Source: Catenisphaera adipataccumulans (GTDB taxonomy: Bacteria > Bacillota_I > Bacilli_A > Erysipelotrichales > Erysipelotrichaceae). Taken from it: a stretch of DNA of 64,000 bases. A program made the translations under genes and the position numbers. The stretch covers positions 310,001 through 374,000 of the forward strand of contig NZ_JACHHK010000001.1 of assembly GCF_014202755.1 (NCBI RefSeq), written 5' to 3'. This document shows positions 1-64,000 of this stretch, piece by piece (the stretch's first letter is position 1; every line of letters starts with the position of its first letter). Below the pieces are notes generated by a model. It was not told the origin of the DNA and did not search any database. It worked only from the letters and a program-made list of their open reading frames with translations.

Positions 1-341
1 AGATGCTCCGCTTCCATCTTCACGATCCGGCCTTTTAAGAAGCCGAACCCCTCGGTATAGCCATTTTCTTCTCCGGATTCAAACATCACCTGCATGCCCA
101 GACAGATCCCGAGCAGCGGTTTTTTATCTTCATTGACCATCTTCTTGATTGGTTCATACAAGCCAGCCTCGTGGATGTTTTTCATACAGTCTTTGAATGC
201 ACCGACCCCTGGCAGGATCAGCTTTTCGCAGACAGCCAGCTGCGCCGGATCACCGGTGATGACACAATCATGTCCAAGGGCACGGAGCGCGTTTTCCACG
301 CTGCGCAGATTGCCCATGCCGTAATCGATGACCCCGATCAT
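1..341 (-). CDS. hisH: Imidazole glycerol phosphate synthase, glutaminase subunit HisH (partial, 3' end outside window)
   Basis: The visible N-terminal 113 residues begin MIGVIDYGMGNLRSVENAL and carry the glutaminase nucleophile elbow LLGICLGMQ, with the catalytic Cys near residue 80. This is the class I amidotransferase subunit that supplies ammonia to HisF in histidine synthesis. The start is the ATG whose first two bases overlap the hisB stop as ATGA, so the two genes are probably translationally coupled. The gene runs off the left edge of the window, so the catalytic His and Glu are not seen. hisA and hisF are expected beyond the edge but cannot be confirmed. Confidence 0.95.
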   Translation of the reverse strand, partial: MIGVIDYGMGNLRSVENALRALGHDCVITGDPAQLAVCEKLILPGVGAFKDCMKNIHEAGLYEPIKKMVNEDKKPLLGICLGMQVMFESGEENGYTEGFGFLKGRIVKMEAEH

Positions 342-919
342 ACCAGCACTCCTTTGGAGGACGACACGGTATCGCCGGTGACTTTTACTGCCTGTTTCAT
401 CGCATGGCCAAGCGCTTTGAAGATGGCTTCGATCTTATGATGATCGTTGGTGCCGTAATAGACATTGACATGCAGAGTAATGCCGGCAGCAACCGCAAAC
501 GCACGCAGGAATTCTTCCGTCATTTCACATGAGAATGTCCCGACCGTATCCCGGGTCAGATCACAATGATAGACCAGATACGGCCGGCCGCTGATATCCA
601 GCGTCACGTTGGCCAATGTTTCGTCCATCGGGCAGTTGAATGAGCCATAGCGCTCGATACCGATTTTATTTCCCAGCGCCTTGCGGACGGCTTCGCCTAA
701 AACAATGCCGCAGTCTTCGACGGTGTGATGGTCATCCACATTCAAATCGCCGTGGGCGACCATTTTTAAATCAATTTTAGAATGAAAGGAAAACAACGTC
801 AGCATGTGATCAAAAAACCCGATACCGGTATCGACAACGGCATCGCCTCTGCCGTCCAGATTCACTTCACATTTGATCCGAGTTTCTTTGGTGTTACGTT
901 CTACATCTGCTTTTCTCAT
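338..919 (-). CDS. hisB: Imidazoleglycerol-phosphate dehydratase HisB
   Basis: This 193-residue protein has the usual length of the monofunctional dehydratase. It shows the metal-binding motifs of the family: FFDHMLTLFSFHS near residue 35, DDHHTVED near residue 63, and near the C-terminus the matching DHHKIEAIFKALGHA. It dehydrates imidazole glycerol phosphate to imidazole acetol phosphate, the step before HisC. No phosphatase domain is fused to it, so histidinol phosphatase must be elsewhere. The start overlaps the hisC stop by 4 nt, and a GAAGG site lies upstream. Confidence 0.97.
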   Translation of the reverse strand: MRKADVERNTKETRIKCEVNLDGRGDAVVDTGIGFFDHMLTLFSFHSKIDLKMVAHGDLNVDDHHTVEDCGIVLGEAVRKALGNKIGIERYGSFNCPMDETLANVTLDISGRPYLVYHCDLTRDTVGTFSCEMTEEFLRAFAVAAGITLHVNVYYGTNDHHKIEAIFKALGHAMKQAVKVTGDTVSSSKGVLV

Positions 920-1947
920 TTTCCGAACCTTCTTTCATATTCCTCCAGTACATGAAGGACCATTTGATTCTCTGCCGAACTGCCGATCGACAGCCGGAAA
1001 GCCGGACTGTCATAATTCCGGATCACGATACCGGCCTGTTCAAACAAAGCCAGCAGTTCCGGTTTATGGTCACAGCGGCCGTAAATAAAGTTGGCAGCGC
1101 TGGGATAGAAACGGAACGACTGGAAGTCTTTGATCGCATCGTACATCTGATCACGTTCCGCTTTCGTTTCGGCAATTTTTCCCTCAAAACGCTCAGCGTG
1201 ATTCAAAACAATTGTACCGATCTTGCGGCTGACAGAATTTAATGCATATGGCACAAAACTGCTGCGCAGTTCCGGGATCTTCTTTTTCGATGTCACCAGG
1301 AAGCCCAGCCGGCAAGCCGCCAGCTGATAGGCTTTGGATAACGTGCGGGTGACAAATAAATTCTCAAAGTTCTCGACTTCATGAAGCATCGAATGTGAAC
1401 TGAATTCCATATAAGCTTCATCCACGATGACCGGGATCGGCGCAAATCCTTCAACGATCTTCTTGACTTCATCGACCTTTAAAACATGCCCGGTCGGATT
1501 GTTCGGATTACTGAAAACCACCAGATCCACGGGGCGTTGTTTGCCGGTTTGAATGAAATCATCAATATCAAAGGAACCGTCCTCATTGATTTCATATTTG
1601 AAAACATCCGCTTCATAAGTGCTCGCATAATAATCGAACATCGAAAAATCTAAACTGTAGGTATAAAGCGTCTTGCCTTTTCCCAGATAACGCCCGATCA
1701 AAAACCCGAGCATCTGATCGGAACCATTGCCGGCCATGACTTGATCAGCATCGATGCCTTTGGCTTTGGCATATGCTGCCTCCAGTTCATGCTCCGTTTC
1801 CGACGGATAACGGTTAAACGCGATCGTCGGCATAGCTTCCTGAATTTCTGCGATGATATCGTCATCCAGATTTTCAGATGATTCGTTGGCATTCAGCAGG
1901 ATACCTTCCTGTTTTGCGGCAGTATAACTTTGGATCTTCTTACTCAT
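916..1947 (-). CDS. hisC: Histidinol-phosphate aminotransferase HisC
   Basis: A 343-residue fold-type I PLP aminotransferase. Visible signatures are the NGSDQ loop, FSNPNNPTGH, the VDEAYMEFS segment with the PLP-contacting Asp and Tyr, and the Schiff-base lysine in TRTLSKAYQLAACRLGF. It converts imidazole acetol phosphate to histidinol phosphate using glutamate. The start ATG overlaps the end of hisD by 8 nt, and a GAGG site sits inside the hisD end. Its place between hisD and hisB supports HisC rather than an aromatic aminotransferase. Confidence 0.96.
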   Translation of the reverse strand: MSKKIQSYTAAKQEGILLNANESSENLDDDIIAEIQEAMPTIAFNRYPSETEHELEAAYAKAKGIDADQVMAGNGSDQMLGFLIGRYLGKGKTLYTYSLDFSMFDYYASTYEADVFKYEINEDGSFDIDDFIQTGKQRPVDLVVFSNPNNPTGHVLKVDEVKKIVEGFAPIPVIVDEAYMEFSSHSMLHEVENFENLFVTRTLSKAYQLAACRLGFLVTSKKKIPELRSSFVPYALNSVSRKIGTIVLNHAERFEGKIAETKAERDQMYDAIKDFQSFRFYPSAANFIYGRCDHKPELLALFEQAGIVIRNYDSPAFRLSIGSSAENQMVLHVLEEYERRFGK

Positions 1948-3226
1948 TTTCCATCCTCACTTTCACGGCATTCGCATGTGCATCCAGATGTTCTTCCTTG
2001 GCCATCGTCATGATCTGCGGGCCGTAGGCCTGCAGCGCTTCTTCCGTATAATGCAGGAAACAGGACGTTTTGATAAAGCTGTCCACGCCTAACGCACTGG
2101 AAAAACGGGCCGTACCGCTGGTCGGCAGAACGTGGTTCGTGCCGCCGAAATAATCCCCGATGCTTTCACAAGTATAATATCCCATAAAGACACTGCCCGC
2201 ATGACGGACCTGACCCAGATATTTCATCGGATCTTCGATCATCAGTTCCAAGTGCTCTGGTGCAATTTCATTTGCGAAATGGATGCATTCTTCGATGGAA
2301 TCGCAGACGATGGCCTTGCCGTAATTGGCCAGACTTTGTTCCACGATTTCCCGCTTCGGCAGCTTGACCGATTGTTTCTTTAATTCATCATTGACCGCAT
2401 CAAGCACCGTGCGCGACGTCGTCAGCAGGATCGCGCTGGCCATCGGGTCATGTTCCGCCTGGCTGAGCAGATCGGCTGCCGCATGACGTGGATTGGCCTT
2501 TTCGTCAGCCACGACGAGGATCTCGCTCGGGCCGGCGATCATGTCAATGTCCACCTTGCCGTAAACGAGCTTCTTGGCCGCTGCTACAAAAATATTGCCC
2601 GGTCCGACGATTTTATCCACCGCCGGGATCTGCTGCGTGCCATAGGCCAGCGCAGCAATGGCCTGAGCGCCGCCGATCTTATAGATTTCGGTCACACCGG
2701 CAAGCTGCGCGGCAAAAGCAATGTTTGGATGAATCGAACCATTCTCGTCCGGCGGCGTCACCATGACGATGCGCTTTACGCCGGCGACATGCGCCGGGAT
2801 CGCGTTCATCAGCACGCTGCTTGGATATTGAGCGCGTCCGCCCGGCACATAGATGCCCACACTGTCTAACGGCAGCACCCGCTGTCCGAGATAAATGCCT
2901 TTTTCTTTCTGCAGAATATAGGACTGACGCACCTGCGCCCGGTGGAAATATTCGATATTTTTCTTTGCCTGACGCATCGCGTCACAGAAAGCCGGGTCAC
3001 ATTGTTGGATGGCCGCATCCAGTTCTTCCGGCGAAACTTTGAATGTCTCGATGTCCTGGTGATCAAACTGCTTTGTGTATTTTTTACAAGCTTCGTCTTG
3101 ATTCGTTCGGACATCGTTTAAAATTTCTGTCACTTTTAATAAGATATCGGCCGAAATTTCCTGGGCCCGGCTCTGCAGGTAATCCGCCAGTACAGCGGGA
3201 TTGTCTTTACTGATTTCCTTCAGCAT
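1940..3226 (-). CDS. hisD: Histidinol dehydrogenase HisD
   Basis: A 428-residue protein of normal length. The family signature runs from about residue 220, with IVGPGNIFVAAAKK and then VDIDMIAGPSEILVVAD. The catalytic region HAAADLLSQAEHDP follows. It carries out the last two oxidations, histidinol to histidine, with NAD and zinc. The start overlaps the hisG 3' end by 20 nt in another frame, so hisD probably depends on coupling to hisG translation. No clear Shine-Dalgarno stands at the best distance. Confidence 0.97.
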   Translation of the reverse strand: MLKEISKDNPAVLADYLQSRAQEISADILLKVTEILNDVRTNQDEACKKYTKQFDHQDIETFKVSPEELDAAIQQCDPAFCDAMRQAKKNIEYFHRAQVRQSYILQKEKGIYLGQRVLPLDSVGIYVPGGRAQYPSSVLMNAIPAHVAGVKRIVMVTPPDENGSIHPNIAFAAQLAGVTEIYKIGGAQAIAALAYGTQQIPAVDKIVGPGNIFVAAAKKLVYGKVDIDMIAGPSEILVVADEKANPRHAAADLLSQAEHDPMASAILLTTSRTVLDAVNDELKKQSVKLPKREIVEQSLANYGKAIVCDSIEECIHFANEIAPEHLELMIEDPMKYLGQVRHAGSVFMGYYTCESIGDYFGGTNHVLPTSGTARFSSALGVDSFIKTSCFLHYTEEALQAYGPQIMTMAKEEHLDAHANAVKVRMENE

Positions 3227-3854
3227 GTTTCTTCACGATCCTTTCCAAATCTTCAATGATCGTCATCACTTCATCGCGTTTCATCTTGAAGCTGGCCTTG
3301 TTTACGATGACGCGGACGCTGATCGGACAGACATCGTCGAGCACGACCAGTCCGTTTTCTTTCAATGTCGTACCGGTCTCCATGATATCGACAATGCCGT
3401 CGCATAAACCGAGGATCGGCGAAAGTTCGACCGAACCGTCGATCTTGATGATCTCCACATCCATGCCTTTTTGATTGAAATAGGCACGGGCCACATTCGG
3501 ATATTTGGTGCCGATCTTAATATGACCGACTTTATTCAATAGATCAATTTCCGGCAGGCTGGCTAAAATAAATTTACATTTGCCGATATTCAGATCCAGC
3601 ATTTCATAATAATCTTTGCCGCCTTCCAATAATGTATCCTTGCCGACGACGCCCAGATCAGCGACGCCATGTTCGACATACGTGATGCAGTCATTGGATT
3701 TGACCAGAAAATAACGGATATCTTTCTTGGTATCGGGGAAAACCAATGCCCGGCCTTTGTCTTTCAGCTTTTCGATGCCGTAGCCGCTTTCCTCCAACAT
3801 CGCTACCGTTTGTTTTTCCAGACGGCCCTTGGTCAATGCGATCGATATACTCAT
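3207..3854 (-). CDS. hisG: ATP phosphoribosyltransferase, short form HisG
   Basis: 215 residues, the length of the short HisG type that lacks the C-terminal regulatory domain and needs HisZ as partner. The N-terminus MSISIALTKGRLEKQTVAML is typical, and the PRPP-binding segment is GLCDGIVDIMETGTTLKENGL near residue 150. It commits ATP and PRPP to histidine synthesis. The gene starts inside the hisZ stop (4-nt overlap), which fits a fixed HisZ:HisG ratio. Feedback inhibition by histidine would be sensed through HisZ. Confidence 0.97.
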   Translation of the reverse strand: MSISIALTKGRLEKQTVAMLEESGYGIEKLKDKGRALVFPDTKKDIRYFLVKSNDCITYVEHGVADLGVVGKDTLLEGGKDYYEMLDLNIGKCKFILASLPEIDLLNKVGHIKIGTKYPNVARAYFNQKGMDVEIIKIDGSVELSPILGLCDGIVDIMETGTTLKENGLVVLDDVCPISVRVIVNKASFKMKRDEVMTIIEDLERIVKKHAEGNQ

Positions 3855-4969
3855 TTGGATACCTCCACGTCGCCGTTTTCCCGGACGACCATCTTCACCG
3901 GCTGCTTTTTCCGCAGTTCCCGGGCCAATTTCAGCGCTTCCACTTGTTTGGACAGCGGATAATACAACGTTACGGTTGGTTCCGGTTCCGGCGTCATGAC
4001 TTCCGTCAGATAGTCCAGCTTGACGCCGAACCCGCAGGCCGGCAGATCCCGGCCGAATTTATTCAGCAGCTGATCATAGCGGCCGCCGCTCAATACACTA
4101 TGACCGACGCCCGGCACGAATCCTTCAAATATGATACCGGTATAATAATCCAGATGCGGCACCTTGCCTAGATCAAACGTCACATGATCGGCATAACCCA
4201 GTTCTTTCAGTGCATCGTAGATATGAAGCAGAGAGTCCACTTCCTGACGTAATTCATCGTTAAAACAATAGGCCAGCGCCTTGTTCAAGACATCCGGCTG
4301 TCCGCCTAACATCGGCAGTTCGATAAAGAAGGTCGAGGCCTGATCTGAAATCTGCAGTCCAGCAACATAATCTTGCAGTTCGACCATGCTTTTGCGGTCG
4401 ATCAGATCCGCCAGGGTCTTGGTCTGTACATTATTCAGATTCAAAGCCCGGCACGCTTGTTTGAAAAAGTCGCTGTTGCCAATTTCCAGCTGATAATCTT
4501 CGAGCCCGAAGGCTGCCATCGTATCCAGCGCACAGCACAGCACCTCGATATCGTGCTGGGAATCCAGACCGATCAGTTCGACACCGCAGTCACTGACTTC
4601 GCTGCGCTTGCCGGCAAAAGCCTGACGCATTTTATAAACGCTGGAACAATAGCGCAGACGGTACGGCGGGTCGATCTTGGAAAATTTCGAAGCACAGACC
4701 CGGGCGATCGGCACGGTCATATCCATCCGCATCGCGAGGATCTTGCCGTCCTGATCGATTACTTTGACCATCTCACGATCATCAAAGTCACCTTGCGCAT
4801 CGGCGAATGCATTTTCATACGTTTGATAAAATTCTAATGTCGGGGTTTCGATTTCCCGATATCCATAGGATCGGAATACTTGTTCGATACGGTCCTGCAG
4901 TTGTTTTTTGGCCGTGCACTCATCCAGCAGGATGTCGCGCATGCCGAAGGGAATGCGAATCTGATTCAT
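3851..4969 (-). CDS. hisZ: ATP phosphoribosyltransferase regulatory subunit HisZ
   Basis: A 372-residue paralogue of class II histidyl-tRNA synthetase with the catalytic core (PFGMRDILLDECTAKKQLQD, then motif-2-like YRLRYCSSVYKMR) but no anticodon-binding domain. Its short length and place ahead of hisG identify it as HisZ rather than HisS. The frame is open for 18 more codons upstream, but that part is the T-box terminator. The chosen ATG has an excellent AAGGAGG site 5 nt upstream. It is the first gene of the his operon. Confidence 0.96.
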   Translation of the reverse strand: MNQIRIPFGMRDILLDECTAKKQLQDRIEQVFRSYGYREIETPTLEFYQTYENAFADAQGDFDDREMVKVIDQDGKILAMRMDMTVPIARVCASKFSKIDPPYRLRYCSSVYKMRQAFAGKRSEVSDCGVELIGLDSQHDIEVLCCALDTMAAFGLEDYQLEIGNSDFFKQACRALNLNNVQTKTLADLIDRKSMVELQDYVAGLQISDQASTFFIELPMLGGQPDVLNKALAYCFNDELRQEVDSLLHIYDALKELGYADHVTFDLGKVPHLDYYTGIIFEGFVPGVGHSVLSGGRYDQLLNKFGRDLPACGFGVKLDYLTEVMTPEPEPTVTLYYPLSKQVEALKLARELRKKQPVKMVVRENGDVEVSK

Positions 4970-4991
4970 ATGACCTCCTTGTTTCTGATAC

Positions 4992-5247
4992 AAAAAAAGC
5001 GCCCCATAAGGACGCTGCTGCAACGTGGTTCCACCTTATTTCGCCATTTACTCACATAAATGACCTCGTCGAGTGCTATCACACTCCAGTCCGATAACGG
5101 GGACTTCCGATATACACTACTTGGTTTCGCATATATGACTCCGGGAGGTGTTCTTCAAGTTTCGCTCTTCTTTTCCACCGGCCAAGAAGTCTCTCTAAAA
5201 CTACCACTTAAATACTATGTCCCATCATTGTCCTTGATTAGTTATAA
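4992..5247 (-). promoter_or_regulatory. T-box riboswitch leader of the his operon, specifier CAC (His)
   Basis: The leader transcript carries the T-box core AAGGTGGAACCACG at 5024-5037, followed by a terminator stem AGCGTCC-ttat-GGGGCGCT and seven T at 4992-5016. The stem I region contains the AGAGAG and GGTGG elements usual in T-boxes. The most likely specifier codon is CAC at 5148-5150 in the segment GAACACC, which matches histidine. Uncharged tRNA-His should stabilise the antiterminator and turn on hisZGDCBH. The specifier was assigned by eye, not by folding. Confidence 0.93.
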
Positions 5248-5275
5248 ATATATAGGGAACAAGGCAAATTGTCAA
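5247..5275 (-). promoter_or_regulatory. Promoter of the his T-box operon
   Basis: A perfect -35 box TTGACA at 5270-5275 is followed by a 17-bp spacer and a -10 box TATATT at 5247-5252. It stands about 20 bp downstream of the stop codon of the threonine aldolase fusion gene. No terminator is visible between them, so some read-through into his is possible. Confidence 0.85.
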
Positions 5276-5292
5276 GACAGCCTGAAAAGTTC

Positions 5293-6861
5293 TTACATGT
5301 TTTCATTTGTTTCAGAACCGATCTTTTTATCAAAAGCGATCTTCTCACTATGATCGAACCAAATCGTACCGCAGTATTGAAAACCGTTCTGCGAAAGAAT
5401 ATGTTTCATTTTTTGATTGTCCGCATCGGTATCCACCCGGAAAGAATAAATTCCTTTGGATGCGCTCAATTCTTCGATCAGTTGAAAGACTTTGTGACTG
5501 AAGCCGTGCCCGCGGGTCTGGTCGGAAAATGCCATCCGGTGTACCACGACATACGGCAGATCGGTATGCCAGGAACCATTTAAATGTTCATACGCCGGTT
5601 CGCCGTTGAAATCGATACAGAGATAGCCGATCTTTTGATCGCCGACTTGCGCAAAATACCCTTTCTTGCTGCGCAGATCCTCCAGAATGCACGCTTCATC
5701 AGGATAACCTGTCTGCCATTGATCGACGCCGCAGTCATGCAGATATCTTTTTGCGGCATTGATCATGTCCATGGCGGCCGAAAGATCTTTTTCTTCTCCC
5801 TGCACCAGTTTCATGCTTGTCTGCTTCAGACAGCGGGAAACCGCTTGTCTTAATTCCTCAATACCTTCCTGGGTCGTAGCCCAGCTGGACGCAAACCGCA
5901 CGACTGTGTGATCTTCGTCGTAGTCTTCCCAATAACCAAATTCGACCCAGCGGCTGAGCTCTTTCATGACGTTGTTTTCCAAGATGATAAACTGCTGATT
6001 GGTCGGCGAATCAATATAAAATTGGCATCCGGCTGCTTCGAAGATTTGTCGGATCTGTTTAGCTGCTTCGATCGCATGCCGGCTGATCCGCAGATAGAGA
6101 TCATCCGTAAATAAAGCCAAAAATTGAACACCGACCAAGCGGCCTTTGGCAAAAAGTGCACCGTGCTGCTTGATCTGCGTCAAAAAATGCGTTGGTTCTT
6201 TGCCGCCGGGAAAAACAATGGCTTCACCGTTCAAAGCACCGACCTTCGTGCCGCCGATATAAAAGACATCGCAAAGTTCATCGATCAACGGCAAGGTCAC
6301 ATCGGTATCATCGGCAGCCAGTCCGTATCCCAAACGGGCCCCGTCCAGAAACAGTTTCAAATGATGGGCGTGACAGACCTTGGCAAGCTGACGAAGCTCA
6401 TCGGCAGAATACAATGTTCCATATTCAGTCGGATGCGAAATATACACCATACCTGGAAAAACCATGTGTTCATGATTGTCGTCCTGGTAAAAGCGCTGTA
6501 CGTAAGCATCCACATCTGAAGCTGACAGTTTCCCGTTGGTTTCCGGCAGGGCCAGCACTTTGTGCCCGGTGCATTCAATGGCGCCGGCTTCGTGGACATT
6601 GATATGACCGGTTTGCGCGGCGATGACCCCTTCGTACGGCGCTAACATCGTATCGATGACCAGTTGATTGGTCTGGGTGCCGCCATTCACAAAATACACC
6701 GATGCCTGTTCATCCTGGCAGGCGCTGCGGATCGCATCGGCTGCCTGTTTCGTAAATCGATCCGCCCCATAACCCGGTGCCTGTTCCATATTCGTTTCAC
6801 AAAGTGCCTTCAGCACGTCTTCATGACAGCCTTCCAAATAATCACACGCAAATGAATACAT
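5293..6861 (-). CDS. Threonine aldolase-type PLP lyase fused to a C-terminal GNAT acetyltransferase domain
   Basis: Residues 1 to about 345 are a fold-type I beta-eliminating lyase of the threonine aldolase family: HINVHEAGAIECTGH, the Asp-Arg pair in FLDGARLGYG (D173, R176) and the Schiff-base lysine K206 in YIGGTKVGAL. From residue 350 (MKLVQGEEKD) the chain continues as a GNAT domain of about 160 residues with YVVVHRMAFSDQTRGHGFSHKVF as the likely acetyl-CoA site. Usual aldolases end near 340-350 residues, so this is a true fusion; no ribosome site precedes M350. It probably cleaves L-allo-threonine or L-threonine to glycine and acetaldehyde; the acetyl acceptor is unknown. It lies 13 nt behind the XRE-cupin gene and has a strong AAGGAGG site. 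Confidence 0.85.
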   Translation of the reverse strand: MYSFACDYLEGCHEDVLKALCETNMEQAPGYGADRFTKQAADAIRSACQDEQASVYFVNGGTQTNQLVIDTMLAPYEGVIAAQTGHINVHEAGAIECTGHKVLALPETNGKLSASDVDAYVQRFYQDDNHEHMVFPGMVYISHPTEYGTLYSADELRQLAKVCHAHHLKLFLDGARLGYGLAADDTDVTLPLIDELCDVFYIGGTKVGALNGEAIVFPGGKEPTHFLTQIKQHGALFAKGRLVGVQFLALFTDDLYLRISRHAIEAAKQIRQIFEAAGCQFYIDSPTNQQFIILENNVMKELSRWVEFGYWEDYDEDHTVVRFASSWATTQEGIEELRQAVSRCLKQTSMKLVQGEEKDLSAAMDMINAAKRYLHDCGVDQWQTGYPDEACILEDLRSKKGYFAQVGDQKIGYLCIDFNGEPAYEHLNGSWHTDLPYVVVHRMAFSDQTRGHGFSHKVFQLIEELSASKGIYSFRVDTDADNQKMKHILSQNGFQYCGTIWFDHSEKIAFDKKIGSETNENM

Positions 6862-6874
6862 ATTATCCTCCTTC

Positions 6875-7432
6875 TCACAGCGGCCGATAATACAAGATCA
6901 TCGACAGCCAAACCGTTTCTGTGCCCGTATTGCGGTAAGCATGCGGTACATCCGCTAAAAAGTGCACAGAATCTCCTTCGTTTAAATCAAATATTTCTTC
7001 CCCGGCGGTAATGTTTACCTGGCCGGAAAAAACGGTAATAAATTCTTCGGTGCCGGGCATATGGGGCTTGGCTTCCAAGCTGCCGCCGGCATCGATTCGA
7101 ATGCGGTATGTTTCAAACAGGCGCTTTTCATCAAACGGAAACGCCGGATAATTGATGTAGCGGCCGTCACCTTCGGTCAGCGGCATTACGTCCGCTGCCC
7201 GGATGACCTGGTTCTCCTGTTTTTGGTTTTCGATCAAGGAAGTAAATTTTACTTTATACCCATTGGCGATCTTCCAAAGTACGGAAATGGTCGGATTGGC
7301 GTCGCCTTTTTCAATGGCTGAAAGCATGCTCCGGGATACACCGGTCCGGCGGGAAGCCTCTTCTAAGGTCATCTGCTTTTTCCTGCGGATCTCCTTCAGA
7401 TTTTCAGATACGTTTTCCTGAACATTCATCAT
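6875..7432 (-). CDS. XRE-family regulator with C-terminal cupin domain
   Basis: A 185-residue protein with an N-terminal helix-turn-helix (residues about 10-65; TLEEASRRTGVSRSMLSAIEKGDANPTISVLWKIA) and a C-terminal cupin barrel (about 110-185; MPGTEEFITVFSGQVNITAGEE, then GDSVHFLADVPHAYRNTG). This architecture is common in regulators of amino acid and polyamine metabolism, where the cupin senses a small ligand. It is followed at 13 nt by the aldolase-GNAT gene, which is its most likely target or partner. An AAAGGAG site precedes the paired ATGATG start. Confidence 0.9.
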   Translation of the reverse strand: MMNVQENVSENLKEIRRKKQMTLEEASRRTGVSRSMLSAIEKGDANPTISVLWKIANGYKVKFTSLIENQKQENQVIRAADVMPLTEGDGRYINYPAFPFDEKRLFETYRIRIDAGGSLEAKPHMPGTEEFITVFSGQVNITAGEEIFDLNEGDSVHFLADVPHAYRNTGTETVWLSMILYYRPL

Positions 7433-7467
7433 CGGTCTCCTTTTTCTTATATATTGGATTTATATTC

Positions 7468-7496
7468 ATTTTATTGTCATTCACAGTTCCTGTCAA
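7468..7496 (-). promoter_or_regulatory. Promoter of the XRE-cupin / aldolase-GNAT pair
   Basis: A -35 box TTGACA (7491-7496), a 17-bp spacer and a -10 box TAAAAT (7468-7473) lie directly downstream of the terminator of the preceding NYN gene. This makes the regulator and aldolase a two-gene operon. Confidence 0.8.
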
Positions 7497-7497
7497 C

Positions 7498-7525
7498 AAA
7501 AAAAAGGAAGAGACGCTCTTCCTTT
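7498..7525 (-). terminator. Rho-independent terminator of the NYN-domain gene
   Basis: A hairpin with the arm AAAGGAAGAG, its complement and a short loop is followed on the minus strand by eight T. It lies 10 nt after the NYN stop codon. Confidence 0.85.
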
Positions 7526-7535
7526 CTGCTTGATG

Positions 7536-8243
7536 TTACTTTGATGCTTTATGAATGTCCGGTTTCAATTGTTTATATAATTGTGAGCCTTCTTCGACGC
7601 CAAAGCTCTTGACCAGGTCGTTATGAATATCGGCCAGGTTGTTCAGATCCTCGCTCAAAAGGATCGAGCGAACTTTGGTGGCTTTGTCTTTCGGCATTTT
7701 CTGCCGCTTCACCATATCGGTCACGATTTGGTGCTTGTCATCCGCAACAGCCGGTAATTTCGAATCATCGGCTGAAGCCTGCGATGGCTTTTTTGTTTTT
7801 TCAGGTTTCGCTGCCGGTTTTGGCTGTGAAGCCTGCAGCTTCGCTTCGATCTCCCGTTGACTGATCCGCGATAATTTGATGCCGCGCTGGCACCAAAACT
7901 GTACGACCGGATCATATCCGGTATCGTTGGAAAAGATCACATAACGCGTTTTCGGAGCCGACTTCAACAAGTACCCTAAATAGCTGACCAATTGAAAGTC
8001 CAGCCCGTTTCGTCCCGTGTTGCATGCGACCATTTCAAACTCATTGGGATATTGACAGATGTACTTCATATCGGGATAGGAAATATACGGAGAATTCTCG
8101 GTATAAAACAGGAGAATACGATCGAGCTTGGTTTTGCGTTCCAGCAGAATGGTCCAGCTGGAGCCGATATTTTCGGTATCGACTAAAAAAACAGTTCGAC
8201 TTTTCGTACGTGTTTCCTCCTCGTTGACATCAAGCACTTTCAT
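7536..8243 (-). CDS. NYN/PIN-like domain protein
   Basis: About 235 residues. The N-terminal half (about 10-135) resembles NYN-type PIN nuclease domains: VFLVDTENIGSSW at the start with the first conserved Asp, NGLDFQLVSYLGYLL in the middle, and VIFSNDTGYDPVVQFW with a second acidic cluster. A Lys/Pro/Ala-rich linker (about 150-180) leads to a small helical C-terminal domain. Such proteins are usually RNA-processing nucleases; the target here is unknown. The start is uncertain: no Shine-Dalgarno is present, a TTG three codons upstream is also open, and a TATAAT overlaps the chosen ATG. Confidence 0.75.
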   Translation of the reverse strand: MKVLDVNEEETRTKSRTVFLVDTENIGSSWTILLERKTKLDRILLFYTENSPYISYPDMKYICQYPNEFEMVACNTGRNGLDFQLVSYLGYLLKSAPKTRYVIFSNDTGYDPVVQFWCQRGIKLSRISQREIEAKLQASQPKPAAKPEKTKKPSQASADDSKLPAVADDKHQIVTDMVKRQKMPKDKATKVRSILLSEDLNNLADIHNDLVKSFGVEEGSQLYKQLKPDIHKASK

Positions 8244-8253
8244 TATATACAAT
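8224..8253 (+). promoter_or_regulatory. Promoter of the B3/B4-domain gene, lying inside the 5' end of the NYN gene
   Basis: TTGACA at 8224-8229, an 18-bp spacer and TACAAT at 8248-8253 point towards the plus-strand gene at 8272. The -35 box and most of the spacer lie within the first codons of the divergent NYN gene, so the two 5' ends overlap functionally. Confidence 0.75.
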
Positions 8254-8271
8254 TATCCACAGGAGGGAAAC

Positions 8272-8934
8272 ATGGAAGTTTATATTTCAAAAAAATTATC
8301 GGACCGCTGGCCGCAGACGCAGCTCGGTCTGGTCCGTTATGATGTCAGCGTCAAACCATCGGATCCAGCCATCCGGGCAGCTGTCGAAGCCGCATGCAAA
8401 GAAGCCGTTCCCGGCGATCAGATCAGTAAACTGCCGGCCGTGCATGAAACGCGTGAGGCCTATAAAGCATTCGGCAAAAGCCCGTCCAAATACCGCAATG
8501 CCGGCGAAGCCCTGCTGCGCCAGGTTGCCAAGAAACATACGCTGCCGGCAGTCAATGCCATCGTCGACCTGCAGAACAGCGTATCGATCATGACCGGTTA
8601 TTCCATCGGTTCTTACGATATCGATCAGCTCGAAGGTCATGTGATATTCGATATCGCACCGGAGCCAAGCTCTTACCAGGACATTCATGGGCACAGCTTC
8701 AATATTGCGCACCTGCCGGTGCTGTACGACGAAACCGGCCCGTTCGGCAATCCGACACGGGACAGCGCCCGGGCCATGATCACGGAACAAAGCCGGCATA
8801 TTTTGACCGTATTTTATGTTTTTGGCAGCGAAGATATCGCCGATGTCCTGCTCGGATTTGAAGATCTGCTCAAGCAGTACACCGATGCCGAACAAATCGA
8901 ATTATCCATCGTGGATGTACCGCAGGCGGACTAG
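8272..8934 (+). CDS. B3/B4 tRNA-editing-type domain protein
   Basis: A 220-residue protein resembling the B3/B4 editing domain of phenylalanyl-tRNA synthetase beta chains, as a stand-alone protein. Recognisable parts are REAYKAFGKSPSKYRNAGEALLRQVAKK, LPAVNAIVDLQNSVSIMTGYSIGSYD and GNPTRDSARAMITEQSRHIL. The family is thought to hydrolyse or bind misacylated tRNA or free aminoacyl compounds; the substrate is not predictable here. The frame is open upstream to 8128, but the start at 8272 has a strong AGGAGGG site and a promoter just ahead. The stop codon is in the loop of the terminator. Confidence 0.85.
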   Translation: MEVYISKKLSDRWPQTQLGLVRYDVSVKPSDPAIRAAVEAACKEAVPGDQISKLPAVHETREAYKAFGKSPSKYRNAGEALLRQVAKKHTLPAVNAIVDLQNSVSIMTGYSIGSYDIDQLEGHVIFDIAPEPSSYQDIHGHSFNIAHLPVLYDETGPFGNPTRDSARAMITEQSRHILTVFYVFGSEDIADVLLGFEDLLKQYTDAEQIELSIVDVPQAD

Positions 8935-8948
8935 TTCCGCCTTTTTTA
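8925..8948 (+). terminator. Terminator of the B3/B4 gene, with the stop codon in its loop
   Basis: GGCGGA at 8925-8930 pairs with TCCGCC at 8936-8941, followed by six T. The TAG stop of the gene (8932-8934) lies in the loop. The T-run also reaches the stop codon of the convergent cls gene at 8946. Confidence 0.85.
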
Positions 8949-10499
8949 AAACATCGGACTGATCAGGCGCAGGATCGCCCACCACGTGCGCACCAGCACA
9001 TTGACCGGCTGTCGGTACTTCTCGCTGACATCACGGGATTCTTCAAACATGTTTTCGAAATCTGCCTTAATGTCCTGAACGACATGGTTTTTGTACATGA
9101 ACACGCCGTTTTCAAAATGCAGATACAGACTGCGGAAATCCAGGTTGATGGACCCGCAAGTGGCCGCCTCATCGTCGCTGACACACATTTTCACATGGCA
9201 GAATCCTGGTGTATATTCATAAATTTTCACCCCATGTTTGACCAGCTGACGATAATAAGAACGGGTCATCATATAGGTGATCTTTTTATCTGGGATGCCC
9301 GGGGTTACGATGCGCACATCCACACCGCGGGCGGCGGCCAGACAGAGAATGCGCGTCAGTTCATCCGTAATGACCAAATACGGCGTCACGAAATATACAT
9401 AATGCTTCGCATTGTTTATGATATTCATGTAGACATCTTCCGCCAGATTCAGATTATCCAGCGGCATATCCGCATATGGCTGAATGTAGCCGTCACTGCC
9501 GACTTGTTCACTTTTGACCAAATATTGTTCCTCATTCACATCCGTGTCTTTGACCGCATTCCACATTTGTAAAAAGGTCAGCGTCAGACTATTGACCGCA
9601 TCGCCGATCAAACGGACGCCGGTATCTTTCCAATAGCCATATGGATGCGTGATATTGAAATACTCATTAGCCAGATTGTATCCGCCGGTAAAACCGACCT
9701 TGCCGTCGATCACGGTGATCTTGCGATGATCGCGGTTGTTCATAAATACCAGCAGCAGCGGCATCACCGGGTTGAAATCCCGGCACTGGATACCGTGCTC
9801 TTCCATTTCCTTGATGAACTGCCGATTCAGAAAACCGATGCTGCCGACATCATCATAAAGGATGCGCACTTCCACGCCCTGTGCTGCCTTCTCATATAAT
9901 ATTGATTTCATGCCCGCAAAGGATTCTTTGTCTTCAATGGCATGATATTCCATGAAGATGAAATGTTCCGCTTTCCGCAGTGCCTGCTTCTGTGCTTCAA
10001 AGCCATCGGCTGCATTGTCATAATATTCCATCTGGGTATTTTGATAGACCGGATAACCGCCTTGTTCCCAGATCAGCCGGCTCTGATTAGCTGCCGCAAT
10101 ATCTTCCTGTTCCATCTGCGTCAGTACGTCCGGATCCTGGTGATACATCGGATCTAAACGGGCATCGATCTTCTCATAACGCACCCGCATCCGATGGTTG
10201 GAATTGGCCCGTCCCATCAGCGCATACATGACCAGACCGACGATCGGGAAAGCCATGATCAGAATGATCCAAGGCATTTTAAACTGAGAATTGGCATCTT
10301 TGCCATAGATCCACAATGCAACCAAAGCGGAGAAAAACGTAATGGCCAGCTGGACCTCGGTCGTATGATACACAAACGCGTTAAAGAAATTGATAATGTA
10401 TGTAACCTGCAGTACGATCGCGATGGCCACAAGGACCAAACGAAGCACACTGTTCCGTACGGATGTTTTCTGCTCAACACGAACTCTCTCCATCTTCAT
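8946..10499 (-). CDS. cls: Cardiolipin synthase (PLD family)
   Basis: A 517-residue membrane protein. Two or three N-terminal hydrophobic segments (about 15-90) are followed by two phospholipase D domains with HxK motifs: NNRDHRKITVIDGKVGFTGG near residue 260 and FCHVKMCVSDDEAATCGSINLD near residue 430. It joins two phosphatidylglycerols to make cardiolipin and glycerol at the membrane. Length and layout are standard for Cls of Gram-positives. The start is the ATG at 10499 or the one two codons later; the AAAGGAA site fits the second slightly better. Confidence 0.93.
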   Translation of the reverse strand: MKMERVRVEQKTSVRNSVLRLVLVAIAIVLQVTYIINFFNAFVYHTTEVQLAITFFSALVALWIYGKDANSQFKMPWIILIMAFPIVGLVMYALMGRANSNHRMRVRYEKIDARLDPMYHQDPDVLTQMEQEDIAAANQSRLIWEQGGYPVYQNTQMEYYDNAADGFEAQKQALRKAEHFIFMEYHAIEDKESFAGMKSILYEKAAQGVEVRILYDDVGSIGFLNRQFIKEMEEHGIQCRDFNPVMPLLLVFMNNRDHRKITVIDGKVGFTGGYNLANEYFNITHPYGYWKDTGVRLIGDAVNSLTLTFLQMWNAVKDTDVNEEQYLVKSEQVGSDGYIQPYADMPLDNLNLAEDVYMNIINNAKHYVYFVTPYLVITDELTRILCLAAARGVDVRIVTPGIPDKKITYMMTRSYYRQLVKHGVKIYEYTPGFCHVKMCVSDDEAATCGSINLDFRSLYLHFENGVFMYKNHVVQDIKADFENMFEESRDVSEKYRQPVNVLVRTWWAILRLISPMF

Positions 10500-10510
10500 T
10501 TTCCTTTCTT

Positions 10511-10864
10511 TTACAGGCGGCTGCCGCAGTACGGGCAGTATACATCCTGCTCATGCACCGGCCGATGACAATGCGGGCACACCCGCGGTACGTTCAGCGG
10601 TTCGACATCCGCTGCCGTGATCGACACGTCTTCGCCGCGTTCCAGGCGCTGCCCAACGGCCGGATCCAGCGCAAACGAACCGCCGCAGCACGTCGTCTGC
10701 ACATAATACTCTTTCTTTCCTTTCCAGACCGGAATAAAAAACAAAACCAGCTGGTTATAACGGACAAAAACATGCATGGAGCCATAGCTGCCGCAATGAA
10801 AGCAGATCTGCGGCACCACAGCTATTTCCTTCTCCCGCGGAAAGAAACCTATCATGAAAAACAT
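10511..10864 (-). CDS. Small zinc-ribbon protein
   Basis: A 117-residue protein with two Cys pairs: CFHCG near residue 21, and a C-terminal ribbon CPHCHRPVHEQDVYCPYCGSRL. A hydrophobic stretch (NQLVLFFIPVW) in between suggests membrane contact but not a clear spanning helix. This is the widespread zinc-ribbon family of unknown role. Its ribosome site lies inside the last codons of the yfcE-like gene, 3 nt away, so the two are translated from one message. Confidence 0.75.
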   Translation of the reverse strand: MFFMIGFFPREKEIAVVPQICFHCGSYGSMHVFVRYNQLVLFFIPVWKGKKEYYVQTTCCGGSFALDPAVGQRLERGEDVSITAADVEPLNVPRVCPHCHRPVHEQDVYCPYCGSRL

Positions 10865-10867
10865 GGA

Positions 10868-11386
10868 TCACTCCCAGATCTTTGTCTGATACACAGCACC
10901 AGTATTCAAATCTTTCCAGACAAACTTGTTGTCCTGCCAGATCATATAACTGTGTCGGCTGTCCTTTTTCGGGATCGACGTCGAACCCGGGTTCAACGTC
11001 GTATCCCAGGTTGGTACATGGGTATGGCCCTGCAGGTACAGATCGCCGTCCTGCAGTTCCGGCTTCGGTGTATGTCCATGGGATACATATAGGATATGAC
11101 CATTATACGGAACAGCCATCGCCGGCAGCAGCGGGAAGTCCAGAACTTTTTGATCGATTTCGGCATCACAGTTGCCCCGGATGCAGAAAATTTTATCGGT
11201 CAGTCCATTTAGAAAAGATACGACCGTTTTTGGATCGTAATCCCGCGGCAGATCATTGCGCGGGCCGTGATATAAAATATCTCCCAGCAGCAGCAAGCGA
11301 TCCGCTTGTTCCGTGCTGAAGGCCTCAATGGTCTTTTTACAATAATAAGCAGAGCCGTGAATATCGGATGCGATCATCCATTTCAT
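10868..11386 (-). CDS. yfcE: YfcE-type metallophosphoesterase
   Basis: A 172-residue calcineurin-like phosphodiesterase. All metal-site motifs are present in order: SDIHG, LLLGDILYHGPRN, IRGNCDAE, VSHGH and LQGHTHVP. The family hydrolyses phosphodiester model substrates; the natural substrate is not known with certainty. A clean AAGGAGG site precedes the ATG. It is the upstream gene of a pair with the zinc-ribbon gene. Confidence 0.9.
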   Translation of the reverse strand: MKWMIASDIHGSAYYCKKTIEAFSTEQADRLLLLGDILYHGPRNDLPRDYDPKTVVSFLNGLTDKIFCIRGNCDAEIDQKVLDFPLLPAMAVPYNGHILYVSHGHTPKPELQDGDLYLQGHTHVPTWDTTLNPGSTSIPKKDSRHSYMIWQDNKFVWKDLNTGAVYQTKIWE

Positions 11387-11407
11387 ATTGTTTCCTCCTT
11401 TTCAATT

Positions 11408-11436
11408 ATAAAAAAAGACAAGATTGCTCCTGTCTA
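11408..11436 (-). terminator. Terminator of the small export gene
   Basis: AGACAGGA-gcaa-TCTTGTCT followed by seven T on the minus strand, directly after the stop codon at 11434. Confidence 0.8.
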
Positions 11437-11928
11437 TATTGCGCTTAATAATCCGTACGATAAAGCAGAAACAATGACGGTCGCCATCAGCACGCCGAGA
11501 AAAATTGCGACAGAGGCCCGCTTGATGTCCATTTCCAACAGACTGGCGATCAATGAGCCGGTCCAGGCACCGGTGCCCGGCAGCGGGATGCCCACAAAAA
11601 GCAGCAGGCCGATAAATTCTCCGTTGCTCATGTCCGAGCTTTTGTTCATGGCGCGTTTTTCCAGTTTTTCAATTTTTGGTTTCCACCATTTGAAACGTTT
11701 CAGCCATCGAAAGATCCGCTTAATAAACAGCAGAATAAACGGGATCGGCAAAATGTTTCCGATAATACAGATGGGAATCGCTTCCCAGATGTTGACTTTC
11801 AGCAATGATGCCACGATCAAGCCGCCGCGGCATTCCAGGATCGGCATCAATGATACGATAAAGATCACGGCTTTTGCCGATATATACTGTCCCAATGTGG
11901 ACGCAAACCAAGTGGCAATTCCTTCCAT
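11434..11928 (-). CDS. Small multidrug export protein family membrane protein
   Basis: A 164-residue membrane protein with four to five hydrophobic segments. It matches the Sm_multidrug_ex family by PILECRGGLIVASLL, an Ile-rich helix with a Pro-Ile turn, and IPLPGTGAWTGSLIASLL. The family name reflects an early annotation; actual transport is not established. The frame is open 7 codons further upstream, but the GGAGGAAC site places the start at 11928. It has its own promoter, so it is monocistronic. Confidence 0.82.
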   Translation of the reverse strand: MEGIATWFASTLGQYISAKAVIFIVSLMPILECRGGLIVASLLKVNIWEAIPICIIGNILPIPFILLFIKRIFRWLKRFKWWKPKIEKLEKRAMNKSSDMSNGEFIGLLLFVGIPLPGTGAWTGSLIASLLEMDIKRASVAIFLGVLMATVIVSALSYGLLSAI

Positions 11929-11951
11929 AGTTCCTCCGTTAAAACACAACC

Positions 11952-11980
11952 ATGATACCGAATTCCGTCAGGGATGTCAA
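11952..11980 (-). promoter_or_regulatory. Promoter of the small export gene
   Basis: TTGACA (11975-11980), 17-bp spacer, TATCAT (11952-11957), just past the gshA stop codon. Confidence 0.8.
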
Positions 11981-11983
11981 AAT

Positions 11984-13204
11984 CTACTCCTTGGCCAGGA
12001 TCAATCCTTTTTCTACAAAATGCGGCGTATACAGTTTCCGGATCTGATTAGCATAACGGTTGTTTTCATTTTCAAACTTTTCATATTCAAACCGCAGGAT
12101 CGCTTGGATCTCTTCCGAGGTACCGCGGTAATAGCTCATCATTTGTTCCAGCACGGCTCTGCCGATACGTACGGCTGTCCCTGTCGTTCCATCCGGCAGC
12201 TGGATCAACACCGTCTTGAGATCATAATGCGCTGCGCTCTTAAAATTCTGGACCGCCTGCACCTGATCTTTGACCGTCAGAGCCACGGGCGGCAAATCGG
12301 CCAGCCAGACCAGAAACAGCTGCGCAAACTGCACATCACGTCCATCTAATCCGCACGGTGACAGTGGGTTGACATCCACCATGCGCAGTTCCACATGGTC
12401 GACACCGTCGCTGCGCAGTGCCTGCAGACTATATGGTCCGGCCGGTTTCAGACGGATCGGATAATAGAGCTCCGCCGCTTCTTTCAATAAATCCTGATCG
12501 ATATAACGCTGTATACTGTCGGCATAGGCATTGATATCGGTAAAATCAAAGATCGGCGTAAAGAAATTCCAGTAGCCCAGTTCGCTGCAGCGGACGCTGG
12601 CCATCCCATTGAAAAAGTCACTGCCGCAGACCCCCTTCTCGATATAAGACATATCGAGGATCGGACTGGCCGCCGTCAGGCAAGTCAGCACCCAGCCATA
12701 GACAAGCAGCTGTTTGGCCAGATCCAGATAAAAGCGGTCCTTCAGATCGCGGAATGATCCATTTTGATTTCGAAACCGCCGTTCTAAAACTGAACGGTCA
12801 AATGAATAGTTGACATGGATGCCGGAGAATGCCATCTTATAGCGGCCGTACCGCTGGGCCAGATGCTTGCGGTACTCGGTTTTCTCGGCGTGCTCCAGAC
12901 CGAAATCCGCGATCGGGATATCGTATTGATTCCGGATATACGGCGGATTGGAAAACGGCCACAGGTATTCTCCCTGCTGTTTGAGCATCGTTTTCATCTC
13001 TAAGTTATACCGGCTCAATTCATTGATGGCCGACTGTGCATCCGGCCAAACAGATGTATTGATTTCCGGCTGACTTTCACTGAAGTCGCGGACGATATGC
13101 GGATCCGAGAACGGATGCGGTGTGCGGGCAATATACCCGCTTTCGTTGACCCGGAGATTTTCTTTCTCCAATCCGAACCATCCTTTAAGGTTTTCTTGAT
13201 TCAT
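11984..13204 (-). CDS. gshA: Glutamate-cysteine ligase, stand-alone GshF-like ligase domain
   Basis: A 406-residue protein starting MNQENLKGWFGLEKENLRVN, the typical opening of the Gram-positive gamma-glutamylcysteine synthetase domain, followed by DFSESQPEINT, LWPFSNPPYI and AFSGIHVNYSF. Bifunctional GshF proteins carry an extra ATP-grasp glutathione synthetase part of about 300 residues; this protein ends before it and no ATP-grasp frame follows. The product is therefore expected to be gamma-glutamylcysteine. There is no Shine-Dalgarno; the start lies only a few nt after the stop of the preceding anchored protein, so translational re-initiation is likely. Confidence 0.88.
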   Translation of the reverse strand: MNQENLKGWFGLEKENLRVNESGYIARTPHPFSDPHIVRDFSESQPEINTSVWPDAQSAINELSRYNLEMKTMLKQQGEYLWPFSNPPYIRNQYDIPIADFGLEHAEKTEYRKHLAQRYGRYKMAFSGIHVNYSFDRSVLERRFRNQNGSFRDLKDRFYLDLAKQLLVYGWVLTCLTAASPILDMSYIEKGVCGSDFFNGMASVRCSELGYWNFFTPIFDFTDINAYADSIQRYIDQDLLKEAAELYYPIRLKPAGPYSLQALRSDGVDHVELRMVDVNPLSPCGLDGRDVQFAQLFLVWLADLPPVALTVKDQVQAVQNFKSAAHYDLKTVLIQLPDGTTGTAVRIGRAVLEQMMSYYRGTSEEIQAILRFEYEKFENENNRYANQIRKLYTPHFVEKGLILAKE

Positions 13205-13210
13205 ACAGAA

Positions 13211-14008
13211 TTAATAATACACGGTATTTCCATTTTCATCCACGTAACTGCCCGAATAGGTTGTCTGCGTCTGCTGACTGTACGGGATGTAGTTGCCGTT
13301 GGCATCGTAATAGCCATAGTTTGTATTGGCGTTATAGCTTGATGTTGTTGAATCGGTCGTTCCGGTCGTATTCGTGGTCGTATCGGTTGTTGCCGTTGTA
13401 TCGGTTGTCGTCGTTGTATCCGCTGCTGTGCTCGTATCTTCGGTCGTTTCAGCTGCTTTGACAACGACCTTAAAGTTCTTTTCCGTTTTATTGCCCTGAC
13501 CGTCTTCGGCTGTCACGGCCGCATCGTATTCACCGGCCGTCGCAAAGTCAACTTTCGATGTATCAAATGTCAGTTTTACACCGCTCAAGTCTTCGGCTGC
13601 AAAGTCCTGATTGAAATCGTGATCGGATTCACCATTTTCTACTTCTACGCTGGCCGGTGCCTTCGTGAATTCCGGTTTCTTCGTATCTTTGATATGGACC
13701 GTGATGGTGCCTTGTTCCGAACCCGCGGCATCGGTATAAGTGATCTTGACCTTATAGGTTCCCAAGGCCGCTATATCTTTATTGTCCTGCTGCTTGATCG
13801 ATGAAGTATCGGCATGAAACTGATCGACATCCGCTTTGCCGAAAACATCAGCCTTCGTAATTTTGACGGCATCGCCGTATTCAAAGGTCAGGCTCTTGTG
13901 CTTGATTTCCGTTTTTTCGGCACCGGTCAAGCTGATCGCATAGACCATCAGCGCAATGGTTGCGACACCAAGTACTACGACTGCGATAATCTTATTCTTC
14001 ATACTCAT
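13211..14008 (-). CDS. Membrane-anchored Ig-like protein with Thr-rich and Tyr/Asn-rich tail
   Basis: A 265-residue extracytoplasmic protein. One N-terminal hydrophobic helix (residues 4-27) without a lipobox Cys suggests a signal anchor. Two beta-sandwich-like Ig modules follow (about 40-110 and 115-190; VKITYTDAAGSEQGTITVHIKDT and TAGEYDAAVTAEDGQGNKTEKNF), in the style of DUF5011/HYR domains. Then comes a Thr/Asp linker (about 193-225) and a tail with two related units, YDANGNYIPY and YVDENGNTVYY. No sorting signal is seen. The role is unknown. AGGAAGGGG precedes the start. Confidence 0.7.
   Translation of the reverse strand: MSMKNKIIAVVVLGVATIALMVYAISLTGAEKTEIKHKSLTFEYGDAVKITKADVFGKADVDQFHADTSSIKQQDNKDIAALGTYKVKITYTDAAGSEQGTITVHIKDTKKPEFTKAPASVEVENGESDHDFNQDFAAEDLSGVKLTFDTSKVDFATAGEYDAAVTAEDGQGNKTEKNFKVVVKAAETTEDTSTAADTTTTTDTTATTDTTTNTTGTTDSTTSSYNANTNYGYYDANGNYIPYSQQTQTTYSGSYVDENGNTVYY
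13345..13450. repeat. Low-complexity Thr-codon tract
   Basis: Degenerate short repeats of GTTGTATCGGT-like units encode the Thr/Asp-rich linker of the anchored Ig-like protein. Such tracts often vary in length between strains. Confidence 0.6.
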
Positions 14009-14029
14009 GATAAAATCCCCTTCCTATGA

Positions 14030-14773
14030 TCATGAAACAGTGTGATCGATCGGGAAGATCCGCATCAGCCGTTCTAAACGCCGGATGGCTTTTTCATAAG
14101 CGGCAATTTCCTGATCCAATGCCTGTTTTTTCTCATCAATATCCTTTTCACTAGCTAAAATATATTTATATTGGTACGGTTTGTGATTTTTGATCAGCTG
14201 GATTTCCATATGCACACCGTGCATCTTGGATTTCAATTTATCCACCTGCAGATGATCCGGCTCCGGCTTCTCTGCCAGCATCGGATCCAGATGTTCTTTG
14301 ACTTCTTCCATGCCCTGAAAATTATTGTCCAAGTAGCATGCCTGCAGATGCTTCCAAGCATCATTCAAGGCTTCGTCCGGATAGAGTTCCGGATGGATTT
14401 CAGGATGGATCCGGCGGGCATACGCGGCATAGGTCTCCTTGACGAACGCATCGTGCTTTTTCGATGTCAGCGGCATCTTCTGACAATATTCCAGTCGTTC
14501 CTGCAGATCATCCAGATGCCGGCGGGCATCCGCCATCACGACATCGACCGCTTCATCCATTTCATTTTGCCGGATCGGCTGGTGCGCATCGGTCCTGTTC
14601 TGGCAGTACTGCAGGCGATTCTGCGCTTCGCCGTACGCTGTCTTCAGCTGTTCCAGATGCAGGATCCGATCCCCAAATTCGATCATATATTCGATGTAGC
14701 TTCGGTTGGCTTCCTGGTTCATCGCATCCCTCTGCAGCACCAACTCGATATATTCCTGTTCTTGTTCTGTCAT
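14030..14773 (-). CDS. Coiled-coil protein with a degenerate J-domain-like segment, unknown function
   Basis: A 247-residue, mostly helical, highly charged protein with no signal peptide. Heptad-like stretches lie at about 35-105 and 180-240. In the middle, YAAYARRIHPEIHPELYPDEALNDAWKHLQ resembles clostridial J-like proteins that carry a lysine/arginine-rich helix plus HPD; here the tripeptide reads HPE, so DnaK stimulation is doubtful. It sits between the anchored Ig-like gene and sbcC. No Shine-Dalgarno: an extended -10 box ends 7 nt before the ATG, so the message is probably leaderless. Confidence 0.6.
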   Translation of the reverse strand: MTEQEQEYIELVLQRDAMNQEANRSYIEYMIEFGDRILHLEQLKTAYGEAQNRLQYCQNRTDAHQPIRQNEMDEAVDVVMADARRHLDDLQERLEYCQKMPLTSKKHDAFVKETYAAYARRIHPEIHPELYPDEALNDAWKHLQACYLDNNFQGMEEVKEHLDPMLAEKPEPDHLQVDKLKSKMHGVHMEIQLIKNHKPYQYKYILASEKDIDEKKQALDQEIAAYEKAIRRLERLMRIFPIDHTVS

Positions 14774-14780
14774 ATTCAGT

Positions 14781-14789
14781 ATTATAGCA
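14781..14789 (-). promoter_or_regulatory. Extended -10 promoter predicted to give a leaderless mRNA for the J-like coiled-coil gene
   Basis: TGC-TATAAT occupies 14781-14789 and is separated from the ATG by 7 nt. Transcription starting 6-8 nt after the -10 box would begin at or next to the start codon. Confidence 0.6.
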
Positions 14790-14815
14790 CGTGTACACCT
14801 TTCTGAGACAGAATA

Positions 14816-17800
14816 TTAGCTGATTTGCCAGTGTACATGGCTGCCGTCACTGTCTTTGAAAACGATCAGCTGATCCTCGATTCCCTGCTTTAATTCCGTC
14901 ACATGCGAGATGATGCCGATCTGACGGGTGCCTGCCATTTTCTGCAGGATGCGCACCGCCTGATCACGGGCATGATCATCCAGCGAACCGAATCCTTCGT
15001 CAATAAACAACATATCCAGATCGATGGAACCTTTTTCGGCCCGGATCGTATCCGCCATGCCCAATGCCAGTGAGAGCGCCGCCATGAAAGACTCGCCGCC
15101 CGATAAGGTGCTCACTTCCCGTTCCGCCTCGTTGACCGACGAATACACCATGAAATCCAGCCCGCGGTTCTTGCCGGTGCCGGCTTTGTCCAGATCGACC
15201 ATCCGCAGTTCATAGGCACCGTCGGTCATTTCCCGAAAGCGTTCATTGGCTGCTTCCAGAATTTGTTCCAGATAAATTCGCTGTGCATAGGTTTCCAGAT
15301 CCATGCGGGAGCCAGATACGTTGCCGGCCAGCTGTGCATACAGCTCCTGCAGCCGGCGATGTTTTTTCACCGCTTCTGCATTGCGGGATAAATCTGCTTC
15401 TAATTGTTGATGGATCCGATGGTTGTTTCGGCTCTGTTCCAATGCGTCATCCAATCTCTGACGCTGTTGTTCCCGTCGGCTGTCTGCCGTGATCATCCGC
15501 GCTTTTAATGCTTCCAGATCCGGGCGCACCTGTGCGCCGATCAGCCGATCCATTGCCTGGATCAATTCTTCAGCCTTGGCTTTGCGGACTTGATGATCAT
15601 TGACGATCCGGCGGTTTTGTTCGACATCAGCTGGCGTAAAACGAGCGGCTGTTTCTTCCCAGTCGATCTGTCCTGTTCGTTTGATCAATTCATCCCGTTT
15701 CTGCAGCCGTTCTTGTTCCTCCTGACGGGCAGCCGGCCACGCTTTTTGATCACGTCCGATCAATGTCTGCAGCCGCTGCCATTCGTTTTGTGCCTGATCT
15801 GCCTGCCGTCTTGCCTCTGCGGCAGCCGCTGCTGCTTTGGCCTTTTGTTCCTGCGCTTTTTGTCGAACGGCTTCGGCAGCTGCCGGATTTTCAAATGTGT
15901 GATCCTCCTTCAGCATCTTCCGCTGCGTTTCTGCCTGCAGATATGCGTCGGCAGCCGTCTGCGCCGCCGTCTTGGCATCCGTCAGTTCCTGTTCCCGATC
16001 CGTTTTCAAACGTTCTGCTTCCTGCAGCCAGGCCTGCAGCTCTTTCAATTGTTTGATCTGCCGCATAAGCTGATCGCCGGCTTCTTGATTTTCCTTGGTT
16101 TTTTGTGTCAGCCTGGTTTCTGCCTGCTCCCCTTTCTGCAGATGCAGCGTTTGTTCCAAATCGGCATACAGCTGTTCGGCAGCCGCCGCGGCATCAGCTG
16201 CCTGCTGGGCAGCGGTCTGTGCCTGTTTCGCGGCCGCGCTCATGATCGCATTGCTTGCCTGTGCCTTTTTTTCCGCATCCTGCACGGCTTCACGCGATAG
16301 ATCCTGCAGATCTTCCGGCAGATCACAAGGATGCGGATGATCGAGCGAACCGCAGACCGGACATGGTTTTCCTTCCTGCAGCGCTTCACGGGCCAGGATG
16401 CCTGCCTGCGCATCAAGAAAAGCAGTATGTAACGTTTGATACTGTTCGCTGCAGTTCTGCCAATCTTTACGGGACTTCAAATATTGATCCTGTGCTTTGG
16501 CGGCTGCTTGTTTCAAGGCGGCCGCCTCCGATTCTTTTTGTTTCCACTGTATATAGGCCTTCTGCAGCCGGTCCAATCGCTCGGTTTCATTCTGCCAGCG
16601 CGCATAGGCAGCCGGCACATCCTGCAGCTGGTCACGCTGCTTTGTCTTGGCTTGTATTTCTTTTTGCCAGGTTTCGTACCGTTCGATCTGGTTCTTGGCT
16701 TTACGCTGCGCTTCTTCATTCAAGCAACGGGTTTGTTCAAGTTTTTGATCAGCTTCCCGTATCTTTTGATCCATTTCCAAGTAGGCATTCACGATGCTGT
16801 CTGTACGCACACCGGCCTCATCGCAGATTTGTTTTGTTTCTTCCGCTTTCTGCAGCTGTTCCTGTGCCTGTTTCAAGGTGTTCTGCGCCTGCGGCAGTTT
16901 CGCCTGACATTCCTGCAGTTCCGTCTGCAGCTGATTAGTCTGGCGATGCTGATCTTGATAAAGCTGATCGAGCGTGCGGATGCGGAAGGCTTCATCTGCC
17001 TTATGGATCGTCACGGACATCTGCTGGATCGTTTTCTCCTGCTGTCGGCAGACTTCCAGCTCTTTTTCTGCTTCATCCCGGCTTGCGAATGATTTCTGCA
17101 GGTTTTCCGCTTTCGCATAGGCGCTGCGGGCCGCATCCCGTGTTGTTTCTGCTTGATGCAGAGCGGTTTCCGCCCGTGTCTGTTCCAATGCATCCCGGGT
17201 ACATTGTTGTTCCAACTCTGCGAGAAAAGCCGTCATCATATCGGCATTCAGTTCTTGTTCCGACAACGCTTTGATCGATGCCTGCATTGCTTTATCCGTG
17301 GTCTGAACCTGATGCAGCGCTTCATGCCAGCGGCGGCGGATCGCTTGGATGGTTTCGTCTTCCGCATTTTTCCGTTTCTTCAGTTCATCGATCATTCTGC
17401 GGTATACATCGGTATGAAACAACTTTCGGAAGATCACCTTTCTTTCATCCGAAGAGGCCCGCAGCACATGGATAAATTCGCCCTGAGCGATCATCCCCAC
17501 CTGCATGAATTGTTTCCGGTCCAGCCCGATAATTTCTTCGACTGTCCGATTGATTTCCCGGGTCTCGCACATCGTGCCGTCCGGCATCATCAAGGAAACC
17601 TTTTCCCGCTCCATGGTCGTTCCTTCACCACGCTTGTACGCGCGCAGATGACGAGGATGCCGATCGATCGTATATACTTTGCCTTTATCCTCAAAACGCA
17701 GCTCGACATATGGTTCGGTCTTCAGATCGGCGTACTGACTTTGAAAACGAGCGCCGGACCCATGTCCATACAGCGCAAAAACGATCGCATCAAAGATCGT

Positions 17801-17923
17801 CGTCTTGCCGGACCCTGTATCGCCGGTGATCAGAAAGAGATTTTGATTGGGTCTTCGAAAATCGATCGTTGTTTTTTTGCCGTAGGAGCCAAACGCCTGC
17901 ATGGTCAGTAGTATGGGTTTCAT
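14816..17923 (-). CDS. sbcC: Exonuclease SbcCD, ATPase subunit SbcC
   Basis: A 1035-residue SMC/Rad50-like protein. The Walker A motif is GDTGSGKTT (residues 34-42). Long Gln/Ala-rich coiled coils flank a central zinc hook CPVCGSLDHPHPC. The ABC signature LSGGESFMAALSLALG and Walker B LDMLFIDEGFGSLD are at the C-terminus. With SbcD it opens hairpins and trims blocked DNA ends during replication and repair. Its start overlaps the sbcD stop as ATGA. The length and Gln-rich coiled coil are normal for Firmicutes. Confidence 0.96.
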   Translation of the reverse strand: MKPILLTMQAFGSYGKKTTIDFRRPNQNLFLITGDTGSGKTTIFDAIVFALYGHGSGARFQSQYADLKTEPYVELRFEDKGKVYTIDRHPRHLRAYKRGEGTTMEREKVSLMMPDGTMCETREINRTVEEIIGLDRKQFMQVGMIAQGEFIHVLRASSDERKVIFRKLFHTDVYRRMIDELKKRKNAEDETIQAIRRRWHEALHQVQTTDKAMQASIKALSEQELNADMMTAFLAELEQQCTRDALEQTRAETALHQAETTRDAARSAYAKAENLQKSFASRDEAEKELEVCRQQEKTIQQMSVTIHKADEAFRIRTLDQLYQDQHRQTNQLQTELQECQAKLPQAQNTLKQAQEQLQKAEETKQICDEAGVRTDSIVNAYLEMDQKIREADQKLEQTRCLNEEAQRKAKNQIERYETWQKEIQAKTKQRDQLQDVPAAYARWQNETERLDRLQKAYIQWKQKESEAAALKQAAAKAQDQYLKSRKDWQNCSEQYQTLHTAFLDAQAGILAREALQEGKPCPVCGSLDHPHPCDLPEDLQDLSREAVQDAEKKAQASNAIMSAAAKQAQTAAQQAADAAAAAEQLYADLEQTLHLQKGEQAETRLTQKTKENQEAGDQLMRQIKQLKELQAWLQEAERLKTDREQELTDAKTAAQTAADAYLQAETQRKMLKEDHTFENPAAAEAVRQKAQEQKAKAAAAAAEARRQADQAQNEWQRLQTLIGRDQKAWPAARQEEQERLQKRDELIKRTGQIDWEETAARFTPADVEQNRRIVNDHQVRKAKAEELIQAMDRLIGAQVRPDLEALKARMITADSRREQQRQRLDDALEQSRNNHRIHQQLEADLSRNAEAVKKHRRLQELYAQLAGNVSGSRMDLETYAQRIYLEQILEAANERFREMTDGAYELRMVDLDKAGTGKNRGLDFMVYSSVNEAEREVSTLSGGESFMAALSLALGMADTIRAEKGSIDLDMLFIDEGFGSLDDHARDQAVRILQKMAGTRQIGIISHVTELKQGIEDQLIVFKDSDGSHVHWQIS

Positions 17924-19041
17924 GTATTTTCCTCCTGGACAGTATTGTATACGTCTTTCAGTATTTCTTTTTCGGCTTCATCAAGATCTGGTAAAAAATC
18001 ACAAACCAATTCAAATGGATCGATTTCCGGCCGGCTGTGTATCGGTCGGTACAAGTGCGGCGGATCTGTGCGGCGGATCTCCAACAAATGCGGAAACGCC
18101 TGCCGCAGACGCGCCTGTTCATCAACATCCAGTGCCCTCTCAACGATCAATGACACATAATCATCGCTGGCCTGCGCTTCCAAAGATTCAACGGATCCGC
18201 TCAGCACGCGAACCTGACGCAGGGGATGCAGCGGCAGGACTGAAACCGAAATTTGCCCTTTTTCCTGCAGATCATAAACCACGATGCCTTTCTGCTGCCC
18301 GGCTTCGCTGACCGAAGCAGCCAACGGCGACCCACAGTAACGATGACAGTCATCTCCCAGGCGCATCGGTTTATGAATATGACCCAGCGCCGCGACGTCA
18401 AAAGCCTGCAGGATATGGCCGGCGATCGCATCAATGTTGCCGACAGTGCGCATCTCGGAATCGGCCCGCTCCACAGCTTCAGCCGGCATGCCGAACGGCA
18501 GATAAAACTGATGACTGACCAGCACATTGCGCTGTTTCAGATCAATGGCTGCCTTCTGGATCAATTCATTCACGGCTTCCTGATAAGTGCGCCCCTCGCC
18601 GACGATTTCCCGCACCATCGAGGGCTTCACAAACGGCAGCAGATAGAAGTTCACGGGGCCGTATGCATCGTGGAGCACGATCTTTTCGATGCTTTCTCCT
18701 TCATGCATCGGCGGTTTGCCGATCATATAAATATTCTGCTTCTGCAGCACCGGGCGGAAACTGTTGATGCGCGCCGCACTGTCGTGGTTGCCGCTGATCA
18801 TCATCAGGACAGCCTGCGGGCAGGCTTCCTGCAGCAGGCGCACAAAATCATTGAACAAATCCACTGCTTTGGCCGGCGGCATTGCTTTATCATAGATATC
18901 ACCGGCGATCAAGATCACATCCGGACATTCCTGCTGCGCATACTGTGCAATTTGGGTAAAAATGTATTGTTGGTCGTCCTGCAGATCATAGCTCATCAGT
19001 TTTAAACCAATGTGCAGGTCCGATAAATGAAAGAGTTTCAT
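17920..19041 (-). CDS. sbcD: Exonuclease SbcCD, nuclease subunit SbcD
   Basis: A 373-residue Mre11-type nuclease. The phosphoesterase motifs are in order: LSDLHIG, IAGDIYDKAMPP, ISGNHDS, LVSHQF and ALGHIHKP. The C-terminal capping part (about 270-373) is present. It forms the SbcCD complex with the next gene. A AGGAGGG site precedes the ATG. A terminator hairpin lies only about 14 nt upstream, so its transcription either reads through from the DUF3284 gene or starts inside that gene. Confidence 0.95.
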   Translation of the reverse strand: MKLFHLSDLHIGLKLMSYDLQDDQQYIFTQIAQYAQQECPDVILIAGDIYDKAMPPAKAVDLFNDFVRLLQEACPQAVLMMISGNHDSAARINSFRPVLQKQNIYMIGKPPMHEGESIEKIVLHDAYGPVNFYLLPFVKPSMVREIVGEGRTYQEAVNELIQKAAIDLKQRNVLVSHQFYLPFGMPAEAVERADSEMRTVGNIDAIAGHILQAFDVAALGHIHKPMRLGDDCHRYCGSPLAASVSEAGQQKGIVVYDLQEKGQISVSVLPLHPLRQVRVLSGSVESLEAQASDDYVSLIVERALDVDEQARLRQAFPHLLEIRRTDPPHLYRPIHSRPEIDPFELVCDFLPDLDEAEKEILKDVYNTVQEENT

Positions 19042-19054
19042 TGGTTCCCTCCTA

Positions 19055-19079
19055 TAAAAAAGGGCAGCCTAGCTGCCTT
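19055..19079 (-). terminator. Terminator of the DUF3284 gene, with the stop codon in its loop
   Basis: GGCAGC pairs with GCTGCC around a TAG loop, followed by C and six T on the minus strand. The TAG is the stop codon of the DUF3284 gene. The T-run runs almost directly into the sbcD ribosome site. Confidence 0.8.
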
Positions 19080-19491
19080 TGAGTAAATGCTGTTCCATGC
19101 GCTTAAACAATTTACGCAGACGGCGTTTGGAGATCCGGTCCATCAGCTTGACCTGCCAATTGGAGTCCGGCTGCCCATCCAGCCGATGATAATGATCACG
19201 GTAGCGGATCCGGCAATGTTGGTCGTCCAAGGTTTCCAATTCATACGTAACCGTGATTTCCTCGGTCTCAGAACGAGATACCGAAGTATACAGATGATCC
19301 GTTTCAACCTCTTTGACACAAATCGTAAATTCCTTTCCGTCCTGGGTCTTTTTCTTATACGTATAGCCTTTGTGGATCGTTTTCGGGGCGATCTTCTTTC
19401 CGGTCGCCTGTTCGATGTCACCGGCCAGCGACTGCATCAGTTCCTGATAAAACCGTTTGGCCGGCACCCGCATTGTATATTCCATTTCCAT
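19069..19491 (-). CDS. DUF3284-family protein
   Basis: 140 residues from the chosen ATG. Small cytoplasmic family with alternating beta strands: MEMEYTMRVPAKRFYQELMQSL at the start and a central TVTYELETLDDQHCRIRYRDHY. The C-terminal basic helix ISKRRLRKLFKRMEQHLL may bind nucleic acid or membrane. Function unknown. The frame is open for 30 more codons upstream, but these lie in the promoter region shared with the divergent helicase gene. The ATG at 19491 is 6 nt from an extended -10 box and has no Shine-Dalgarno, so a leaderless message is expected. Confidence 0.78.
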   Translation of the reverse strand: MEMEYTMRVPAKRFYQELMQSLAGDIEQATGKKIAPKTIHKGYTYKKKTQDGKEFTICVKEVETDHLYTSVSRSETEEITVTYELETLDDQHCRIRYRDHYHRLDGQPDSNWQVKLMDRISKRRLRKLFKRMEQHLLKGS

Positions 19492-19497
19492 GGTTCT

Positions 19498-19506
19498 ATT
19501 GTAACA
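19498..19506 (-). promoter_or_regulatory. Extended -10 promoter predicted to give a leaderless mRNA for the DUF3284 gene
   Basis: TGT-TACAAT at 19498-19506 is separated by the 6-nt spacer AGAACC from the ATG at 19491. No good -35 box is seen, as expected for an extended -10 promoter. Confidence 0.6.
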
Positions 19507-19523
19507 CAGGTCAACAGGAATCA

Positions 19524-19552
19524 TTGATCGATTTTCACAATCCGGGTACAAT
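19524..19552 (+). promoter_or_regulatory. Promoter predicted to give a leaderless mRNA for the PLD-helicase gene
   Basis: TTGATC (19524-19529), 17-bp spacer and TACAAT (19547-19552) are followed by GGAACC and then the ATG at 19559. The expected transcription start falls on the ATG itself. The discriminator differs by only one base from that of the divergent DUF3284 promoter. Confidence 0.7.
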
Positions 19553-19558
19553 GGAACC

Positions 19559-22381
19559 ATGGAAAGTATCTTTGTGAGCAATGATCCTCGCCGCGGTCAG
19601 AAAGTTCTCTCTGTGCTGGAAAACGAACTCAGCCGCTGCACCGCTTTTGAGATGAGCGTTGCCTTTATCACCCTGGGCGGCATCACGCCGCTGCTGCAGA
19701 CCTTAAAAGAGCTGCAGGAAAATGGTATCCAAGGACGCATCCTGACCACAGATTATCTGCACTTCAGCGACCCGGCCGCTCTGGATAAACTAGACGCCAT
19801 GGATAATGTGGAACTGCGCATGTATCGCTGCCAGGATTCAGTCGGCTTCCACACCAAGGGATATCTATTCCGTAACGGTCTGTCCATGCATATTCTGATC
19901 GGCAGTTCGAATCTGACCCAGTCTGCCCTGACCCGCAATAAGGAATGGAACACCGAAGTGCTGACGATCGGTGAAAGCGAATACGCCAAAAGCGTTGAGG
20001 ACGAATTCCATACGTATTGGGAAGCGAAACAGACCCAGCCTTATGCGGCGGTCCGCACAGAATACCGCCAGGAATACTATGAACAGAAAAGAACGGCGCC
20101 AAAACCCGCACCCGTCAAACGGCTCGTGCCCAACACGATGCAGAAGGGCCTGATCCATCAGATCCTTAAAGCTAAACAGCGTCATGAACACAAAGGTCTG
20201 CTCATCTCCGCAACAGGTACCGGAAAAACCTATGCCGCCGCTTTTGCGATGCAGGAATTGAACGTCAAACACGTTCTGTTTCTTGTACACCGGGAACAAA
20301 TTGCCCGGCAGGCCATGGCTTCCTTTCAAAATGTATTCAAAAACACCCGGACGTTCGGACTGCTGTCGGGACATGAAAAAAACTTTTCTGCCGAATATCT
20401 GTTTTCGACCATGCAGACGATGGCACAAAAGGACATCCGCTCCCGCTTCGATCCGGCTGCCTTTGATGTGATCATCATTGATGAAGTACATCGTGCCGGT
20501 GCTCCAAGCTATCAGACCATCATGAATTATTTCACGCCGGCATACTGGCTGGGCATGAGTGCCAGTCCGGAACGGACCGACGGCTTTGATATCTACCAGC
20601 TGTTTGATCATCATATCTTGTACGAGATCCGTCTTCAGCAGGCATTGGAAGAGGATTTTCTCTGTCCTTTTCATTATTTCGGCATCCGCGATCTGGAACT
20701 GGACGGCCGCACGATCGATGATACGTCGACCTTCGCCGCCCTGACCGATGACCTGCGCGTCGACTATATCCTGAAACAAGCTGCCTACTACGGCTATTCC
20801 GGAGCCCGGGTCAAGGGCCTGATATTCTGCCGGACGGTAGCAGAAGCCAAAGCGCTGTCCGCAAAATTCAACGCCCGCGGTCTGCGCACCGAAGCGCTGT
20901 CCGGCGAAGATCCTCAGGAATATCGCGAAACTTGTATCCGCCGGCTGACTCAGGAAGAACTTGAAGATCATCTGGACTATCTATTCAGTGTCGATATTTT
21001 CAATGAAGGTGTGGATATTCCGGAAATCAATCAAGTGATCTTGCTGAGGCCGACGCAAAGCGTGGTCATTTTTGTGCAGCAGCTGGGCCGCGGTCTGCGA
21101 AAAGCGAAAGGCAAAGAATTTGTAGTCGTCATTGATTTTATCGGCAACTATAAAAACAATTTTATGATCCCGATGGCACTGTCCGGCGACCGCTCATACA
21201 ATAAGGATACCGTACGGCATTATCTGCAGGAAGGCAGCCGCATCATTCCCGGCAGTTCAACGCTGCATTTCGATCCGATCACGCGCCAGCGGATCTATGA
21301 ATCCATCGATATGGCGAATTTCAATGATCTGCGCCTGATCAAAGAAGCCTATCAGCAGCTGCGGTTTAAACTGGGACGGATCCCGGACCTGAAAGATTTC
21401 GATATTTACGGGGCGATCGATCCGATCCGGATCTTCGACCAGAACTCATTGGGATCCTATCATTGTTTTCTGAAAAAATACGAAAAAGCATACAAGACCC
21501 GGTTCACTCCGCTGCAGGAACATATCCTGGAATTTTTATCCCGCAAATTCGGCGCCGGCAAACGTCCGCATGAACTCATTTTAGTGAAATATGCACTAGC
21601 CGGATCCAACCAACTGATCCGCGATACGTTTCACAGACTGCGCGATCAATATCAAATCGAAACGGATGACAGGACCCGCATCAATCTGGTCAACCTGATG
21701 ACGAACAACTTTGCTTCTGGTTCGGCAAAAAATCGATATGCGGACTGTATTCTGATCCAAGAATGCGGCAGTGATTATTGTGCATCCGATGCCTTTGCCC
21801 AAGCGCTGAACGATCCATCATTCCGGCAGGAAGTATCGGATCTGGTCGAATTCGGGCTGCACCGATGCCGCCAAAAATACGCCGAGCGTTACGAAAACAC
21901 TTCGTTCTGCCTCTACGCAAAATACACTTATGAAGATGTCTGCCGTCTGCTGGAGTGGGAAAAGAACCAGGTGCCGTTAAATATCGGCGGCTATAAATAC
22001 GATGAACGAACGAAGACCTACCCCGTCTTCATCAACTATGATAAAGAAGATGACATTGCGGCAACGATCAAATATGCCGACCGGCTGCTTGCGCCCGACC
22101 GGCTGCTCGCATTGTCCAAATCCAACCGCACGGAAGCTTCTGAAGATGTGCAGATCGCATTACATGCAAAGAAGCTCGGCGTGCAGATGGACCTGTTCAT
22201 CCGTAAAAACAAAAACGATGCCAACACCGCAAAAGAATTCTATTATATGGGCAAGATCCAGGCAACAGGACACTGCCATGAAATCATGATGCCCGGCACG
22301 GATGCCAAAGCGGTGGAAATCGAATACAAGCTGAAAACACCGATACAAGATGATCTATACGATTATATCGTCAACAGATAA
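19559..22381 (+). CDS. PLD-like nuclease + superfamily 2 helicase + DUF3427 protein
   Basis: A 940-residue protein. Residues 1 to about 165 form a PLD-like domain with GFHTKGYLF and IGSSNLTQSAL (HxK...N pattern). A DEAD/DEAH helicase core follows with Walker A SATGTGKTYAAAFA (about 217), DEVH box IIIDEVHRAGAPS (about 310), motif III GMSASPERTDG, and motif VI QQLGRGLRKAKGKEF. The last 350 residues match the DUF3427 type. The family is widespread, is often near DNA repair or defence genes, and its substrate is unknown. Neighbours SbcCD and MutT suggest DNA maintenance. No Shine-Dalgarno is present, and the -10 box ends 6 nt before the ATG. Confidence 0.88.
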   Translation: MESIFVSNDPRRGQKVLSVLENELSRCTAFEMSVAFITLGGITPLLQTLKELQENGIQGRILTTDYLHFSDPAALDKLDAMDNVELRMYRCQDSVGFHTKGYLFRNGLSMHILIGSSNLTQSALTRNKEWNTEVLTIGESEYAKSVEDEFHTYWEAKQTQPYAAVRTEYRQEYYEQKRTAPKPAPVKRLVPNTMQKGLIHQILKAKQRHEHKGLLISATGTGKTYAAAFAMQELNVKHVLFLVHREQIARQAMASFQNVFKNTRTFGLLSGHEKNFSAEYLFSTMQTMAQKDIRSRFDPAAFDVIIIDEVHRAGAPSYQTIMNYFTPAYWLGMSASPERTDGFDIYQLFDHHILYEIRLQQALEEDFLCPFHYFGIRDLELDGRTIDDTSTFAALTDDLRVDYILKQAAYYGYSGARVKGLIFCRTVAEAKALSAKFNARGLRTEALSGEDPQEYRETCIRRLTQEELEDHLDYLFSVDIFNEGVDIPEINQVILLRPTQSVVIFVQQLGRGLRKAKGKEFVVVIDFIGNYKNNFMIPMALSGDRSYNKDTVRHYLQEGSRIIPGSSTLHFDPITRQRIYESIDMANFNDLRLIKEAYQQLRFKLGRIPDLKDFDIYGAIDPIRIFDQNSLGSYHCFLKKYEKAYKTRFTPLQEHILEFLSRKFGAGKRPHELILVKYALAGSNQLIRDTFHRLRDQYQIETDDRTRINLVNLMTNNFASGSAKNRYADCILIQECGSDYCASDAFAQALNDPSFRQEVSDLVEFGLHRCRQKYAERYENTSFCLYAKYTYEDVCRLLEWEKNQVPLNIGGYKYDERTKTYPVFINYDKEDDIAATIKYADRLLAPDRLLALSKSNRTEASEDVQIALHAKKLGVQMDLFIRKNKNDANTAKEFYYMGKIQATGHCHEIMMPGTDAKAVEIEYKLKTPIQDDLYDYIVNR

Positions 22382-22391
22382 GGAGACAGAA

Positions 22392-22805
22392 ATGAAATTC
22401 ATTCATGTAGCAGCTGCTATCATTCAAAAAGACGGCCGTATCTTTGCCACCCAGCGCGGATATGGTGCATTCAAGGATGGCTGGGAGTTTCCCGGCGGCA
22501 AGATCGAGCCAGGAGAAAGTGCCCCGGCTGCTTTGAAACGGGAGATCAAAGAAGAGCTGGACACCGACATCAATGTCGGTGAGCTGTGCGCCGTTTCGGA
22601 ATACGACTATCCGGATTTTCATATCTCTATGGAGTGCTACTGGTGCACCGTTCAGTCCGGCCATCTAAGCTTGCTGGAGCATGAAGATGCCCGCTGGCTG
22701 CCGGCCGATCAGCTTGAGGAAGTCAACTGGCTGCCGGCCGATGCACAGATCCTCGATCAAGTGAAAAAAGGCATGAAAAAAGCCGGTGATCAGCCGGCCA
22801 AATAA
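22392..22805 (+). CDS. mutT: MutT-type Nudix hydrolase (8-oxo-dGTP diphosphatase family)
   Basis: 137 residues, the usual MutT length. The Nudix box is complete: GGKIEPGESAPAALKREIKEEL, with the REIKEEL glutamates in place. The N-terminus MKFIHVAAAIIQKDGRIFATQRG is typical of MutT proteins that clean oxidised dGTP from the nucleotide pool. An AAGGAGA site 10 nt after the helicase stop supports co-expression with the helicase. Its 3' end overlaps the convergent ADP-ribosylglycohydrolase gene by 16 nt. Confidence 0.88.
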   Translation: MKFIHVAAAIIQKDGRIFATQRGYGAFKDGWEFPGGKIEPGESAPAALKREIKEELDTDINVGELCAVSEYDYPDFHISMECYWCTVQSGHLSLLEHEDARWLPADQLEEVNWLPADAQILDQVKKGMKKAGDQPAK

Positions 22806-23578
22806 GATTCAAAATCCTTCAGGATCTTGGTCAGACGAGGATCCAGATACTGCGTCGCCTGCTCGCGCAAGGCCGATGGAATACCATAATATGCCTCTGC
22901 CAGACCGCCGGCGATCGCCGCCAGTGTATCACTGTCGCCGCCGATAGAAATCGCATTGCGGATCGTATCCTCAAAGTCCTTCGCTTCGAAAAAAGCTTCC
23001 AACGCCTGCGGTACCGAACCTTGGCACGAGACATCAAATGTATAACTCGGTCGAATTTCATCCAACGTAAAGTTCAATGGATAATAGGACGCCGTGATCC
23101 AATCACGGATGTCCTTTTTTGATGCGCTGTGTCGGGCCAAATAGATAGAACCAGCGACAGCTTCCGCAGCCTTCAGTGCTTCCGGATGATCATGCGTGAC
23201 GGCTGTAACGGCATAGGCAAACTGTTTTGCCTGTACCATGGATCGAGATGCATCCCCGACGGCACTGATCCGCATGGCTGCGCCGTTGCCGAAACTATGA
23301 TACGGCTGCGGATCCTTTTCCATGAGCCAGCGTGCAAACCGGCCGCCGTATCCGGCAGAAGGATACAGTCGTCCCAGCTGCTGCATGGAACAAACCGCAT
23401 GCGCTGCCAGATCTTTGCCATCCGGCCGGCTGTCAAGAATGGCTTGGGCAACCGCCAGGGTCATGATACTGTCATCGGTCGGCCGGCAGTCCTTTGTAAA
23501 TAATTCAAAATCTTTCGCTTTATAGTTCTGCCATTCAAAGCGGGATCCGCAAATATCACCAATGATCGCTCCGAGCAT
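22790..23578 (-). CDS. ADP-ribosylglycohydrolase family protein
   Basis: A 262-residue protein of the DraG/ARH fold. Two metal-binding motifs are visible: RPTDDSIMTLAVAQAIL near residue 34 and IGGDSDTLAAIAGGLAEAYYG near residue 212. The family removes ADP-ribose from proteins or small molecules. No ADP-ribosyltransferase or nitrogenase gene is nearby, so the substrate is open. AAGGAGG precedes the ATG and a TATAAT lies just upstream. Confidence 0.87.
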   Translation of the reverse strand: MLGAIIGDICGSRFEWQNYKAKDFELFTKDCRPTDDSIMTLAVAQAILDSRPDGKDLAAHAVCSMQQLGRLYPSAGYGGRFARWLMEKDPQPYHSFGNGAAMRISAVGDASRSMVQAKQFAYAVTAVTHDHPEALKAAEAVAGSIYLARHSASKKDIRDWITASYYPLNFTLDEIRPSYTFDVSCQGSVPQALEAFFEAKDFEDTIRNAISIGGDSDTLAAIAGGLAEAYYGIPSALREQATQYLDPRLTKILKDFESYLAG

Positions 23579-23606
23579 GTTCTCCCTCCTTTTTTTCCAT
23601 TATAAC

Positions 23607-23631
23607 GAAAAAAGCCGTCAGCTGACGGCTA
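23607..23631 (-). terminator. Terminator closing the fatty acid operon
   Basis: A perfect 18-bp palindrome AGCCGTCAGCTGACGGCT is followed by six T on the minus strand. The plsC stop codon directly abuts it. Confidence 0.88.
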
Positions 23632-24309
23632 ATGTTCGATATATTGTTCGATTTTCGCCTGCACGTACAGACGCAGCTGCGCTTCATCTTTCTCCCGGTA
23701 GTCCTGATACGTGATCGGTGTGCCATAATGGATCTTCAGCACACGGTGCGCTTCTTTAGCACCGCCCAGATCATATGCAAAGTTCAGTGTCACCGGTACA
23801 ATGGTCGCCCGGCTCATTACCGCGGCCTGCAGGGAATTTTTTTTGAACGGATTCATCTGATCGCTTTTGGATCGGGTGCCTTCCGCAAACAGCAGAAGGT
23901 TCTTGCCGGCTCTTAAATAACGCATCGTTTCCCGCAGCATATGTACATTGCCTTCGCGGGTTTCGCGGTCGAAATGGATCGACTGAATATCGGTCGCCCA
24001 ACGGCCCAGCAGCGGCAATGATTCATTCTCTTTCTTAGAAATAAAGCTCAGCGGCACCGGGCACGAAGCCAAGATCAGCACCGGGTCCAATGTTCCCTGA
24101 TGATTGCTGACGAACAGCACGCCGTGTTTATCTTCCGCATTTTCCAAGCCGGATACTTTCAGCCGATAGCCCATCGCATCCAAAGCCCGGCGGGACCATA
24201 CCTGACAACGGGCATAGGCCGTCTCTAAATCAACATGTTCGTATTTTTTACTGTCTCTGTAGCAAGCCGGAACCTGCGGCAGACAACGGATAATTTTACT
24301 GATTCTCAT
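23629..24309 (-). CDS. plsC: 1-acyl-glycerol-3-phosphate acyltransferase PlsC
   Basis: 226 residues. The acyltransferase motifs are NHQGTLDPVLILA (HxxxxD-type, with Q in the third position) and FAEGTRSKSDQMNPFKKN. The C-terminus has IVPVTL. It adds the second acyl chain to lysophosphatidic acid at the membrane. The start at 24309 overlaps the acpS stop and has a GGGAGAGGG site; a longer open frame upstream is ignored. As last gene of the cluster it links fatty acid synthesis to phospholipid formation. Confidence 0.9.
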   Translation of the reverse strand: MRISKIIRCLPQVPACYRDSKKYEHVDLETAYARCQVWSRRALDAMGYRLKVSGLENAEDKHGVLFVSNHQGTLDPVLILASCPVPLSFISKKENESLPLLGRWATDIQSIHFDRETREGNVHMLRETMRYLRAGKNLLLFAEGTRSKSDQMNPFKKNSLQAAVMSRATIVPVTLNFAYDLGGAKEAHRVLKIHYGTPITYQDYREKDEAQLRLYVQAKIEQYIEH

Positions 24310-24637
24310 GATCCCTCTCCCTTTCCAGCACGACCATCGCGATGGCCGTCTCTTTTTCATGAGCAATCGAAATCCAGACACGGTACCCGGGCAGCGTTAT
24401 ATGCGGTGCCCCGTCGGCATCGTTCAGAATTTCATAATCCCGGATGCGGCCGGTCTGACCGGCTTTGATCAGCGCTTCTTTGGCGGCAAACCGACCAGCC
24501 AGATACGTTGTTTTCGCTTTGCCTTTCCGGTTATATTCCGCCTGCTCCCGTTCGGTCAATATCCGATCGGCCAGACGTTGTTCATCCGCACGGATGCGGT
24601 TGATATCGACAATATCACAGCCGATGCCGACGATCAT
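24296..24637 (-). CDS. acpS: Holo-[acyl-carrier-protein] synthase AcpS
   Basis: 113 residues, starting [17 protein letters not shown] with the metal-binding Asp, and containing [10 protein letters not shown] with the second catalytic Glu and the closing [17 protein letters not shown]. It transfers phosphopantetheine from CoA to the Ser of AcpP. Its start forms an ATGA overlap with fabZ. The modifying enzyme is thus in the same operon as its substrate AcpP. Confidence 0.95.
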
Positions 24638-25068
24638 TTTCCTGCATCCTGCAAAGCACACATGATCTCACCCTGGGCAACGGTTTTGCCCTCGACCGTA
24701 GCTTTGACATCCGCAAACGTAAGCATGGCTTTCTGTTTCGTGAAGGTCACCTCTAAACGCATCTGATCGCCGGGGATCACCTGACCGCGGAACCGCATCT
24801 TATTGATGCCCGCGAACAGCGCCAGTTTCCCGCGGTTTTCTTCCTTAGAAAGCAGCAGCACGGCCCCGGTCTGCGCCAGCGCTTCGACGATCAGTACACC
24901 AGGCATGACATGATACTGCGGAAAGTGACCTAAAAACTGCATTTCATTGGCGGTGACACATTTTGTGCCGACAATCTTGTCTTCGCTCATCTCTTCGATG
25001 CGGTCCACAAGCAAGAACGGATACCGATGCGGCAGAATTTCCTGGATTTGATTGGAATTGTATACCAT
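24634..25068 (-). CDS. fabZ: 3-hydroxyacyl-[ACP] dehydratase FabZ
   Basis: 144 residues, hot-dog fold. The catalytic His and Glu are in [25 protein letters not shown]. The N-terminus [17 protein letters not shown] is standard. It dehydrates 3-hydroxyacyl-ACP. An FabN/FabZ isomerase cannot be ruled out by sequence alone, and no second dehydratase or FabM is in the cluster. The ATG two codons downstream of the longest frame has the better spaced AAGGGAG site. Confidence 0.94.
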
Positions 25069-25070
25069 GA

Positions 25071-26306
25071 TCATTCTCCCTTCTTGAAAATCAAAGAAAT
25101 ATTGTGACCGCCGAAGCCAAGCGAATTGCTCATCGCATAGTGCAGTTCCTGCCGGCGGTTTTCATTCGGCACAATATCCAGATCACAGTCTTCATCCGGC
25201 TTTTCATAGTTGATCGTCGCCGGGATCAGGCCCTGCTCCAGCGCCTTTACACAGATGACGGCTTCCACGGCGCCCGATGCCCCCAGTAGATGCCCGGTGT
25301 TGGACTTTGTACTGGACATGGCCAGTTTATAGGCATGATCCTTGAATACGTTTTTCACCGCTAACGTTTCGGTTTTATCGTTCAAGGATGTGCTGGTGCC
25401 GTGCGCGTTGATATAATCGATCGCTTCCGGTTTCAATCCGGCACTTTCCAGCGCCCGTTCCATGGCCAGTGCCGCGCCGCGTCCTTCACTGTCCGGTGCG
25501 GTGATATGATAGGCATCGCAGGAAGCCCCATAACCGACAATTTCACCATAGATCGAAGCGTTTCTGGACTGGGCATGTTCCAACGTTTCCAGGATCAGGA
25601 TGCCGGCACCTTCGCCCATCACAAATCCGCTGCGTTCGCTGTCAAACGGGATCGAGGCCCGCTTTGGATCCGTTCCCGTATGCAGAGCACGCATCGCCTG
25701 GAACCCGGACATGGCCAAAGGCGTAATGGTCGCTTCGCTGCCGCCGGCGATCATGACATCTTCCAACCCGTTCTGCAGACGCAGGAAGGCATCGCCGATC
25801 GCATTGCTTCCGGCTGCACAGGCAGAAACGGTACACGACACGTAGCCATGTGCGTCATAATCAATGGCCACCTGGCCGGCAGCTAAGTTGGATAAGGTCA
25901 TCGGAATGAAGTACGGTGAGATACGGGACGGCCCGCGCTCCGCTAAAATGCCGCTGGATTTTTCCACGGTTTCAAAACCGCCGATCCCTGAACCGATCAA
26001 AACGCCGAAACGGTCATGATCGAAATCCGCTGTCTCGAGGCCGGCATCCTGCATGGCCTGCTTTGCGGCAATGCGCGCAAACTTCGTAAAACGATCGTTG
26101 AATTTCAATTCTCGTTTGGTAAAATAGGCTTCCATATCCAGGTCTTTGACTTCTCCGGCCAGTTTGACCTTGAAGTCGGCCGTATCAAAGTGGGTGATCG
26201 GCGCAATACCACAGACATGGTTTTCGATTCCCTGCCACAATTCGCTGACATCGTTGCCAATTGGGCTGACGGCTCCTAAGCCGGTTATCACTACTCTATG
26301 TTTCAT
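25071..26306 (-). CDS. fabF: 3-oxoacyl-[ACP] synthase II FabF
   Basis: 411 residues. The catalytic Cys is C163 in [17 protein letters not shown], and the two His are in [11 protein letters not shown] and [14 protein letters not shown]. The N-terminus [20 protein letters not shown] is typical. It elongates acyl-ACP by condensing with malonyl-ACP. It is the only elongating condensing enzyme in the cluster, with FabH doing initiation. Confidence 0.97.
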
Positions 26307-26315
26307 ATTGATCTC

Positions 26316-27050
26316 CTACATCCACATGCCGCCGTTGACATGGATCACCTGTCCAGTGATGTATGTGCTGTCGGCGCCCGCCAGAAACAAAGCCGTCTTG
26401 GCAATGTCTTCCGGCGTTCCGAAACGACGCATCGGGATTTCTCCTAACATTTGTTTCTTCACATCTTCCGGCAGTTTGGCCGTCATTTCCGTATCGATAA
26501 AGCCAGGCGCGATCGCATTGACGCGGATATTCCGGCTGGCCAGTTCTTTCGCCAATGATTTTGTCAAGCCGATCAAACCGGCTTTGGCCGCCGCGTAGTT
26601 GCATTGGCCGGCATTGCCGATGACTCCGACGATACTGCTCATATTGATGATCGATCCGGATTTCTGCCGAAGCATCAAACGGCCTGCTTCCTTGCTGACG
26701 AGGAAAGCACCTTTTAAATTGACGTTGAGCACCTGATCAAAATCTGCTTCCGTCATCCGGAGCATCATACCGTCACGGTTGATCCCGGAATTGTTGATGA
26801 GGACATCCAGACGGCCGTACTGTTTTTTGACGGTCTGGAACATCGCACGCACTCCTTCGTTGTCGGCAACATCCGCCTGGATCATCATCGATTCCGGACT
26901 GTATGTCTGCACTTGAGCAAGGGTCGCTTCTGCGGCTTCTTGATTGCCGCGATAGTTCACGATCACGGTATAACCAGCTCTCGCAAAAGCCAAAGCCATG
27001 GCCTTGCCGATGCCGCGGGACGAACCGGTAATTAATACGATCTTAGACAT
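26316..27050 (-). CDS. fabG: 3-oxoacyl-[ACP] reductase FabG
   Basis: 244 residues, short-chain dehydrogenase. NADPH-binding TGSSRGIGKAMALAFARAGY is at the N-terminus; the catalytic set is Ser in INMSSIVGVIG and Tyr-Lys in CNYAAAKAGLIGLTK. It starts inside the 3' end of fabD (8-nt overlap), with a GGAGG site about 9 nt upstream, so the longer frame upstream is not used. Confidence 0.96.
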   Translation of the reverse strand: MSKIVLITGSSRGIGKAMALAFARAGYTVIVNYRGNQEAAEATLAQVQTYSPESMMIQADVADNEGVRAMFQTVKKQYGRLDVLINNSGINRDGMMLRMTEADFDQVLNVNLKGAFLVSKEAGRLMLRQKSGSIINMSSIVGVIGNAGQCNYAAAKAGLIGLTKSLAKELASRNIRVNAIAPGFIDTEMTAKLPEDVKKQMLGEIPMRRFGTPEDIAKTALFLAGADSTYITGQVIHVNGGMWM

Positions 27051-27954
27051 GCGGCAGCACCTCCAGATCTTCCACACGGTCGATCGAGTATACCTGTACA
27101 TCCGGTGCAGTCTGTTTGACCAACTTACTTAAAGTATGGCCCGGTCCGATCTCGATAAAGGTATCGACGCCGTGTGCTTTCATATATTCGATCGTCTGGG
27201 TAAACCGGACACTGCTGCACATCTGGGCAGAAAGCAGTTCCGGCAGCGGACGTGTTTCTTCCTGACCGCTGACATTGAAAACCACCTTGACATGACGCGG
27301 CCGGAAATGCACTTGATTCAAATCGTTCAAGAACTTACGGCTGGCTTCTTTCAGCAGCGGCGAATGAAAAGCCCCGCTGACTTTTAACGGAATGACCCGC
27401 ATCTTCTGCTTTTCCAAAAGCTCCTTTGCTTCGCTGCAGGCACCGACCGTGCCGGTGATCACGATTTGTTTCGGTGAATTGTAGTTGGCAATGGTGCAGA
27501 TTTCCGCATCATGCGTCACTTCCTGACAAACTTGTTCAATGACTTTGACATCCGGGCGGATGACTGCCATCATCGTTGTTGTACCGGCCGGCAATGCTTC
27601 GGCCATGATCAAGCCGCGTTTGCGTACCAACGGCAATACCTGATCAACGCTCATCGCACCGGCATAGGTCAGTGCTGTATATTCTCCCAGACTAAGGCCT
27701 GCCGTGTATTCGGCGTGAATATTTAATTCATTGAGCACGGCCGCAATGGCCAGTGAAGTGGCCGCTACACAGCTTTGGGTATACGCTGTATCCTGCAGTT
27801 TTTCTTTCGGACCGTTGAAGCAGACGTCTTTGACATCAAAATCCATATGGATCTGGTCGTAAACAGAACGGGCACTCGGATACTTTTCGTAGAAGTCCTT
27901 GCCCATACCGACATATTGGGATCCTTGTCCCGCAAACAGAAACGCTGTTGTCAT
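27043..27954 (-). CDS. fabD: Malonyl-CoA:ACP transacylase FabD
   Basis: 303 residues. The active-site Ser lies in YTAGLSLGEYTALTYAGA, and the catalytic His in VSGAFHSPLLKEAS; the N-terminus TTAFLFAGQGSQYVGMG is typical. It loads malonate onto AcpP. The ATG at 27954 has a TAGGAGG site and follows the fabK stop by 11 nt; an upstream ATG lies inside fabK and has no site. Confidence 0.96.
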   Translation of the reverse strand: MTTAFLFAGQGSQYVGMGKDFYEKYPSARSVYDQIHMDFDVKDVCFNGPKEKLQDTAYTQSCVAATSLAIAAVLNELNIHAEYTAGLSLGEYTALTYAGAMSVDQVLPLVRKRGLIMAEALPAGTTTMMAVIRPDVKVIEQVCQEVTHDAEICTIANYNSPKQIVITGTVGACSEAKELLEKQKMRVIPLKVSGAFHSPLLKEASRKFLNDLNQVHFRPRHVKVVFNVSGQEETRPLPELLSAQMCSSVRFTQTIEYMKAHGVDTFIEIGPGHTLSKLVKQTAPDVQVYSIDRVEDLEVLPHV

Positions 27955-27965
27955 ATGTATTCCTC

Positions 27966-28937
27966 CTAGTCGTGCAGACGGTTCATCAAGTCCTGCGTCC
28001 GCTGCCATTCTTTGCGGCTGTCCGCCATTAAATCGTCCAGACGCTTCTGCATCGGCACGATCTCATCGCACAAACCGGCGATCTGCCCCATCATGACTGA
28101 TCCATTCTGTACGTCGCCGTCAAATACGGCACGCCGCAGGCCGCCTAACGTCAGTTTTTCCAACTCATCCCGTCCGGCTGCTTCCTTTTCCAGGCGCAGA
28201 TATTCTTTGCTCATTTTATTGCGCAGGATCCGCACCGGGGCATTCAAACTGCGGCCGGTCACGACCGTTGAGCTGTCCCGTGCTTTCAATACGGCTTTTT
28301 TATAATTCTCATGGATCGGGCATTCTTCGGTTGCCAATAAGCAAGTGCCGATCTGCACGCCGACTGCACCCAGACAGAATGCAGCATTCAACCCGCGTCC
28401 GTCGGCAATGCCGCCGGCCGCAATGACCGGAACATCTATCGCATCGACGACCTGCGGCACCAGCGCCATCGTCGTGGTTTCTCCGACATGACCGCCGGAC
28501 TCTCCGCCTTCCGCAATTAATCCGTCCACGCCGTCGCGGGCCATTCGTTTGGCCAGCGCCACATTGGCTACGACCGGGAAGACCTTCGCGCCGGAAGCTT
28601 TCAATGCCGGAATATACGGACCGGGATTACCAGCGCCGACCGTAACGACATCGACTTTTTCTTCACAAATCATCTGAAACATTTCTTTGACTTGCGGATG
28701 CATCATCATCACATTGACACCGAAGGGCTTATCGGTCAGCTGACGGCATTCATGGATCGCCGCCCGCGCTTCTTCCACGGTCATCCCGCCGGTGGCAATG
28801 ATGCCCAGCGCACCGCAGTTGGATACGCAGGCCGCAAACGGTGCCGTAGCGATATTCGCCATCGCACCTTGAATGATCGGATATTTAATATTCAGAATTT
28901 CGTTCAATAATTTACCATTTGAAGTAGACTGCACCAT
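27966..28937 (-). CDS. fabK: Enoyl-[ACP] reductase II FabK (FMN-dependent)
   Basis: 323 residues of the nitronate monooxygenase-like flavoprotein family: YPIIQGAMANIATAPFAACVSN at the start, AEGGESGGHVGETTTMALVPQVVDA in the middle and GVQIGTCLLATEECP. Its place between fabH and fabD identifies it as FabK rather than a nitronate oxidase. It performs the last reduction of each elongation cycle. No FabI or FabL is seen in the window, and FabK enzymes are typically insensitive to triclosan. Confidence 0.93.
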   Translation of the reverse strand: MVQSTSNGKLLNEILNIKYPIIQGAMANIATAPFAACVSNCGALGIIATGGMTVEEARAAIHECRQLTDKPFGVNVMMMHPQVKEMFQMICEEKVDVVTVGAGNPGPYIPALKASGAKVFPVVANVALAKRMARDGVDGLIAEGGESGGHVGETTTMALVPQVVDAIDVPVIAAGGIADGRGLNAAFCLGAVGVQIGTCLLATEECPIHENYKKAVLKARDSSTVVTGRSLNAPVRILRNKMSKEYLRLEKEAAGRDELEKLTLGGLRRAVFDGDVQNGSVMMGQIAGLCDEIVPMQKRLDDLMADSRKEWQRTQDLMNRLHD

Positions 28938-29856
28938 AACTGAAACCTCCTCCGAAGCCGGTGATCACAACGTTCATGCCTCGTTTTAATACGCCTTCTT
29001 CTTTCGCACACGCCAGTGCGATCGCGATGCTTGCGGCTGACGTATTGCCATATTCTTCTAAGTTCGTATACATTTTTTCCATCGGAATATGCAGATGTCG
29101 GGCAACATTTTCAATGATCCGAATATTCGCCTGATGACTGATGACCAGATCCACATCGTCCACCGTGTCACCGGCCTGCGCCAGCACATTTTCGATGGCT
29201 TCGCGCATCGCGCGGATCGCAAAACGGAAGACCTCTCTGCCGTTCATCTGCGCGTATCCGATTTCCCGTTCTTCGTGGCTTTTCATGCCCGGCACGAACA
29301 GGCTGTGCTGCAGATCGCTCTCGGTGTTCGCGAAACGATACAGCGGAGCATCTCTTTTTTCAACCACGCAGGCCCCGGCGCCGTCACCGAACAATACGCA
29401 TGTATTCCGATCGGTCCAGTCCATATACTTGCTTAATTTCTCTGCCCCGACGACCAATGCCGCTTCGTTTTCTCGCAGCAGGCCCGATGCGATCTGCAGC
29501 GAATATAAGAACCCGGAGCAGGCCGCATTGACATCAAAGGACATCACATTGCCCGGCAGTTCTAAACGGTCCTTCAGCGAACAGGCCACCGATGGCATGA
29601 CATGGTCAGGGCTTAATGTCGCCACGATGAAATAGCGGATCCGTTTCGGATCGATACCGGAATCAGCCAGCGCATTCTGCGCTGCTTCCAGTGCCATATC
29701 CGATGTTTCTTCCTGCTCCGCCCGATACCGGGTGCGGATGCCGGTGCGGGTGCGGATCCATTCATCACTGGTATCCAGGATCTTCGCAAAATCATCGTTG
29801 GTCACTTTACGTTTCAGATGGGCATGGCCGCAGCCCAATATTTTTATTCCATCCAT
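28912..29856 (-). CDS. fabH: 3-oxoacyl-[ACP] synthase III FabH
   Basis: 314 residues from the chosen start. Catalytic Cys is C113 in NAACSGFLYSLQIASG, His in LVISHQANIRI, Asn in YGNTSAASIAIAL. It condenses acetyl- or branched acyl-CoA with malonyl-ACP to start a chain. The frame is open five codons upstream, but the GGGGG site 8 nt before ATG 29856 favours the shorter form. It overlaps accA by 13 nt and fabK by 26 nt. Confidence 0.95.
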   Translation of the reverse strand: MDGIKILGCGHAHLKRKVTNDDFAKILDTSDEWIRTRTGIRTRYRAEQEETSDMALEAAQNALADSGIDPKRIRYFIVATLSPDHVMPSVACSLKDRLELPGNVMSFDVNAACSGFLYSLQIASGLLRENEAALVVGAEKLSKYMDWTDRNTCVLFGDGAGACVVEKRDAPLYRFANTESDLQHSLFVPGMKSHEEREIGYAQMNGREVFRFAIRAMREAIENVLAQAGDTVDDVDLVISHQANIRIIENVARHLHIPMEKMYTNLEEYGNTSAASIAIALACAKEEGVLKRGMNVVITGFGGGFSYGAVYFKW

Positions 29857-30653
29857 TCCGGTGTCCCCCATTTTCGAACTTTCTCCAGACGCTGCCGGAT
29901 CAGCTGCTCCGGCGCATAGGTATCCAGTTCATCTAAGACCTCATTGAGGCGTGTTTTGATCTGACCGGCAACAGCCCGCAGATCATACTGCGCACCGCCT
30001 TCCGGCTCTGAAATAATTTCATCAATGATGCCGGCTTCTTTCAGGTCCGCTGCGGTGATCTTCATCGCTTCGGCTGCCTCTTCCACCCGGCTTTCATCTT
30101 TCCACAAGATGCTCGCAAATCCTTCCGGGCTCAAGATCGAGTACACGGCATTTTCAAGCATCATGAGATGATTCGCAACGCTCAGAGCCAGTGCTCCGCC
30201 GCTGCCGCCTTCTGATAAAACAACACAAATGACTGGGACAGTGATATCGGAAAACTGATAGAGACACTCCGCAATGGCTTGTGCCTGGCCGCGTTCTTCG
30301 GCACCTTTGCCCGGATACGCGCCCGGCGTATCGACAAAGGTGATGATCGGCCGATGGAACTTCTCAGCCTGTGCGGCCAGACGGAGCGCTTTGCGGTAGC
30401 CTTCCGGTTCGACCATTCCAAAGTGGCGGGCCATGTTTTCATCCAGGGTCGTGCCTTTTGATTGTGCCAGAACGGTGACCGGACGGCGGCCCAGCCAGGC
30501 CAGTCCCCCTAACATGGCCGGATCGTCCCCGTAGCAGCGATCGCCGTGCAGTTCCATAAAATCCGTAAAAATATATTCAATATAGTCTCTGGCCTTAGGA
30601 CGTTTGGCATCCCGCGCGATCTTCACGCGCTGCCAGGCTGTTCGCTCACTCAT
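29844..30653 (-). CDS. accA: Acetyl-CoA carboxylase carboxyltransferase subunit alpha AccA
   Basis: 269 residues. Typical blocks are FMELHGDRCYGDDPAMLGGLAWL, TFVDTPGAYPGKGAEERGQAQAIA and SEGGSGGALALSVANHLMMLE. With AccD it moves carboxylate from biotin to acetyl-CoA. It starts inside the accD stop region (8-nt overlap), its GGAGG being part of the accD coding sequence, which suits one-to-one production. Confidence 0.96.
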   Translation of the reverse strand: MSERTAWQRVKIARDAKRPKARDYIEYIFTDFMELHGDRCYGDDPAMLGGLAWLGRRPVTVLAQSKGTTLDENMARHFGMVEPEGYRKALRLAAQAEKFHRPIITFVDTPGAYPGKGAEERGQAQAIAECLYQFSDITVPVICVVLSEGGSGGALALSVANHLMMLENAVYSILSPEGFASILWKDESRVEEAAEAMKITAADLKEAGIIDEIISEPEGGAQYDLRAVAGQIKTRLNEVLDELDTYAPEQLIRQRLEKVRKWGTPEWME

Positions 30654-31512
30654 ACACATTGCCTCCGTGCATTTTCAGCAGTTCTGCCAACGTTTCCCGC
30701 ATTTCTTTGCGGTCGACAATTTTATCGATGAATCCTTTTTCCAAAAGAAATTCCGCATGTTGGAAATCTTCCGGCAAAGTCTCATTGATGGTCTGTTCAA
30801 TGACGCGGCGCCCCGCAAAACCGATCAATGCCCCCGGCTCTGCAAGGATGATATCCCCTAACATCGCAAAGCTGGCACTGACACCGCCAGTCGTTGGATG
30901 CGTCAGGACCGAGATATACAAATGACCATGATTGCTGAATTGTTTTAAAGCAGCGCTGGTCTTAGCCATCTGGGTCAAGGACCGGATGCCTTCCTGCATA
31001 CGGGCACCGCCGCTGGTGCAGCTGATGATCAGCGGCAGATCGTTGCGGTCGGCATATTCGATCAAACGGGTGATCTTTTCACCGACCACGCTGCCCATGC
31101 TGCCCATCATAAAATGGGAATCCATGACAGCCAGTGCACAAGGCTGCTTATCGATCATGGCGGTCCCGCAGACGACGGCCTCATTCATACCGGTGGACAT
31201 CTGCGCATGTTCCAGTTTTTGATCGTAGCCGTCAAAATGATACGCATTGATCGTCACCGCATCTTTATCCATTTCCCGGAAACTGTTTTCATCGGTCCAC
31301 TGACGGATGCGTTCCCGGGCGCTGATCTTGAAATGATAGCCGCAGAACGGGCAGACATACGCATTTCTCAACAGATCACTGTAGACAATGTTATCGTGAC
31401 ATTTTGGACAAGTCTTAAAGACGTGATCCGGAATCTCCTTCGCGGGTTCCGGCCGGCGCGGACGCTGCAGGATGCCGCTGAAGTGCTCCCGGCGATTCTC
31501 AAACGGATTCAT
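30646..31512 (-). CDS. accD: Acetyl-CoA carboxylase carboxyltransferase subunit beta AccD
   Basis: 288 residues. An N-terminal zinc ribbon CPKCHDN...CPFCGYHF (about 35-58) is followed by the crotonase-like domain with SCTSGGARMQEGI and GGVSASFAMLGD. It pairs with AccA in the transferase complex. It overlaps accC by 14 nt. Confidence 0.96.
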   Translation of the reverse strand: MNPFENRREHFSGILQRPRRPEPAKEIPDHVFKTCPKCHDNIVYSDLLRNAYVCPFCGYHFKISARERIRQWTDENSFREMDKDAVTINAYHFDGYDQKLEHAQMSTGMNEAVVCGTAMIDKQPCALAVMDSHFMMGSMGSVVGEKITRLIEYADRNDLPLIISCTSGGARMQEGIRSLTQMAKTSAALKQFSNHGHLYISVLTHPTTGGVSASFAMLGDIILAEPGALIGFAGRRVIEQTINETLPEDFQHAEFLLEKGFIDKIVDRKEMRETLAELLKMHGGNVYE

Positions 31513-32863
31513 TTTCCATCCACTCCTTTAAACATTTCTGCGCAAACGAAGTATCATAAACGCCTTCGATCAGTTCCTTCTGGTGAAGGACAAAATAATG
31601 GAACTCTTCATTGGTATGGATACCGTCGATGACACATTCTTCCATGGCCTGGCGCATTTTCTTGATGCATTCCAGGCGGGTGTCACCGAAGGTGATCACT
31701 TTCACAAGCATCGAGTCGTAAAACGGCGGTACGGTGTAACCGTCATAGATCCCGCCGTCGACCCGTACACCGCGGCCGCCCGGCAGATTCAAAAACGTGA
31801 TCTTGCCGGCATCAGGCTTCAGATCGGCTTTGGCATCCTCTGCATTGATGCGGCATTCCATCGCATGTCCGCGGCAGACAATATCTTTTTGTTTCAATCC
31901 AAGCGGATTGTGATTCGCGATCCGGATCTGCAGTTTGACTAAGTCCAGACCGGTGATCATTTCCGTGACCGGATGTTCCACCTGGATCCGGGTATTCATT
32001 TCCATAAAGTAATACGTACCGGAAGCATCCAGCAGGAATTCAATCGTTCCCAACGAAGAATAGTGCACTGCCTGGCATGCTTTTACGGCATCTTTGCACA
32101 TGGCTTTCCGGATCTTGTCATCCAGCAGGAAGCACGGCGCTTCTTCCAGCATTTTCTGGTTTCGGATCTGAAATGAGCAGTCGCGCTCAAACAGATGGAC
32201 GACATTGCCGAATTCATCGGCTGCCACCTGGATCTCCACGTGCTTTGGATTTTCAATGTATTTTTCAATATACATATCATCATTACCGAAGCAGGCTTTT
32301 GCCTCGGCTTTGGCTTCCAAAAAGGCGTTCTTGAACGCATCGTGATCGTGCACGATCCGCATGCCTTTGCCGCCGCCGCCGTTTGCGGCTTTGATCATCA
32401 CAGGAAATCCGATTTGATCCGCGGCTTTCAGACCGCGTTTCCAATTGGAAACAATGCCCGGTGTTCCTTCAATGACCGGGATCCCGGCTTCCTGCATGGT
32501 TTTCCGTGCTTCGTTTTTATTGCCCATGCGCTCGATGACATCCGCTTTCGGACCGATAAAGACCAATCCGACAGCTTCTACCAGGCGCGCAAACAAGGCA
32601 TTTTCCGATAAAAAACCAAACCCCGGATGGATCGCATCACAGCCGGTCTGACACGCTGCCTGAATGATGTTGTTCATGTTCAGATAGCTGTCTTTGGCTG
32701 CCGGTCCGCCGATGCAGACCGATTCATCGGCCATCTGTACATGCAGCGCATTGGCATCCGCCGTCGAATATACAGCGACGGTGCGGATCCCCATTTCCCG
32801 GCATGTACGAATGATCCGAACTGCGATTTCTCCGCGGTTGGCGATCAATAACTTTCGAATCAT
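31499..32863 (-). CDS. accC: Acetyl-CoA carboxylase, biotin carboxylase subunit AccC
   Basis: 454 residues, full-length ATP-grasp biotin carboxylase. MIRKLLIANRGEIAVRIIR is followed by the glycine-rich IKAANGGGGKGMRIVHD loop, EAPCFLLDDKIR and MNTRIQVEHPVTEMITG with catalytic Glu, Asn and Arg. It carboxylates the biotin on AccB. Start overlaps the accB stop by 4 nt. Confidence 0.97.
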   Translation of the reverse strand: MIRKLLIANRGEIAVRIIRTCREMGIRTVAVYSTADANALHVQMADESVCIGGPAAKDSYLNMNNIIQAACQTGCDAIHPGFGFLSENALFARLVEAVGLVFIGPKADVIERMGNKNEARKTMQEAGIPVIEGTPGIVSNWKRGLKAADQIGFPVMIKAANGGGGKGMRIVHDHDAFKNAFLEAKAEAKACFGNDDMYIEKYIENPKHVEIQVAADEFGNVVHLFERDCSFQIRNQKMLEEAPCFLLDDKIRKAMCKDAVKACQAVHYSSLGTIEFLLDASGTYYFMEMNTRIQVEHPVTEMITGLDLVKLQIRIANHNPLGLKQKDIVCRGHAMECRINAEDAKADLKPDAGKITFLNLPGGRGVRVDGGIYDGYTVPPFYDSMLVKVITFGDTRLECIKKMRQAMEECVIDGIHTNEEFHYFVLHQKELIEGVYDTSFAQKCLKEWMENESV

Positions 32864-33273
32864 TGCGCATCTCCTATGATCATCAAAGGCTGCGCATACT
32901 CAATTAAATCCCCGTCTTTGGCCAGGATCTCCTGGACCACACCGGAGCAGGTCGCCTTGATTTCATTCATCGTTTTCATTGCTTCGATGATGCAGACGAC
33001 ATCTCCTTCCTGAACTTGCTGTCCGACACGGACATACGGTTCTGCATCCGGTTTGGGGGCCTGACGATAAACACCGACGATCGGGGAATCAATGGTATTC
33101 TGCGCAGCGGCAGGAGTCGATTCCGGATGGACACGATCGGCCGGCACGGCTGTCGTTTCCGGCGTCACCGGTTTTTCCAATTTAATTTTCATCGAATCGG
33201 TTTCCAGTTCCATTTTGGAAATGGTGCCGCTTTCGAAGATCTTGAAAATTTCCTTTAATTCATTCGTATCCAT
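32860..33273 (-). CDS. accB: Biotin carboxyl carrier protein AccB
   Basis: 137 residues. An N-terminal helix region, a Pro/Ala/Thr-rich linker (about 35-60), and a C-terminal biotinyl domain with the target lysine K100 in CIIEAMKTMNEIKA. It carries carboxybiotin between AccC and AccAD. It starts 16 nt after acpP with an AGGAGG site. Confidence 0.96.
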   Translation of the reverse strand: MDTNELKEIFKIFESGTISKMELETDSMKIKLEKPVTPETTAVPADRVHPESTPAAAQNTIDSPIVGVYRQAPKPDAEPYVRVGQQVQEGDVVCIIEAMKTMNEIKATCSGVVQEILAKDGDLIEYAQPLMIIGDAQ

Positions 33274-33288
33274 CGTATTTCCTCCTCT

Positions 33289-33519
33289 TTAGTTGTTCTG
33301 TTTCTTTTCGATCAAGTCCAGAATATCTTGAACAGTCTTCAATTCGGCCAGTTCCTCATCTTCGATGCGGATGTCGAACTCCTGCTCCAATTCCAATGAC
33401 AGTTCAACAGCTGCCAGCGAATCAATATCCAAGTCTTCTGCTAAACGCGCTTCCGGCACGACATCCGCCGGATCAACGTTGATTGCTTCAGCCATTACTT
33501 CTTTGATTTTTTCCAACAT
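33289..33519 (-). CDS. acpP: Acyl carrier protein AcpP
   Basis: 76 residues, acidic, with the phosphopantetheine attachment Ser at S34 in LDIDSLAAVELSLELE. It is the first gene of the fatty acid operon, giving high expression of the carrier. The start at 33519 has AGGAGG 9 nt upstream; an open extension of seven codons upstream includes that ribosome site and is rejected. Confidence 0.96.
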   Translation of the reverse strand: MLEKIKEVMAEAINVDPADVVPEARLAEDLDIDSLAAVELSLELEQEFDIRIEDEELAELKTVQDILDLIEKKQNN

Positions 33520-33552
33520 GTTTTTTATCCTCCTATTCAAAGTCCATTTCGC

Positions 33553-33581
33553 ATTTTAATCATTTTAAATATCGATGTAAA
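33553..33581 (-). promoter_or_regulatory. Promoter of the fatty acid operon
   Basis: TTTACA (33576-33581), 17-bp spacer, TAAAAT (33553-33558). The two palindromes described separately lie upstream of this -35 box. Confidence 0.7.
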
Positions 33582-33601
33582 TACTTCGAAATCTAAAACA
33601 G

Positions 33602-33619
33602 TCACATTTAAAAATCTGA
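33602..33619 (-). promoter_or_regulatory. Candidate operator 2 of the fatty acid operon
   Basis: TCAGATTTTTAAATGTGA, a near-palindrome with half-site AAATGTGA, about 20 bp upstream of the -35 box. It shares ATTTTTAAATGTG with operator 1, 44 bp away (start to start). A regulator was not identified. Confidence 0.5.
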
Positions 33620-33645
33620 CCAAGAATTCACCGATTTTTCATTGG

Positions 33646-33663
33646 GCACATTTAAAAATGTGC
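33646..33663 (-). promoter_or_regulatory. Candidate operator 1 of the fatty acid operon
   Basis: GCACATTT-TT-AAATGTGC is a dyad with perfect 8-bp arms and a 2-bp centre. It does not match the FapR or FabT consensus as I know them. Its conserved partner at 33602-33619 suggests cooperative binding. Confidence 0.5.
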
Positions 33664-33751
33664 ATAAAAATGACATCCGTTACATGGATGTCAATAGGTG
33701 ATTTATTTCAATAAACTAACAGAAAATTCCCTGGATCCGGTTGTACAGACA

Positions 33752-33775
33752 CAAAAAAAGGCCTTTCGGCCTTTT
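33752..33775 (-). terminator. Terminator of the sucrose PTS gene
   Basis: AAAAGGCC-tttc-GGCCTTTT followed by T-rich sequence on the minus strand, just after the scrA stop codon. Confidence 0.88.
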
Positions 33776-33777
33776 CA

Positions 33778-35712
33778 TTATTCTTCGTTCGGAACGACTT
33801 CGATCAATGCATCACCATGCTTGACCTCACCGTCTGCCAGTTTCTTCACTTCGGCATACGAAGGCGTATTGGTGACGATGACCATGGTCGTATCATCGTA
33901 TCCGGCTTTTTTGATCTTTTCTGAATCAAAGGTTCCCAGCACATCGCCGGCTTTGACGCGTTGGTTGGCCTGCACTTTCTGGGTGAAGCCTTCCCCTTTC
34001 ATGTTGACTGTATCGATTCCAATATGGATCAGTACTTCGGCACCGTCATCGGATTTCAATCCATAAGCATGACCCGTCTCGAAGGCAACTTGGATGATGC
34101 CGGAAACAGGTGCGTATACGGTGTTGCCGCTTGGCTGAATGGCAATTCCTTTACCCATCGCTTCGCTGGCGAATACCGGGTCATTCACGGTCGTGATATC
34201 AATCGCTTTTCCATCAGCCGGTGCCTGGATCACTTCATCAGTCGGCGCTGCCGAAGCGACGTCTTCCAATGCAGGTTCGTCTTCCAACGTTTCTTCCATT
34301 TTCTCTGTTTTCTGTGTAACAGTTCCCATTTCTTCATCGCTGTAGCCGAACATGTAAGTCAGGATAAACGATACAACGCAGGTCAGTACGACCATGAAAA
34401 TATATTTGAGCAGCTGTCCGTTTAAGTACAGAAGCATACCTGGAATGATCGTGATGCCAAATCCAGTACCAGCCAGATTCAAGATCGAAGCTAACCAACC
34501 GCCGAAAGCACCGGCAATCAGACCAATCACAAATGGTTTACCATAACGTAAGTTAACACCGAAGATAGCAGGCTCGGTAATACCTAAACTAGCTGAAATC
34601 GCAGCTGGGAAAGCCAAGGCTTTTAATTTCTTTGATTTGGTTTTCACACCAACTGCCAGTGTTGCACCAGCCTGTGCGGTCATGGCAGCCGTAATGATCG
34701 CATTCAGCGGGTCTTTGCCGTCCGCTGCGATCAGCTGTGCCTCCAACAAGTTGAAGATATGATGCACACCAGTTACGACGATGACCTGATGCAGACCGCC
34801 GATGATCAAACCAGATAAACCAAACGGCAGATTCAGGACAAATCGAGTACCAGCCAAAATGTAGTTTTCCACTGTATGGAAGATTGGTCCGATCACGAAC
34901 AATGCCAGGATGGACATGATCAGGAAGGTCACAAACGGAACGACCAATAAATCCAATACATCCGGCACATGTTTATGCAGCCATTTTTCTAACTTCGCAC
35001 CGCACAGACCGACGAAGAAGGCCGGCAGGACAGAGTTTTGATAACCGACGACCGGAATAAAGTTAAAGAAGTAAATCGGTTTGGCAGCACCGCTAGCTAC
35101 ATCCCAGGCGTTCGGTAAATTGGAGTTGACCATCATCAAGCCCAATACAATACCGATGACCGGGTTGCCGCCGAAGACACGGAAGGCTGACCAGCAGATC
35201 AATGCCGGGAAGAAGGCAAATGCCGTATCGGTCAGGACCAAGGAATATGTATAGAAGTTGGATGCCTCAAACGCTTTCTGCGTTGTTCCGAAAACGGCTA
35301 AGACCGTATCATTATCGATGGCACCGCGCACACCCATGAATAAACCAGTGGCAACGATAGCCGGCAGGATCGGAACAAAGACATCACCGAAGGTACGAAT
35401 GGCGCGCTTGAACCAGCTGCCTTGTTTTGCGGCTTCCGCTTTCTGTTCGCTGGTCGAACTGGTCGGCAGTCCCAGCTGAACGACTTCATCATAAATTTTG
35501 TTTACCGTACCGGTTCCGAAAATGATCTGATATTGACCGGCCGTAAAAAAGGCTCCCTGTACTTTATCGATATTTTCGACTGTTTCCTTATCGATTTTTT
35601 TCTCATCATTGACCATGATGCGCAGTCGAGTGGCACAGTGAGCGACGCTTCGAACATTGTCACGGCCGCCGACCGCGTCGATGACCGCTTTTGCGATTTG
35701 TGTGTTATCCAT
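33778..35712 (-). CDS. scrA: Sucrose-type PTS transporter, EIIBCA
   Basis: A 644-residue three-domain PTS permease. EIIB (1 to about 85) has the phospho-Cys C26 in AHCATRLR. EIIC (about 105-460) is a multi-helix channel with GVHHIFNLLEAQLIA and ITEPAIFGVNLRYGKPF. EIIA of the glucose type (about 495-644) has the phospho-His H563 in LIHIGIDTVNMKGEGF. Sequence alone allows sucrose, beta-glucoside or trehalose; the divergent GH32 hydrolase and LacI regulator argue for sucrose. It imports the sugar as the 6-phosphate. Confidence 0.9.
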   Translation of the reverse strand: MDNTQIAKAVIDAVGGRDNVRSVAHCATRLRIMVNDEKKIDKETVENIDKVQGAFFTAGQYQIIFGTGTVNKIYDEVVQLGLPTSSTSEQKAEAAKQGSWFKRAIRTFGDVFVPILPAIVATGLFMGVRGAIDNDTVLAVFGTTQKAFEASNFYTYSLVLTDTAFAFFPALICWSAFRVFGGNPVIGIVLGLMMVNSNLPNAWDVASGAAKPIYFFNFIPVVGYQNSVLPAFFVGLCGAKLEKWLHKHVPDVLDLLVVPFVTFLIMSILALFVIGPIFHTVENYILAGTRFVLNLPFGLSGLIIGGLHQVIVVTGVHHIFNLLEAQLIAADGKDPLNAIITAAMTAQAGATLAVGVKTKSKKLKALAFPAAISASLGITEPAIFGVNLRYGKPFVIGLIAGAFGGWLASILNLAGTGFGITIIPGMLLYLNGQLLKYIFMVVLTCVVSFILTYMFGYSDEEMGTVTQKTEKMEETLEDEPALEDVASAAPTDEVIQAPADGKAIDITTVNDPVFASEAMGKGIAIQPSGNTVYAPVSGIIQVAFETGHAYGLKSDDGAEVLIHIGIDTVNMKGEGFTQKVQANQRVKAGDVLGTFDSEKIKKAGYDDTTMVIVTNTPSYAEVKKLADGEVKHGDALIEVVPNEE

Positions 35713-35735
35713 TTCTTTGCTGCTCCTTTTCCCTA

Positions 35736-35859
35736 TGAAAGCGTTTAACTTTCGTTTACATCCTCATCTTATCATAAAAAACGATTATGTCAATCGTTTA
35801 TCATATTTTTTTGAAAACGCTTAAATTCCGTTGATTTTTAGAATGAAAACGTTTACTAT
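35736..35859. promoter_or_regulatory. Divergent scrA/scrB control region with promoters and operators
   Basis: scrB promoter: TTGATT (35831-35836), 17 bp, TACTAT (35854-35859). scrA promoter: TTGACA (35788-35793, minus), 16 bp, TAAGAT (35766-35771). Three LacI/cre-like boxes occur: TGAAAGCGTTTAAC at 35736-35749, TTGAAAACGCTTAAAT at 35811-35826, TGAAAACGTTTACT at 35844-35857, the last overlapping the scrB -10. A separate dyad AAACGATT-n5-AATCGTTT (35779-35799) covers the scrA -35. ScrR and possibly CcpA are expected to bind. Confidence 0.75.
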
Positions 35860-35886
35860 ATTGTTAAAGGAAAAAGGAGAAAAAAC

Positions 35887-37320
35887 ATGAATCTTCCGAC
35901 AAAGATCCGTTATCGCCGCTATGAAGACTGGAGCGACGAGGAAAAACAAAACATTCAAAAAAAAGTGAGCGCATCCCCTTGGCATGCGATTTATCATGTA
36001 GAGCCCAGGACCGGGCTCTTGAACGATCCCAATGGATTCTGCTTTTTTGACGGCCGTTATCATCTGTTTTATCAAAACTGGCCGTTCGGACCGGCACATG
36101 GTCTGAAATCCTGGGTCGATACTGTCAGTGATGATCTGGTTCACTTTACTGAAACCGGGATCAAACTGCTGCCGGATCATAAAAATGATTTCCAGGGTGC
36201 GTATACCGGCAGTGCCGTTCAGATCGGCGATCGCCTCTTTATCATGTATACCGGAAATGTTCGTGATGAAAACTGGGTCCGCCATCCAAAACAGGTCGGT
36301 GCCTGGATGGACAAAGACGGTAAGATCGAAAAATTTGAAGACGTTCTGATCGAACAGCCAAAAGATGTGACCGAGCACTTCCGCGATCCAATGCTTTTTC
36401 AGGTTGACGGACAGCTGTTTGTGATCATCGGCGCCCAAAGTCTGGATAAAAAAGGGTTCACTAAAATCTACCGTGCACAGGACAATGATGTCCATCACTG
36501 GGTCGAAGTCGGCAATCTGGACGACGGCGGCCTGCGCACGGAATACATGGATGAATGTCCGAACTTGTTATTTGTGGACGGACATCCAGTTTTGATCTAC
36601 AGCCCGCAGGGCCTGGACCAAAAAGAGCTCCAGTACCGCAACATCTATCCGAATGCTTATCGTATCTGTAAAGCGTTTGACACAAAAAAACCAGCCCTGA
36701 TCGAGCCTTCGGAGATCCGCAATTTCGACTATGGATTTGAAACCTATGCGACCCAGGGCTTCAATGCTCCTAACGGCAAGGTCTATGCGGTATCATGGAT
36801 CGGACTGCCGGATATCGACTCACCAACGGATGCGTACGATTACCAGGGCGCGATGACACTGGTCAAGGAATTGTCGGTCAAAGACGGCAAATTAATTCAA
36901 TACCCGGTTCCAGCTATGAAAACTCTGCGTAAGGCAGAACATCCGTTTGCCTCGGTATCGGAAACAAGCAACGCGTATGAATTGGAACTGAAGATCCCGG
37001 CCGAAGAGACCGCAGTATTCAATTTGTTTGATGACGGTCAAAACGGCCTGCGCATCACTGTTGATCCAAAAGCCGGCGCATTAACTGTCGACCGCAGTCA
37101 GATCGGCGAACAATACGCTTTGGAATACGGCACCAGCCGGACTTGTCCGCTGGCGCATGAAGAGACCACATTAAATATTTTCGTGGACCGTTCGATCTTT
37201 GAGATCTACGTAAATAAAGGGGAAGCCGCACTCACCGGCCGCGTCTTCCCGACAAAGGGACAAAGCGGCATCCGCGTGCTTTCCGGCACCGTTGCCGGCA
37301 CTCGTTTCGATTTCAAATAA
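35887..37320 (+). CDS. scrB: Sucrose-6-phosphate hydrolase, GH32
   Basis: 477 residues. GH32 catalytic set: nucleophile D47 in RTGLLNDPNGF, stabiliser D167 in FRDPML, acid/base E223 in MDECPNL. A C-terminal beta-sandwich (about 330-477) includes FVDRSIFEIYVNKGE. It splits sucrose 6-phosphate into glucose 6-phosphate and fructose inside the cell. No signal peptide is present, in agreement with PTS uptake. AAAGGAG precedes the start. Confidence 0.93.
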   Translation: MNLPTKIRYRRYEDWSDEEKQNIQKKVSASPWHAIYHVEPRTGLLNDPNGFCFFDGRYHLFYQNWPFGPAHGLKSWVDTVSDDLVHFTETGIKLLPDHKNDFQGAYTGSAVQIGDRLFIMYTGNVRDENWVRHPKQVGAWMDKDGKIEKFEDVLIEQPKDVTEHFRDPMLFQVDGQLFVIIGAQSLDKKGFTKIYRAQDNDVHHWVEVGNLDDGGLRTEYMDECPNLLFVDGHPVLIYSPQGLDQKELQYRNIYPNAYRICKAFDTKKPALIEPSEIRNFDYGFETYATQGFNAPNGKVYAVSWIGLPDIDSPTDAYDYQGAMTLVKELSVKDGKLIQYPVPAMKTLRKAEHPFASVSETSNAYELELKIPAEETAVFNLFDDGQNGLRITVDPKAGALTVDRSQIGEQYALEYGTSRTCPLAHEETTLNIFVDRSIFEIYVNKGEAALTGRVFPTKGQSGIRVLSGTVAGTRFDFK

Positions 37321-38282
37321 TGGTCGCAAAATTAACCGATGTCGCCAAGCGAGCCGGTGTCAGCCCGACGACTGTATCCCGCGTGATCAACCGCAAGGGA
37401 TACTTATCTGAAAAAACCATACACAAAGTCGAGGAAGCGATGCAGGAACTGGGCTACAAGCCAAATAACCTGGCCCGTTCTTTACAAGGAAAATCTTCCC
37501 GTTTTATCGGTCTGATCTTTCCGAATGTCAGCAACATTTTCTATGCGGAACTGATCAACAGTTTAGAGATCCGTCTGTTTGAACAAGGCTACAAAGCCAT
37601 TTTATGCAACAGTGAAAAGAATCCGTCCAAAGAACGTGAATATCTGCAGATGTTAGATGCCAATCAGGTAGACGGCATCATTTCCGGCAGTCACAATTTA
37701 GGCATTGAAGACTATCGGAAAGTCGATGCGCCGATCATTTCCTTTGACCGCAACCTCGCACCGGATATCCCGATCGTCAGTTCGGACAATTTTGAAGGCG
37801 GACGCCTGGCCGCAAAGACCCTTCGGCATGCCGGTGTCAAGCATCCGATCATCATCAGCGGACGGGACGATTCCGGTTCCCCGACCAAACGCCGCGGTGA
37901 AGGATTTCGTGATGTCTTGCCGGAAACAAAGATCATTCACATTCCGGGTGATTATTCACCGATCCGCAAGAAAATGGAACTGCAGATGGCACTGCGCAAA
38001 GAAAAACCAGATGGCTTATTTGCTTCCGATGATACGACGGCCTTATTGGCGATGCAGATCATCGATCAGGCTGGTTTTACGGTGCCGGATGACATCAAGA
38101 TCATCGGCTATGACGGCACTGCCATGGTGACGACGTATTTCCCTCGCCTGACTACGATCCAACAGCCTATCGCTGAGATCGCACAGGTCTTGGTAGAAGT
38201 ACTGCTGAAGAAGATCAACCATGAACCGGTGGATGCGGAATATATTCTTCCGGTTTCCCTGCTGCCAGGGAAAAGTATTTAA
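37320..38282 (+). CDS. scrR: LacI-family repressor of the sucrose genes
   Basis: 320 residues. N-terminal HTH (about 3-50; LTDVAKRAGVSPTTVSRVINRKGYLS), hinge helix NLARSLQGK, and a periplasmic-binding-like effector domain. The ATG overlaps the scrB stop (TAATG), so both are made from one message and the repressor regulates itself. The likely effector is fructose or sucrose 6-phosphate. Confidence 0.9.
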   Translation: MVAKLTDVAKRAGVSPTTVSRVINRKGYLSEKTIHKVEEAMQELGYKPNNLARSLQGKSSRFIGLIFPNVSNIFYAELINSLEIRLFEQGYKAILCNSEKNPSKEREYLQMLDANQVDGIISGSHNLGIEDYRKVDAPIISFDRNLAPDIPIVSSDNFEGGRLAAKTLRHAGVKHPIIISGRDDSGSPTKRRGEGFRDVLPETKIIHIPGDYSPIRKKMELQMALRKEKPDGLFASDDTTALLAMQIIDQAGFTVPDDIKIIGYDGTAMVTTYFPRLTTIQQPIAEIAQVLVEVLLKKINHEPVDAEYILPVSLLPGKSI

Positions 38283-38283
38283 C

Positions 38284-38307
38284 AGACTGCTTCGGCAGTC
38301 TTTTTTT
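38284..38307 (+). terminator. Terminator of scrBR
   Basis: GACTGC-ttcg-GCAGTC followed by seven T, just after the scrR stop. Confidence 0.9.
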
Positions 38308-38391
38308 CAGACATTTGTTCAACATTGTATAAACCGTTTTATTCTTATTGCGTTATAATTAAGGTACTTTATTAATAAGGAGGTTATGATT

Positions 38392-38979
38392 ATGATGTTT
38401 TATGACAATGATCGAAACTATCAGGATGAATTCCGTGGTTTCTGGAATCAAAATGTGAAGAAATATCGTCGCTGGGCCTTGATCCTAGGCATCGTGATGA
38501 TCATCTTAAGTATTTTATGTTTTACCAATCCGATCCGCTCGATGTACGTTCTGGAAGTTATCGCTTCGATTGTAATGATCTGTATTGGTATCGGCGGCAT
38601 TGCCACCTACTCATCGACACCGGTTTATTTCCGGTTCGGCGGCAGTTTAATTTCGTCGATCTTAAATATCCTGCTGGGAATTATGTTAATTTTGTCCCCG
38701 GCACAGGAAATGATGATGACATTTGCCTTCATCTTTGGAATTGAAATGATGTCCTTCGGTATTCAGGAACTCTCCGTTTCTCATCGGCTGAAATTCTTCG
38801 GCATCGCCGACACCGGTGTTCATACATTCAGCGGTGTCATGAATATCATCTGTGCGTTTATACTCTTTTTCATGCCGCAGGTCTCGATCGCGATCAGCTG
38901 GATCATCGCGGCCTACCTGTTGATCGGCGGTATTTCCCTGTTGATCAACGGCATCAATGCTAAAACGTATGAAATGTAA
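38392..38979 (+). CDS. DUF308 (HdeD-family) membrane protein
   Basis: 195 residues. A short charged cytoplasmic N-terminus is followed by six hydrophobic helices in three pairs, the DUF308 repeat pattern (LGIVMIILSILCFTNPIRS is typical of the first pair). The family is linked to acid stress in enterobacteria, but its role in Firmicutes is unknown. Three ATGs are possible; AAGGAGG at 38377-38383 best fits the ATG at 38392. A TATAAT is at 38354-38359 without a convincing -35. Its terminator is interrupted by the IS element. Confidence 0.85.
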   Translation: MMFYDNDRNYQDEFRGFWNQNVKKYRRWALILGIVMIILSILCFTNPIRSMYVLEVIASIVMICIGIGGIATYSSTPVYFRFGGSLISSILNILLGIMLILSPAQEMMMTFAFIFGIEMMSFGIQELSVSHRLKFFGIADTGVHTFSGVMNIICAFILFFMPQVSIAISWIIAAYLLIGGISLLINGINAKTYEM

Positions 38980-38997
38980 AAAGCTGGCAAAATGGGG

Positions 38998-40504
38998 TGA
39001 ACCCCAAAAGTTGGACAAAATAAGTTATCTAGATTCTAAGGCTTGATTTCTTGCTTCGCAAGGAGTCAGGCCTTTTAATCTGACCTGGATCCTTTCTGTA
39101 TTGTAATAGGTGATGTATTCTTCCATCGCTGCTTTCAGCTCCTCCAGGCTCTTAAATTCATATTCATGTCCATAGAACATCTCGGTCTTCATCTTTCCAA
39201 AGAAATTCTCCATCACACAGTTATCCAGGCAATTGCCTTTTCGTGACATGGACTGTATGATTCCATGCTCCTTCAAGATGGCTCGATACTGTTTCATTTG
39301 ATATTGCCATCCTTGATCACTATGTAAGATCAAACCATCGAATTTCGTATGACCAGCGAATGCCTGCTCAAGCATATCAGTTGTCTGTTTAAAGTCAGCA
39401 CTTGATGAAATATTGTATGAAATGATCGCATGATCATAGAGATCCAGGATCGGTGAAAGATAGAGCTTGCCGGCCGCAATGTGGAATTCGGATACATCCG
39501 TCGTCCAGATCTGGTTGCTTCTCTCGGTGTTAAAGTCACGAACATAAGCTATTGTATGATCTTCTTCATCCACTTTTGGATGGAGCAGACGATTCGGCAC
39601 TGTCTCATTGAAATTCCCTCTATAAGATCTATATTTGGCACGCGGTGTGATACCGTAAAGGTCCATTTTCTTCATCAGGCGTTTCATCGTCTTATGATTC
39701 ACATGAAAACCGTCTCTCTGAAGCTGCAGCACGATCCGGCGATAGCCATATCGTCCTTTATTCTTTTCGAAGATCTCTTTGATCCTCTTCATCAGTTCGG
39801 CATATTTCCGCTCATCCGGATCCTGATGAGACAGCCAGTAATAGTAAGTGGACCGGCTGATCTGGGGCAGTGAAAGATCGGCCGCAATGGCTTCTAGGAT
39901 AAAGTCGACCGGCCGTTTCAGTTCATGCCTTAGTTCGGTCACTGCTCCCGCGATTTCTTCTTTTCCCGGTTCTCTTTTTCCGTAACCAAGGCATTTAATT
40001 TTTTTAAGTATGCGTTTTGTATCGTAAGAATCTCGTTCTGCCTGCGAAGATCCGCAATTTCTTTCTGCAGGGCTTCGTTCTTCTGAGGAAGATCCTTCGG
40101 TTTCTTCTTTGCCATGGGTTTTCCTGCCTTTCTTCTTTTCAATAACATTATACCCGTTAGCGATATATTCTTTCACCCATCGTGGTAAAGTTCCCTGATT
40201 GGAAAGGCCAAGATCCAATGATACGTCTCTCATGGATTCATGTCCGACAAGTACACGTTCGATCGCTGCTTTCTTGAATTCCGGCGAATAATAGGTCCAA
40301 GAATGTCGGATCTGTTCAATGCCCCAGCGGTCTGCTAAATGGACCATGTATCGAATCGCTTTATCAGCCATTCCGTATTCGCGGGATAACTGGTAAATAG
40401 AATCATGTTCATATTTCCATTTATTGTATATTTCTACTTTTGTCTCATATGCATATTTCATAAAGAAAAACCCCTCCAGTTGGTCGTCCAACTTTTGGGG
40501 TTCA
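38998..40504 (-). mobile_element. IS3-family insertion sequence, 1507 bp
   Basis: Perfect 19-bp terminal inverted repeats TGAACCCCAAAAGTTGGAC (38998-39016, and inverted at 40486-40504) have the TG...CA ends of the IS150-like branch of IS3. The transposase is on the minus strand. No target duplication is visible: the flanks are GGG on the left and CTT on the right. The transposase orfA part carries a frameshift. Confidence 0.92.
39025..40461 (-). pseudogene. IS3-family transposase (orfA frameshifted, orfB intact)
   Basis: The helix-turn-helix part (MKYAYETKVEIYNKWKYEHD to TLPRWVKEYIANGYNVIEKK) and the DDE integrase part (STYYYWLSHQ, IWTTDVSEF, LILHSDQGWQYQ, MSRKGNCLDNCVMENFFGKMK) lie in the same frame. 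The leucine zipper between them (LQKEIADLRRQNEILTIQNAYLKKL) is in the +1 frame at 39939-40148. One extra base in the A4 run at 40119-40122 explains this: without it, HTH and zipper join as GRKPMAKKK. A normal IS3 -1 slippage site, A-AAA-AAA, remains before orfB. The start has a GGAGGGG site. OrfA is probably broken and the element silent unless slippage restores it. Confidence 0.85.
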
Positions 40505-40530
40505 CTTCAAAAATTCTCTGCCAGCTTTTT

Positions 40531-41625
40531 TTATGCATCCAATTTCAGATCGCCCGGTTTTACTTTTCCTGCTCTGACCACAAAATGATGAATGAGCGGG
40601 GTCAGCACCGCCGGAAGCACAAAACAGATCAGGATCAAGCCCAGCCAGTCCCAGGCCGTGATAGCTGCTTTAGCACCGGAAGCCACATCAGCAGCCCAGC
40701 CAGTATACACGCCGATCGGGCCGACCAATCCGCAGGTTCCCATACCGGAAGAAACCGGTGTACCGTTCATCTGCATTTTGAAAACACAAGTCGCAACTGG
40801 TCCGGTAATTGCCGAGGTAATGATCGGTGCTGTCCAGATCCAAGGATTGCGGACGATGTTGCCCATCTGCAGCATCGAGGTGCCCAAACCTTGTGAGACC
40901 AAGCCGCCCCAACGGTTTTCCTTAAAACTGATGACCGCAAAGCCGACCATCTGTGCACAGCAGCCCGCAACCGCAGCACCGCCGGCTAAACCAACCAATC
41001 CGAAGGCTGCACAAATCGCGGCCGAGGAAATCGGCAGCGTCAGCGCAATACCGACCAGTACAGATACTAAAATACCCATCCAGAATGGCTGTAAATCTGT
41101 CGCCCACATGATCAGCTGTCCAAGCTGCATCGCAAATGAACCTAATGCCGGTGCCCACCATGCGGAAAGCAGCGTACCGACCGCAATGGTCACCAGCGGC
41201 GTCACCAAAATATCGATCTTTGTTTCTTTGCTGACGGCTTTGCCGATCTCAGAGGCAAAGATCGCGACAAACAAGACGGCTAACGGCCCGCCGGCTCCGC
41301 CCAATGCATTGGCACAGAAACCGACAGCGGTTAATGAAAATAAGACCAACGGCGGACAGTGCAGCGCATAGCCGATCGCGATCGCCATGGCCGGTCCGCT
41401 CATGGCCGAAGCCAGACCGCCGACCGTATACTGTGTGCCGGCAATGGTTGCGACGGGTTCCATCAATGCCGCAATATGCAGCTGAGCACCGAATGTATCG
41501 ATGATCGTTCCGATCAGCAGCGAACAGAACAACCCCTGTGCCATGGCGGACAATGCGTCAATGCCATAGCGATGCAAAGAAATCTCAATGTCTTTTCGTT
41601 TTAAAAACGCTTGAAATGAATTCAT
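40531..41625 (-). CDS. PfoR-like EIIC-family membrane protein, possible vitamin transporter
   Basis: 364 residues, 9-10 hydrophobic helices, rich in Gly and Ala. It matches the PTS EIIC-like family that includes PfoR of clostridia (EPVATIAGTQYTVGGLASAMSGPAMAIAIGYAL, and MGTCGLVGPIGVYTGW). There is no EIIA or EIIB domain and none nearby, so phosphotransfer is unlikely. It is divergent from niaR, and a dyad covers its predicted transcription start, suggesting control by NiaR and a role in niacin-related uptake. That role is inference only. The start at 41625 has GGGAGG; the longer frame upstream is rejected. Confidence 0.75.
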   Translation of the reverse strand: MNSFQAFLKRKDIEISLHRYGIDALSAMAQGLFCSLLIGTIIDTFGAQLHIAALMEPVATIAGTQYTVGGLASAMSGPAMAIAIGYALHCPPLVLFSLTAVGFCANALGGAGGPLAVLFVAIFASEIGKAVSKETKIDILVTPLVTIAVGTLLSAWWAPALGSFAMQLGQLIMWATDLQPFWMGILVSVLVGIALTLPISSAAICAAFGLVGLAGGAAVAGCCAQMVGFAVISFKENRWGGLVSQGLGTSMLQMGNIVRNPWIWTAPIITSAITGPVATCVFKMQMNGTPVSSGMGTCGLVGPIGVYTGWAADVASGAKAAITAWDWLGLILICFVLPAVLTPLIHHFVVRAGKVKPGDLKLDA

Positions 41626-41640
41626 ACATCCTCCCTCAGA

Positions 41641-41713
41641 TGTCTTGACACCTGACATGACAATTCTAGCGAATTCAAAGATCACTGTCAAGAATGTTTA
41701 TTTGCGGTATAAT
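41641..41713. promoter_or_regulatory. Divergent promoter/operator region of the EIIC-like gene and niaR
   Basis: Minus promoter: TTGACA (41686-41691), 17 bp, TAGAAT (41663-41668), driving the EIIC-like gene. An imperfect 22-bp dyad with halves TGTCTTGACA and TGACATGACA at 41641-41662 covers its predicted start site. Plus promoter: TATAAT at 41708-41713, whose -35 region falls on the same 41686-41691 box. The dyad is the candidate NiaR operator. Confidence 0.7.
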
Positions 41714-41719
41714 ATGGGC

Positions 41720-42238
41720 ATGAATGCATCACAACGAAGAGAACGCATTGTCAACGCGCTGGATGGTTCTGACCGTCCGATCAGTGCTGCAGCGCTGGCA
41801 AAACAATACCATGTCAGCCGGCAGATCATCGTCGGCGACGTTGCACTGCTTCGGGCATCCGGGCACAATATCCTGGCGACCCCGCGGGGCTATATTCTGG
41901 AACATCCGGATCAGCAGAACGTATACCGGATCGCCTGCCGGCACAATGCCGAACAAATGCAGGAAGAGCTTTATGCGATCGTCGATGAAGGCTGCACCGT
42001 CATCGATGTGATCGTTTCCCATCCAATTTACGGCCAGCTGACCGGCCAGCTGAATTTATCCAACCGGCATGATGTCGATGAATTTGTGCGCAAATCACGG
42101 GCAAGCAACAGCACTCCGATCAGCGCATTGACCGACGGCATCCACCTTCATACGCTGCGCTCACCGGATCCCGGCGCAGTACAGCGGGTGCGCACGAAAC
42201 TGAAAGAAATGGGGATCCTTTACACCAATGAAACATAA
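41720..42238 (+). CDS. niaR: Transcriptional repressor of NAD biosynthesis NiaR
   Basis: 172 residues. N-terminal HTH (about 5-58; RPISAAALAKQYHVSRQIIVGDVALLRASG) and C-terminal 3H domain, with metal or ligand-binding His in DVIVSHPIYGQLTGQLN, NRHDVDEF and GIHLHTLRSP. NiaR binds nicotinate and represses NAD synthesis and niacin uptake genes. There is no Shine-Dalgarno; the ATG at 41720 is 6 nt after TATAAT. An in-frame ATG at 41714 directly abuts the -10 box and is unlikely. Confidence 0.92.
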   Translation: MNASQRRERIVNALDGSDRPISAAALAKQYHVSRQIIVGDVALLRASGHNILATPRGYILEHPDQQNVYRIACRHNAEQMQEELYAIVDEGCTVIDVIVSHPIYGQLTGQLNLSNRHDVDEFVRKSRASNSTPISALTDGIHLHTLRSPDPGAVQRVRTKLKEMGILYTNET

Positions 42239-42276
42239 AAAAATGTGTCGAAGCTTTCAGCCTCAACACATTTTTA
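42236..42276. terminator. Bidirectional terminator between niaR and the adhesin gene
   Basis: AATGTGT (42242-42248) pairs with ACACATT (42266-42272), extended by an imperfect inner stem; A-rich on the left and T-rich on the right, so it works both ways. Confidence 0.75.
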
Positions 42277-43794
42277 TTATGCCCGCCGTTTGCGGAGGAA
42301 GAAGATCAACATTGCAGATCCTGCCAGCAATAATAGGAATGCCTCTGTATTGGTTTCTGTGCCTGTTTGTATACTGGCGGTTTTCTTCTTTGTGCTTACG
42401 CGGGTACTTGTTTTTGTGATAGTTTTTTGTTTAGACGGTTTATCTGACTTTTCCTGTTTTGGTGTTTCTTCCCTTGTTTGAACATCGTTTTCTACCGTGA
42501 TCTCGGTACCGGTGTTTCCGCCCAAGGTCACATATTTGCTCTCACTGGAAAGGATGACACCATCCGGCGCGCTGATTTCAACCAGTTCATAAACTCCGTC
42601 ATTCAGCTGTGCGATCGTTGCCAGACCATCGCTGTCGGTCGTAATATCGACATAGTCAGCACCATCGTACCAGCCCAAGACACGGGTATGGTCAGCTGCG
42701 CTTTTTACTTTATAGATGCGGAATGTCACGTCTGAAATCGGTGTGTCGGTCCCGGTTTCAACTTTGTGAATTTGTATGGTTCCCTTTGGAAGTCCGTTGA
42801 TGTTTGCGGACGAAGTCGGGATCGTGACTGTTTTCGTATGAGTTTCTGATTCCGTACTGCCAGAATCGGTCGTATAATTCATTGAAACCTGATTCCGAAT
42901 GGTATTGCCCTGCACTACGTAATTCTCATCCGTATCCGTCGTAAATACAATGATGGCATTGTAGCCATTATCGGCACTCAAAATAGATGCATCCATCGTA
43001 ATGGTAAGCGTTCTTGCGCTTTCATCATAGGACCACGTATGGCCAGCGCCCGTAAAAGTTTCTAGGGAGCTATAACCGCTCCAGTTTCCTTGAGGATCAC
43101 GAAGACCGCACCGGACAAAGGTCGGATTGGAAGTGCCTTCCGGAAGCGTATCCGTAATTGTGATGGTATCGGTCAAATTAGTCCAATAACTATCATTGAC
43201 ACCGATGCTCCAACGGATCTTATTATTTTCACCGCCGATCCAGTCTCCGTCTTTCCCGCCGAAGCCAGGAACCACGCCCGTTCCTGTTGTTGATTTGACT
43301 GTAATGGAATCACTGTGATCACCAGCTGTCACGCTGATTTCATGATCGCTGTCGGTCGTATTGGACGCTAAAAGTTCAAACGAAAAACTGCCGTTGACAT
43401 GTTGGAACTGTTCGACAAGTTCATTGAACGTCGCGGTCGCTCCTGTCGATGTGATGACGACCTGACCGACGGTCTGCTGCTGGTTGTTTTCATCCGTGAT
43501 CTGTAAGTCATGCGTTGCTTGATATGCCGTCAATGAAACGTTTTCCGTGGTCGACGGCCAGCTGACCGTGATCGTATCGCCGCCTTGAATATCCGTATTC
43601 GCTGCATCTTCATCAAACGTGATGGTCGCCGTGACACGATTTGCATTATTCACTTCGGAAGAACCATCACTTGAATTGATAACGGTCACATCGGTCACAC
43701 TGGTATTGTCTGCTGCCTGCGTTTCCATTTTTGCACCGTACAGCAGGAAACACGTGAATAAGAACCCGCAAATAAATATAAACCTCTTTTTCAT
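42277..43794 (-). CDS. Cell-wall-anchored adhesin with adhesin-like N-domains and a Cna-B repeat
   Basis: 505 residues. Signal peptide at 1 to about 27. Two N-terminal beta-sandwich domains (about 30-320) in the style of Sdr/Cna ligand-binding regions: GGDTITVSWP and SWSIGVN-like KIRWSIGVNDSYWTNLTD. Then one Cna-B domain (about 330-420; KGTIQIHKVETGTDTPISDVTFR and YELVEISAP, with residues suited to an isopeptide bond), a Lys/Thr-rich wall-spanning stretch, and a sorting signal ASIQTGTETN, a hydrophobic helix and RKRRA. The motif reads IQTG where LPxTG is classical. No sortase gene is in the window. AAGGAGG supports the start. Confidence 0.85.
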   Translation of the reverse strand: MKKRFIFICGFLFTCFLLYGAKMETQAADNTSVTDVTVINSSDGSSEVNNANRVTATITFDEDAANTDIQGGDTITVSWPSTTENVSLTAYQATHDLQITDENNQQQTVGQVVITSTGATATFNELVEQFQHVNGSFSFELLASNTTDSDHEISVTAGDHSDSITVKSTTGTGVVPGFGGKDGDWIGGENNKIRWSIGVNDSYWTNLTDTITITDTLPEGTSNPTFVRCGLRDPQGNWSGYSSLETFTGAGHTWSYDESARTLTITMDASILSADNGYNAIIVFTTDTDENYVVQGNTIRNQVSMNYTTDSGSTESETHTKTVTIPTSSANINGLPKGTIQIHKVETGTDTPISDVTFRIYKVKSAADHTRVLGWYDGADYVDITTDSDGLATIAQLNDGVYELVEISAPDGVILSSESKYVTLGGNTGTEITVENDVQTREETPKQEKSDKPSKQKTITKTSTRVSTKKKTASIQTGTETNTEAFLLLLAGSAMLIFFLRKRRA

Positions 43795-43907
43795 CCTAAC
43801 CCTCCTTTCTATCACCAATTATTATAATATTAGATGCTTAAATATTTATTTTCCATTATACCTTTTTTGAATACTAGTATATGTAAACTTTATAGATATT
43901 AATGGAC
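43795..43907 (-). other. AT-rich upstream region of the adhesin gene
   Basis: A TATAAT at 43855-43860 and a second one near 43825 are possible -10 boxes; a TTTACA lies 21 bp before the first. No confident promoter can be named. Confidence 0.35.
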
Positions 43908-43934
43908 TAAAAAAAGCACTCTATACCGAGTGCT
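43908..43934 (-). terminator. Terminator of the unknown gene at 43933
   Basis: AGCACTC-ggtata-GAGTGCT followed by seven T on the minus strand, overlapping the stop codon. Confidence 0.85.
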
Positions 43935-44367
43935 AATTCCATATCATTTTCTGCTTTTTAATGGCATATTGATAATAATCTTTTATATTTTCCTCAGTCA
44001 GACAGGATAAATCATTGAGATCATCTAGATCATGATATTGCCCTGTTCGATCAAAATACATCGGAGTGATCTCATGTCGGACCGCATCTCCTGTGACGGC
44101 TGCGGCAATGATCTTCCGATCCGGATCACGTTCCAGGATCGATCGTGCCAGAACATCGGCCGCATTGACCGCATAATCCGTACACGTATCTCCTTGGTCC
44201 AGCGTCTGATCTTCTCTTAATAAGATATGATGGTCGGTTCGTTCCCGATACACGATGAGAACGGTAAAATTCTGGATCATGGCTTGTTGGTCAAAGGACC
44301 GCCGGTCCTCCGGATCATCGGCCGTCAATCCGCATTGTTTCATTTCTTCAATGATCCATGAGCACAT
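43933..44367 (-). CDS. Unrecognised 144-residue protein
   Basis: I do not recognise this protein. It is acidic, without signal peptide or hydrophobic helices, and starts MCSWIIEEMKQCGLTADDPEDRR. The middle (NFTVLIVYRERTDHHILLREDQ) looks like a beta strand pair; the end (TEENIKDYYQYAIKKQKMIW) is helical. A modest AGGTGA site is 7 nt before the ATG, and the gene has its own terminator, which supports it being real. It is monocistronic, with 200 nt of AT-rich sequence upstream. Confidence 0.6.
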   Translation of the reverse strand: MCSWIIEEMKQCGLTADDPEDRRSFDQQAMIQNFTVLIVYRERTDHHILLREDQTLDQGDTCTDYAVNAADVLARSILERDPDRKIIAAAVTGDAVRHEITPMYFDRTGQYHDLDDLNDLSCLTEENIKDYYQYAIKKQKMIWN

Positions 44368-44585
44368 GCATTATCACCTGTTTCTTAAAATTATATAATA
44401 AATATATCATATAATATAACATATCAAAGATTTAAAGATAAGAATTATTTGTTTTTTTAAAATTCTTTTCGTATCCATAGAGTGAATCTATTTTTATTAT
44501 TTACATGATTTTATTGAATATCTGTGAATTTATTAACTGGATTGTTGTAGAATAATATGTAGAAAGCATAGAAAGGAGAGGCAGT
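44368..44585. other. AT-rich intergenic region upstream of lemA
   Basis: Very AT-rich, with several TAATAT and TATAAT-like words near 44545-44555 that may serve lemA (plus), and similar words near 44395-44415 for the unknown gene (minus). I see no clear -35/-10 pair, no RNA gene and no open frame. Confidence 0.4.
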
Positions 44586-45128
44586 ATGATAATTTTGATC
44601 ATTGTCATTGCCGTCATCGTGATCTGGCTGATTGCCGGATATAATGGGTTTGTCCGCCTGCGCAATAACTGCGACGAAGCCTACGCCACTATGGACGTCT
44701 ATCTAAAAAAACGTTTTGATCTGATTCCCAATTTGGTGGATACCGTCAAAGGATATACCAAGTATGAATCTGAAACACTGAAAGCCGTCGTTGATGCCCG
44801 CAATCGGGTACAGAATGCGGGAAACGATCAAGAGAAACTGCAGGGAGAAACACAGCTGACCGGTGCTATCCGGAATATCTTTGCGTTGGCAGAAGCTTAT
44901 CCGGATCTGAAAGCCAGTGAGAACTTCAACACGCTGATGCAGCAGCTGAACCAAACGGAGCAGGACATCGCCAATGCGCGTAAATACTACAACGCAGTGG
45001 TCAAACAATTGAATACGAAATGCGAATCCTTCCCGTCCAATTTGATTGCCGGCATGTTCCATTTCACCAAGCGTCCGTTATTCGAAGCCGCTGCAGAAGA
45101 ACGGGAAAACGTCAAAGTCAATTTCTGA
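44586..45128 (+). CDS. lemA: LemA family protein
   Basis: 180 residues. One N-terminal membrane helix (IILIIVIAVIVIWLIAGY) is followed by the long helical LemA domain: LRNNCDEAYATMDVYLKKRFDLIPNLVDTVKGY and a C-terminal FPSNLIAGMFHFTKRPLFEA. The helical bundle probably faces the outside. Function is unknown; in many bacteria it is beside a metalloprotease or TPM-domain gene, but here it stands alone. AGGAGAGG precedes the start. Confidence 0.93.
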   Translation: MIILIIVIAVIVIWLIAGYNGFVRLRNNCDEAYATMDVYLKKRFDLIPNLVDTVKGYTKYESETLKAVVDARNRVQNAGNDQEKLQGETQLTGAIRNIFALAEAYPDLKASENFNTLMQQLNQTEQDIANARKYYNAVVKQLNTKCESFPSNLIAGMFHFTKRPLFEAAAEERENVKVNF

Positions 45129-45131
45129 TCA

Positions 45132-45159
45132 TAAAAAGCAGATCCTATCTGCTTTTTTT
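45132..45159 (+). terminator. Terminator of lemA
   Basis: AAGCAGAT-cct-ATCTGCTT followed by T-rich tail, 5 nt after the lemA stop. Confidence 0.9.
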
Positions 45160-45177
45160 GTGCCCCATCGAGCAATG

Positions 45178-45204
45178 AAAAAAAGCCTGCAGTGCTGCAG
45201 GCTT
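45178..45204 (-). terminator. Terminator of lysS
   Basis: AAGCCTGCAG-ca-CTGCAGGCTT followed by seven T on the minus strand, directly after the lysS stop. Confidence 0.88.
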
Positions 45205-45208
45205 CGAA

Positions 45209-46690
45209 TTATTTATTCTTCATATGCGGGAACAAAAGTACCTCACGGATCGTATGCTGATCCGTCAGCAGCATCACGAATCGGTCGATTCCCAGACCGA
45301 CGCCGCCCGTCGGCGGCATGCCGTATTCCAGTGCCTCTACATAGTCTGTATCGACTTCATTGGCTTCATCGTCTCCTAAGTCGCGCAGTTCCAGCTGTTT
45401 TTCAAAACGCTCACGCTGATCGATCGGATCATTCAGCTCAGAGAATGCATTCGCATATTCATGGCCGCAGATAAACAGCTCATAACGGTCCGTAAAACGT
45501 GGATCTTCGGCATTCTTCTTGGCCAGCGGGCTGATCTCCAACGGATACTCATAGACAAATGTCGGCTGTTCGATGGTCTCTTCCACATATTTTTCAAAGA
45601 ACAGGGAAATAATATGACCGACAGAATTGTGTTTCTTCTCCAACTCGATATCATGTTCCGCAGCCAGCTTTTTGGCTTCCTCAAACGTCATCTCCTGTTT
45701 AAAGTCAATACCTGTTTTTTCCTTGATGGCATCGCACATCGTGATCCGCTTGAACGGTTTGCCCAGTTCCAGCTGCGTACCTTGATAGGTGATGGTCGTC
45801 GTACCTAAAACCTTTTCAGATACATATTTGAACAATCCCTCGATCAGGTCCATCATGCCGTGCAGATCACTGTAAGCGACATAGGCCTCCACCGTTGTAA
45901 ATTCCGGGTTATGCGTCGCATCCATACCTTCGTTGCGGAACAGGCGGCCGATCTCATAGACACCTTCCAGACCGCCGACGATCAAACGCTTTAACGGCAG
46001 CTCCGTTGCGATCCGCAGATAAAAATCCATATCCAGCGCATTGTGATGGGTCACGAACGGGCGGGCAGCCGCGCCGCCCAAGATCGGCTGCAGCACCGGT
46101 GTTTCTACCTCGATCAGACCTTGTCCGTCCAAATAAGCTTGTACGGCACGAATGATCTTCGGACGTGTCAATGCGATCTTTTTGGCTTCCGGATTCATGA
46201 TCAAATCAACATACCGACGGCGGTAGCGCTCTTCGGTATCAGTCAGCCCGTGGAACTTCTCCGGCAGCGGGCGCAGCGATTTGGATAAATGCGTATACTC
46301 TTTCGCACGTACGGTCAGCTGGCCATGATCTGTTTTCATGACCGTTCCGGAAATACCGACGATATCACCGATGTCGTTCTTTTTGAAAATTTCATATTGC
46401 GCATCACCGACTTCATCCTTGCGGACATAAATCTGGATCTCACCGGTCACATCCTGAATGTTCATGAATCCCGCCTTGCCCTGACGGCGTTTGCGCATGA
46501 TCCGGCCGGCGATCGTCACATGGACATTTTTTTCTTCCAATTCTTCTTTGGTGAACTGATCGTAGGCTTTCGTTATTTCTCCGCACTTCGCATCTCGTTT
46601 GAATGCATGACCAAACGGATCGATTCCCATATCAATCAAATCCTGCATCTTCTGACGACGCACTTTTTCTTGCTGCGTTAATTTTTCCAT
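45209..46690 (-). CDS. lysS: Lysyl-tRNA synthetase, class II
   Basis: 493 residues. N-terminal OB-fold anticodon-binding domain (about 55-150; [23 protein letters not shown]) and class II core with motif 2 [23 protein letters not shown] and motif 3 [18 protein letters not shown]. It charges tRNA-Lys. The gene is preceded by a T-box leader, so it responds to its own uncharged tRNA. AAGGAGA precedes the start. Confidence 0.97.
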
Positions 46691-46707
46691 ATTTTCTCCT
46701 TCTCCAT

Positions 46708-46938
46708 AAAAAAAGACATCTCATCCGAGGGACGAAATGCCGTGTTACCACCCTGGTTCATCTTTCCGATTGCCCGGAAAGACCTCATTGACCGTAACGG
46801 TCCGTTCTTTAATGCAGAACATACAAACAGCTCCCAAGCCTTTTTTCCTCTCAAATGCCGTACTTTCTTTCCACCGCCGAAAGCTCTCTTTGACTTTGTG
46901 TTGAGACTACTCCTCTTGTTCAACGCCTTAACGAAATT
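46708..46938 (-). promoter_or_regulatory. T-box riboswitch leader of lysS
   Basis: The T-box core AGGGTGGTAACACGG is at 46740-46754. The terminator stem GGCATTTCGTCC with GGATGAGATGTC plus seven T is at 46708-46741. Stem I shows AGAGAG and GGTGGAAAG. The likely specifier lies in the A-run GAGGAAAAAAGG (46841-46846) as AAA, matching lysine. Uncharged tRNA-Lys should allow read-through into lysS. Specifier assigned by eye. Confidence 0.92.
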
Positions 46939-46967
46939 ATCCTACAAAACAATGGAAACTTTGTCAA
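46939..46967 (-). promoter_or_regulatory. Promoter of the lysS T-box transcript
   Basis: TTGACA (46962-46967), 17-bp spacer, TAGGAT (46939-46944). Confidence 0.75.
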
Positions 46968-47013
46968 TGATTTTCATTTTTGTCCCAGCATTGTAAAACA
47001 TCTTTTCAGGATA

Positions 47014-47556
47014 TTATGTTCTCCAGTCACAGTCCTCGGCATGCCCATTGATCACACCGATGCTTTGTAAATAGGCATACATCGTCGTCGATCCGACAAA
47101 TTTCATGCCTCTTTGCTTCAGATCCTTGCTTACCGCATCGCTCAGCGGTGAAGTCGTGCGCATCGTATACGGTTCACAAACGATTTGTCCATTGGTAAAA
47201 TGCCAAATGTAAGCATCGAACGAACCATATTCCTTTTGAATTTCCATAAAATGTACGGCATTGGCAATACTGGCTTCGATCTTCCGACGATTGCGGATAA
47301 TCCGGGCATCGTTCATCAAACTTTGTATTTTATCTTCATCAAATGCCGCGACTTTCTTCACATCAAACTGGTCAAAATCCTGCCGGAACGCTTCCCGTTT
47401 ATGCAGGACACACGCCCATGAAAGGCCGGCTTGAAACGTTTCCAGTACGAGCATCTCAAACAAGACTCGATCGTCATGACACGGCTTTCCCCACTCCTGG
47501 TCATGATACGCCTGCATTTGTTCATCGGGCGTTTCTGCCCAGCTACATCGCGGCAT
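47014..47556 (-). CDS. tag: DNA-3-methyladenine glycosylase I Tag
   Basis: 180 residues. CSWAETPDEQMQAYHDQEWGKPCHDD at the start and FQAGLSWACVLHKREAFRQDFDQFD are diagnostic, and the zinc-binding Cys and His of the family are visible at both ends (final NGHAEDCDW). It removes 3-methyladenine from alkylated DNA. It overlaps the tsaC 3' end by 14 nt, so both are on one message. Confidence 0.95.
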   Translation of the reverse strand: MPRCSWAETPDEQMQAYHDQEWGKPCHDDRVLFEMLVLETFQAGLSWACVLHKREAFRQDFDQFDVKKVAAFDEDKIQSLMNDARIIRNRRKIEASIANAVHFMEIQKEYGSFDAYIWHFTNGQIVCEPYTMRTTSPLSDAVSKDLKQRGMKFVGSTTMYAYLQSIGVINGHAEDCDWRT

Positions 47557-48136
47557 CTTTCAGCTCCTGCAGCTTGATCGGCCCCTGACGCAGGATCTTT
47601 AGTTCCGGACCGGTGCAGTCGACGATCGTGCTGGCCCATAAGTCTTTGCATTCGCCTTTGACACAGCCGTCAATATTGGGCAGCTGCACCAACGCATCAT
47701 CATAAGTCAGTGCGGTCGGTGCCCCTGATTGATTGGCACTTGTCACAAACAGCGGGGTATCCAGTTTCTCGATGACTTTCAAAATAAACGCATCATCCGG
47801 GATCCGCATCGCGATGGTATGCAGCCCGTTGGTAAAGACCGGATCGATCTTGCTTGGCAGGATCAGCGTCAGCGGTCCTGGCAGAAACGCATCGATCAAT
47901 TTACGTGTACGCGCATCCACCGCAGCGACCCGTTCCATTTGATCGGCATTGGCCACCATCATCGGGATCGGCTTGGTTTCCGGCCGATGTTTGGCATGCT
48001 TCAGATGATCCAGATCTTCTTTCGTTCCGTATATGACACCGACGCCGTAGACTGTATCCGTCGGCATCGCAATGATTTGATGATTTAAAAAAGCCCGTGC
48101 AACTTCATCAACTTGAGTTTGATCGTATAGTTTCAT
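47543..48136 (-). CDS. tsaC: Threonylcarbamoyl-AMP synthase, TsaC/Sua5 family
   Basis: 197 residues, YrdC domain only. Recognisable parts are IAMPTDTVYGVGVIYGT, KHRPETKPIPMMVAN, LPGPLTLILPSK and LFVTSANQSGAPT. It makes threonylcarbamoyl-AMP for the t6A37 modification of tRNAs reading ANN codons. It is divergent from mnmE, another tRNA modification gene. AAAGGA lies about 10 nt before the ATG. Confidence 0.93.
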   Translation of the reverse strand: MKLYDQTQVDEVARAFLNHQIIAMPTDTVYGVGVIYGTKEDLDHLKHAKHRPETKPIPMMVANADQMERVAAVDARTRKLIDAFLPGPLTLILPSKIDPVFTNGLHTIAMRIPDDAFILKVIEKLDTPLFVTSANQSGAPTALTYDDALVQLPNIDGCVKGECKDLWASTIVDCTGPELKILRQGPIKLQELKDAAM

Positions 48137-48157
48137 GTTCGGGGGTCCTTTCTTTTT

Positions 48158-48188
48158 ACCAATTATAACAGAATATGCTAGAATTGGT
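48158..48188. promoter_or_regulatory. Symmetrical divergent extended -10 promoters of tsaC and mnmE
   Basis: Minus: TGT-TATAAT (-10 at 48162-48167). Plus: TGC-TAGAAT (-10 at 48179-48184). The region is bounded by inverted ACCAATT and AATTGGT. Neither direction has a convincing -35 box. Confidence 0.6.
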
Positions 48189-48205
48189 AAAAAAGGAGAG
48201 TGCTC

Positions 48206-49531
48206 ATGTTTGAAACTACCATCGCCGCTATTTCAACTCCGTTGGAAGAAGGCGCGATTTCAATTGTACGCGTCAGCGGCGACGATGCCGTTGCGATCGT
48301 ACAATCTATTTTTGACCGAGATATCACGCACGTGAAAAGCCATACTGTTCATTACGGCTTTATTGTCGACGGCGGCGAACCGGTCGATGAAGTACTGGTC
48401 AGCGTCTTCAGAGCGCCAAAAACCTATACCCGTGAAGATATCGTGGAAATCAGCTGCCACGGCGGTGTATTCATCACTCGTAAAATTCTGACATTAGTGC
48501 TTGGACACGGCGCACAGATGGCCCGCCCCGGGGAATTTACCGAACGGGCATTTTACCATGGCCGTATCGATCTGACACAGGCAGAAGCCATTAAAGATAT
48601 GATCGAAGCAACCAATGAAACAGCCGGACAGATGGCCGTCAAAGGCATCCGCGGCAGCATCCGTGCATTGATCCAGCCGCTGATCGATCAGATCATGGAC
48701 ATCATCGCTCAGATCGAAGTCAACATCGATTATCCGGAATACGAAGATATCGAACAGCTCACCAATGAGAAACTGCTGCCGATGATCAATGAATGGCTGA
48801 CTGACATTTCCGCCATCCTGCGCCGGGCACAAACCGGTCAGATGGCCAAAAACGGGATCGATACTGTGATCATCGGCCGTCCGAATGTCGGTAAAAGCTC
48901 GCTGCTGAATGCACTGTTGGAAGAAGATAAAGCCATCGTCACCGACATCGCCGGTACGACCCGGGATCTAGTTGAAGGACAGATCCGCATCGGTCCGGCT
49001 CAGCTGAACTTGATCGATACCGCCGGCCTACGTCATTCCGATGACAAGATCGAACAGATCGGCATCGAAAAAACAGTCGAAAAGTTAAAACAGGCCCAGC
49101 TGGTCCTGTTGGTCCTGGACGGCAGTGAACCGCTGACCGATGAGGATCAAGAACTGCTCGATTTAACGAAAACAAAGACCCGTTTGATCGTCCACAACAA
49201 GTCTGATCTGACCGAAGCACCGACTGAAGGAATCTGGATCAGCGCGCAGAACCATGATATTCAAGCTCTGCTCGATGCACTTACCGATCTGTATCAAAAA
49301 GACATCATAAAAAAAGATCCGCTGCTTTCCAACGAGCGCCAGATCGGTTTGATCATGCAGGCACAAAGCGATATGCTTCATGCCAAAGAAGCACTGGAAG
49401 CCGGAATGGAGCCGGATCTTGTCGAAATTGATATTCAGTCTGCCCACAACCACTTGAAAGAAATTTTCGGTGAAGTTTCGCGGGAAGATCTGCTGGATAC
49501 ATTATTTTCCAATTTCTGTCTCGGTAAATAA
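48206..49531 (+). CDS. mnmE: tRNA uridine-5-carboxymethylaminomethyl GTPase MnmE
   Basis: 441 residues. N-terminal folate-binding domain (FETTIAAISTPLEEGAISIVRVSGDDA), central helices, inserted G domain with P-loop GRPNVGKSSLLNAL, DTAGLR and NKSD, and the C-terminal FCLGK with the catalytic Cys. With MnmG it modifies wobble U34. The start follows AAAGGAG; an in-frame GTG two codons upstream is not needed. Its 3' end overlaps the convergent alaX gene by 30 nt. Confidence 0.97.
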   Translation: MFETTIAAISTPLEEGAISIVRVSGDDAVAIVQSIFDRDITHVKSHTVHYGFIVDGGEPVDEVLVSVFRAPKTYTREDIVEISCHGGVFITRKILTLVLGHGAQMARPGEFTERAFYHGRIDLTQAEAIKDMIEATNETAGQMAVKGIRGSIRALIQPLIDQIMDIIAQIEVNIDYPEYEDIEQLTNEKLLPMINEWLTDISAILRRAQTGQMAKNGIDTVIIGRPNVGKSSLLNALLEEDKAIVTDIAGTTRDLVEGQIRIGPAQLNLIDTAGLRHSDDKIEQIGIEKTVEKLKQAQLVLLVLDGSEPLTDEDQELLDLTKTKTRLIVHNKSDLTEAPTEGIWISAQNHDIQALLDALTDLYQKDIIKKDPLLSNERQIGLIMQAQSDMLHAKEALEAGMEPDLVEIDIQSAHNHLKEIFGEVSREDLLDTLFSNFCLGK

Positions 49532-50641
49532 CGTAGTAAAATATTCTCTGACCGCATCAACCTCCGCCTCGATACGGCCCTGCACCATTTCATCGCTGCC
49601 GCCGCCTTTTCCTGGTAAAACAGCGTGCATCGCCTGCTGCACAGCACGAGAATGTTCGGCACACAGCGCATACTGTCCCTGACTGATGACCATGCAGACC
49701 TTGGGATGAACGGTCTTGTTCAGCAGGTCGCAGCCATTGCGCAGTTCATTCATCGTCAGACCGTCGATCGACTCCAGGACCAGCGGGCAGCCCGGTGCAT
49801 AGTTCTGAGCCAGATGTTCAAATAATGTTCTCACCAAAATGCCGATCTTTCGGCTTTTTTCATGGTCTTTATTCAATGTCTTTTCCACGGCTTGATCCAC
49901 CGCTGCCGGCCGGGCAGCCAAGGCATGAGAGATATGGATCACCTGACGATGCTTTGCCTGATAGTCTGCCAGTGCCCGGCTGCCGCAGATCATCGTGATC
50001 CGCGTCGCGTGTTCATGGGCCTCGCAGCTTAAGATCTTGACCAGGCCGATCTCCCCGGTCGCACTCACATGCGTGCCGCAGCACGCACAAATATCCACAC
50101 CAGGAATCTCGACGATCCGAACCGCACCATCAATGGCTTTTTTTGACCGATACGGCAAGGCAGCCAGTGTTTTTTCATCCGGATACCAACATTTTACCGG
50201 CAGATTTTGATAAATCGCTTCGTTGACCTTCCGTTCGACCAATTCAGGGTCTGTTACGTTGCCGTTAAAGTCGATCGTGATCACATCGCTCATATGAAAG
50301 CCGACATTTTCCAGTCCATATAACGCATGGATCACGCCGGAGACCATATGTTCGCCGGAATGCTGCTGCATAAGATCAAACCGATGCGCCCAGTCAATTC
50401 GGCCGTGCACCTGTCCGGATACGGGTGCCTTTGTATAATGAACGATCGTATCATCGACGCGCTGCACATCGACGACCGGTACATCATTCAGGGTCCCGAT
50501 ATCGGCCGGCTGGCCGCCGCCTTCCGGGAAAAAAGCAGTCTGATCCAGTACGATTTCATAAAACTGCCGGCCTTTTTCACAGCGCAGCACAGCCGCATCA
50601 AATTCTTTTAAATATACATTCTGTTCAAATAATTCATTCAT
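49502..50641 (-). CDS. alaX: Alanyl-tRNA editing protein, AlaX-L type with DHHA1 domain
   Basis: 379 residues. AlaRS-like editing domain with zinc ligands HSGEHM (about 93) and CACCGTH (about 190); the N-terminal barrel has FPEGGGQPADIGTL, and the C-terminal part (about 260-379) ends in a DHHA1-type domain with LPGKGGGSDEMVQGR. It hydrolyses Ser-tRNA(Ala) and possibly Gly-tRNA(Ala). The start ATG overlaps the deoR stop by 8 nt (ATGAATGA), so it is coupled to the DeoR regulator. Confidence 0.92.
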   Translation of the reverse strand: MNELFEQNVYLKEFDAAVLRCEKGRQFYEIVLDQTAFFPEGGGQPADIGTLNDVPVVDVQRVDDTIVHYTKAPVSGQVHGRIDWAHRFDLMQQHSGEHMVSGVIHALYGLENVGFHMSDVITIDFNGNVTDPELVERKVNEAIYQNLPVKCWYPDEKTLAALPYRSKKAIDGAVRIVEIPGVDICACCGTHVSATGEIGLVKILSCEAHEHATRITMICGSRALADYQAKHRQVIHISHALAARPAAVDQAVEKTLNKDHEKSRKIGILVRTLFEHLAQNYAPGCPLVLESIDGLTMNELRNGCDLLNKTVHPKVCMVISQGQYALCAEHSRAVQQAMHAVLPGKGGGSDEMVQGRIEAEVDAVREYFTTLFTETEIGK

Positions 50642-51407
50642 CTTTTTCATTTCCTCCCGCCTGAATGATCCTCGGCACATCTTTGATGCGCTGTTTTTGT
50701 GCCAGCGTGATCACATTGGTGATCAGGACATCAAACATCGCAAACGACGCAAAGGTGTAGATCCCCACTTTTTGAAACTTTGAGGCATCACATAGCAGGA
50801 CCTTTTTCGATGCCTGACGCAGCACATGCTGCTTGACTTCCATTTCTTCATAGGCAAACGTCGTCGGACCGGCCCGATTGCGGAAGCCGTCGCAGCCCAT
50901 GAAGGCCGTATCAATATGGATCGAATCAATGTAGGTATTCGTAAAGGCACCGGTGGCCGCTTTGCCGCGTTTTAGGATCTTGCCGCCGGTAAAAATCAAT
51001 TCATGCCGCATATCCGTCACCAACTGTGCGATCGGCAGTGAATTCGTCGCGATGATCAGGTCTTTTTTCAGCGGCAGCAGTTTAGCCAATGCCAGCGTCG
51101 TACTGCCTGGACCGAGAAATATCACCGTGTGATCCTGGATCAGCGGCAAAGCTGCACGGGCAATGGCTTTTTTCCATTCGGCATGCTCCATTTGTTTGCG
51201 GTCGACCGATGCTTCCTTCAGTTCGGCCGTCATCGCCCCGCCATGGGTCTTCACCAACAGTCCTTCCTGTTCCATGCGTGAAAGATCCTTGCGGATGGTT
51301 TCCATGCTGACGGAAAAATGCGCTGCCAATTCATTCACCCGGACTTCTCCTTGGGTCAGCAGCTGCTGATAGATTTCATCTTGTCTGGTCTGAGTTTTCT
51401 TTGACAT
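50634..51407 (-). CDS. DeoR/GlpR-family regulator
   Basis: 257 residues. N-terminal HTH (about 5-58; RQDEIYQQLLTQGEVRVNELAAHFSVSMETIRKDLSRMEQEG) and a C-terminal sugar-phosphate-sensing domain (FLGPGSTTLALAKLL, ATNSLPIAQLV, KVLLCDASKF). It is divergent from hxlA-hxlB-manA, which it probably controls through a sugar phosphate such as fructose or mannose 6-phosphate. No Shine-Dalgarno: a TGC-TATACT box ends 6 nt before the ATG. Confidence 0.87.
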   Translation of the reverse strand: MSKKTQTRQDEIYQQLLTQGEVRVNELAAHFSVSMETIRKDLSRMEQEGLLVKTHGGAMTAELKEASVDRKQMEHAEWKKAIARAALPLIQDHTVIFLGPGSTTLALAKLLPLKKDLIIATNSLPIAQLVTDMRHELIFTGGKILKRGKAATGAFTNTYIDSIHIDTAFMGCDGFRNRAGPTTFAYEEMEVKQHVLRQASKKVLLCDASKFQKVGIYTFASFAMFDVLITNVITLAQKQRIKDVPRIIQAGGNEKDE

Positions 51408-51413
51408 AATCTT

Positions 51414-51528
51414 AGTATAGCAGAAGCTTGGCTTTCTGTGTGCTTTTTTGAAAAAGCCAAGTTTATTAAGTTGTTTTTAAAAAAATACCAAGAATTTCAT
51501 TGTACACATTCTGCTAATTTTCTATACT
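51414..51528. promoter_or_regulatory. Divergent deoR/hxlA control region
   Basis: Minus: TGC-TATACT (-10 at 51414-51419), leaderless start for the regulator. Plus: TTGTAC (51500-51505), 17 bp, TATACT (51523-51528) for hxlA. A perfect inverted repeat CTTGGCTTT (51427-51435) / AAAGCCAAG (51453-51461), spaced 17 bp, lies just upstream of the regulator's -10 box and is the candidate DeoR operator. Confidence 0.7.
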
Positions 51529-51554
51529 GAGCATGAACCAAGGAGGAATGAAAA

Positions 51555-52181
51555 ATGAAACTACAAGCTGCACTTGATACATTGACATTAGATGAATGCC
51601 TGGACCTGCTCAAGGAAACAAACGGTTCGGTCCAGATCGCAGAGGTGGGCACGCCCTTTGTGATCAAAGAAGGAATGCGCCCGGTTCGCGCCATCAAGAA
51701 AGCCTTCCCAAATATCGAAGTTCTGGCCGACACCAAGATCATGGATGCCGGAGAATTTGAAGCCGATGCCTGCTTTGAGGCCGGAGCGGATATCGTCACC
51801 GTTTTAGGCGTATCCAACGATGCGACCATCGCCGGTGTGGTCCGCAGCGCAAAGAAATACGGCCGCAAGGTCATGGTCGATATGATCGAAGTTCAGGATC
51901 TCGCCAAACGAACGGCAGAAGTTGATCAGATGGGCGTCGATTATATCTGTGTTCACACGGCCTTTGATGTACAGGCAACCGGCAAAGATCCGCTGGATGA
52001 TCTGAAAGTAGTCAATCAAGTGATCAAAAACGCTAAATCAGCCGTGGCCGGCGGTGTCAAACTGGCAACGATCGATGCGATCGTCAACGAAGGTGCTGAA
52101 ATCATCGTAGTGGGCGGTGCCATCTGCAATGCCGATGACCGGGCCGCCATGGCCAAAGCCCTGCAGGGACGTTTAAAATAG
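51555..52181 (+). CDS. hxlA: 3-hexulose-6-phosphate synthase HxlA
   Basis: 208 residues, TIM-barrel of the OMP decarboxylase superfamily. VQIAEVGTPFVIKEGMRPVRAIKKAFP, VLADTKIMDAGEFEAD (the D-x-K-x-x-D motif) and DYICVHTAFDVQATGKDPLDDL fit hexulose phosphate synthase better than the related keto-gulonate decarboxylase. It joins formaldehyde and ribulose 5-phosphate, or the reverse. AAGGAGG precedes the start; hxlB follows at 9 nt. Confidence 0.88.
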   Translation: MKLQAALDTLTLDECLDLLKETNGSVQIAEVGTPFVIKEGMRPVRAIKKAFPNIEVLADTKIMDAGEFEADACFEAGADIVTVLGVSNDATIAGVVRSAKKYGRKVMVDMIEVQDLAKRTAEVDQMGVDYICVHTAFDVQATGKDPLDDLKVVNQVIKNAKSAVAGGVKLATIDAIVNEGAEIIVVGGAICNADDRAAMAKALQGRLK

Positions 52182-52190
52182 GAGGAACAT

Positions 52191-52751
52191 ATGAACAACC
52201 AAGAATACGCAAAAATCATTCTGAATGAATTAAACCAGACCATTCCGCATATCGATGTTGACAAAGCGGAACAAATGAAACAATTGATCTTACAAGCAGA
52301 TGAGATCTTCTGCGCCGGTGCGGGACGCTCCGGTTTCCAAGTCAAAGGCTTTGCGATGCGCTTGATGCATATGGGACTGAAAAGCTATGTCGTCGGTGAA
52401 ACCTGCACGCCGAACATTGGCAAAGACGGTCTGCTGGTCATTTGTTCCGGCAGCGGTTCCACCAAGAGCTTGGTCTGCCATGCTCAGAAAGCCAAAGACA
52501 TCGGTGCTAAGATCGCATTGATCACGATCGATCCAGATTCACCGATCGCACAAATGGCCGATGTGGTCATTGAAATCAGTGCGCCAAGCCCGAAAAGCGC
52601 AAAAGCCGGTGCCATCACTTCGATCCAGCCGATGGGCTCTTTATTTGAACAAAGTGAAGGCTTATTCATGGACTGCATGATCATGATGTTGATGGAAGCC
52701 AAACACATGGACAGCGATACGATGTTCGGCCGCCATGCCAACCTGGAGTAG
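52191..52751 (+). CDS. hxlB: 6-phospho-3-hexuloisomerase HxlB
   Basis: 186 residues, one SIS domain: IFCAGAGRSGFQVKGFAMRLMHMG, VICSGSGSTKSLVCHAQKAK and a C-terminal MGSLFEQSEGLFMDCMIMMLM. It interconverts hexulose 6-phosphate and fructose 6-phosphate. TAGGAGGAAC precedes the ATG. Together with HxlA it makes a complete ribulose monophosphate module. Confidence 0.92.
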   Translation: MNNQEYAKIILNELNQTIPHIDVDKAEQMKQLILQADEIFCAGAGRSGFQVKGFAMRLMHMGLKSYVVGETCTPNIGKDGLLVICSGSGSTKSLVCHAQKAKDIGAKIALITIDPDSPIAQMADVVIEISAPSPKSAKAGAITSIQPMGSLFEQSEGLFMDCMIMMLMEAKHMDSDTMFGRHANLE

Positions 52752-52754
52752 CTT

Positions 52755-53699
52755 ATGGAAGATGTATTATTTCTGAAATCGATCATGGTCGATAAGCCTT
52801 ACGGCGGTCAAAAGATCCAGAAACGTTTTGGCTTTACCGAAGCGTTGGACCGTAAAGTCGGTGAATACTGGGCAATCAGTGCCCATCCTAACGGCATGAG
52901 TCGTATTGCTCAGGGACCGTATGCCGGTCAGACGCTGAAGGAAGTTTATGAAAATCACCGCGAACTCTTTGCCGATGATCCGCATGAACGCTTCCCCTTG
53001 CTGATCAAGATCAATGAAATCAACCGGCCGGTTTCCGTCCAGGTCCATCCAGATGACGCTTACGCCATGGAACATGAAAACGACAGCGGCAAAGCGGAAT
53101 TGAATGTATTTTTCGATGTTGAACCGGGAACAAAACTGATCCGTGGCCATAACGCCAAGACCCGTGAAGAACTTCGCCAAGGCATCGAAGCAGGAGACTG
53201 GGACCATTTATTACGCCGGATCCCGGTCAAAGACAACGATTTTACCTACACGCCGCCAGGTACGATCCACGGTATCGAAGGCAAGCTGATGATGGCAGAA
53301 GTCCAGCAGTCCAGCGACGTCACGTATCGTCTGTACGACTATGACCGGACCGATGCAAATGGAAAGAAACGCCCGCTGCATATTGAACAAGCCATTGCCG
53401 TCACGACCGTTCCGTTTCAGGAACCGGAAGTGCATCCAACGGTTCGTCACGAAAACGGCAATACGATCACCCGTTATGTGAGCGTGCCGACCTTCACCGT
53501 CACGCGCTATGAAGTGACAAATTCTGTGACGGTCGATAATCCGACTTATTCTTGTGTCCTGTTGTTAAGCGGCAGCGGCACACTGAAAGTCAACGGCAGT
53601 ACAGAGGACATCCGGGCCGGTCAGGGCATGATCATCACCGCAAATGCAAAAACATTCCAGTTATCCGGCAAAATGGACGTATTGGTCAGCCGCATATAA
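52755..53699 (+). CDS. manA: Mannose-6-phosphate isomerase, class I
   Basis: 314 residues, the short Bacillus-type class I enzyme with cupin fold. Zinc ligands appear in VSVQVHPDDAYAMEHE, and in FTYTPPGTIHGI; substrate Arg in VTYRLYDYDRT. It interconverts mannose 6-phosphate and fructose 6-phosphate, the HxlB product. It begins 3 nt after hxlB, its GGAG being in the hxlB end. Confidence 0.93.
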   Translation: MEDVLFLKSIMVDKPYGGQKIQKRFGFTEALDRKVGEYWAISAHPNGMSRIAQGPYAGQTLKEVYENHRELFADDPHERFPLLIKINEINRPVSVQVHPDDAYAMEHENDSGKAELNVFFDVEPGTKLIRGHNAKTREELRQGIEAGDWDHLLRRIPVKDNDFTYTPPGTIHGIEGKLMMAEVQQSSDVTYRLYDYDRTDANGKKRPLHIEQAIAVTTVPFQEPEVHPTVRHENGNTITRYVSVPTFTVTRYEVTNSVTVDNPTYSCVLLLSGSGTLKVNGSTEDIRAGQGMIITANAKTFQLSGKMDVLVSRI

Positions 53700-53752
53700 A
53701 AAAGGACGTGTTATCCTTCGAATATGAAGGAGAAACACGTCCCGTTTTCTTT
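53697..53752. terminator. Bidirectional terminator between manA and the histidine kinase gene
   Basis: A long hairpin with outer arms GGACGTGTT (53704-53712) and AACACGTCC (53734-53742) and inner TCCTTC/GAAGGA. A-run on the left and T-rich on the right. The kinase stop codon (53711-53713) lies inside the arm, so the last codons of the kinase encode the terminator. Confidence 0.88.
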
Positions 53753-54931
53753 TGAGCTCGTGGCTTTAATATGAATATGATACATATCAGCGATCTCTTT
53801 GGCAATGGCCAGGCCTAAGCCGTAACCGCCTTCATAGACACGCGATTTATCCACGCGGTAGAATCGTTCAAACAGATGCGGAATGGCTTCGGGCGGAATG
53901 TAACTGCCGCTGTTCTGCACCATCATCCGGATCTTGCCGCCTTCCCGATACAATTTAAAATGGATGACGCCGCCTTTGGGCGTATACTTGATCGCATTAT
54001 CCAGGAAGATCATCATGAACTGTTTGAATTGATTCGGATCTCCCGAATAAATCAGATCATCTTCGATCTCCGATTCCAAGGTCAATTCTTTTTCATACGC
54101 GATCGTCTCACAAGGCAGCGTGCAGCTCATGGCGATTTCACTTAAATCGCAGCGGATCTTCTGCTTCGGCACACGGTTGGCATCGTGTTTGGCCAAAAAC
54201 AACAGATCTTCTACCAGTTTTTTCATGCGCATCGCTTCGCTTTGAATTGACTGCACCCATTGTTTCTGGGCTTTCACCGTTTCCTCGTCGTGTTCCAGCA
54301 GAATATCGCTGTCTGCCAGTATCACGGTCAGCGGAGTTTTCAGTTCATGGGACGTATCTGCCACAAATCGTTTTTGCCGATCCCAGGAATCCTGTACCGG
54401 CTTGAGGATCCAGCCGCTCAAGAAATAGGCCAGCACAAAGAAAGCTGCACAAGCCGCGACCCCCAATTCCACTGAAACGATCAGCTGCGAGCGCATATTG
54501 CTGACTTCTTTCCGCGCATCGATCACTACGATCCGATAGCCGTCACCCGTCTTCTTCCGACGATAATAAATATTTGAATCTTCTTTCAGCATTCCCGATG
54601 AGGGCTGTCCCTGCACGATATCGATGACATCTTCAACATCTTCATCGCTCATCGAGTACACACCGCTGGAATAGTTGACCAATTCGTAATCCGATGTCAC
54701 ATCGATGGTCACGACATTTCCCATGTGCTTCGGTTCATGATCATCCGCACTGCCCGGTGAAAAGGAATCACTGTCGTTTGCTGGATTCATGGCATATTCG
54801 AATGTTTCTTCAATGCCGCTTTGGATCCGCTTGTAATTGGTATACGTCTCCATGCCAAACACGAATACAAGGACCATCACCACAAACAACATCGTAATAG
54901 CGATAAATTTTCGGCGAAGTTTTCGTATCAT
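53711..54931 (-). CDS. Sensor histidine kinase
   Basis: 406 residues. Two membrane helices (about 9-27 and 152-175) flank an extracytoplasmic sensor of about 120 residues. The HisKA H-box is RFVADTSHELKTPLTVILADSD (H195), followed by N-box FLDNAIKYTPKGG and G-box GGYGLGLAIAKEIADMYH. No clear HAMP domain is between the second helix and the H-box. It phosphorylates the response regulator encoded just upstream. The ATGA overlap with that gene gives a fixed ratio. Signal unknown. Confidence 0.92.
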   Translation of the reverse strand: MIRKLRRKFIAITMLFVVMVLVFVFGMETYTNYKRIQSGIEETFEYAMNPANDSDSFSPGSADDHEPKHMGNVVTIDVTSDYELVNYSSGVYSMSDEDVEDVIDIVQGQPSSGMLKEDSNIYYRRKKTGDGYRIVVIDARKEVSNMRSQLIVSVELGVAACAAFFVLAYFLSGWILKPVQDSWDRQKRFVADTSHELKTPLTVILADSDILLEHDEETVKAQKQWVQSIQSEAMRMKKLVEDLLFLAKHDANRVPKQKIRCDLSEIAMSCTLPCETIAYEKELTLESEIEDDLIYSGDPNQFKQFMMIFLDNAIKYTPKGGVIHFKLYREGGKIRMMVQNSGSYIPPEAIPHLFERFYRVDKSRVYEGGYGLGLAIAKEIADMYHIHIKATSSKENGTCFSFIFEG

Positions 54932-55602
54932 TCTGAGACCTCAAACCGGTAACCAACACGGCGTATCGCCTTGATGGTCACCTTGCTTTTGAGGAATTTC
55001 AGCTTTTTTCGTAAGAAAGAAATGTATACCTCAACATTGTTGTCGATGGCTTCGCTGTCCATTCCCCAAACCTGCACGATCAGATCTTCTTTGGTCGTGA
55101 TCATTTCCGGATGCTCCATCAGAAGTTTCATGATTTCAAATTCTTTATAGCTTAAATGAATATGCTTCTCATGGCAGTACAGTTCACAAGTTGACAGTTC
55201 CAGGGTCAGATCTGCAAAGTCCAGATCATTGATCACAACTTCCCCTTTCCTGCGGGTCATCGCCCGGATACGGGCAATTAATTCCGTCCGGTCAAATGGT
55301 TTGGTCATATAGTCATCCGCACCGACATTCAGACCTTTGACCTTGTCCGGCACTTCATCCAGCGCCGAAAGCATCAGCACCGGCGTTTCAATTTTATTTT
55401 CACGCATCTCCTGCACAATTTCAAAACCGTTTTTATGCGGCAGCATGACATCCATGATGATACAGTCATATAAACCGCTCAGCGCATAATCGGCGCCGTC
55501 ATTCCCGTCATAGACCGCGGTCGTCTGCCATTTCTCTTCTTTCAGCATCTGGCAGATCACGGTTGCCAGGTTTTTTTCGTCTTCCACCACGAGAATATTC
55601 AT
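54928..55602 (-). CDS. OmpR-family response regulator
   Basis: 224 residues. Receiver domain with phospho-acceptor D51 in IIMDVMLPHKNG, acidic VVEDEKN at the start and the conserved Lys in DDYMTKPFD; winged-helix DNA-binding domain at about 125-224 (LSYKEFEIMKLLMEHPEMITTKEDLI and VEVYISFLRKKL). First gene of the pair. GGAGGG precedes the ATG; the longer open frame upstream lacks a site. The target genes are not evident. Confidence 0.94.
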   Translation of the reverse strand: MNILVVEDEKNLATVICQMLKEEKWQTTAVYDGNDGADYALSGLYDCIIMDVMLPHKNGFEIVQEMRENKIETPVLMLSALDEVPDKVKGLNVGADDYMTKPFDRTELIARIRAMTRRKGEVVINDLDFADLTLELSTCELYCHEKHIHLSYKEFEIMKLLMEHPEMITTKEDLIVQVWGMDSEAIDNNVEVYISFLRKKLKFLKSKVTIKAIRRVGYRFEVSE

Positions 55603-55701
55603 ATTTCGCCCTCCTGCTTTTATAATATAACAGGAATCTGAAAGAAGTCTGAATAAATTGTAGAAATTCAAGTAGTTTCATGTTAGAATACTTAGGTGCA
55701 T

Positions 55702-55776
55702 GGCGCGTTCGGCAAGCGGTTAAGCCACAGCCCTCTCAAGGCTGTATCACGGGTTCAAATCCCGTACGCGCTACCA
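55702..55776 (+). tRNA. tRNA-Glu(CTC), CCA encoded
   Basis: A 75-nt cloverleaf: acceptor GGCGCGT pairs with ACGCGCT, D stem GGC/GCC, anticodon stem CAGCC/GGCTG with loop CTCTCAA giving anticodon CTC, T arm ACGGG-TTCAAAT-CCCGT, discriminator A and encoded CCA. An extended -10 TGT-TAGAAT lies at 55681-55689. It is a single tRNA gene, not part of an rRNA operon. Confidence 0.96.
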
Positions 55777-55787
55777 TCGAATTTAAC

Positions 55788-55811
55788 GCGCTGGAACACA
55801 GCGCTTTTTTA
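55788..55811 (+). terminator. Terminator of the tRNA-Glu gene
   Basis: GCGCTG-gaaca-CAGCGC followed by six T. Confidence 0.9.
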
Positions 55812-55898
55812 TTCAAAAAAGAACTACTCAGTTCATAACAAAAAAGTATGGTACAAAATTGAAAAAATAAGTTACTATCAATAGCAGAGGTGAAATTC

Positions 55899-57146
55899 AT
55901 GTACATTCAAGACGCAAGCGCCGCGCAGTTTGAAAAAAGTCTATCCGCATTCAAACAGCGCGATTTTTTACAATCCAGCTTTGAAGGCGAAAAAATGAAA
56001 AACAATGGCTGGGCGGTCCGGTATCTTCTCGTCTATGAAAAGGAAACGCTTTATGCCTGTGCAGTGGCTGTCATCGGCCGTGTGATGAAATTATATACCT
56101 ATGCGTATATCCCGCGCGGTATCCTATTCACTGAAGAAGGTCTGCAGCATAAAGAAGAAGCCGTTTCACAAATTCATCAAACCCTAAAAACTGAAAATAA
56201 ATGCATATACGTCATTACCGATCCCAAGATCATCCTGCAGGAACGGGATAAAAACGGTGATATTGTAGAAGGCGGCATCAATAACCAGGCCGTTGTCGAT
56301 GAAATGACAGCGATGGGCTACCAGCACCTGCCGCTGACAAAAGGCTACGACGACAGTCATCAGGCACGCTGGCAGTCCGTGCTTACATTAAAAGGGCAAG
56401 ATCGTGACAGCCTCTTTCATGCTTTCAGCAAGCGTACCCGGCAGAACATCAAAAATACGCTGAAGTATCATATTAAAGTCCGGAAACTGGAGCGGAACGA
56501 ACTGCACCTTTTAGCTGAGATGGTCGAATTGTCAGCGCAAAAACAACATTTTGACACCTTGCCGCTGTCCTATTATGAGCAGCAATATGATTGCTTTGGG
56601 GATCATGCCCAGGCTTATTACACCTATTTGGATATTGATAATTATGCCCAACAGATCCAAAGCCAGCTTGAAGAGAAAGAAAAAACGATTCAGGAAGCAA
56701 AAGAAGCATTGGCACAGAATCCCCATTCAAAAAACGCCAACAGTCGGTTAAAGGTAGCTTCTTCCCATATCACTGCCTTGGAAAAACGCCGGCAGGATGC
56801 ACAGGATCTGCACGAAACGTATGGTCATGAAGTAGGCTTAGCAGCGGCGATGTTCATTTTCTATGGTGATGAAGTCGTTTATTTGATGAGCGGTGCCAAT
56901 GAAGATCTTCGGCGTTTCCATGGTCCGTATGCCCTGCAGTGGTACATCATCCAAAAAGCGTTGGAAGAAGGATATGACTACTATAATTTCTACGGCATCA
57001 GCGGCTATTTTGAACCCGATCAAGAAGGTTACGGCGTCTTTGATTTCAAGCGCGGATTCAACGCCCACGTTGTCGAACTGATTGGTGTCTTTGAATATCC
57101 TTTACGTCCAAAATTATATTCTCTCTACAAAAAGAAAGCGTCTTGA
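55899..57146 (+). CDS. FemAB-family peptidoglycan bridge aminoacyltransferase
   Basis: 415 residues in two GNAT-like domains. FLQSSFEGEKMKNNGW in the first and the conserved YYNFYGISG...FKRGFNAHVVELIG in the second are typical. A charged coiled coil (about 245-310; QLEEKEKTIQEAKEALAQ) forms the antiparallel arm seen in FemA and related enzymes. It adds amino acids from aminoacyl-tRNA to the lipid-linked cell wall precursor; the residue added is unknown. The ATG at 55899 follows AGAGGTG; the GTG three codons upstream overlaps that site. Confidence 0.9.
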   Translation: MYIQDASAAQFEKSLSAFKQRDFLQSSFEGEKMKNNGWAVRYLLVYEKETLYACAVAVIGRVMKLYTYAYIPRGILFTEEGLQHKEEAVSQIHQTLKTENKCIYVITDPKIILQERDKNGDIVEGGINNQAVVDEMTAMGYQHLPLTKGYDDSHQARWQSVLTLKGQDRDSLFHAFSKRTRQNIKNTLKYHIKVRKLERNELHLLAEMVELSAQKQHFDTLPLSYYEQQYDCFGDHAQAYYTYLDIDNYAQQIQSQLEEKEKTIQEAKEALAQNPHSKNANSRLKVASSHITALEKRRQDAQDLHETYGHEVGLAAAMFIFYGDEVVYLMSGANEDLRRFHGPYALQWYIIQKALEEGYDYYNFYGISGYFEPDQEGYGVFDFKRGFNAHVVELIGVFEYPLRPKLYSLYKKKAS

Positions 57147-57162
57147 TCAAAATATCCAATGA

Positions 57163-57186
57163 AAGCACTGTACGGGTGCTTTTTTC
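57163..57186 (+). terminator. Terminator of the FemAB-family gene
   Basis: AAAGCAC-tgtacg-GGTGCTTT followed by T-rich sequence. Confidence 0.8.
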
Positions 57187-57237
57187 TTTTGCCTGTTTCT
57201 TTGCCATTCCATTCCTTTTTTGATCTTGCTTCATAAT

Positions 57238-57264
57238 AAAAAGACAAGATCTTCGATCTTGTCT
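57238..57264 (-). terminator. Terminator of the downstream amidase gene
   Basis: AAGACAAGATC-gaa-GATCTTGTCTT with T-rich tail on the minus strand, starting next to the stop codon. Confidence 0.88.
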
Positions 57265-57938
57265 TAGTTATTTTGATGAATATACTGCACATAAGCGGCT
57301 GCGATCGCTTTCGCATAGGCTTTCACAACTTTTTTCTTCTTTAATTGTTTCAATTCTGTACTATTGGAGATATAACCCACTTCAAACAGCATTGCCGGAA
57401 TTTTTTGCTTGCTGACGACATAGAGCGGATATTGATCTGTTGTCGTTAATCCGTTGTCGGCTTCATAGCCGGCTTTTTTCAGATTTTTGGCAATGATTTT
57501 ATAAATTTTTTTGCTGGCTTTATCTTTCGGACGCACAAAGGCGGCATATCCTTCCATGGACGTATCTTCCGATGAGTTCATATGGATCGAGAGAAAATAG
57601 CCCGCATGCCGTTTCTTCGCAATGATGACCCGGCGTTTCAGATCTGCATCCTCATCATCCCGTGCCCAGGATACCTTGTCACTGTTGCGGGTGTACAGGA
57701 CTTCGATCGACGAATCCAGTTTCTCGATCTGGGCTCCGATCTTCTTTGCATACATCAACGTCAGATCTTTTTCCAGTGTTTCAGAATCCGCTGCTACTGT
57801 GCCGCCATCGTACCCGCCATGACCAGGATCGATCATGACGACCACCTGATCATCTGACTCGGCACGCACCGGCATCATTACACATAGAAATAAAGCGGCA
57901 ATGATCCAAGCAGCCGCTGTTTTTTTTAAAAATTTCAT
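57264..57938 (-). CDS. N-acetylmuramoyl-L-alanine amidase, Amidase_3 family (copy 1)
   Basis: 224 residues. Signal peptide (1 to about 26; AAAWIIAALFLCVMMPVRA) then a complete zinc amidase domain: MIDPGHGGYDGGT (first His), the catalytic-region Glu in LEKDLTLMYAKKIG, FLSIHMNSSED (His) and MLFEVGYISNSTELKQL (Glu). It cuts the bond between MurNAc and the stem peptide. No wall-binding repeat is attached. It follows copy 2 by 19 nt, yet it has its own extended -10 box TGG-TAGAAT only 6 nt before the ATG and no Shine-Dalgarno. Confidence 0.92.
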   Translation of the reverse strand: MKFLKKTAAAWIIAALFLCVMMPVRAESDDQVVVMIDPGHGGYDGGTVAADSETLEKDLTLMYAKKIGAQIEKLDSSIEVLYTRNSDKVSWARDDEDADLKRRVIIAKKRHAGYFLSIHMNSSEDTSMEGYAAFVRPKDKASKKIYKIIAKNLKKAGYEADNGLTTTDQYPLYVVSKQKIPAMLFEVGYISNSTELKQLKKKKVVKAYAKAIAAAYVQYIHQNN

Positions 57939-57944
57939 AGTTTT

Positions 57945-57953
57945 ATTCTACCA
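57945..57953 (-). promoter_or_regulatory. Extended -10 promoter predicted to give a leaderless mRNA for amidase copy 1
   Basis: TGG-TAGAAT at 57945-57953, then AAAACT, then ATG at 57938. It lies in the 19-nt gap between the two amidase genes. Confidence 0.55.
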
Positions 57954-57957
57954 TATT

Positions 57958-58629
57958 TTAACTTGATTGGCCTTCAATATAGTCCGAATAAGCCTTCGCA
58001 ATAGCAGCTGCAATGGTATCCTGATTATCGGAATCCTGCAGATCTGCCAATTCGGTTTCATTGGTGATGAAACCTGCCTCGAACAACATCGACGGAATGC
58101 TCAATTGATCGACCACATACAACGACTGATTTTCGGTCGTCTGCGTCCCACGATTATACTCCCATCCTGCTGCATCCAGATTGTCTGCGATCATCGACGC
58201 GATCTTCTTGCTTGCATCATCGGAATCCTTCACATAAGCACAGTAACCATAAGCACTTGTATCATCCGCAGAATTTAAGTGAATTGATAAATAATAATCT
58301 GCCCCTGCTTCTTCGGCAATGGCAACACGCTCTTTCAGATCTTCCGACTCATTGCTCGGCCAGGAGACCGAATCACTTGAACGTGTATAAACAACTGTTA
58401 TATTACTGTTTTCCGCTTCCAGTTTCTCGCCGATCTTCAGTGCCAGCGAAAGCGCCAGATCTTTTTCTTTTGTGCCGTCATCCGCAATCGCGCCTGTATC
58501 ATAGCCGCCGTGTCCCGGATCGATGACCACGACGACCTGATTCTGCCGGTGATACAGATAGAAACCGGCGGCCGCCACTGCAGCCGCCAGGATAATGATC
58601 AGAACTTTTTTCATGCCTTTACGATACAT
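57958..58629 (-). CDS. N-acetylmuramoyl-L-alanine amidase, Amidase_3 family (copy 2)
   Basis: 223 residues, clearly a paralogue of the next gene. N-terminal membrane helix (VLIIILAAAVAAAGFYLY) may stay uncleaved as an anchor. Catalytic motifs: VVIDPGHGGYDTGAI, YLSIHLNSADDT and MLFEAGFITNETELADL. The two copies share the order of all blocks but differ in the export segment, so they may act at different places. A weak AGGT site fits ATG 58629; ATG 58614 is an alternative. Confidence 0.9.
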   Translation of the reverse strand: MYRKGMKKVLIIILAAAVAAAGFYLYHRQNQVVVVIDPGHGGYDTGAIADDGTKEKDLALSLALKIGEKLEAENSNITVVYTRSSDSVSWPSNESEDLKERVAIAEEAGADYYLSIHLNSADDTSAYGYCAYVKDSDDASKKIASMIADNLDAAGWEYNRGTQTTENQSLYVVDQLSIPSMLFEAGFITNETELADLQDSDNQDTIAAAIAKAYSDYIEGQSS

Positions 58630-58653
58630 TCTGTACCTGTAAAAAGGCTGAAA

Positions 58654-59349
58654 CTAATTCTTTTTTTTTAAAAGTTTGTATTGGTTGACGGAAACAAGTA
58701 CGATCAGCACGATCTGTGCCGCGATGGCCAAGACCATATAGAAATACTGACCGCGGATCAAAAAGTGACCAAGAAAACAATTCAATACGATCTGGATCCA
58801 GCTTGAGGCAGCGACGGCGGCGACAAAACCGCCGAACGTGATGTCCGAGCCCGATGCCACATAAGGAATGATGCCATTGGGGATCCCGGGAATCAAATTG
58901 GCTAAGCCGACCACAAACTTCGGATTCGCCATATTGATCTTTTCCATCAGCCACTGCGCTTTGTCATTTTCAAAAACGATGCCTAATCGTCCTTTTCCGA
59001 GCAGCTTCGCAAAACCAAACACCAATGCATTGCCGGCCACGAACCCCGCGTAGCAGATCAAAAAAGCATAGTACCATGAGTAAATGACACCCGCAGAAAC
59101 TTGAATGACAATGCCTGGAATAAAGATACTGATCACTTGGATGACACTCAGCATAAAGACGGAAAAAACGCCTTTCCAAATGCCCTGTTCCCGGACATAG
59201 TGCGCGATCTGTGTTTCATCTTTGGTTTTGAGGACATCAAACAGCTTTATGAAGTAATCGCCGGAAAAATGCCAAATCAAGTACAGCAGGCCCAGTAAGA
59301 CCAGCACAAAAACCAACCCGATCAATCTGTTTCCCGTCTTTTTCTTCAT
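58654..59349 (-). CDS. TVP38/TMEM64 (VTT-domain) family membrane protein
   Basis: 231 residues with five to six hydrophobic helices. The VTT core includes SIFIPGIVIQVSAGVIYSWYYAFLICYAGFVAGNALVFGFAKLLG and the LIPGIPNGIIPYVASGSDI turn, both typical of DedA/TVP38 relatives, which take part in lipid scrambling or envelope upkeep. It is upstream of the two amidases, possibly on the same message. AAGGAGA precedes the start. Confidence 0.88.
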   Translation of the reverse strand: MKKKTGNRLIGLVFVLVLLGLLYLIWHFSGDYFIKLFDVLKTKDETQIAHYVREQGIWKGVFSVFMLSVIQVISIFIPGIVIQVSAGVIYSWYYAFLICYAGFVAGNALVFGFAKLLGKGRLGIVFENDKAQWLMEKINMANPKFVVGLANLIPGIPNGIIPYVASGSDITFGGFVAAVAASSWIQIVLNCFLGHFLIRGQYFYMVLAIAAQIVLIVLVSVNQYKLLKKKN

Positions 59350-59365
59350 ACAAACTCTCCTTTAC

Positions 59366-59393
59366 AAACGAAAACCGAGTATGTACCCGGTTT
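59366..59393 (-). terminator. Terminator of the atp operon
   Basis: AACCGGGTA-ca-TACTCGGTT followed by TTCGTTT on the minus strand, just after the atpC stop. Confidence 0.75.
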
Positions 59394-59787
59394 ATTTCAT
59401 CTCATAAACATGAATACGGTTAATGGCACGTGCCAATGCCAAATTGGCCCGTTTCATATTCGTCAATGCGTCTTTCTTCTCGATCCGGTCACGCGCCCGC
59501 TGATAAGCCTGACGCGCACGTTCGATGTCGATTTCTTCCCTGCCTTCGATGGCATCGGTCAAGATCAGGCAATCGCCTTCGCCGTACTTCATAAAACCGC
59601 CCGAAAGTGCATATTCTTTTTTCGTACCGTCTTCGGCTGTCAAGATCAACGGACACGGCACCAAGGCCGCAAAGATCGGCACATGATGTTCCAGCACTGT
59701 CATTTCTCCTTCTGTTGACGCCAGGTGAACAGCGCTTGCGGTTTGTTTCATATAGACGCCGCGCGGCGTAACAACCTTGATTTCCAT
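59392..59787 (-). CDS. atpC: ATP synthase epsilon subunit
   Basis: 131 residues. N-terminal beta-sandwich (VVTPRGVYMKQTASAVHLASTEGEMTVLEHHVPIFAAL) and C-terminal helical hairpin (IDIERARQAYQRARDRIEKKDALT), which can regulate rotation. It is the last gene of the atp operon, 6 nt after atpD, and is followed by the terminator. Confidence 0.95.
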   Translation of the reverse strand: MEIKVVTPRGVYMKQTASAVHLASTEGEMTVLEHHVPIFAALVPCPLILTAEDGTKKEYALSGGFMKYGEGDCLILTDAIEGREEIDIERARQAYQRARDRIEKKDALTNMKRANLALARAINRIHVYEMK

Positions 59788-59793
59788 AGGCGG

Positions 59794-62039
<2,246 letters not shown>

Positions 62040-62053
<14 letters not shown>

Positions 62054-63575
62054 GCTGCGCACCCTCGGTTACGGCATACACTTCCCGATAGGCATCCAAC
62101 GCGGTTTCCATCTGTTTCTGCAGATCATCGTCGATGACTTTCTTTGCCTCGATTTGATCAAGCACATGCGGATATTCGGAATGCATGAACTTCAGCATAC
62201 CTGCTTCATATTCCGTGACTCGATCGACCTCGACGTCTTTCAGATATTCATGGTTCGCCGCAAACAGCGACATGACTTGCTCCGCTACCGACATCGGCTG
62301 ATATTGTTTCTGCACCAATAAATGCTCCAGACGGGCACCATGGTCCAAGATCCGTTTTGTGGTCGCATCCAGATCGGAACCGAATTTCGCGAAAGATTCC
62401 ATTTCATGATATTGTGCCAGGTCCAGTTTCAAAGAACCGGAAACCTGTTTCATTGCTTTGACCTGTGCCGCTGAACCGACACGGCTGACGCTCAGACCGC
62501 TGTCGACCGCCGGACGGATACCTTCGTTGAATAGATCCGTATTCAGGAAGATCTGACCGTCGGTGATTGAAATGACATTGGTCGGAATGTAAGCAGAAAT
62601 ATCACCGGCCTGCGTTTCGATGATCGGCAGGGCCGTCAGCGAACCGCCGCCGTATTCCTCCGACATCCTTGCCGCACGTTCCAACAGACGGGAATGCAAA
62701 TAGAAGACATCGCCCGGATACGCTTCACGTCCTGGCGGTCTGCGCAGCAGCAGCGACATCGTACGATATGCGACCGCATGTTTACTTAAATCATCGTAAA
62801 TGATCAGGACATCCTGTCCTTGTTCCATCCATTCCTCACCGATGGCACAGCCTGCATACGGGGCAATGTACTGCAGCGGGGCGGATTCGCTCGCGGTAGC
62901 GGCCACGATCGTAGTATAACTCATCGCACCGGCCAATTTTAATTTCTCTACAATTTGGGCAACGGTGCTGGCTTTCTGTCCGATGGCAACGTAAATACAT
63001 TTCACATCGGTATCTTTCTGATTCAAGATCGTATCGATGGCGATGGCCGTCTTTCCAGTCTGACGGTCGCCGATGATCAGCTCACGCTGGCCGCGGCCGA
63101 TCGGGATCATCGAGTCGATCACTTTCAGACCGGTCTGTAATGGGACCGATACGCTCTTACGGGTAATGACGCCCGGTGCGACTCGTTCGACCGGACGCGT
63201 CTTAGTGGTGTGGATCGGGCCTAAGCCGTCGATCGGTGCGCCCAATGCATTGACAACACGGCCGCACATTTCATCGCCCACCGGGACTTCGACGATATGA
63301 CCGGTGCGTTTCACCGGATCGCCTTCTTTGATATCAGGGTTCTCCCCCAACAATACGACGCCGACATGCTCCTGCTCCAAGTTCATGACCATTCCGTAGA
63401 TATCATGCGGGAACAACAGCAGTTCGCTCATCATCGCATTGCGAAGACCGTAAACCAACGCGATTCCGTCACCGATACTGATGACAGTGCCGCTTTCGGT
63501 CATCTCCAGGTCTTCATCCATATTTTCTATCTGCGCTTTGATCAGCTTGCTGATCTCTGCAGGATTTAACGCCAT
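62040..63575 (-). CDS. atpA: ATP synthase alpha subunit
   Basis: 511 residues. P-loop [45 protein letters not shown] and the C-terminal [22 protein letters not shown]. It holds the non-catalytic sites of F1 together with beta. It follows atpH by 15 nt. Confidence 0.98.
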
Positions 63576-63590
63576 ACGATCACCTGCTTC

Positions 63591-64000
63591 CTACTCTTTC
63601 TTCAATTCTTCTTTCATCGCTTCTACGCGATGTACAACCGTATTGTCCAACACAAACTGCTGCGTTTGCACACGCAAACCCGCAATCAAAGAAGGATCGA
63701 CATGTACCGACAATTCTACGGTTTTGTTCATTTTCTGCGAAAGCACGTCCTTTAAACGGGTCCGTTCTTCCTCCGTCAGTTCCGAAGCGGAATCCACGCG
63801 CACAAACTCGACATTGCGGGCTTGATTGTACAAATTTACATACGCCGTATAGATTTCCGGAACGTACGCGGCAACATCGTGCGCATTGCACACGAATAAA
63901 AACCGCTGCAGCAGACCATCCTCCGGCACAATGGATGCCAGGATCTGCCGCTTCTGCGCCCGTTCGATCTTCGGATGTTTCAGGTACAGCACCAGATCCG
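63591..64000 (-). CDS. atpH: ATP synthase delta subunit (partial, 5' end outside window)
   Basis: The last 136 residues are visible: the end of the helical N-domain (KIERAQKRQILASIV, DGLLQRFLFVCNAHD) and the C-terminal domain with SASELTEEERTRLKDVLSQKMNKTVELSVHVDPSLIAGLRVQ. It joins F1 to the peripheral stalk. The frame continues past the right edge, so the first internal candidate start at 63992 is not the real one. atpF, atpE and atpB are expected further right. Confidence 0.93.
   Translation of the reverse strand, partial: DLVLYLKHPKIERAQKRQILASIVPEDGLLQRFLFVCNAHDVAAYVPEIYTAYVNLYNQARNVEFVRVDSASELTEEERTRLKDVLSQKMNKTVELSVHVDPSLIAGLRVQTQQFVLDNTVVHRVEAMKEELKKE

Follow-up and report, generated by a model that had tools for sequence, protein, structure and literature searches.

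The window, a 64,000-nt stretch of the Catenisphaera adipataccumulans genome, contains a gene for an EIIC-fold membrane protein that is divergent from niaR, a gene encoding a niacin-responsive repressor (Table 1). The initial annotation described this pair and remarked that the EIIC-like gene lacks any PTS A or B partner, and both observations hold: no EIIA or EIIB is fused to the protein or encoded in the genes bordering it, and PTS genes close by are limited to one complete, self-sufficient EIIBCA at 33778–35712, 5 kb away. An IS3-type transposase occupies 39025–40491 as a single unbroken 488-aa frame, the frame starting 39 bp past the EIIC stop codon. Beyond the niaR terminator lies a large surface-protein-like gene (42277–43818) whose C-terminal end is hydrophobic and positively charged.

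Table 1 Features of the divergent EIIC–niaR locus, in window coordinates
Feature	Coordinates	Strand	Remarks
EIIC-fold membrane protein gene, 364 aa, proposed niacin transporter	40531–41625	−	PF13303 PTS_EIIC_2, E = 1.6e-89
Predicted NiaR operator TCAGATGTCTTGACACCTGA, 20 bp, over predicted EIIC transcription start	41636–41655		Conserved in relatives
Operator core TGTCTTGACA, TGT-N4-ACA	41641–41650		Identical to core of S. pneumoniae PnadC site R1 (PMC5343564)
Second, imperfect core TGACATGACA, one mismatch	41653–41662		12 bp from first core
EIIC promoter −10 box TAGAAT	41663–41668	−	
EIIC promoter −35 box TTGACA	41686–41691	−	
niaR promoter CTGTCA-17-TATAAT	41685–41713	+	−35 overlaps EIIC −35
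niaR, niacin-responsive repressor, 172 aa	41720–42238	+	HTH_11 + 3H domains; divergent from EIIC
Hairpin terminator, 3′ of niaR	42239–42275		

The PF13303 profile covers residues 23–361 of the EIIC protein, its full length, at 300.6 bits against a cut-off of 28.9. An AlphaFold2 model (mean pLDDT 85.5) matches glucose-type PTS EIIC structures with Foldseek probabilities of 0.98–1.0, TM scores of 0.50–0.55 and non-significant E-values of 0.05–0.2, which suggests a moderate likeness to the glucose-type EIIC fold; a sequence search of solved structures returned no relative. The GITEP substrate motif of glucose-type EIIC proteins occurs in 0 of the 53 rows examined and is present in the EIIBCA of the window, which served as control. 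EIIC relatives in a plasmid collection, checked for an informative product name, were labelled 'PTS sugar transporter subunit IIC' or a close variant and nothing more specific. Part of PF13303 is also annotated as a PfoR 'regulator', a label that presumably derives from old genetics.

The protein encoded by niaR combines HTH_11 (E = 2e-12) and 3H (E = 9e-34) domains, and its best matches among solved structures are the NiaR-family proteins 9ebr, 1j5y and 7cv0 (E-values of 1e-37 to 1e-39). Alignment to T. maritima NiaR demonstrates conservation of the metal and niacin ligands His75 and Glu83 together with the HLH two-His pair, the ligands compared being those of published NiaR structures (PMC7713382).

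The EIIC promoter proposed in the initial annotation, TTGACA-17-TAGAAT, is exact, matches consensus at 11 of 12 positions and is the best of nine in the 4-kb region scanned. Its −35 hexamer overlaps that of the divergent niaR promoter almost fully (41685–41691), and the polymerases of the two genes therefore probably compete. The initial annotation also placed a repressor site, drawn as an imperfect 22-bp dyad at 41641–41662, over the EIIC start. An operator is indeed predicted over this start, but the dyad was mis-drawn: 148 22-mers of the window reach its score of 8 of 11 symmetric pairs, so that symmetry alone is no evidence for an operator. The conserved element is instead the 20-bp palindrome TCAGATGTCTTGACACCTGA at 41636–41655, the best-scoring local palindrome with 8 of 10 pairs symmetric, and its centre falls at 41645/41646 rather than in the middle of the dyad. 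The supposed halves of one operator are each a neighbouring NiaR core, TGTCTTGACA being exact and TGACATGACA deviating by one mismatch. The imperfect core is a possible second dimer site, and a weak core 12 bp upstream of the main core is seen again in several relatives.

Type I NiaR operators contain a TGT-N4-ACA core (PMC7713382) embedded in a promoter palindrome of roughly 22 bp (PMC7713382, PMC5343564), and the consensus of aligned sites in relatives is near TACAGGTGTCAAGACACCTGTA, in agreement with the published type. Site R1 of S. pneumoniae PnadC (TACAATTGTCTTGACAATTGTA) exemplifies this core; mutation of R1 was without effect and a second site, R2, is functional (PMC5343564), so R1 counts as a predicted member of the NiaR site family. 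The C. adipataccumulans genome has 8 TGTCWWGACA sites, a number near the 5 of a reversed-pattern control. The seven sites other than the EIIC operator were read individually and judged to be chance or unrelated occurrences, and the EIIC gene is the sole plausible NiaR target found in this genome. One chance NiaR-like core (L142:1501) lies elsewhere in the genome, at the 5′ end of an apparent TPP-riboswitch leader that precedes a ThiT-like gene.

To define conservation of the operator core (hereafter the box), we examined the 200 bp preceding EIIC for a core that was exact or had at most one mismatch in 80 named loci encoding close EIIC relatives; 79 of these were scored, 12 of them with niaR no more than about 3 kb away. 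An exact core precedes EIIC in 10 of the 12 loci with niaR nearby and in 2 of the 67 without (P = 3e-9), and when one mismatch is allowed the counts become 12 of 12 and 10 of 67. Shuffled upstream sequence yields an exact core in 0.2% of trials and, when one mismatch is tolerated, a core in 6.7%. The distance from the EIIC −10 hexamer to the start of the core is 9–15 nt in most loci, placing the core over the transcription start, and this position just 3′ of the −10 box recurs in EIIC orthologues across Bacillota. Over about 90 EIIC loci, niaR is by far the commonest neighbour and the only one exceeding a handful, and no PTS gene is a recurrent neighbour. Among relatives the box tracks the presence of NiaR; one genome (G027) has NiaR and an EIIC gene with no box upstream. 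Many close orthologues in Lachnospiraceae (75–80% identity) have neither a box nor niaR nearby, indicating that the EIIC family is often outside NiaR control. All box-bearing EIIC relatives, including that of the window, fall in one clade with support of 100/100, members of which are widespread in Lachnospiraceae. The window's EIIC nests within a Lachnospiraceae-rich clade, a placement that suggests horizontal transfer.

Gene arrangements were compared across 98 genomes from the family and order of C. adipataccumulans, and both the niaR–EIIC pair and the box recur in these relatives. The pair occurs in divergent (as here), co-directional (two genomes) and convergent (one genome) orientation. 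In five genomes the box precedes EIIC with niaR elsewhere, and in the three of these whose niaR upstream region was read, that region has no exact box, a pattern that is not merely niaR autoregulation. The box also precedes nadA in four genomes, pncB in three, and, beside niaR in many genomes of one group (f2), a gene for a membrane protein of about 190 aa. We regard this protein as NiaX on the basis of size, position and the preceding box; it has no match among Pfam or NCBIfam models, and we refer to it as NiaX-like. In Candidatus Evtepia faecavium, pncB, niaR, the box and EIIC are consecutive on one strand. A wider search of the class returned mostly distant EIIC paralogues with no box or niaR, with the exception of two genomes from another family. 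In these, EIIC lies after niaR, both encoded proteins are diverged (35–41% identity for EIIC, 36% for NiaR) and TGTATATACA is kept just past the EIIC −10 box. When a longer operator pattern was applied to whole genomes, the count per genome was not clearly above the reversed control, and the analysis was thus restricted to sites adjacent to recognizable NAD or niaR genes.

The NAD gene content of C. adipataccumulans is consistent with dependence on an imported precursor. Its 97.5% complete assembly encodes no NadA, NadC, PnuC or NiaX-like protein; a weak QRPTase_C match was rejected as NadC, the protein being a barrel of the OMP-decarboxylase/HUMPS family. A single pncB is followed by an isochorismatase-family pncA-like gene. 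With this salvage pair kept and the other functions missing, the bacterium is predicted to be incapable of NAD synthesis from scratch and should need import of niacin or a close precursor. NiaR is present and NadA missing in 30 of the 98 genomes, and each of the 30 has exactly one of a NiaX-like protein (21 genomes) or a member of the EIIC clade (9 genomes), none having both and none neither (P = 7e-8, a value that overstates independence as the 98 genomes are phylogenetically related). The EIIC set used here is the 100/100-supported clade holding every box-bearing EIIC, and distant PF13303 paralogues that coexist with a NiaX-like protein fall outside it.

Together, conservation of the box, pairing with niaR in three orientations, the pncB–niaR–EIIC cluster and the replacement of the NiaX-like gene by EIIC provide strong support, at the level of comparative genomics, for NiaR control of EIIC and for a niacin-related role. 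Both had been suggested in the initial annotation, and the pncB link and NAD gene content point the same way for the second. We consider it likely that the EIIC-like gene encodes a NiaR-controlled importer of niacin (nicotinate and/or nicotinamide), trapped by PncA/PncB with no PTS phosphorylation, and this protein is very probably the niacin uptake route of this bacterium. With niacin plentiful, niacin-loaded NiaR would bind the palindrome immediately 3′ of the −10 box and keep the transporter gene from being transcribed; scarcity of niacin would lift this repression, and imported vitamin would be converted by PncA/PncB to nicotinate mononucleotide. From these patterns we infer NiaR binding at this site, transport as such, the identity of the substrate and uptake free of phosphorylation, and a phosphorylation-free carrier coupled to PncA/PncB trapping would be the simplest reading.

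NiaR regulons may include transporters for other precursors, such as pnuC in S. pneumoniae (PMC5343564), and the EIIC protein could accordingly import a different NAD-related compound, such as nicotinamide riboside, quinolinate or another pyridine. We regard this as unlikely, given that the genome has no NadC for quinolinate, that its salvage route is PncA–PncB, and that EIIC alternates with the NiaX-like gene and is tied to pncB in Candidatus E. faecavium. If the protein were instead a genuine sugar PTS IIC supplied with EIIA and EIIB from elsewhere, and NiaR control were incidental, this would suit the PF13303 name, the EIIC-like fold and the presence of PTS genes in the genome; ptsP, HPr and a fructose PTS do lie a few genes from EIIC in Lachnospira eligens. 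The lack of a recurrent PTS neighbour across the EIIC loci, the missing GITEP motif and the joint pattern of box and NAD genes make such a role very unlikely.

Repression by niacin-loaded NiaR suits uptake, not export, and auxotrophic genomes need an importer, of which no PnuC or NiaX-like example is present here; the chance is slimmer still that the EIIC protein exports niacin or acts as a sensor in the membrane, as the PfoR 'regulator' annotation of part of PF13303 might imply. Finally, the two divergent genes share the region that holds the box, which is 70 bp away from the niaR start and could in principle only autoregulate niaR with EIIC a bystander. This explanation is barely credible, as in other genomes the box separates niaR from a co-directional EIIC, or precedes EIIC while niaR is located elsewhere, and the niaR upstream regions in those genomes mostly have no box.

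Beyond this locus, we favour, with some reserve, the broader view that a distinct EIIC-fold clade left the PTS altogether and took on vitamin B3 import in many gut Bacillota, exchanging places with the unrelated NiaX while the regulator stayed the same. In a survey of human gut genomes, just 25% of niacin auxotrophs had confidently detected known B3 transporters (PMC6593275). If the EIIC clade carries niacin, this gap would shrink, the misleading annotation 'PTS sugar transporter subunit IIC' would be corrected, and the EIIC fold would be seen to work as a plain vitamin carrier.

The locus resembles the type I regulon of NiaR (YrxA) in its HTH_11 and 3H protein, conserved ligands and TGT-N4-ACA core within a long palindrome, and differs in that EIIC is the only plausible target found in this genome. 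The EIIC protein is similar in model-based Foldseek probability and TM score, with weak E-values, to PTS EIIC proteins of the glucose superfamily (PtsG and V. cholerae EIICGlc), but unlike these it has no local EIIA or EIIB, no GITEP motif and a regulation linked to NAD. The NiaX-like gene, a putative counterpart of the niacin ECF S component NiaX, shares with EIIC the same regulator, box and place beside niaR in sister genera, whereas its product of about 190 aa belongs to a different family that EIIC replaces in this clade. Named niacin transporters under NiaR control are NiaP, NiaX and NiaY (PMC5343564, PMC7713382, PMC6593275), the last assigned in 2008 (Rodionov) by co-regulation in five Bacilli and Clostridia genomes, as cited in PMC5343564. 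A literature search, with the 2008 NiaY paper beyond its reach, found no text tying NiaY, BH3254 or PfoR to a protein family. The type member of NiaY may be BH3254. Likened by description only, NiaY and the EIIC protein are both NiaR-controlled membrane proteins, occur in Bacilli and Clostridia and have an assigned role in niacin uptake, and a NiaR-controlled membrane protein linked to niacin salvage is what the genomic evidence suggests here. NiaY may thus belong to the same family as the EIIC protein, and the idea of a NiaR-controlled niacin transporter of this kind may already exist as the predicted NiaY.
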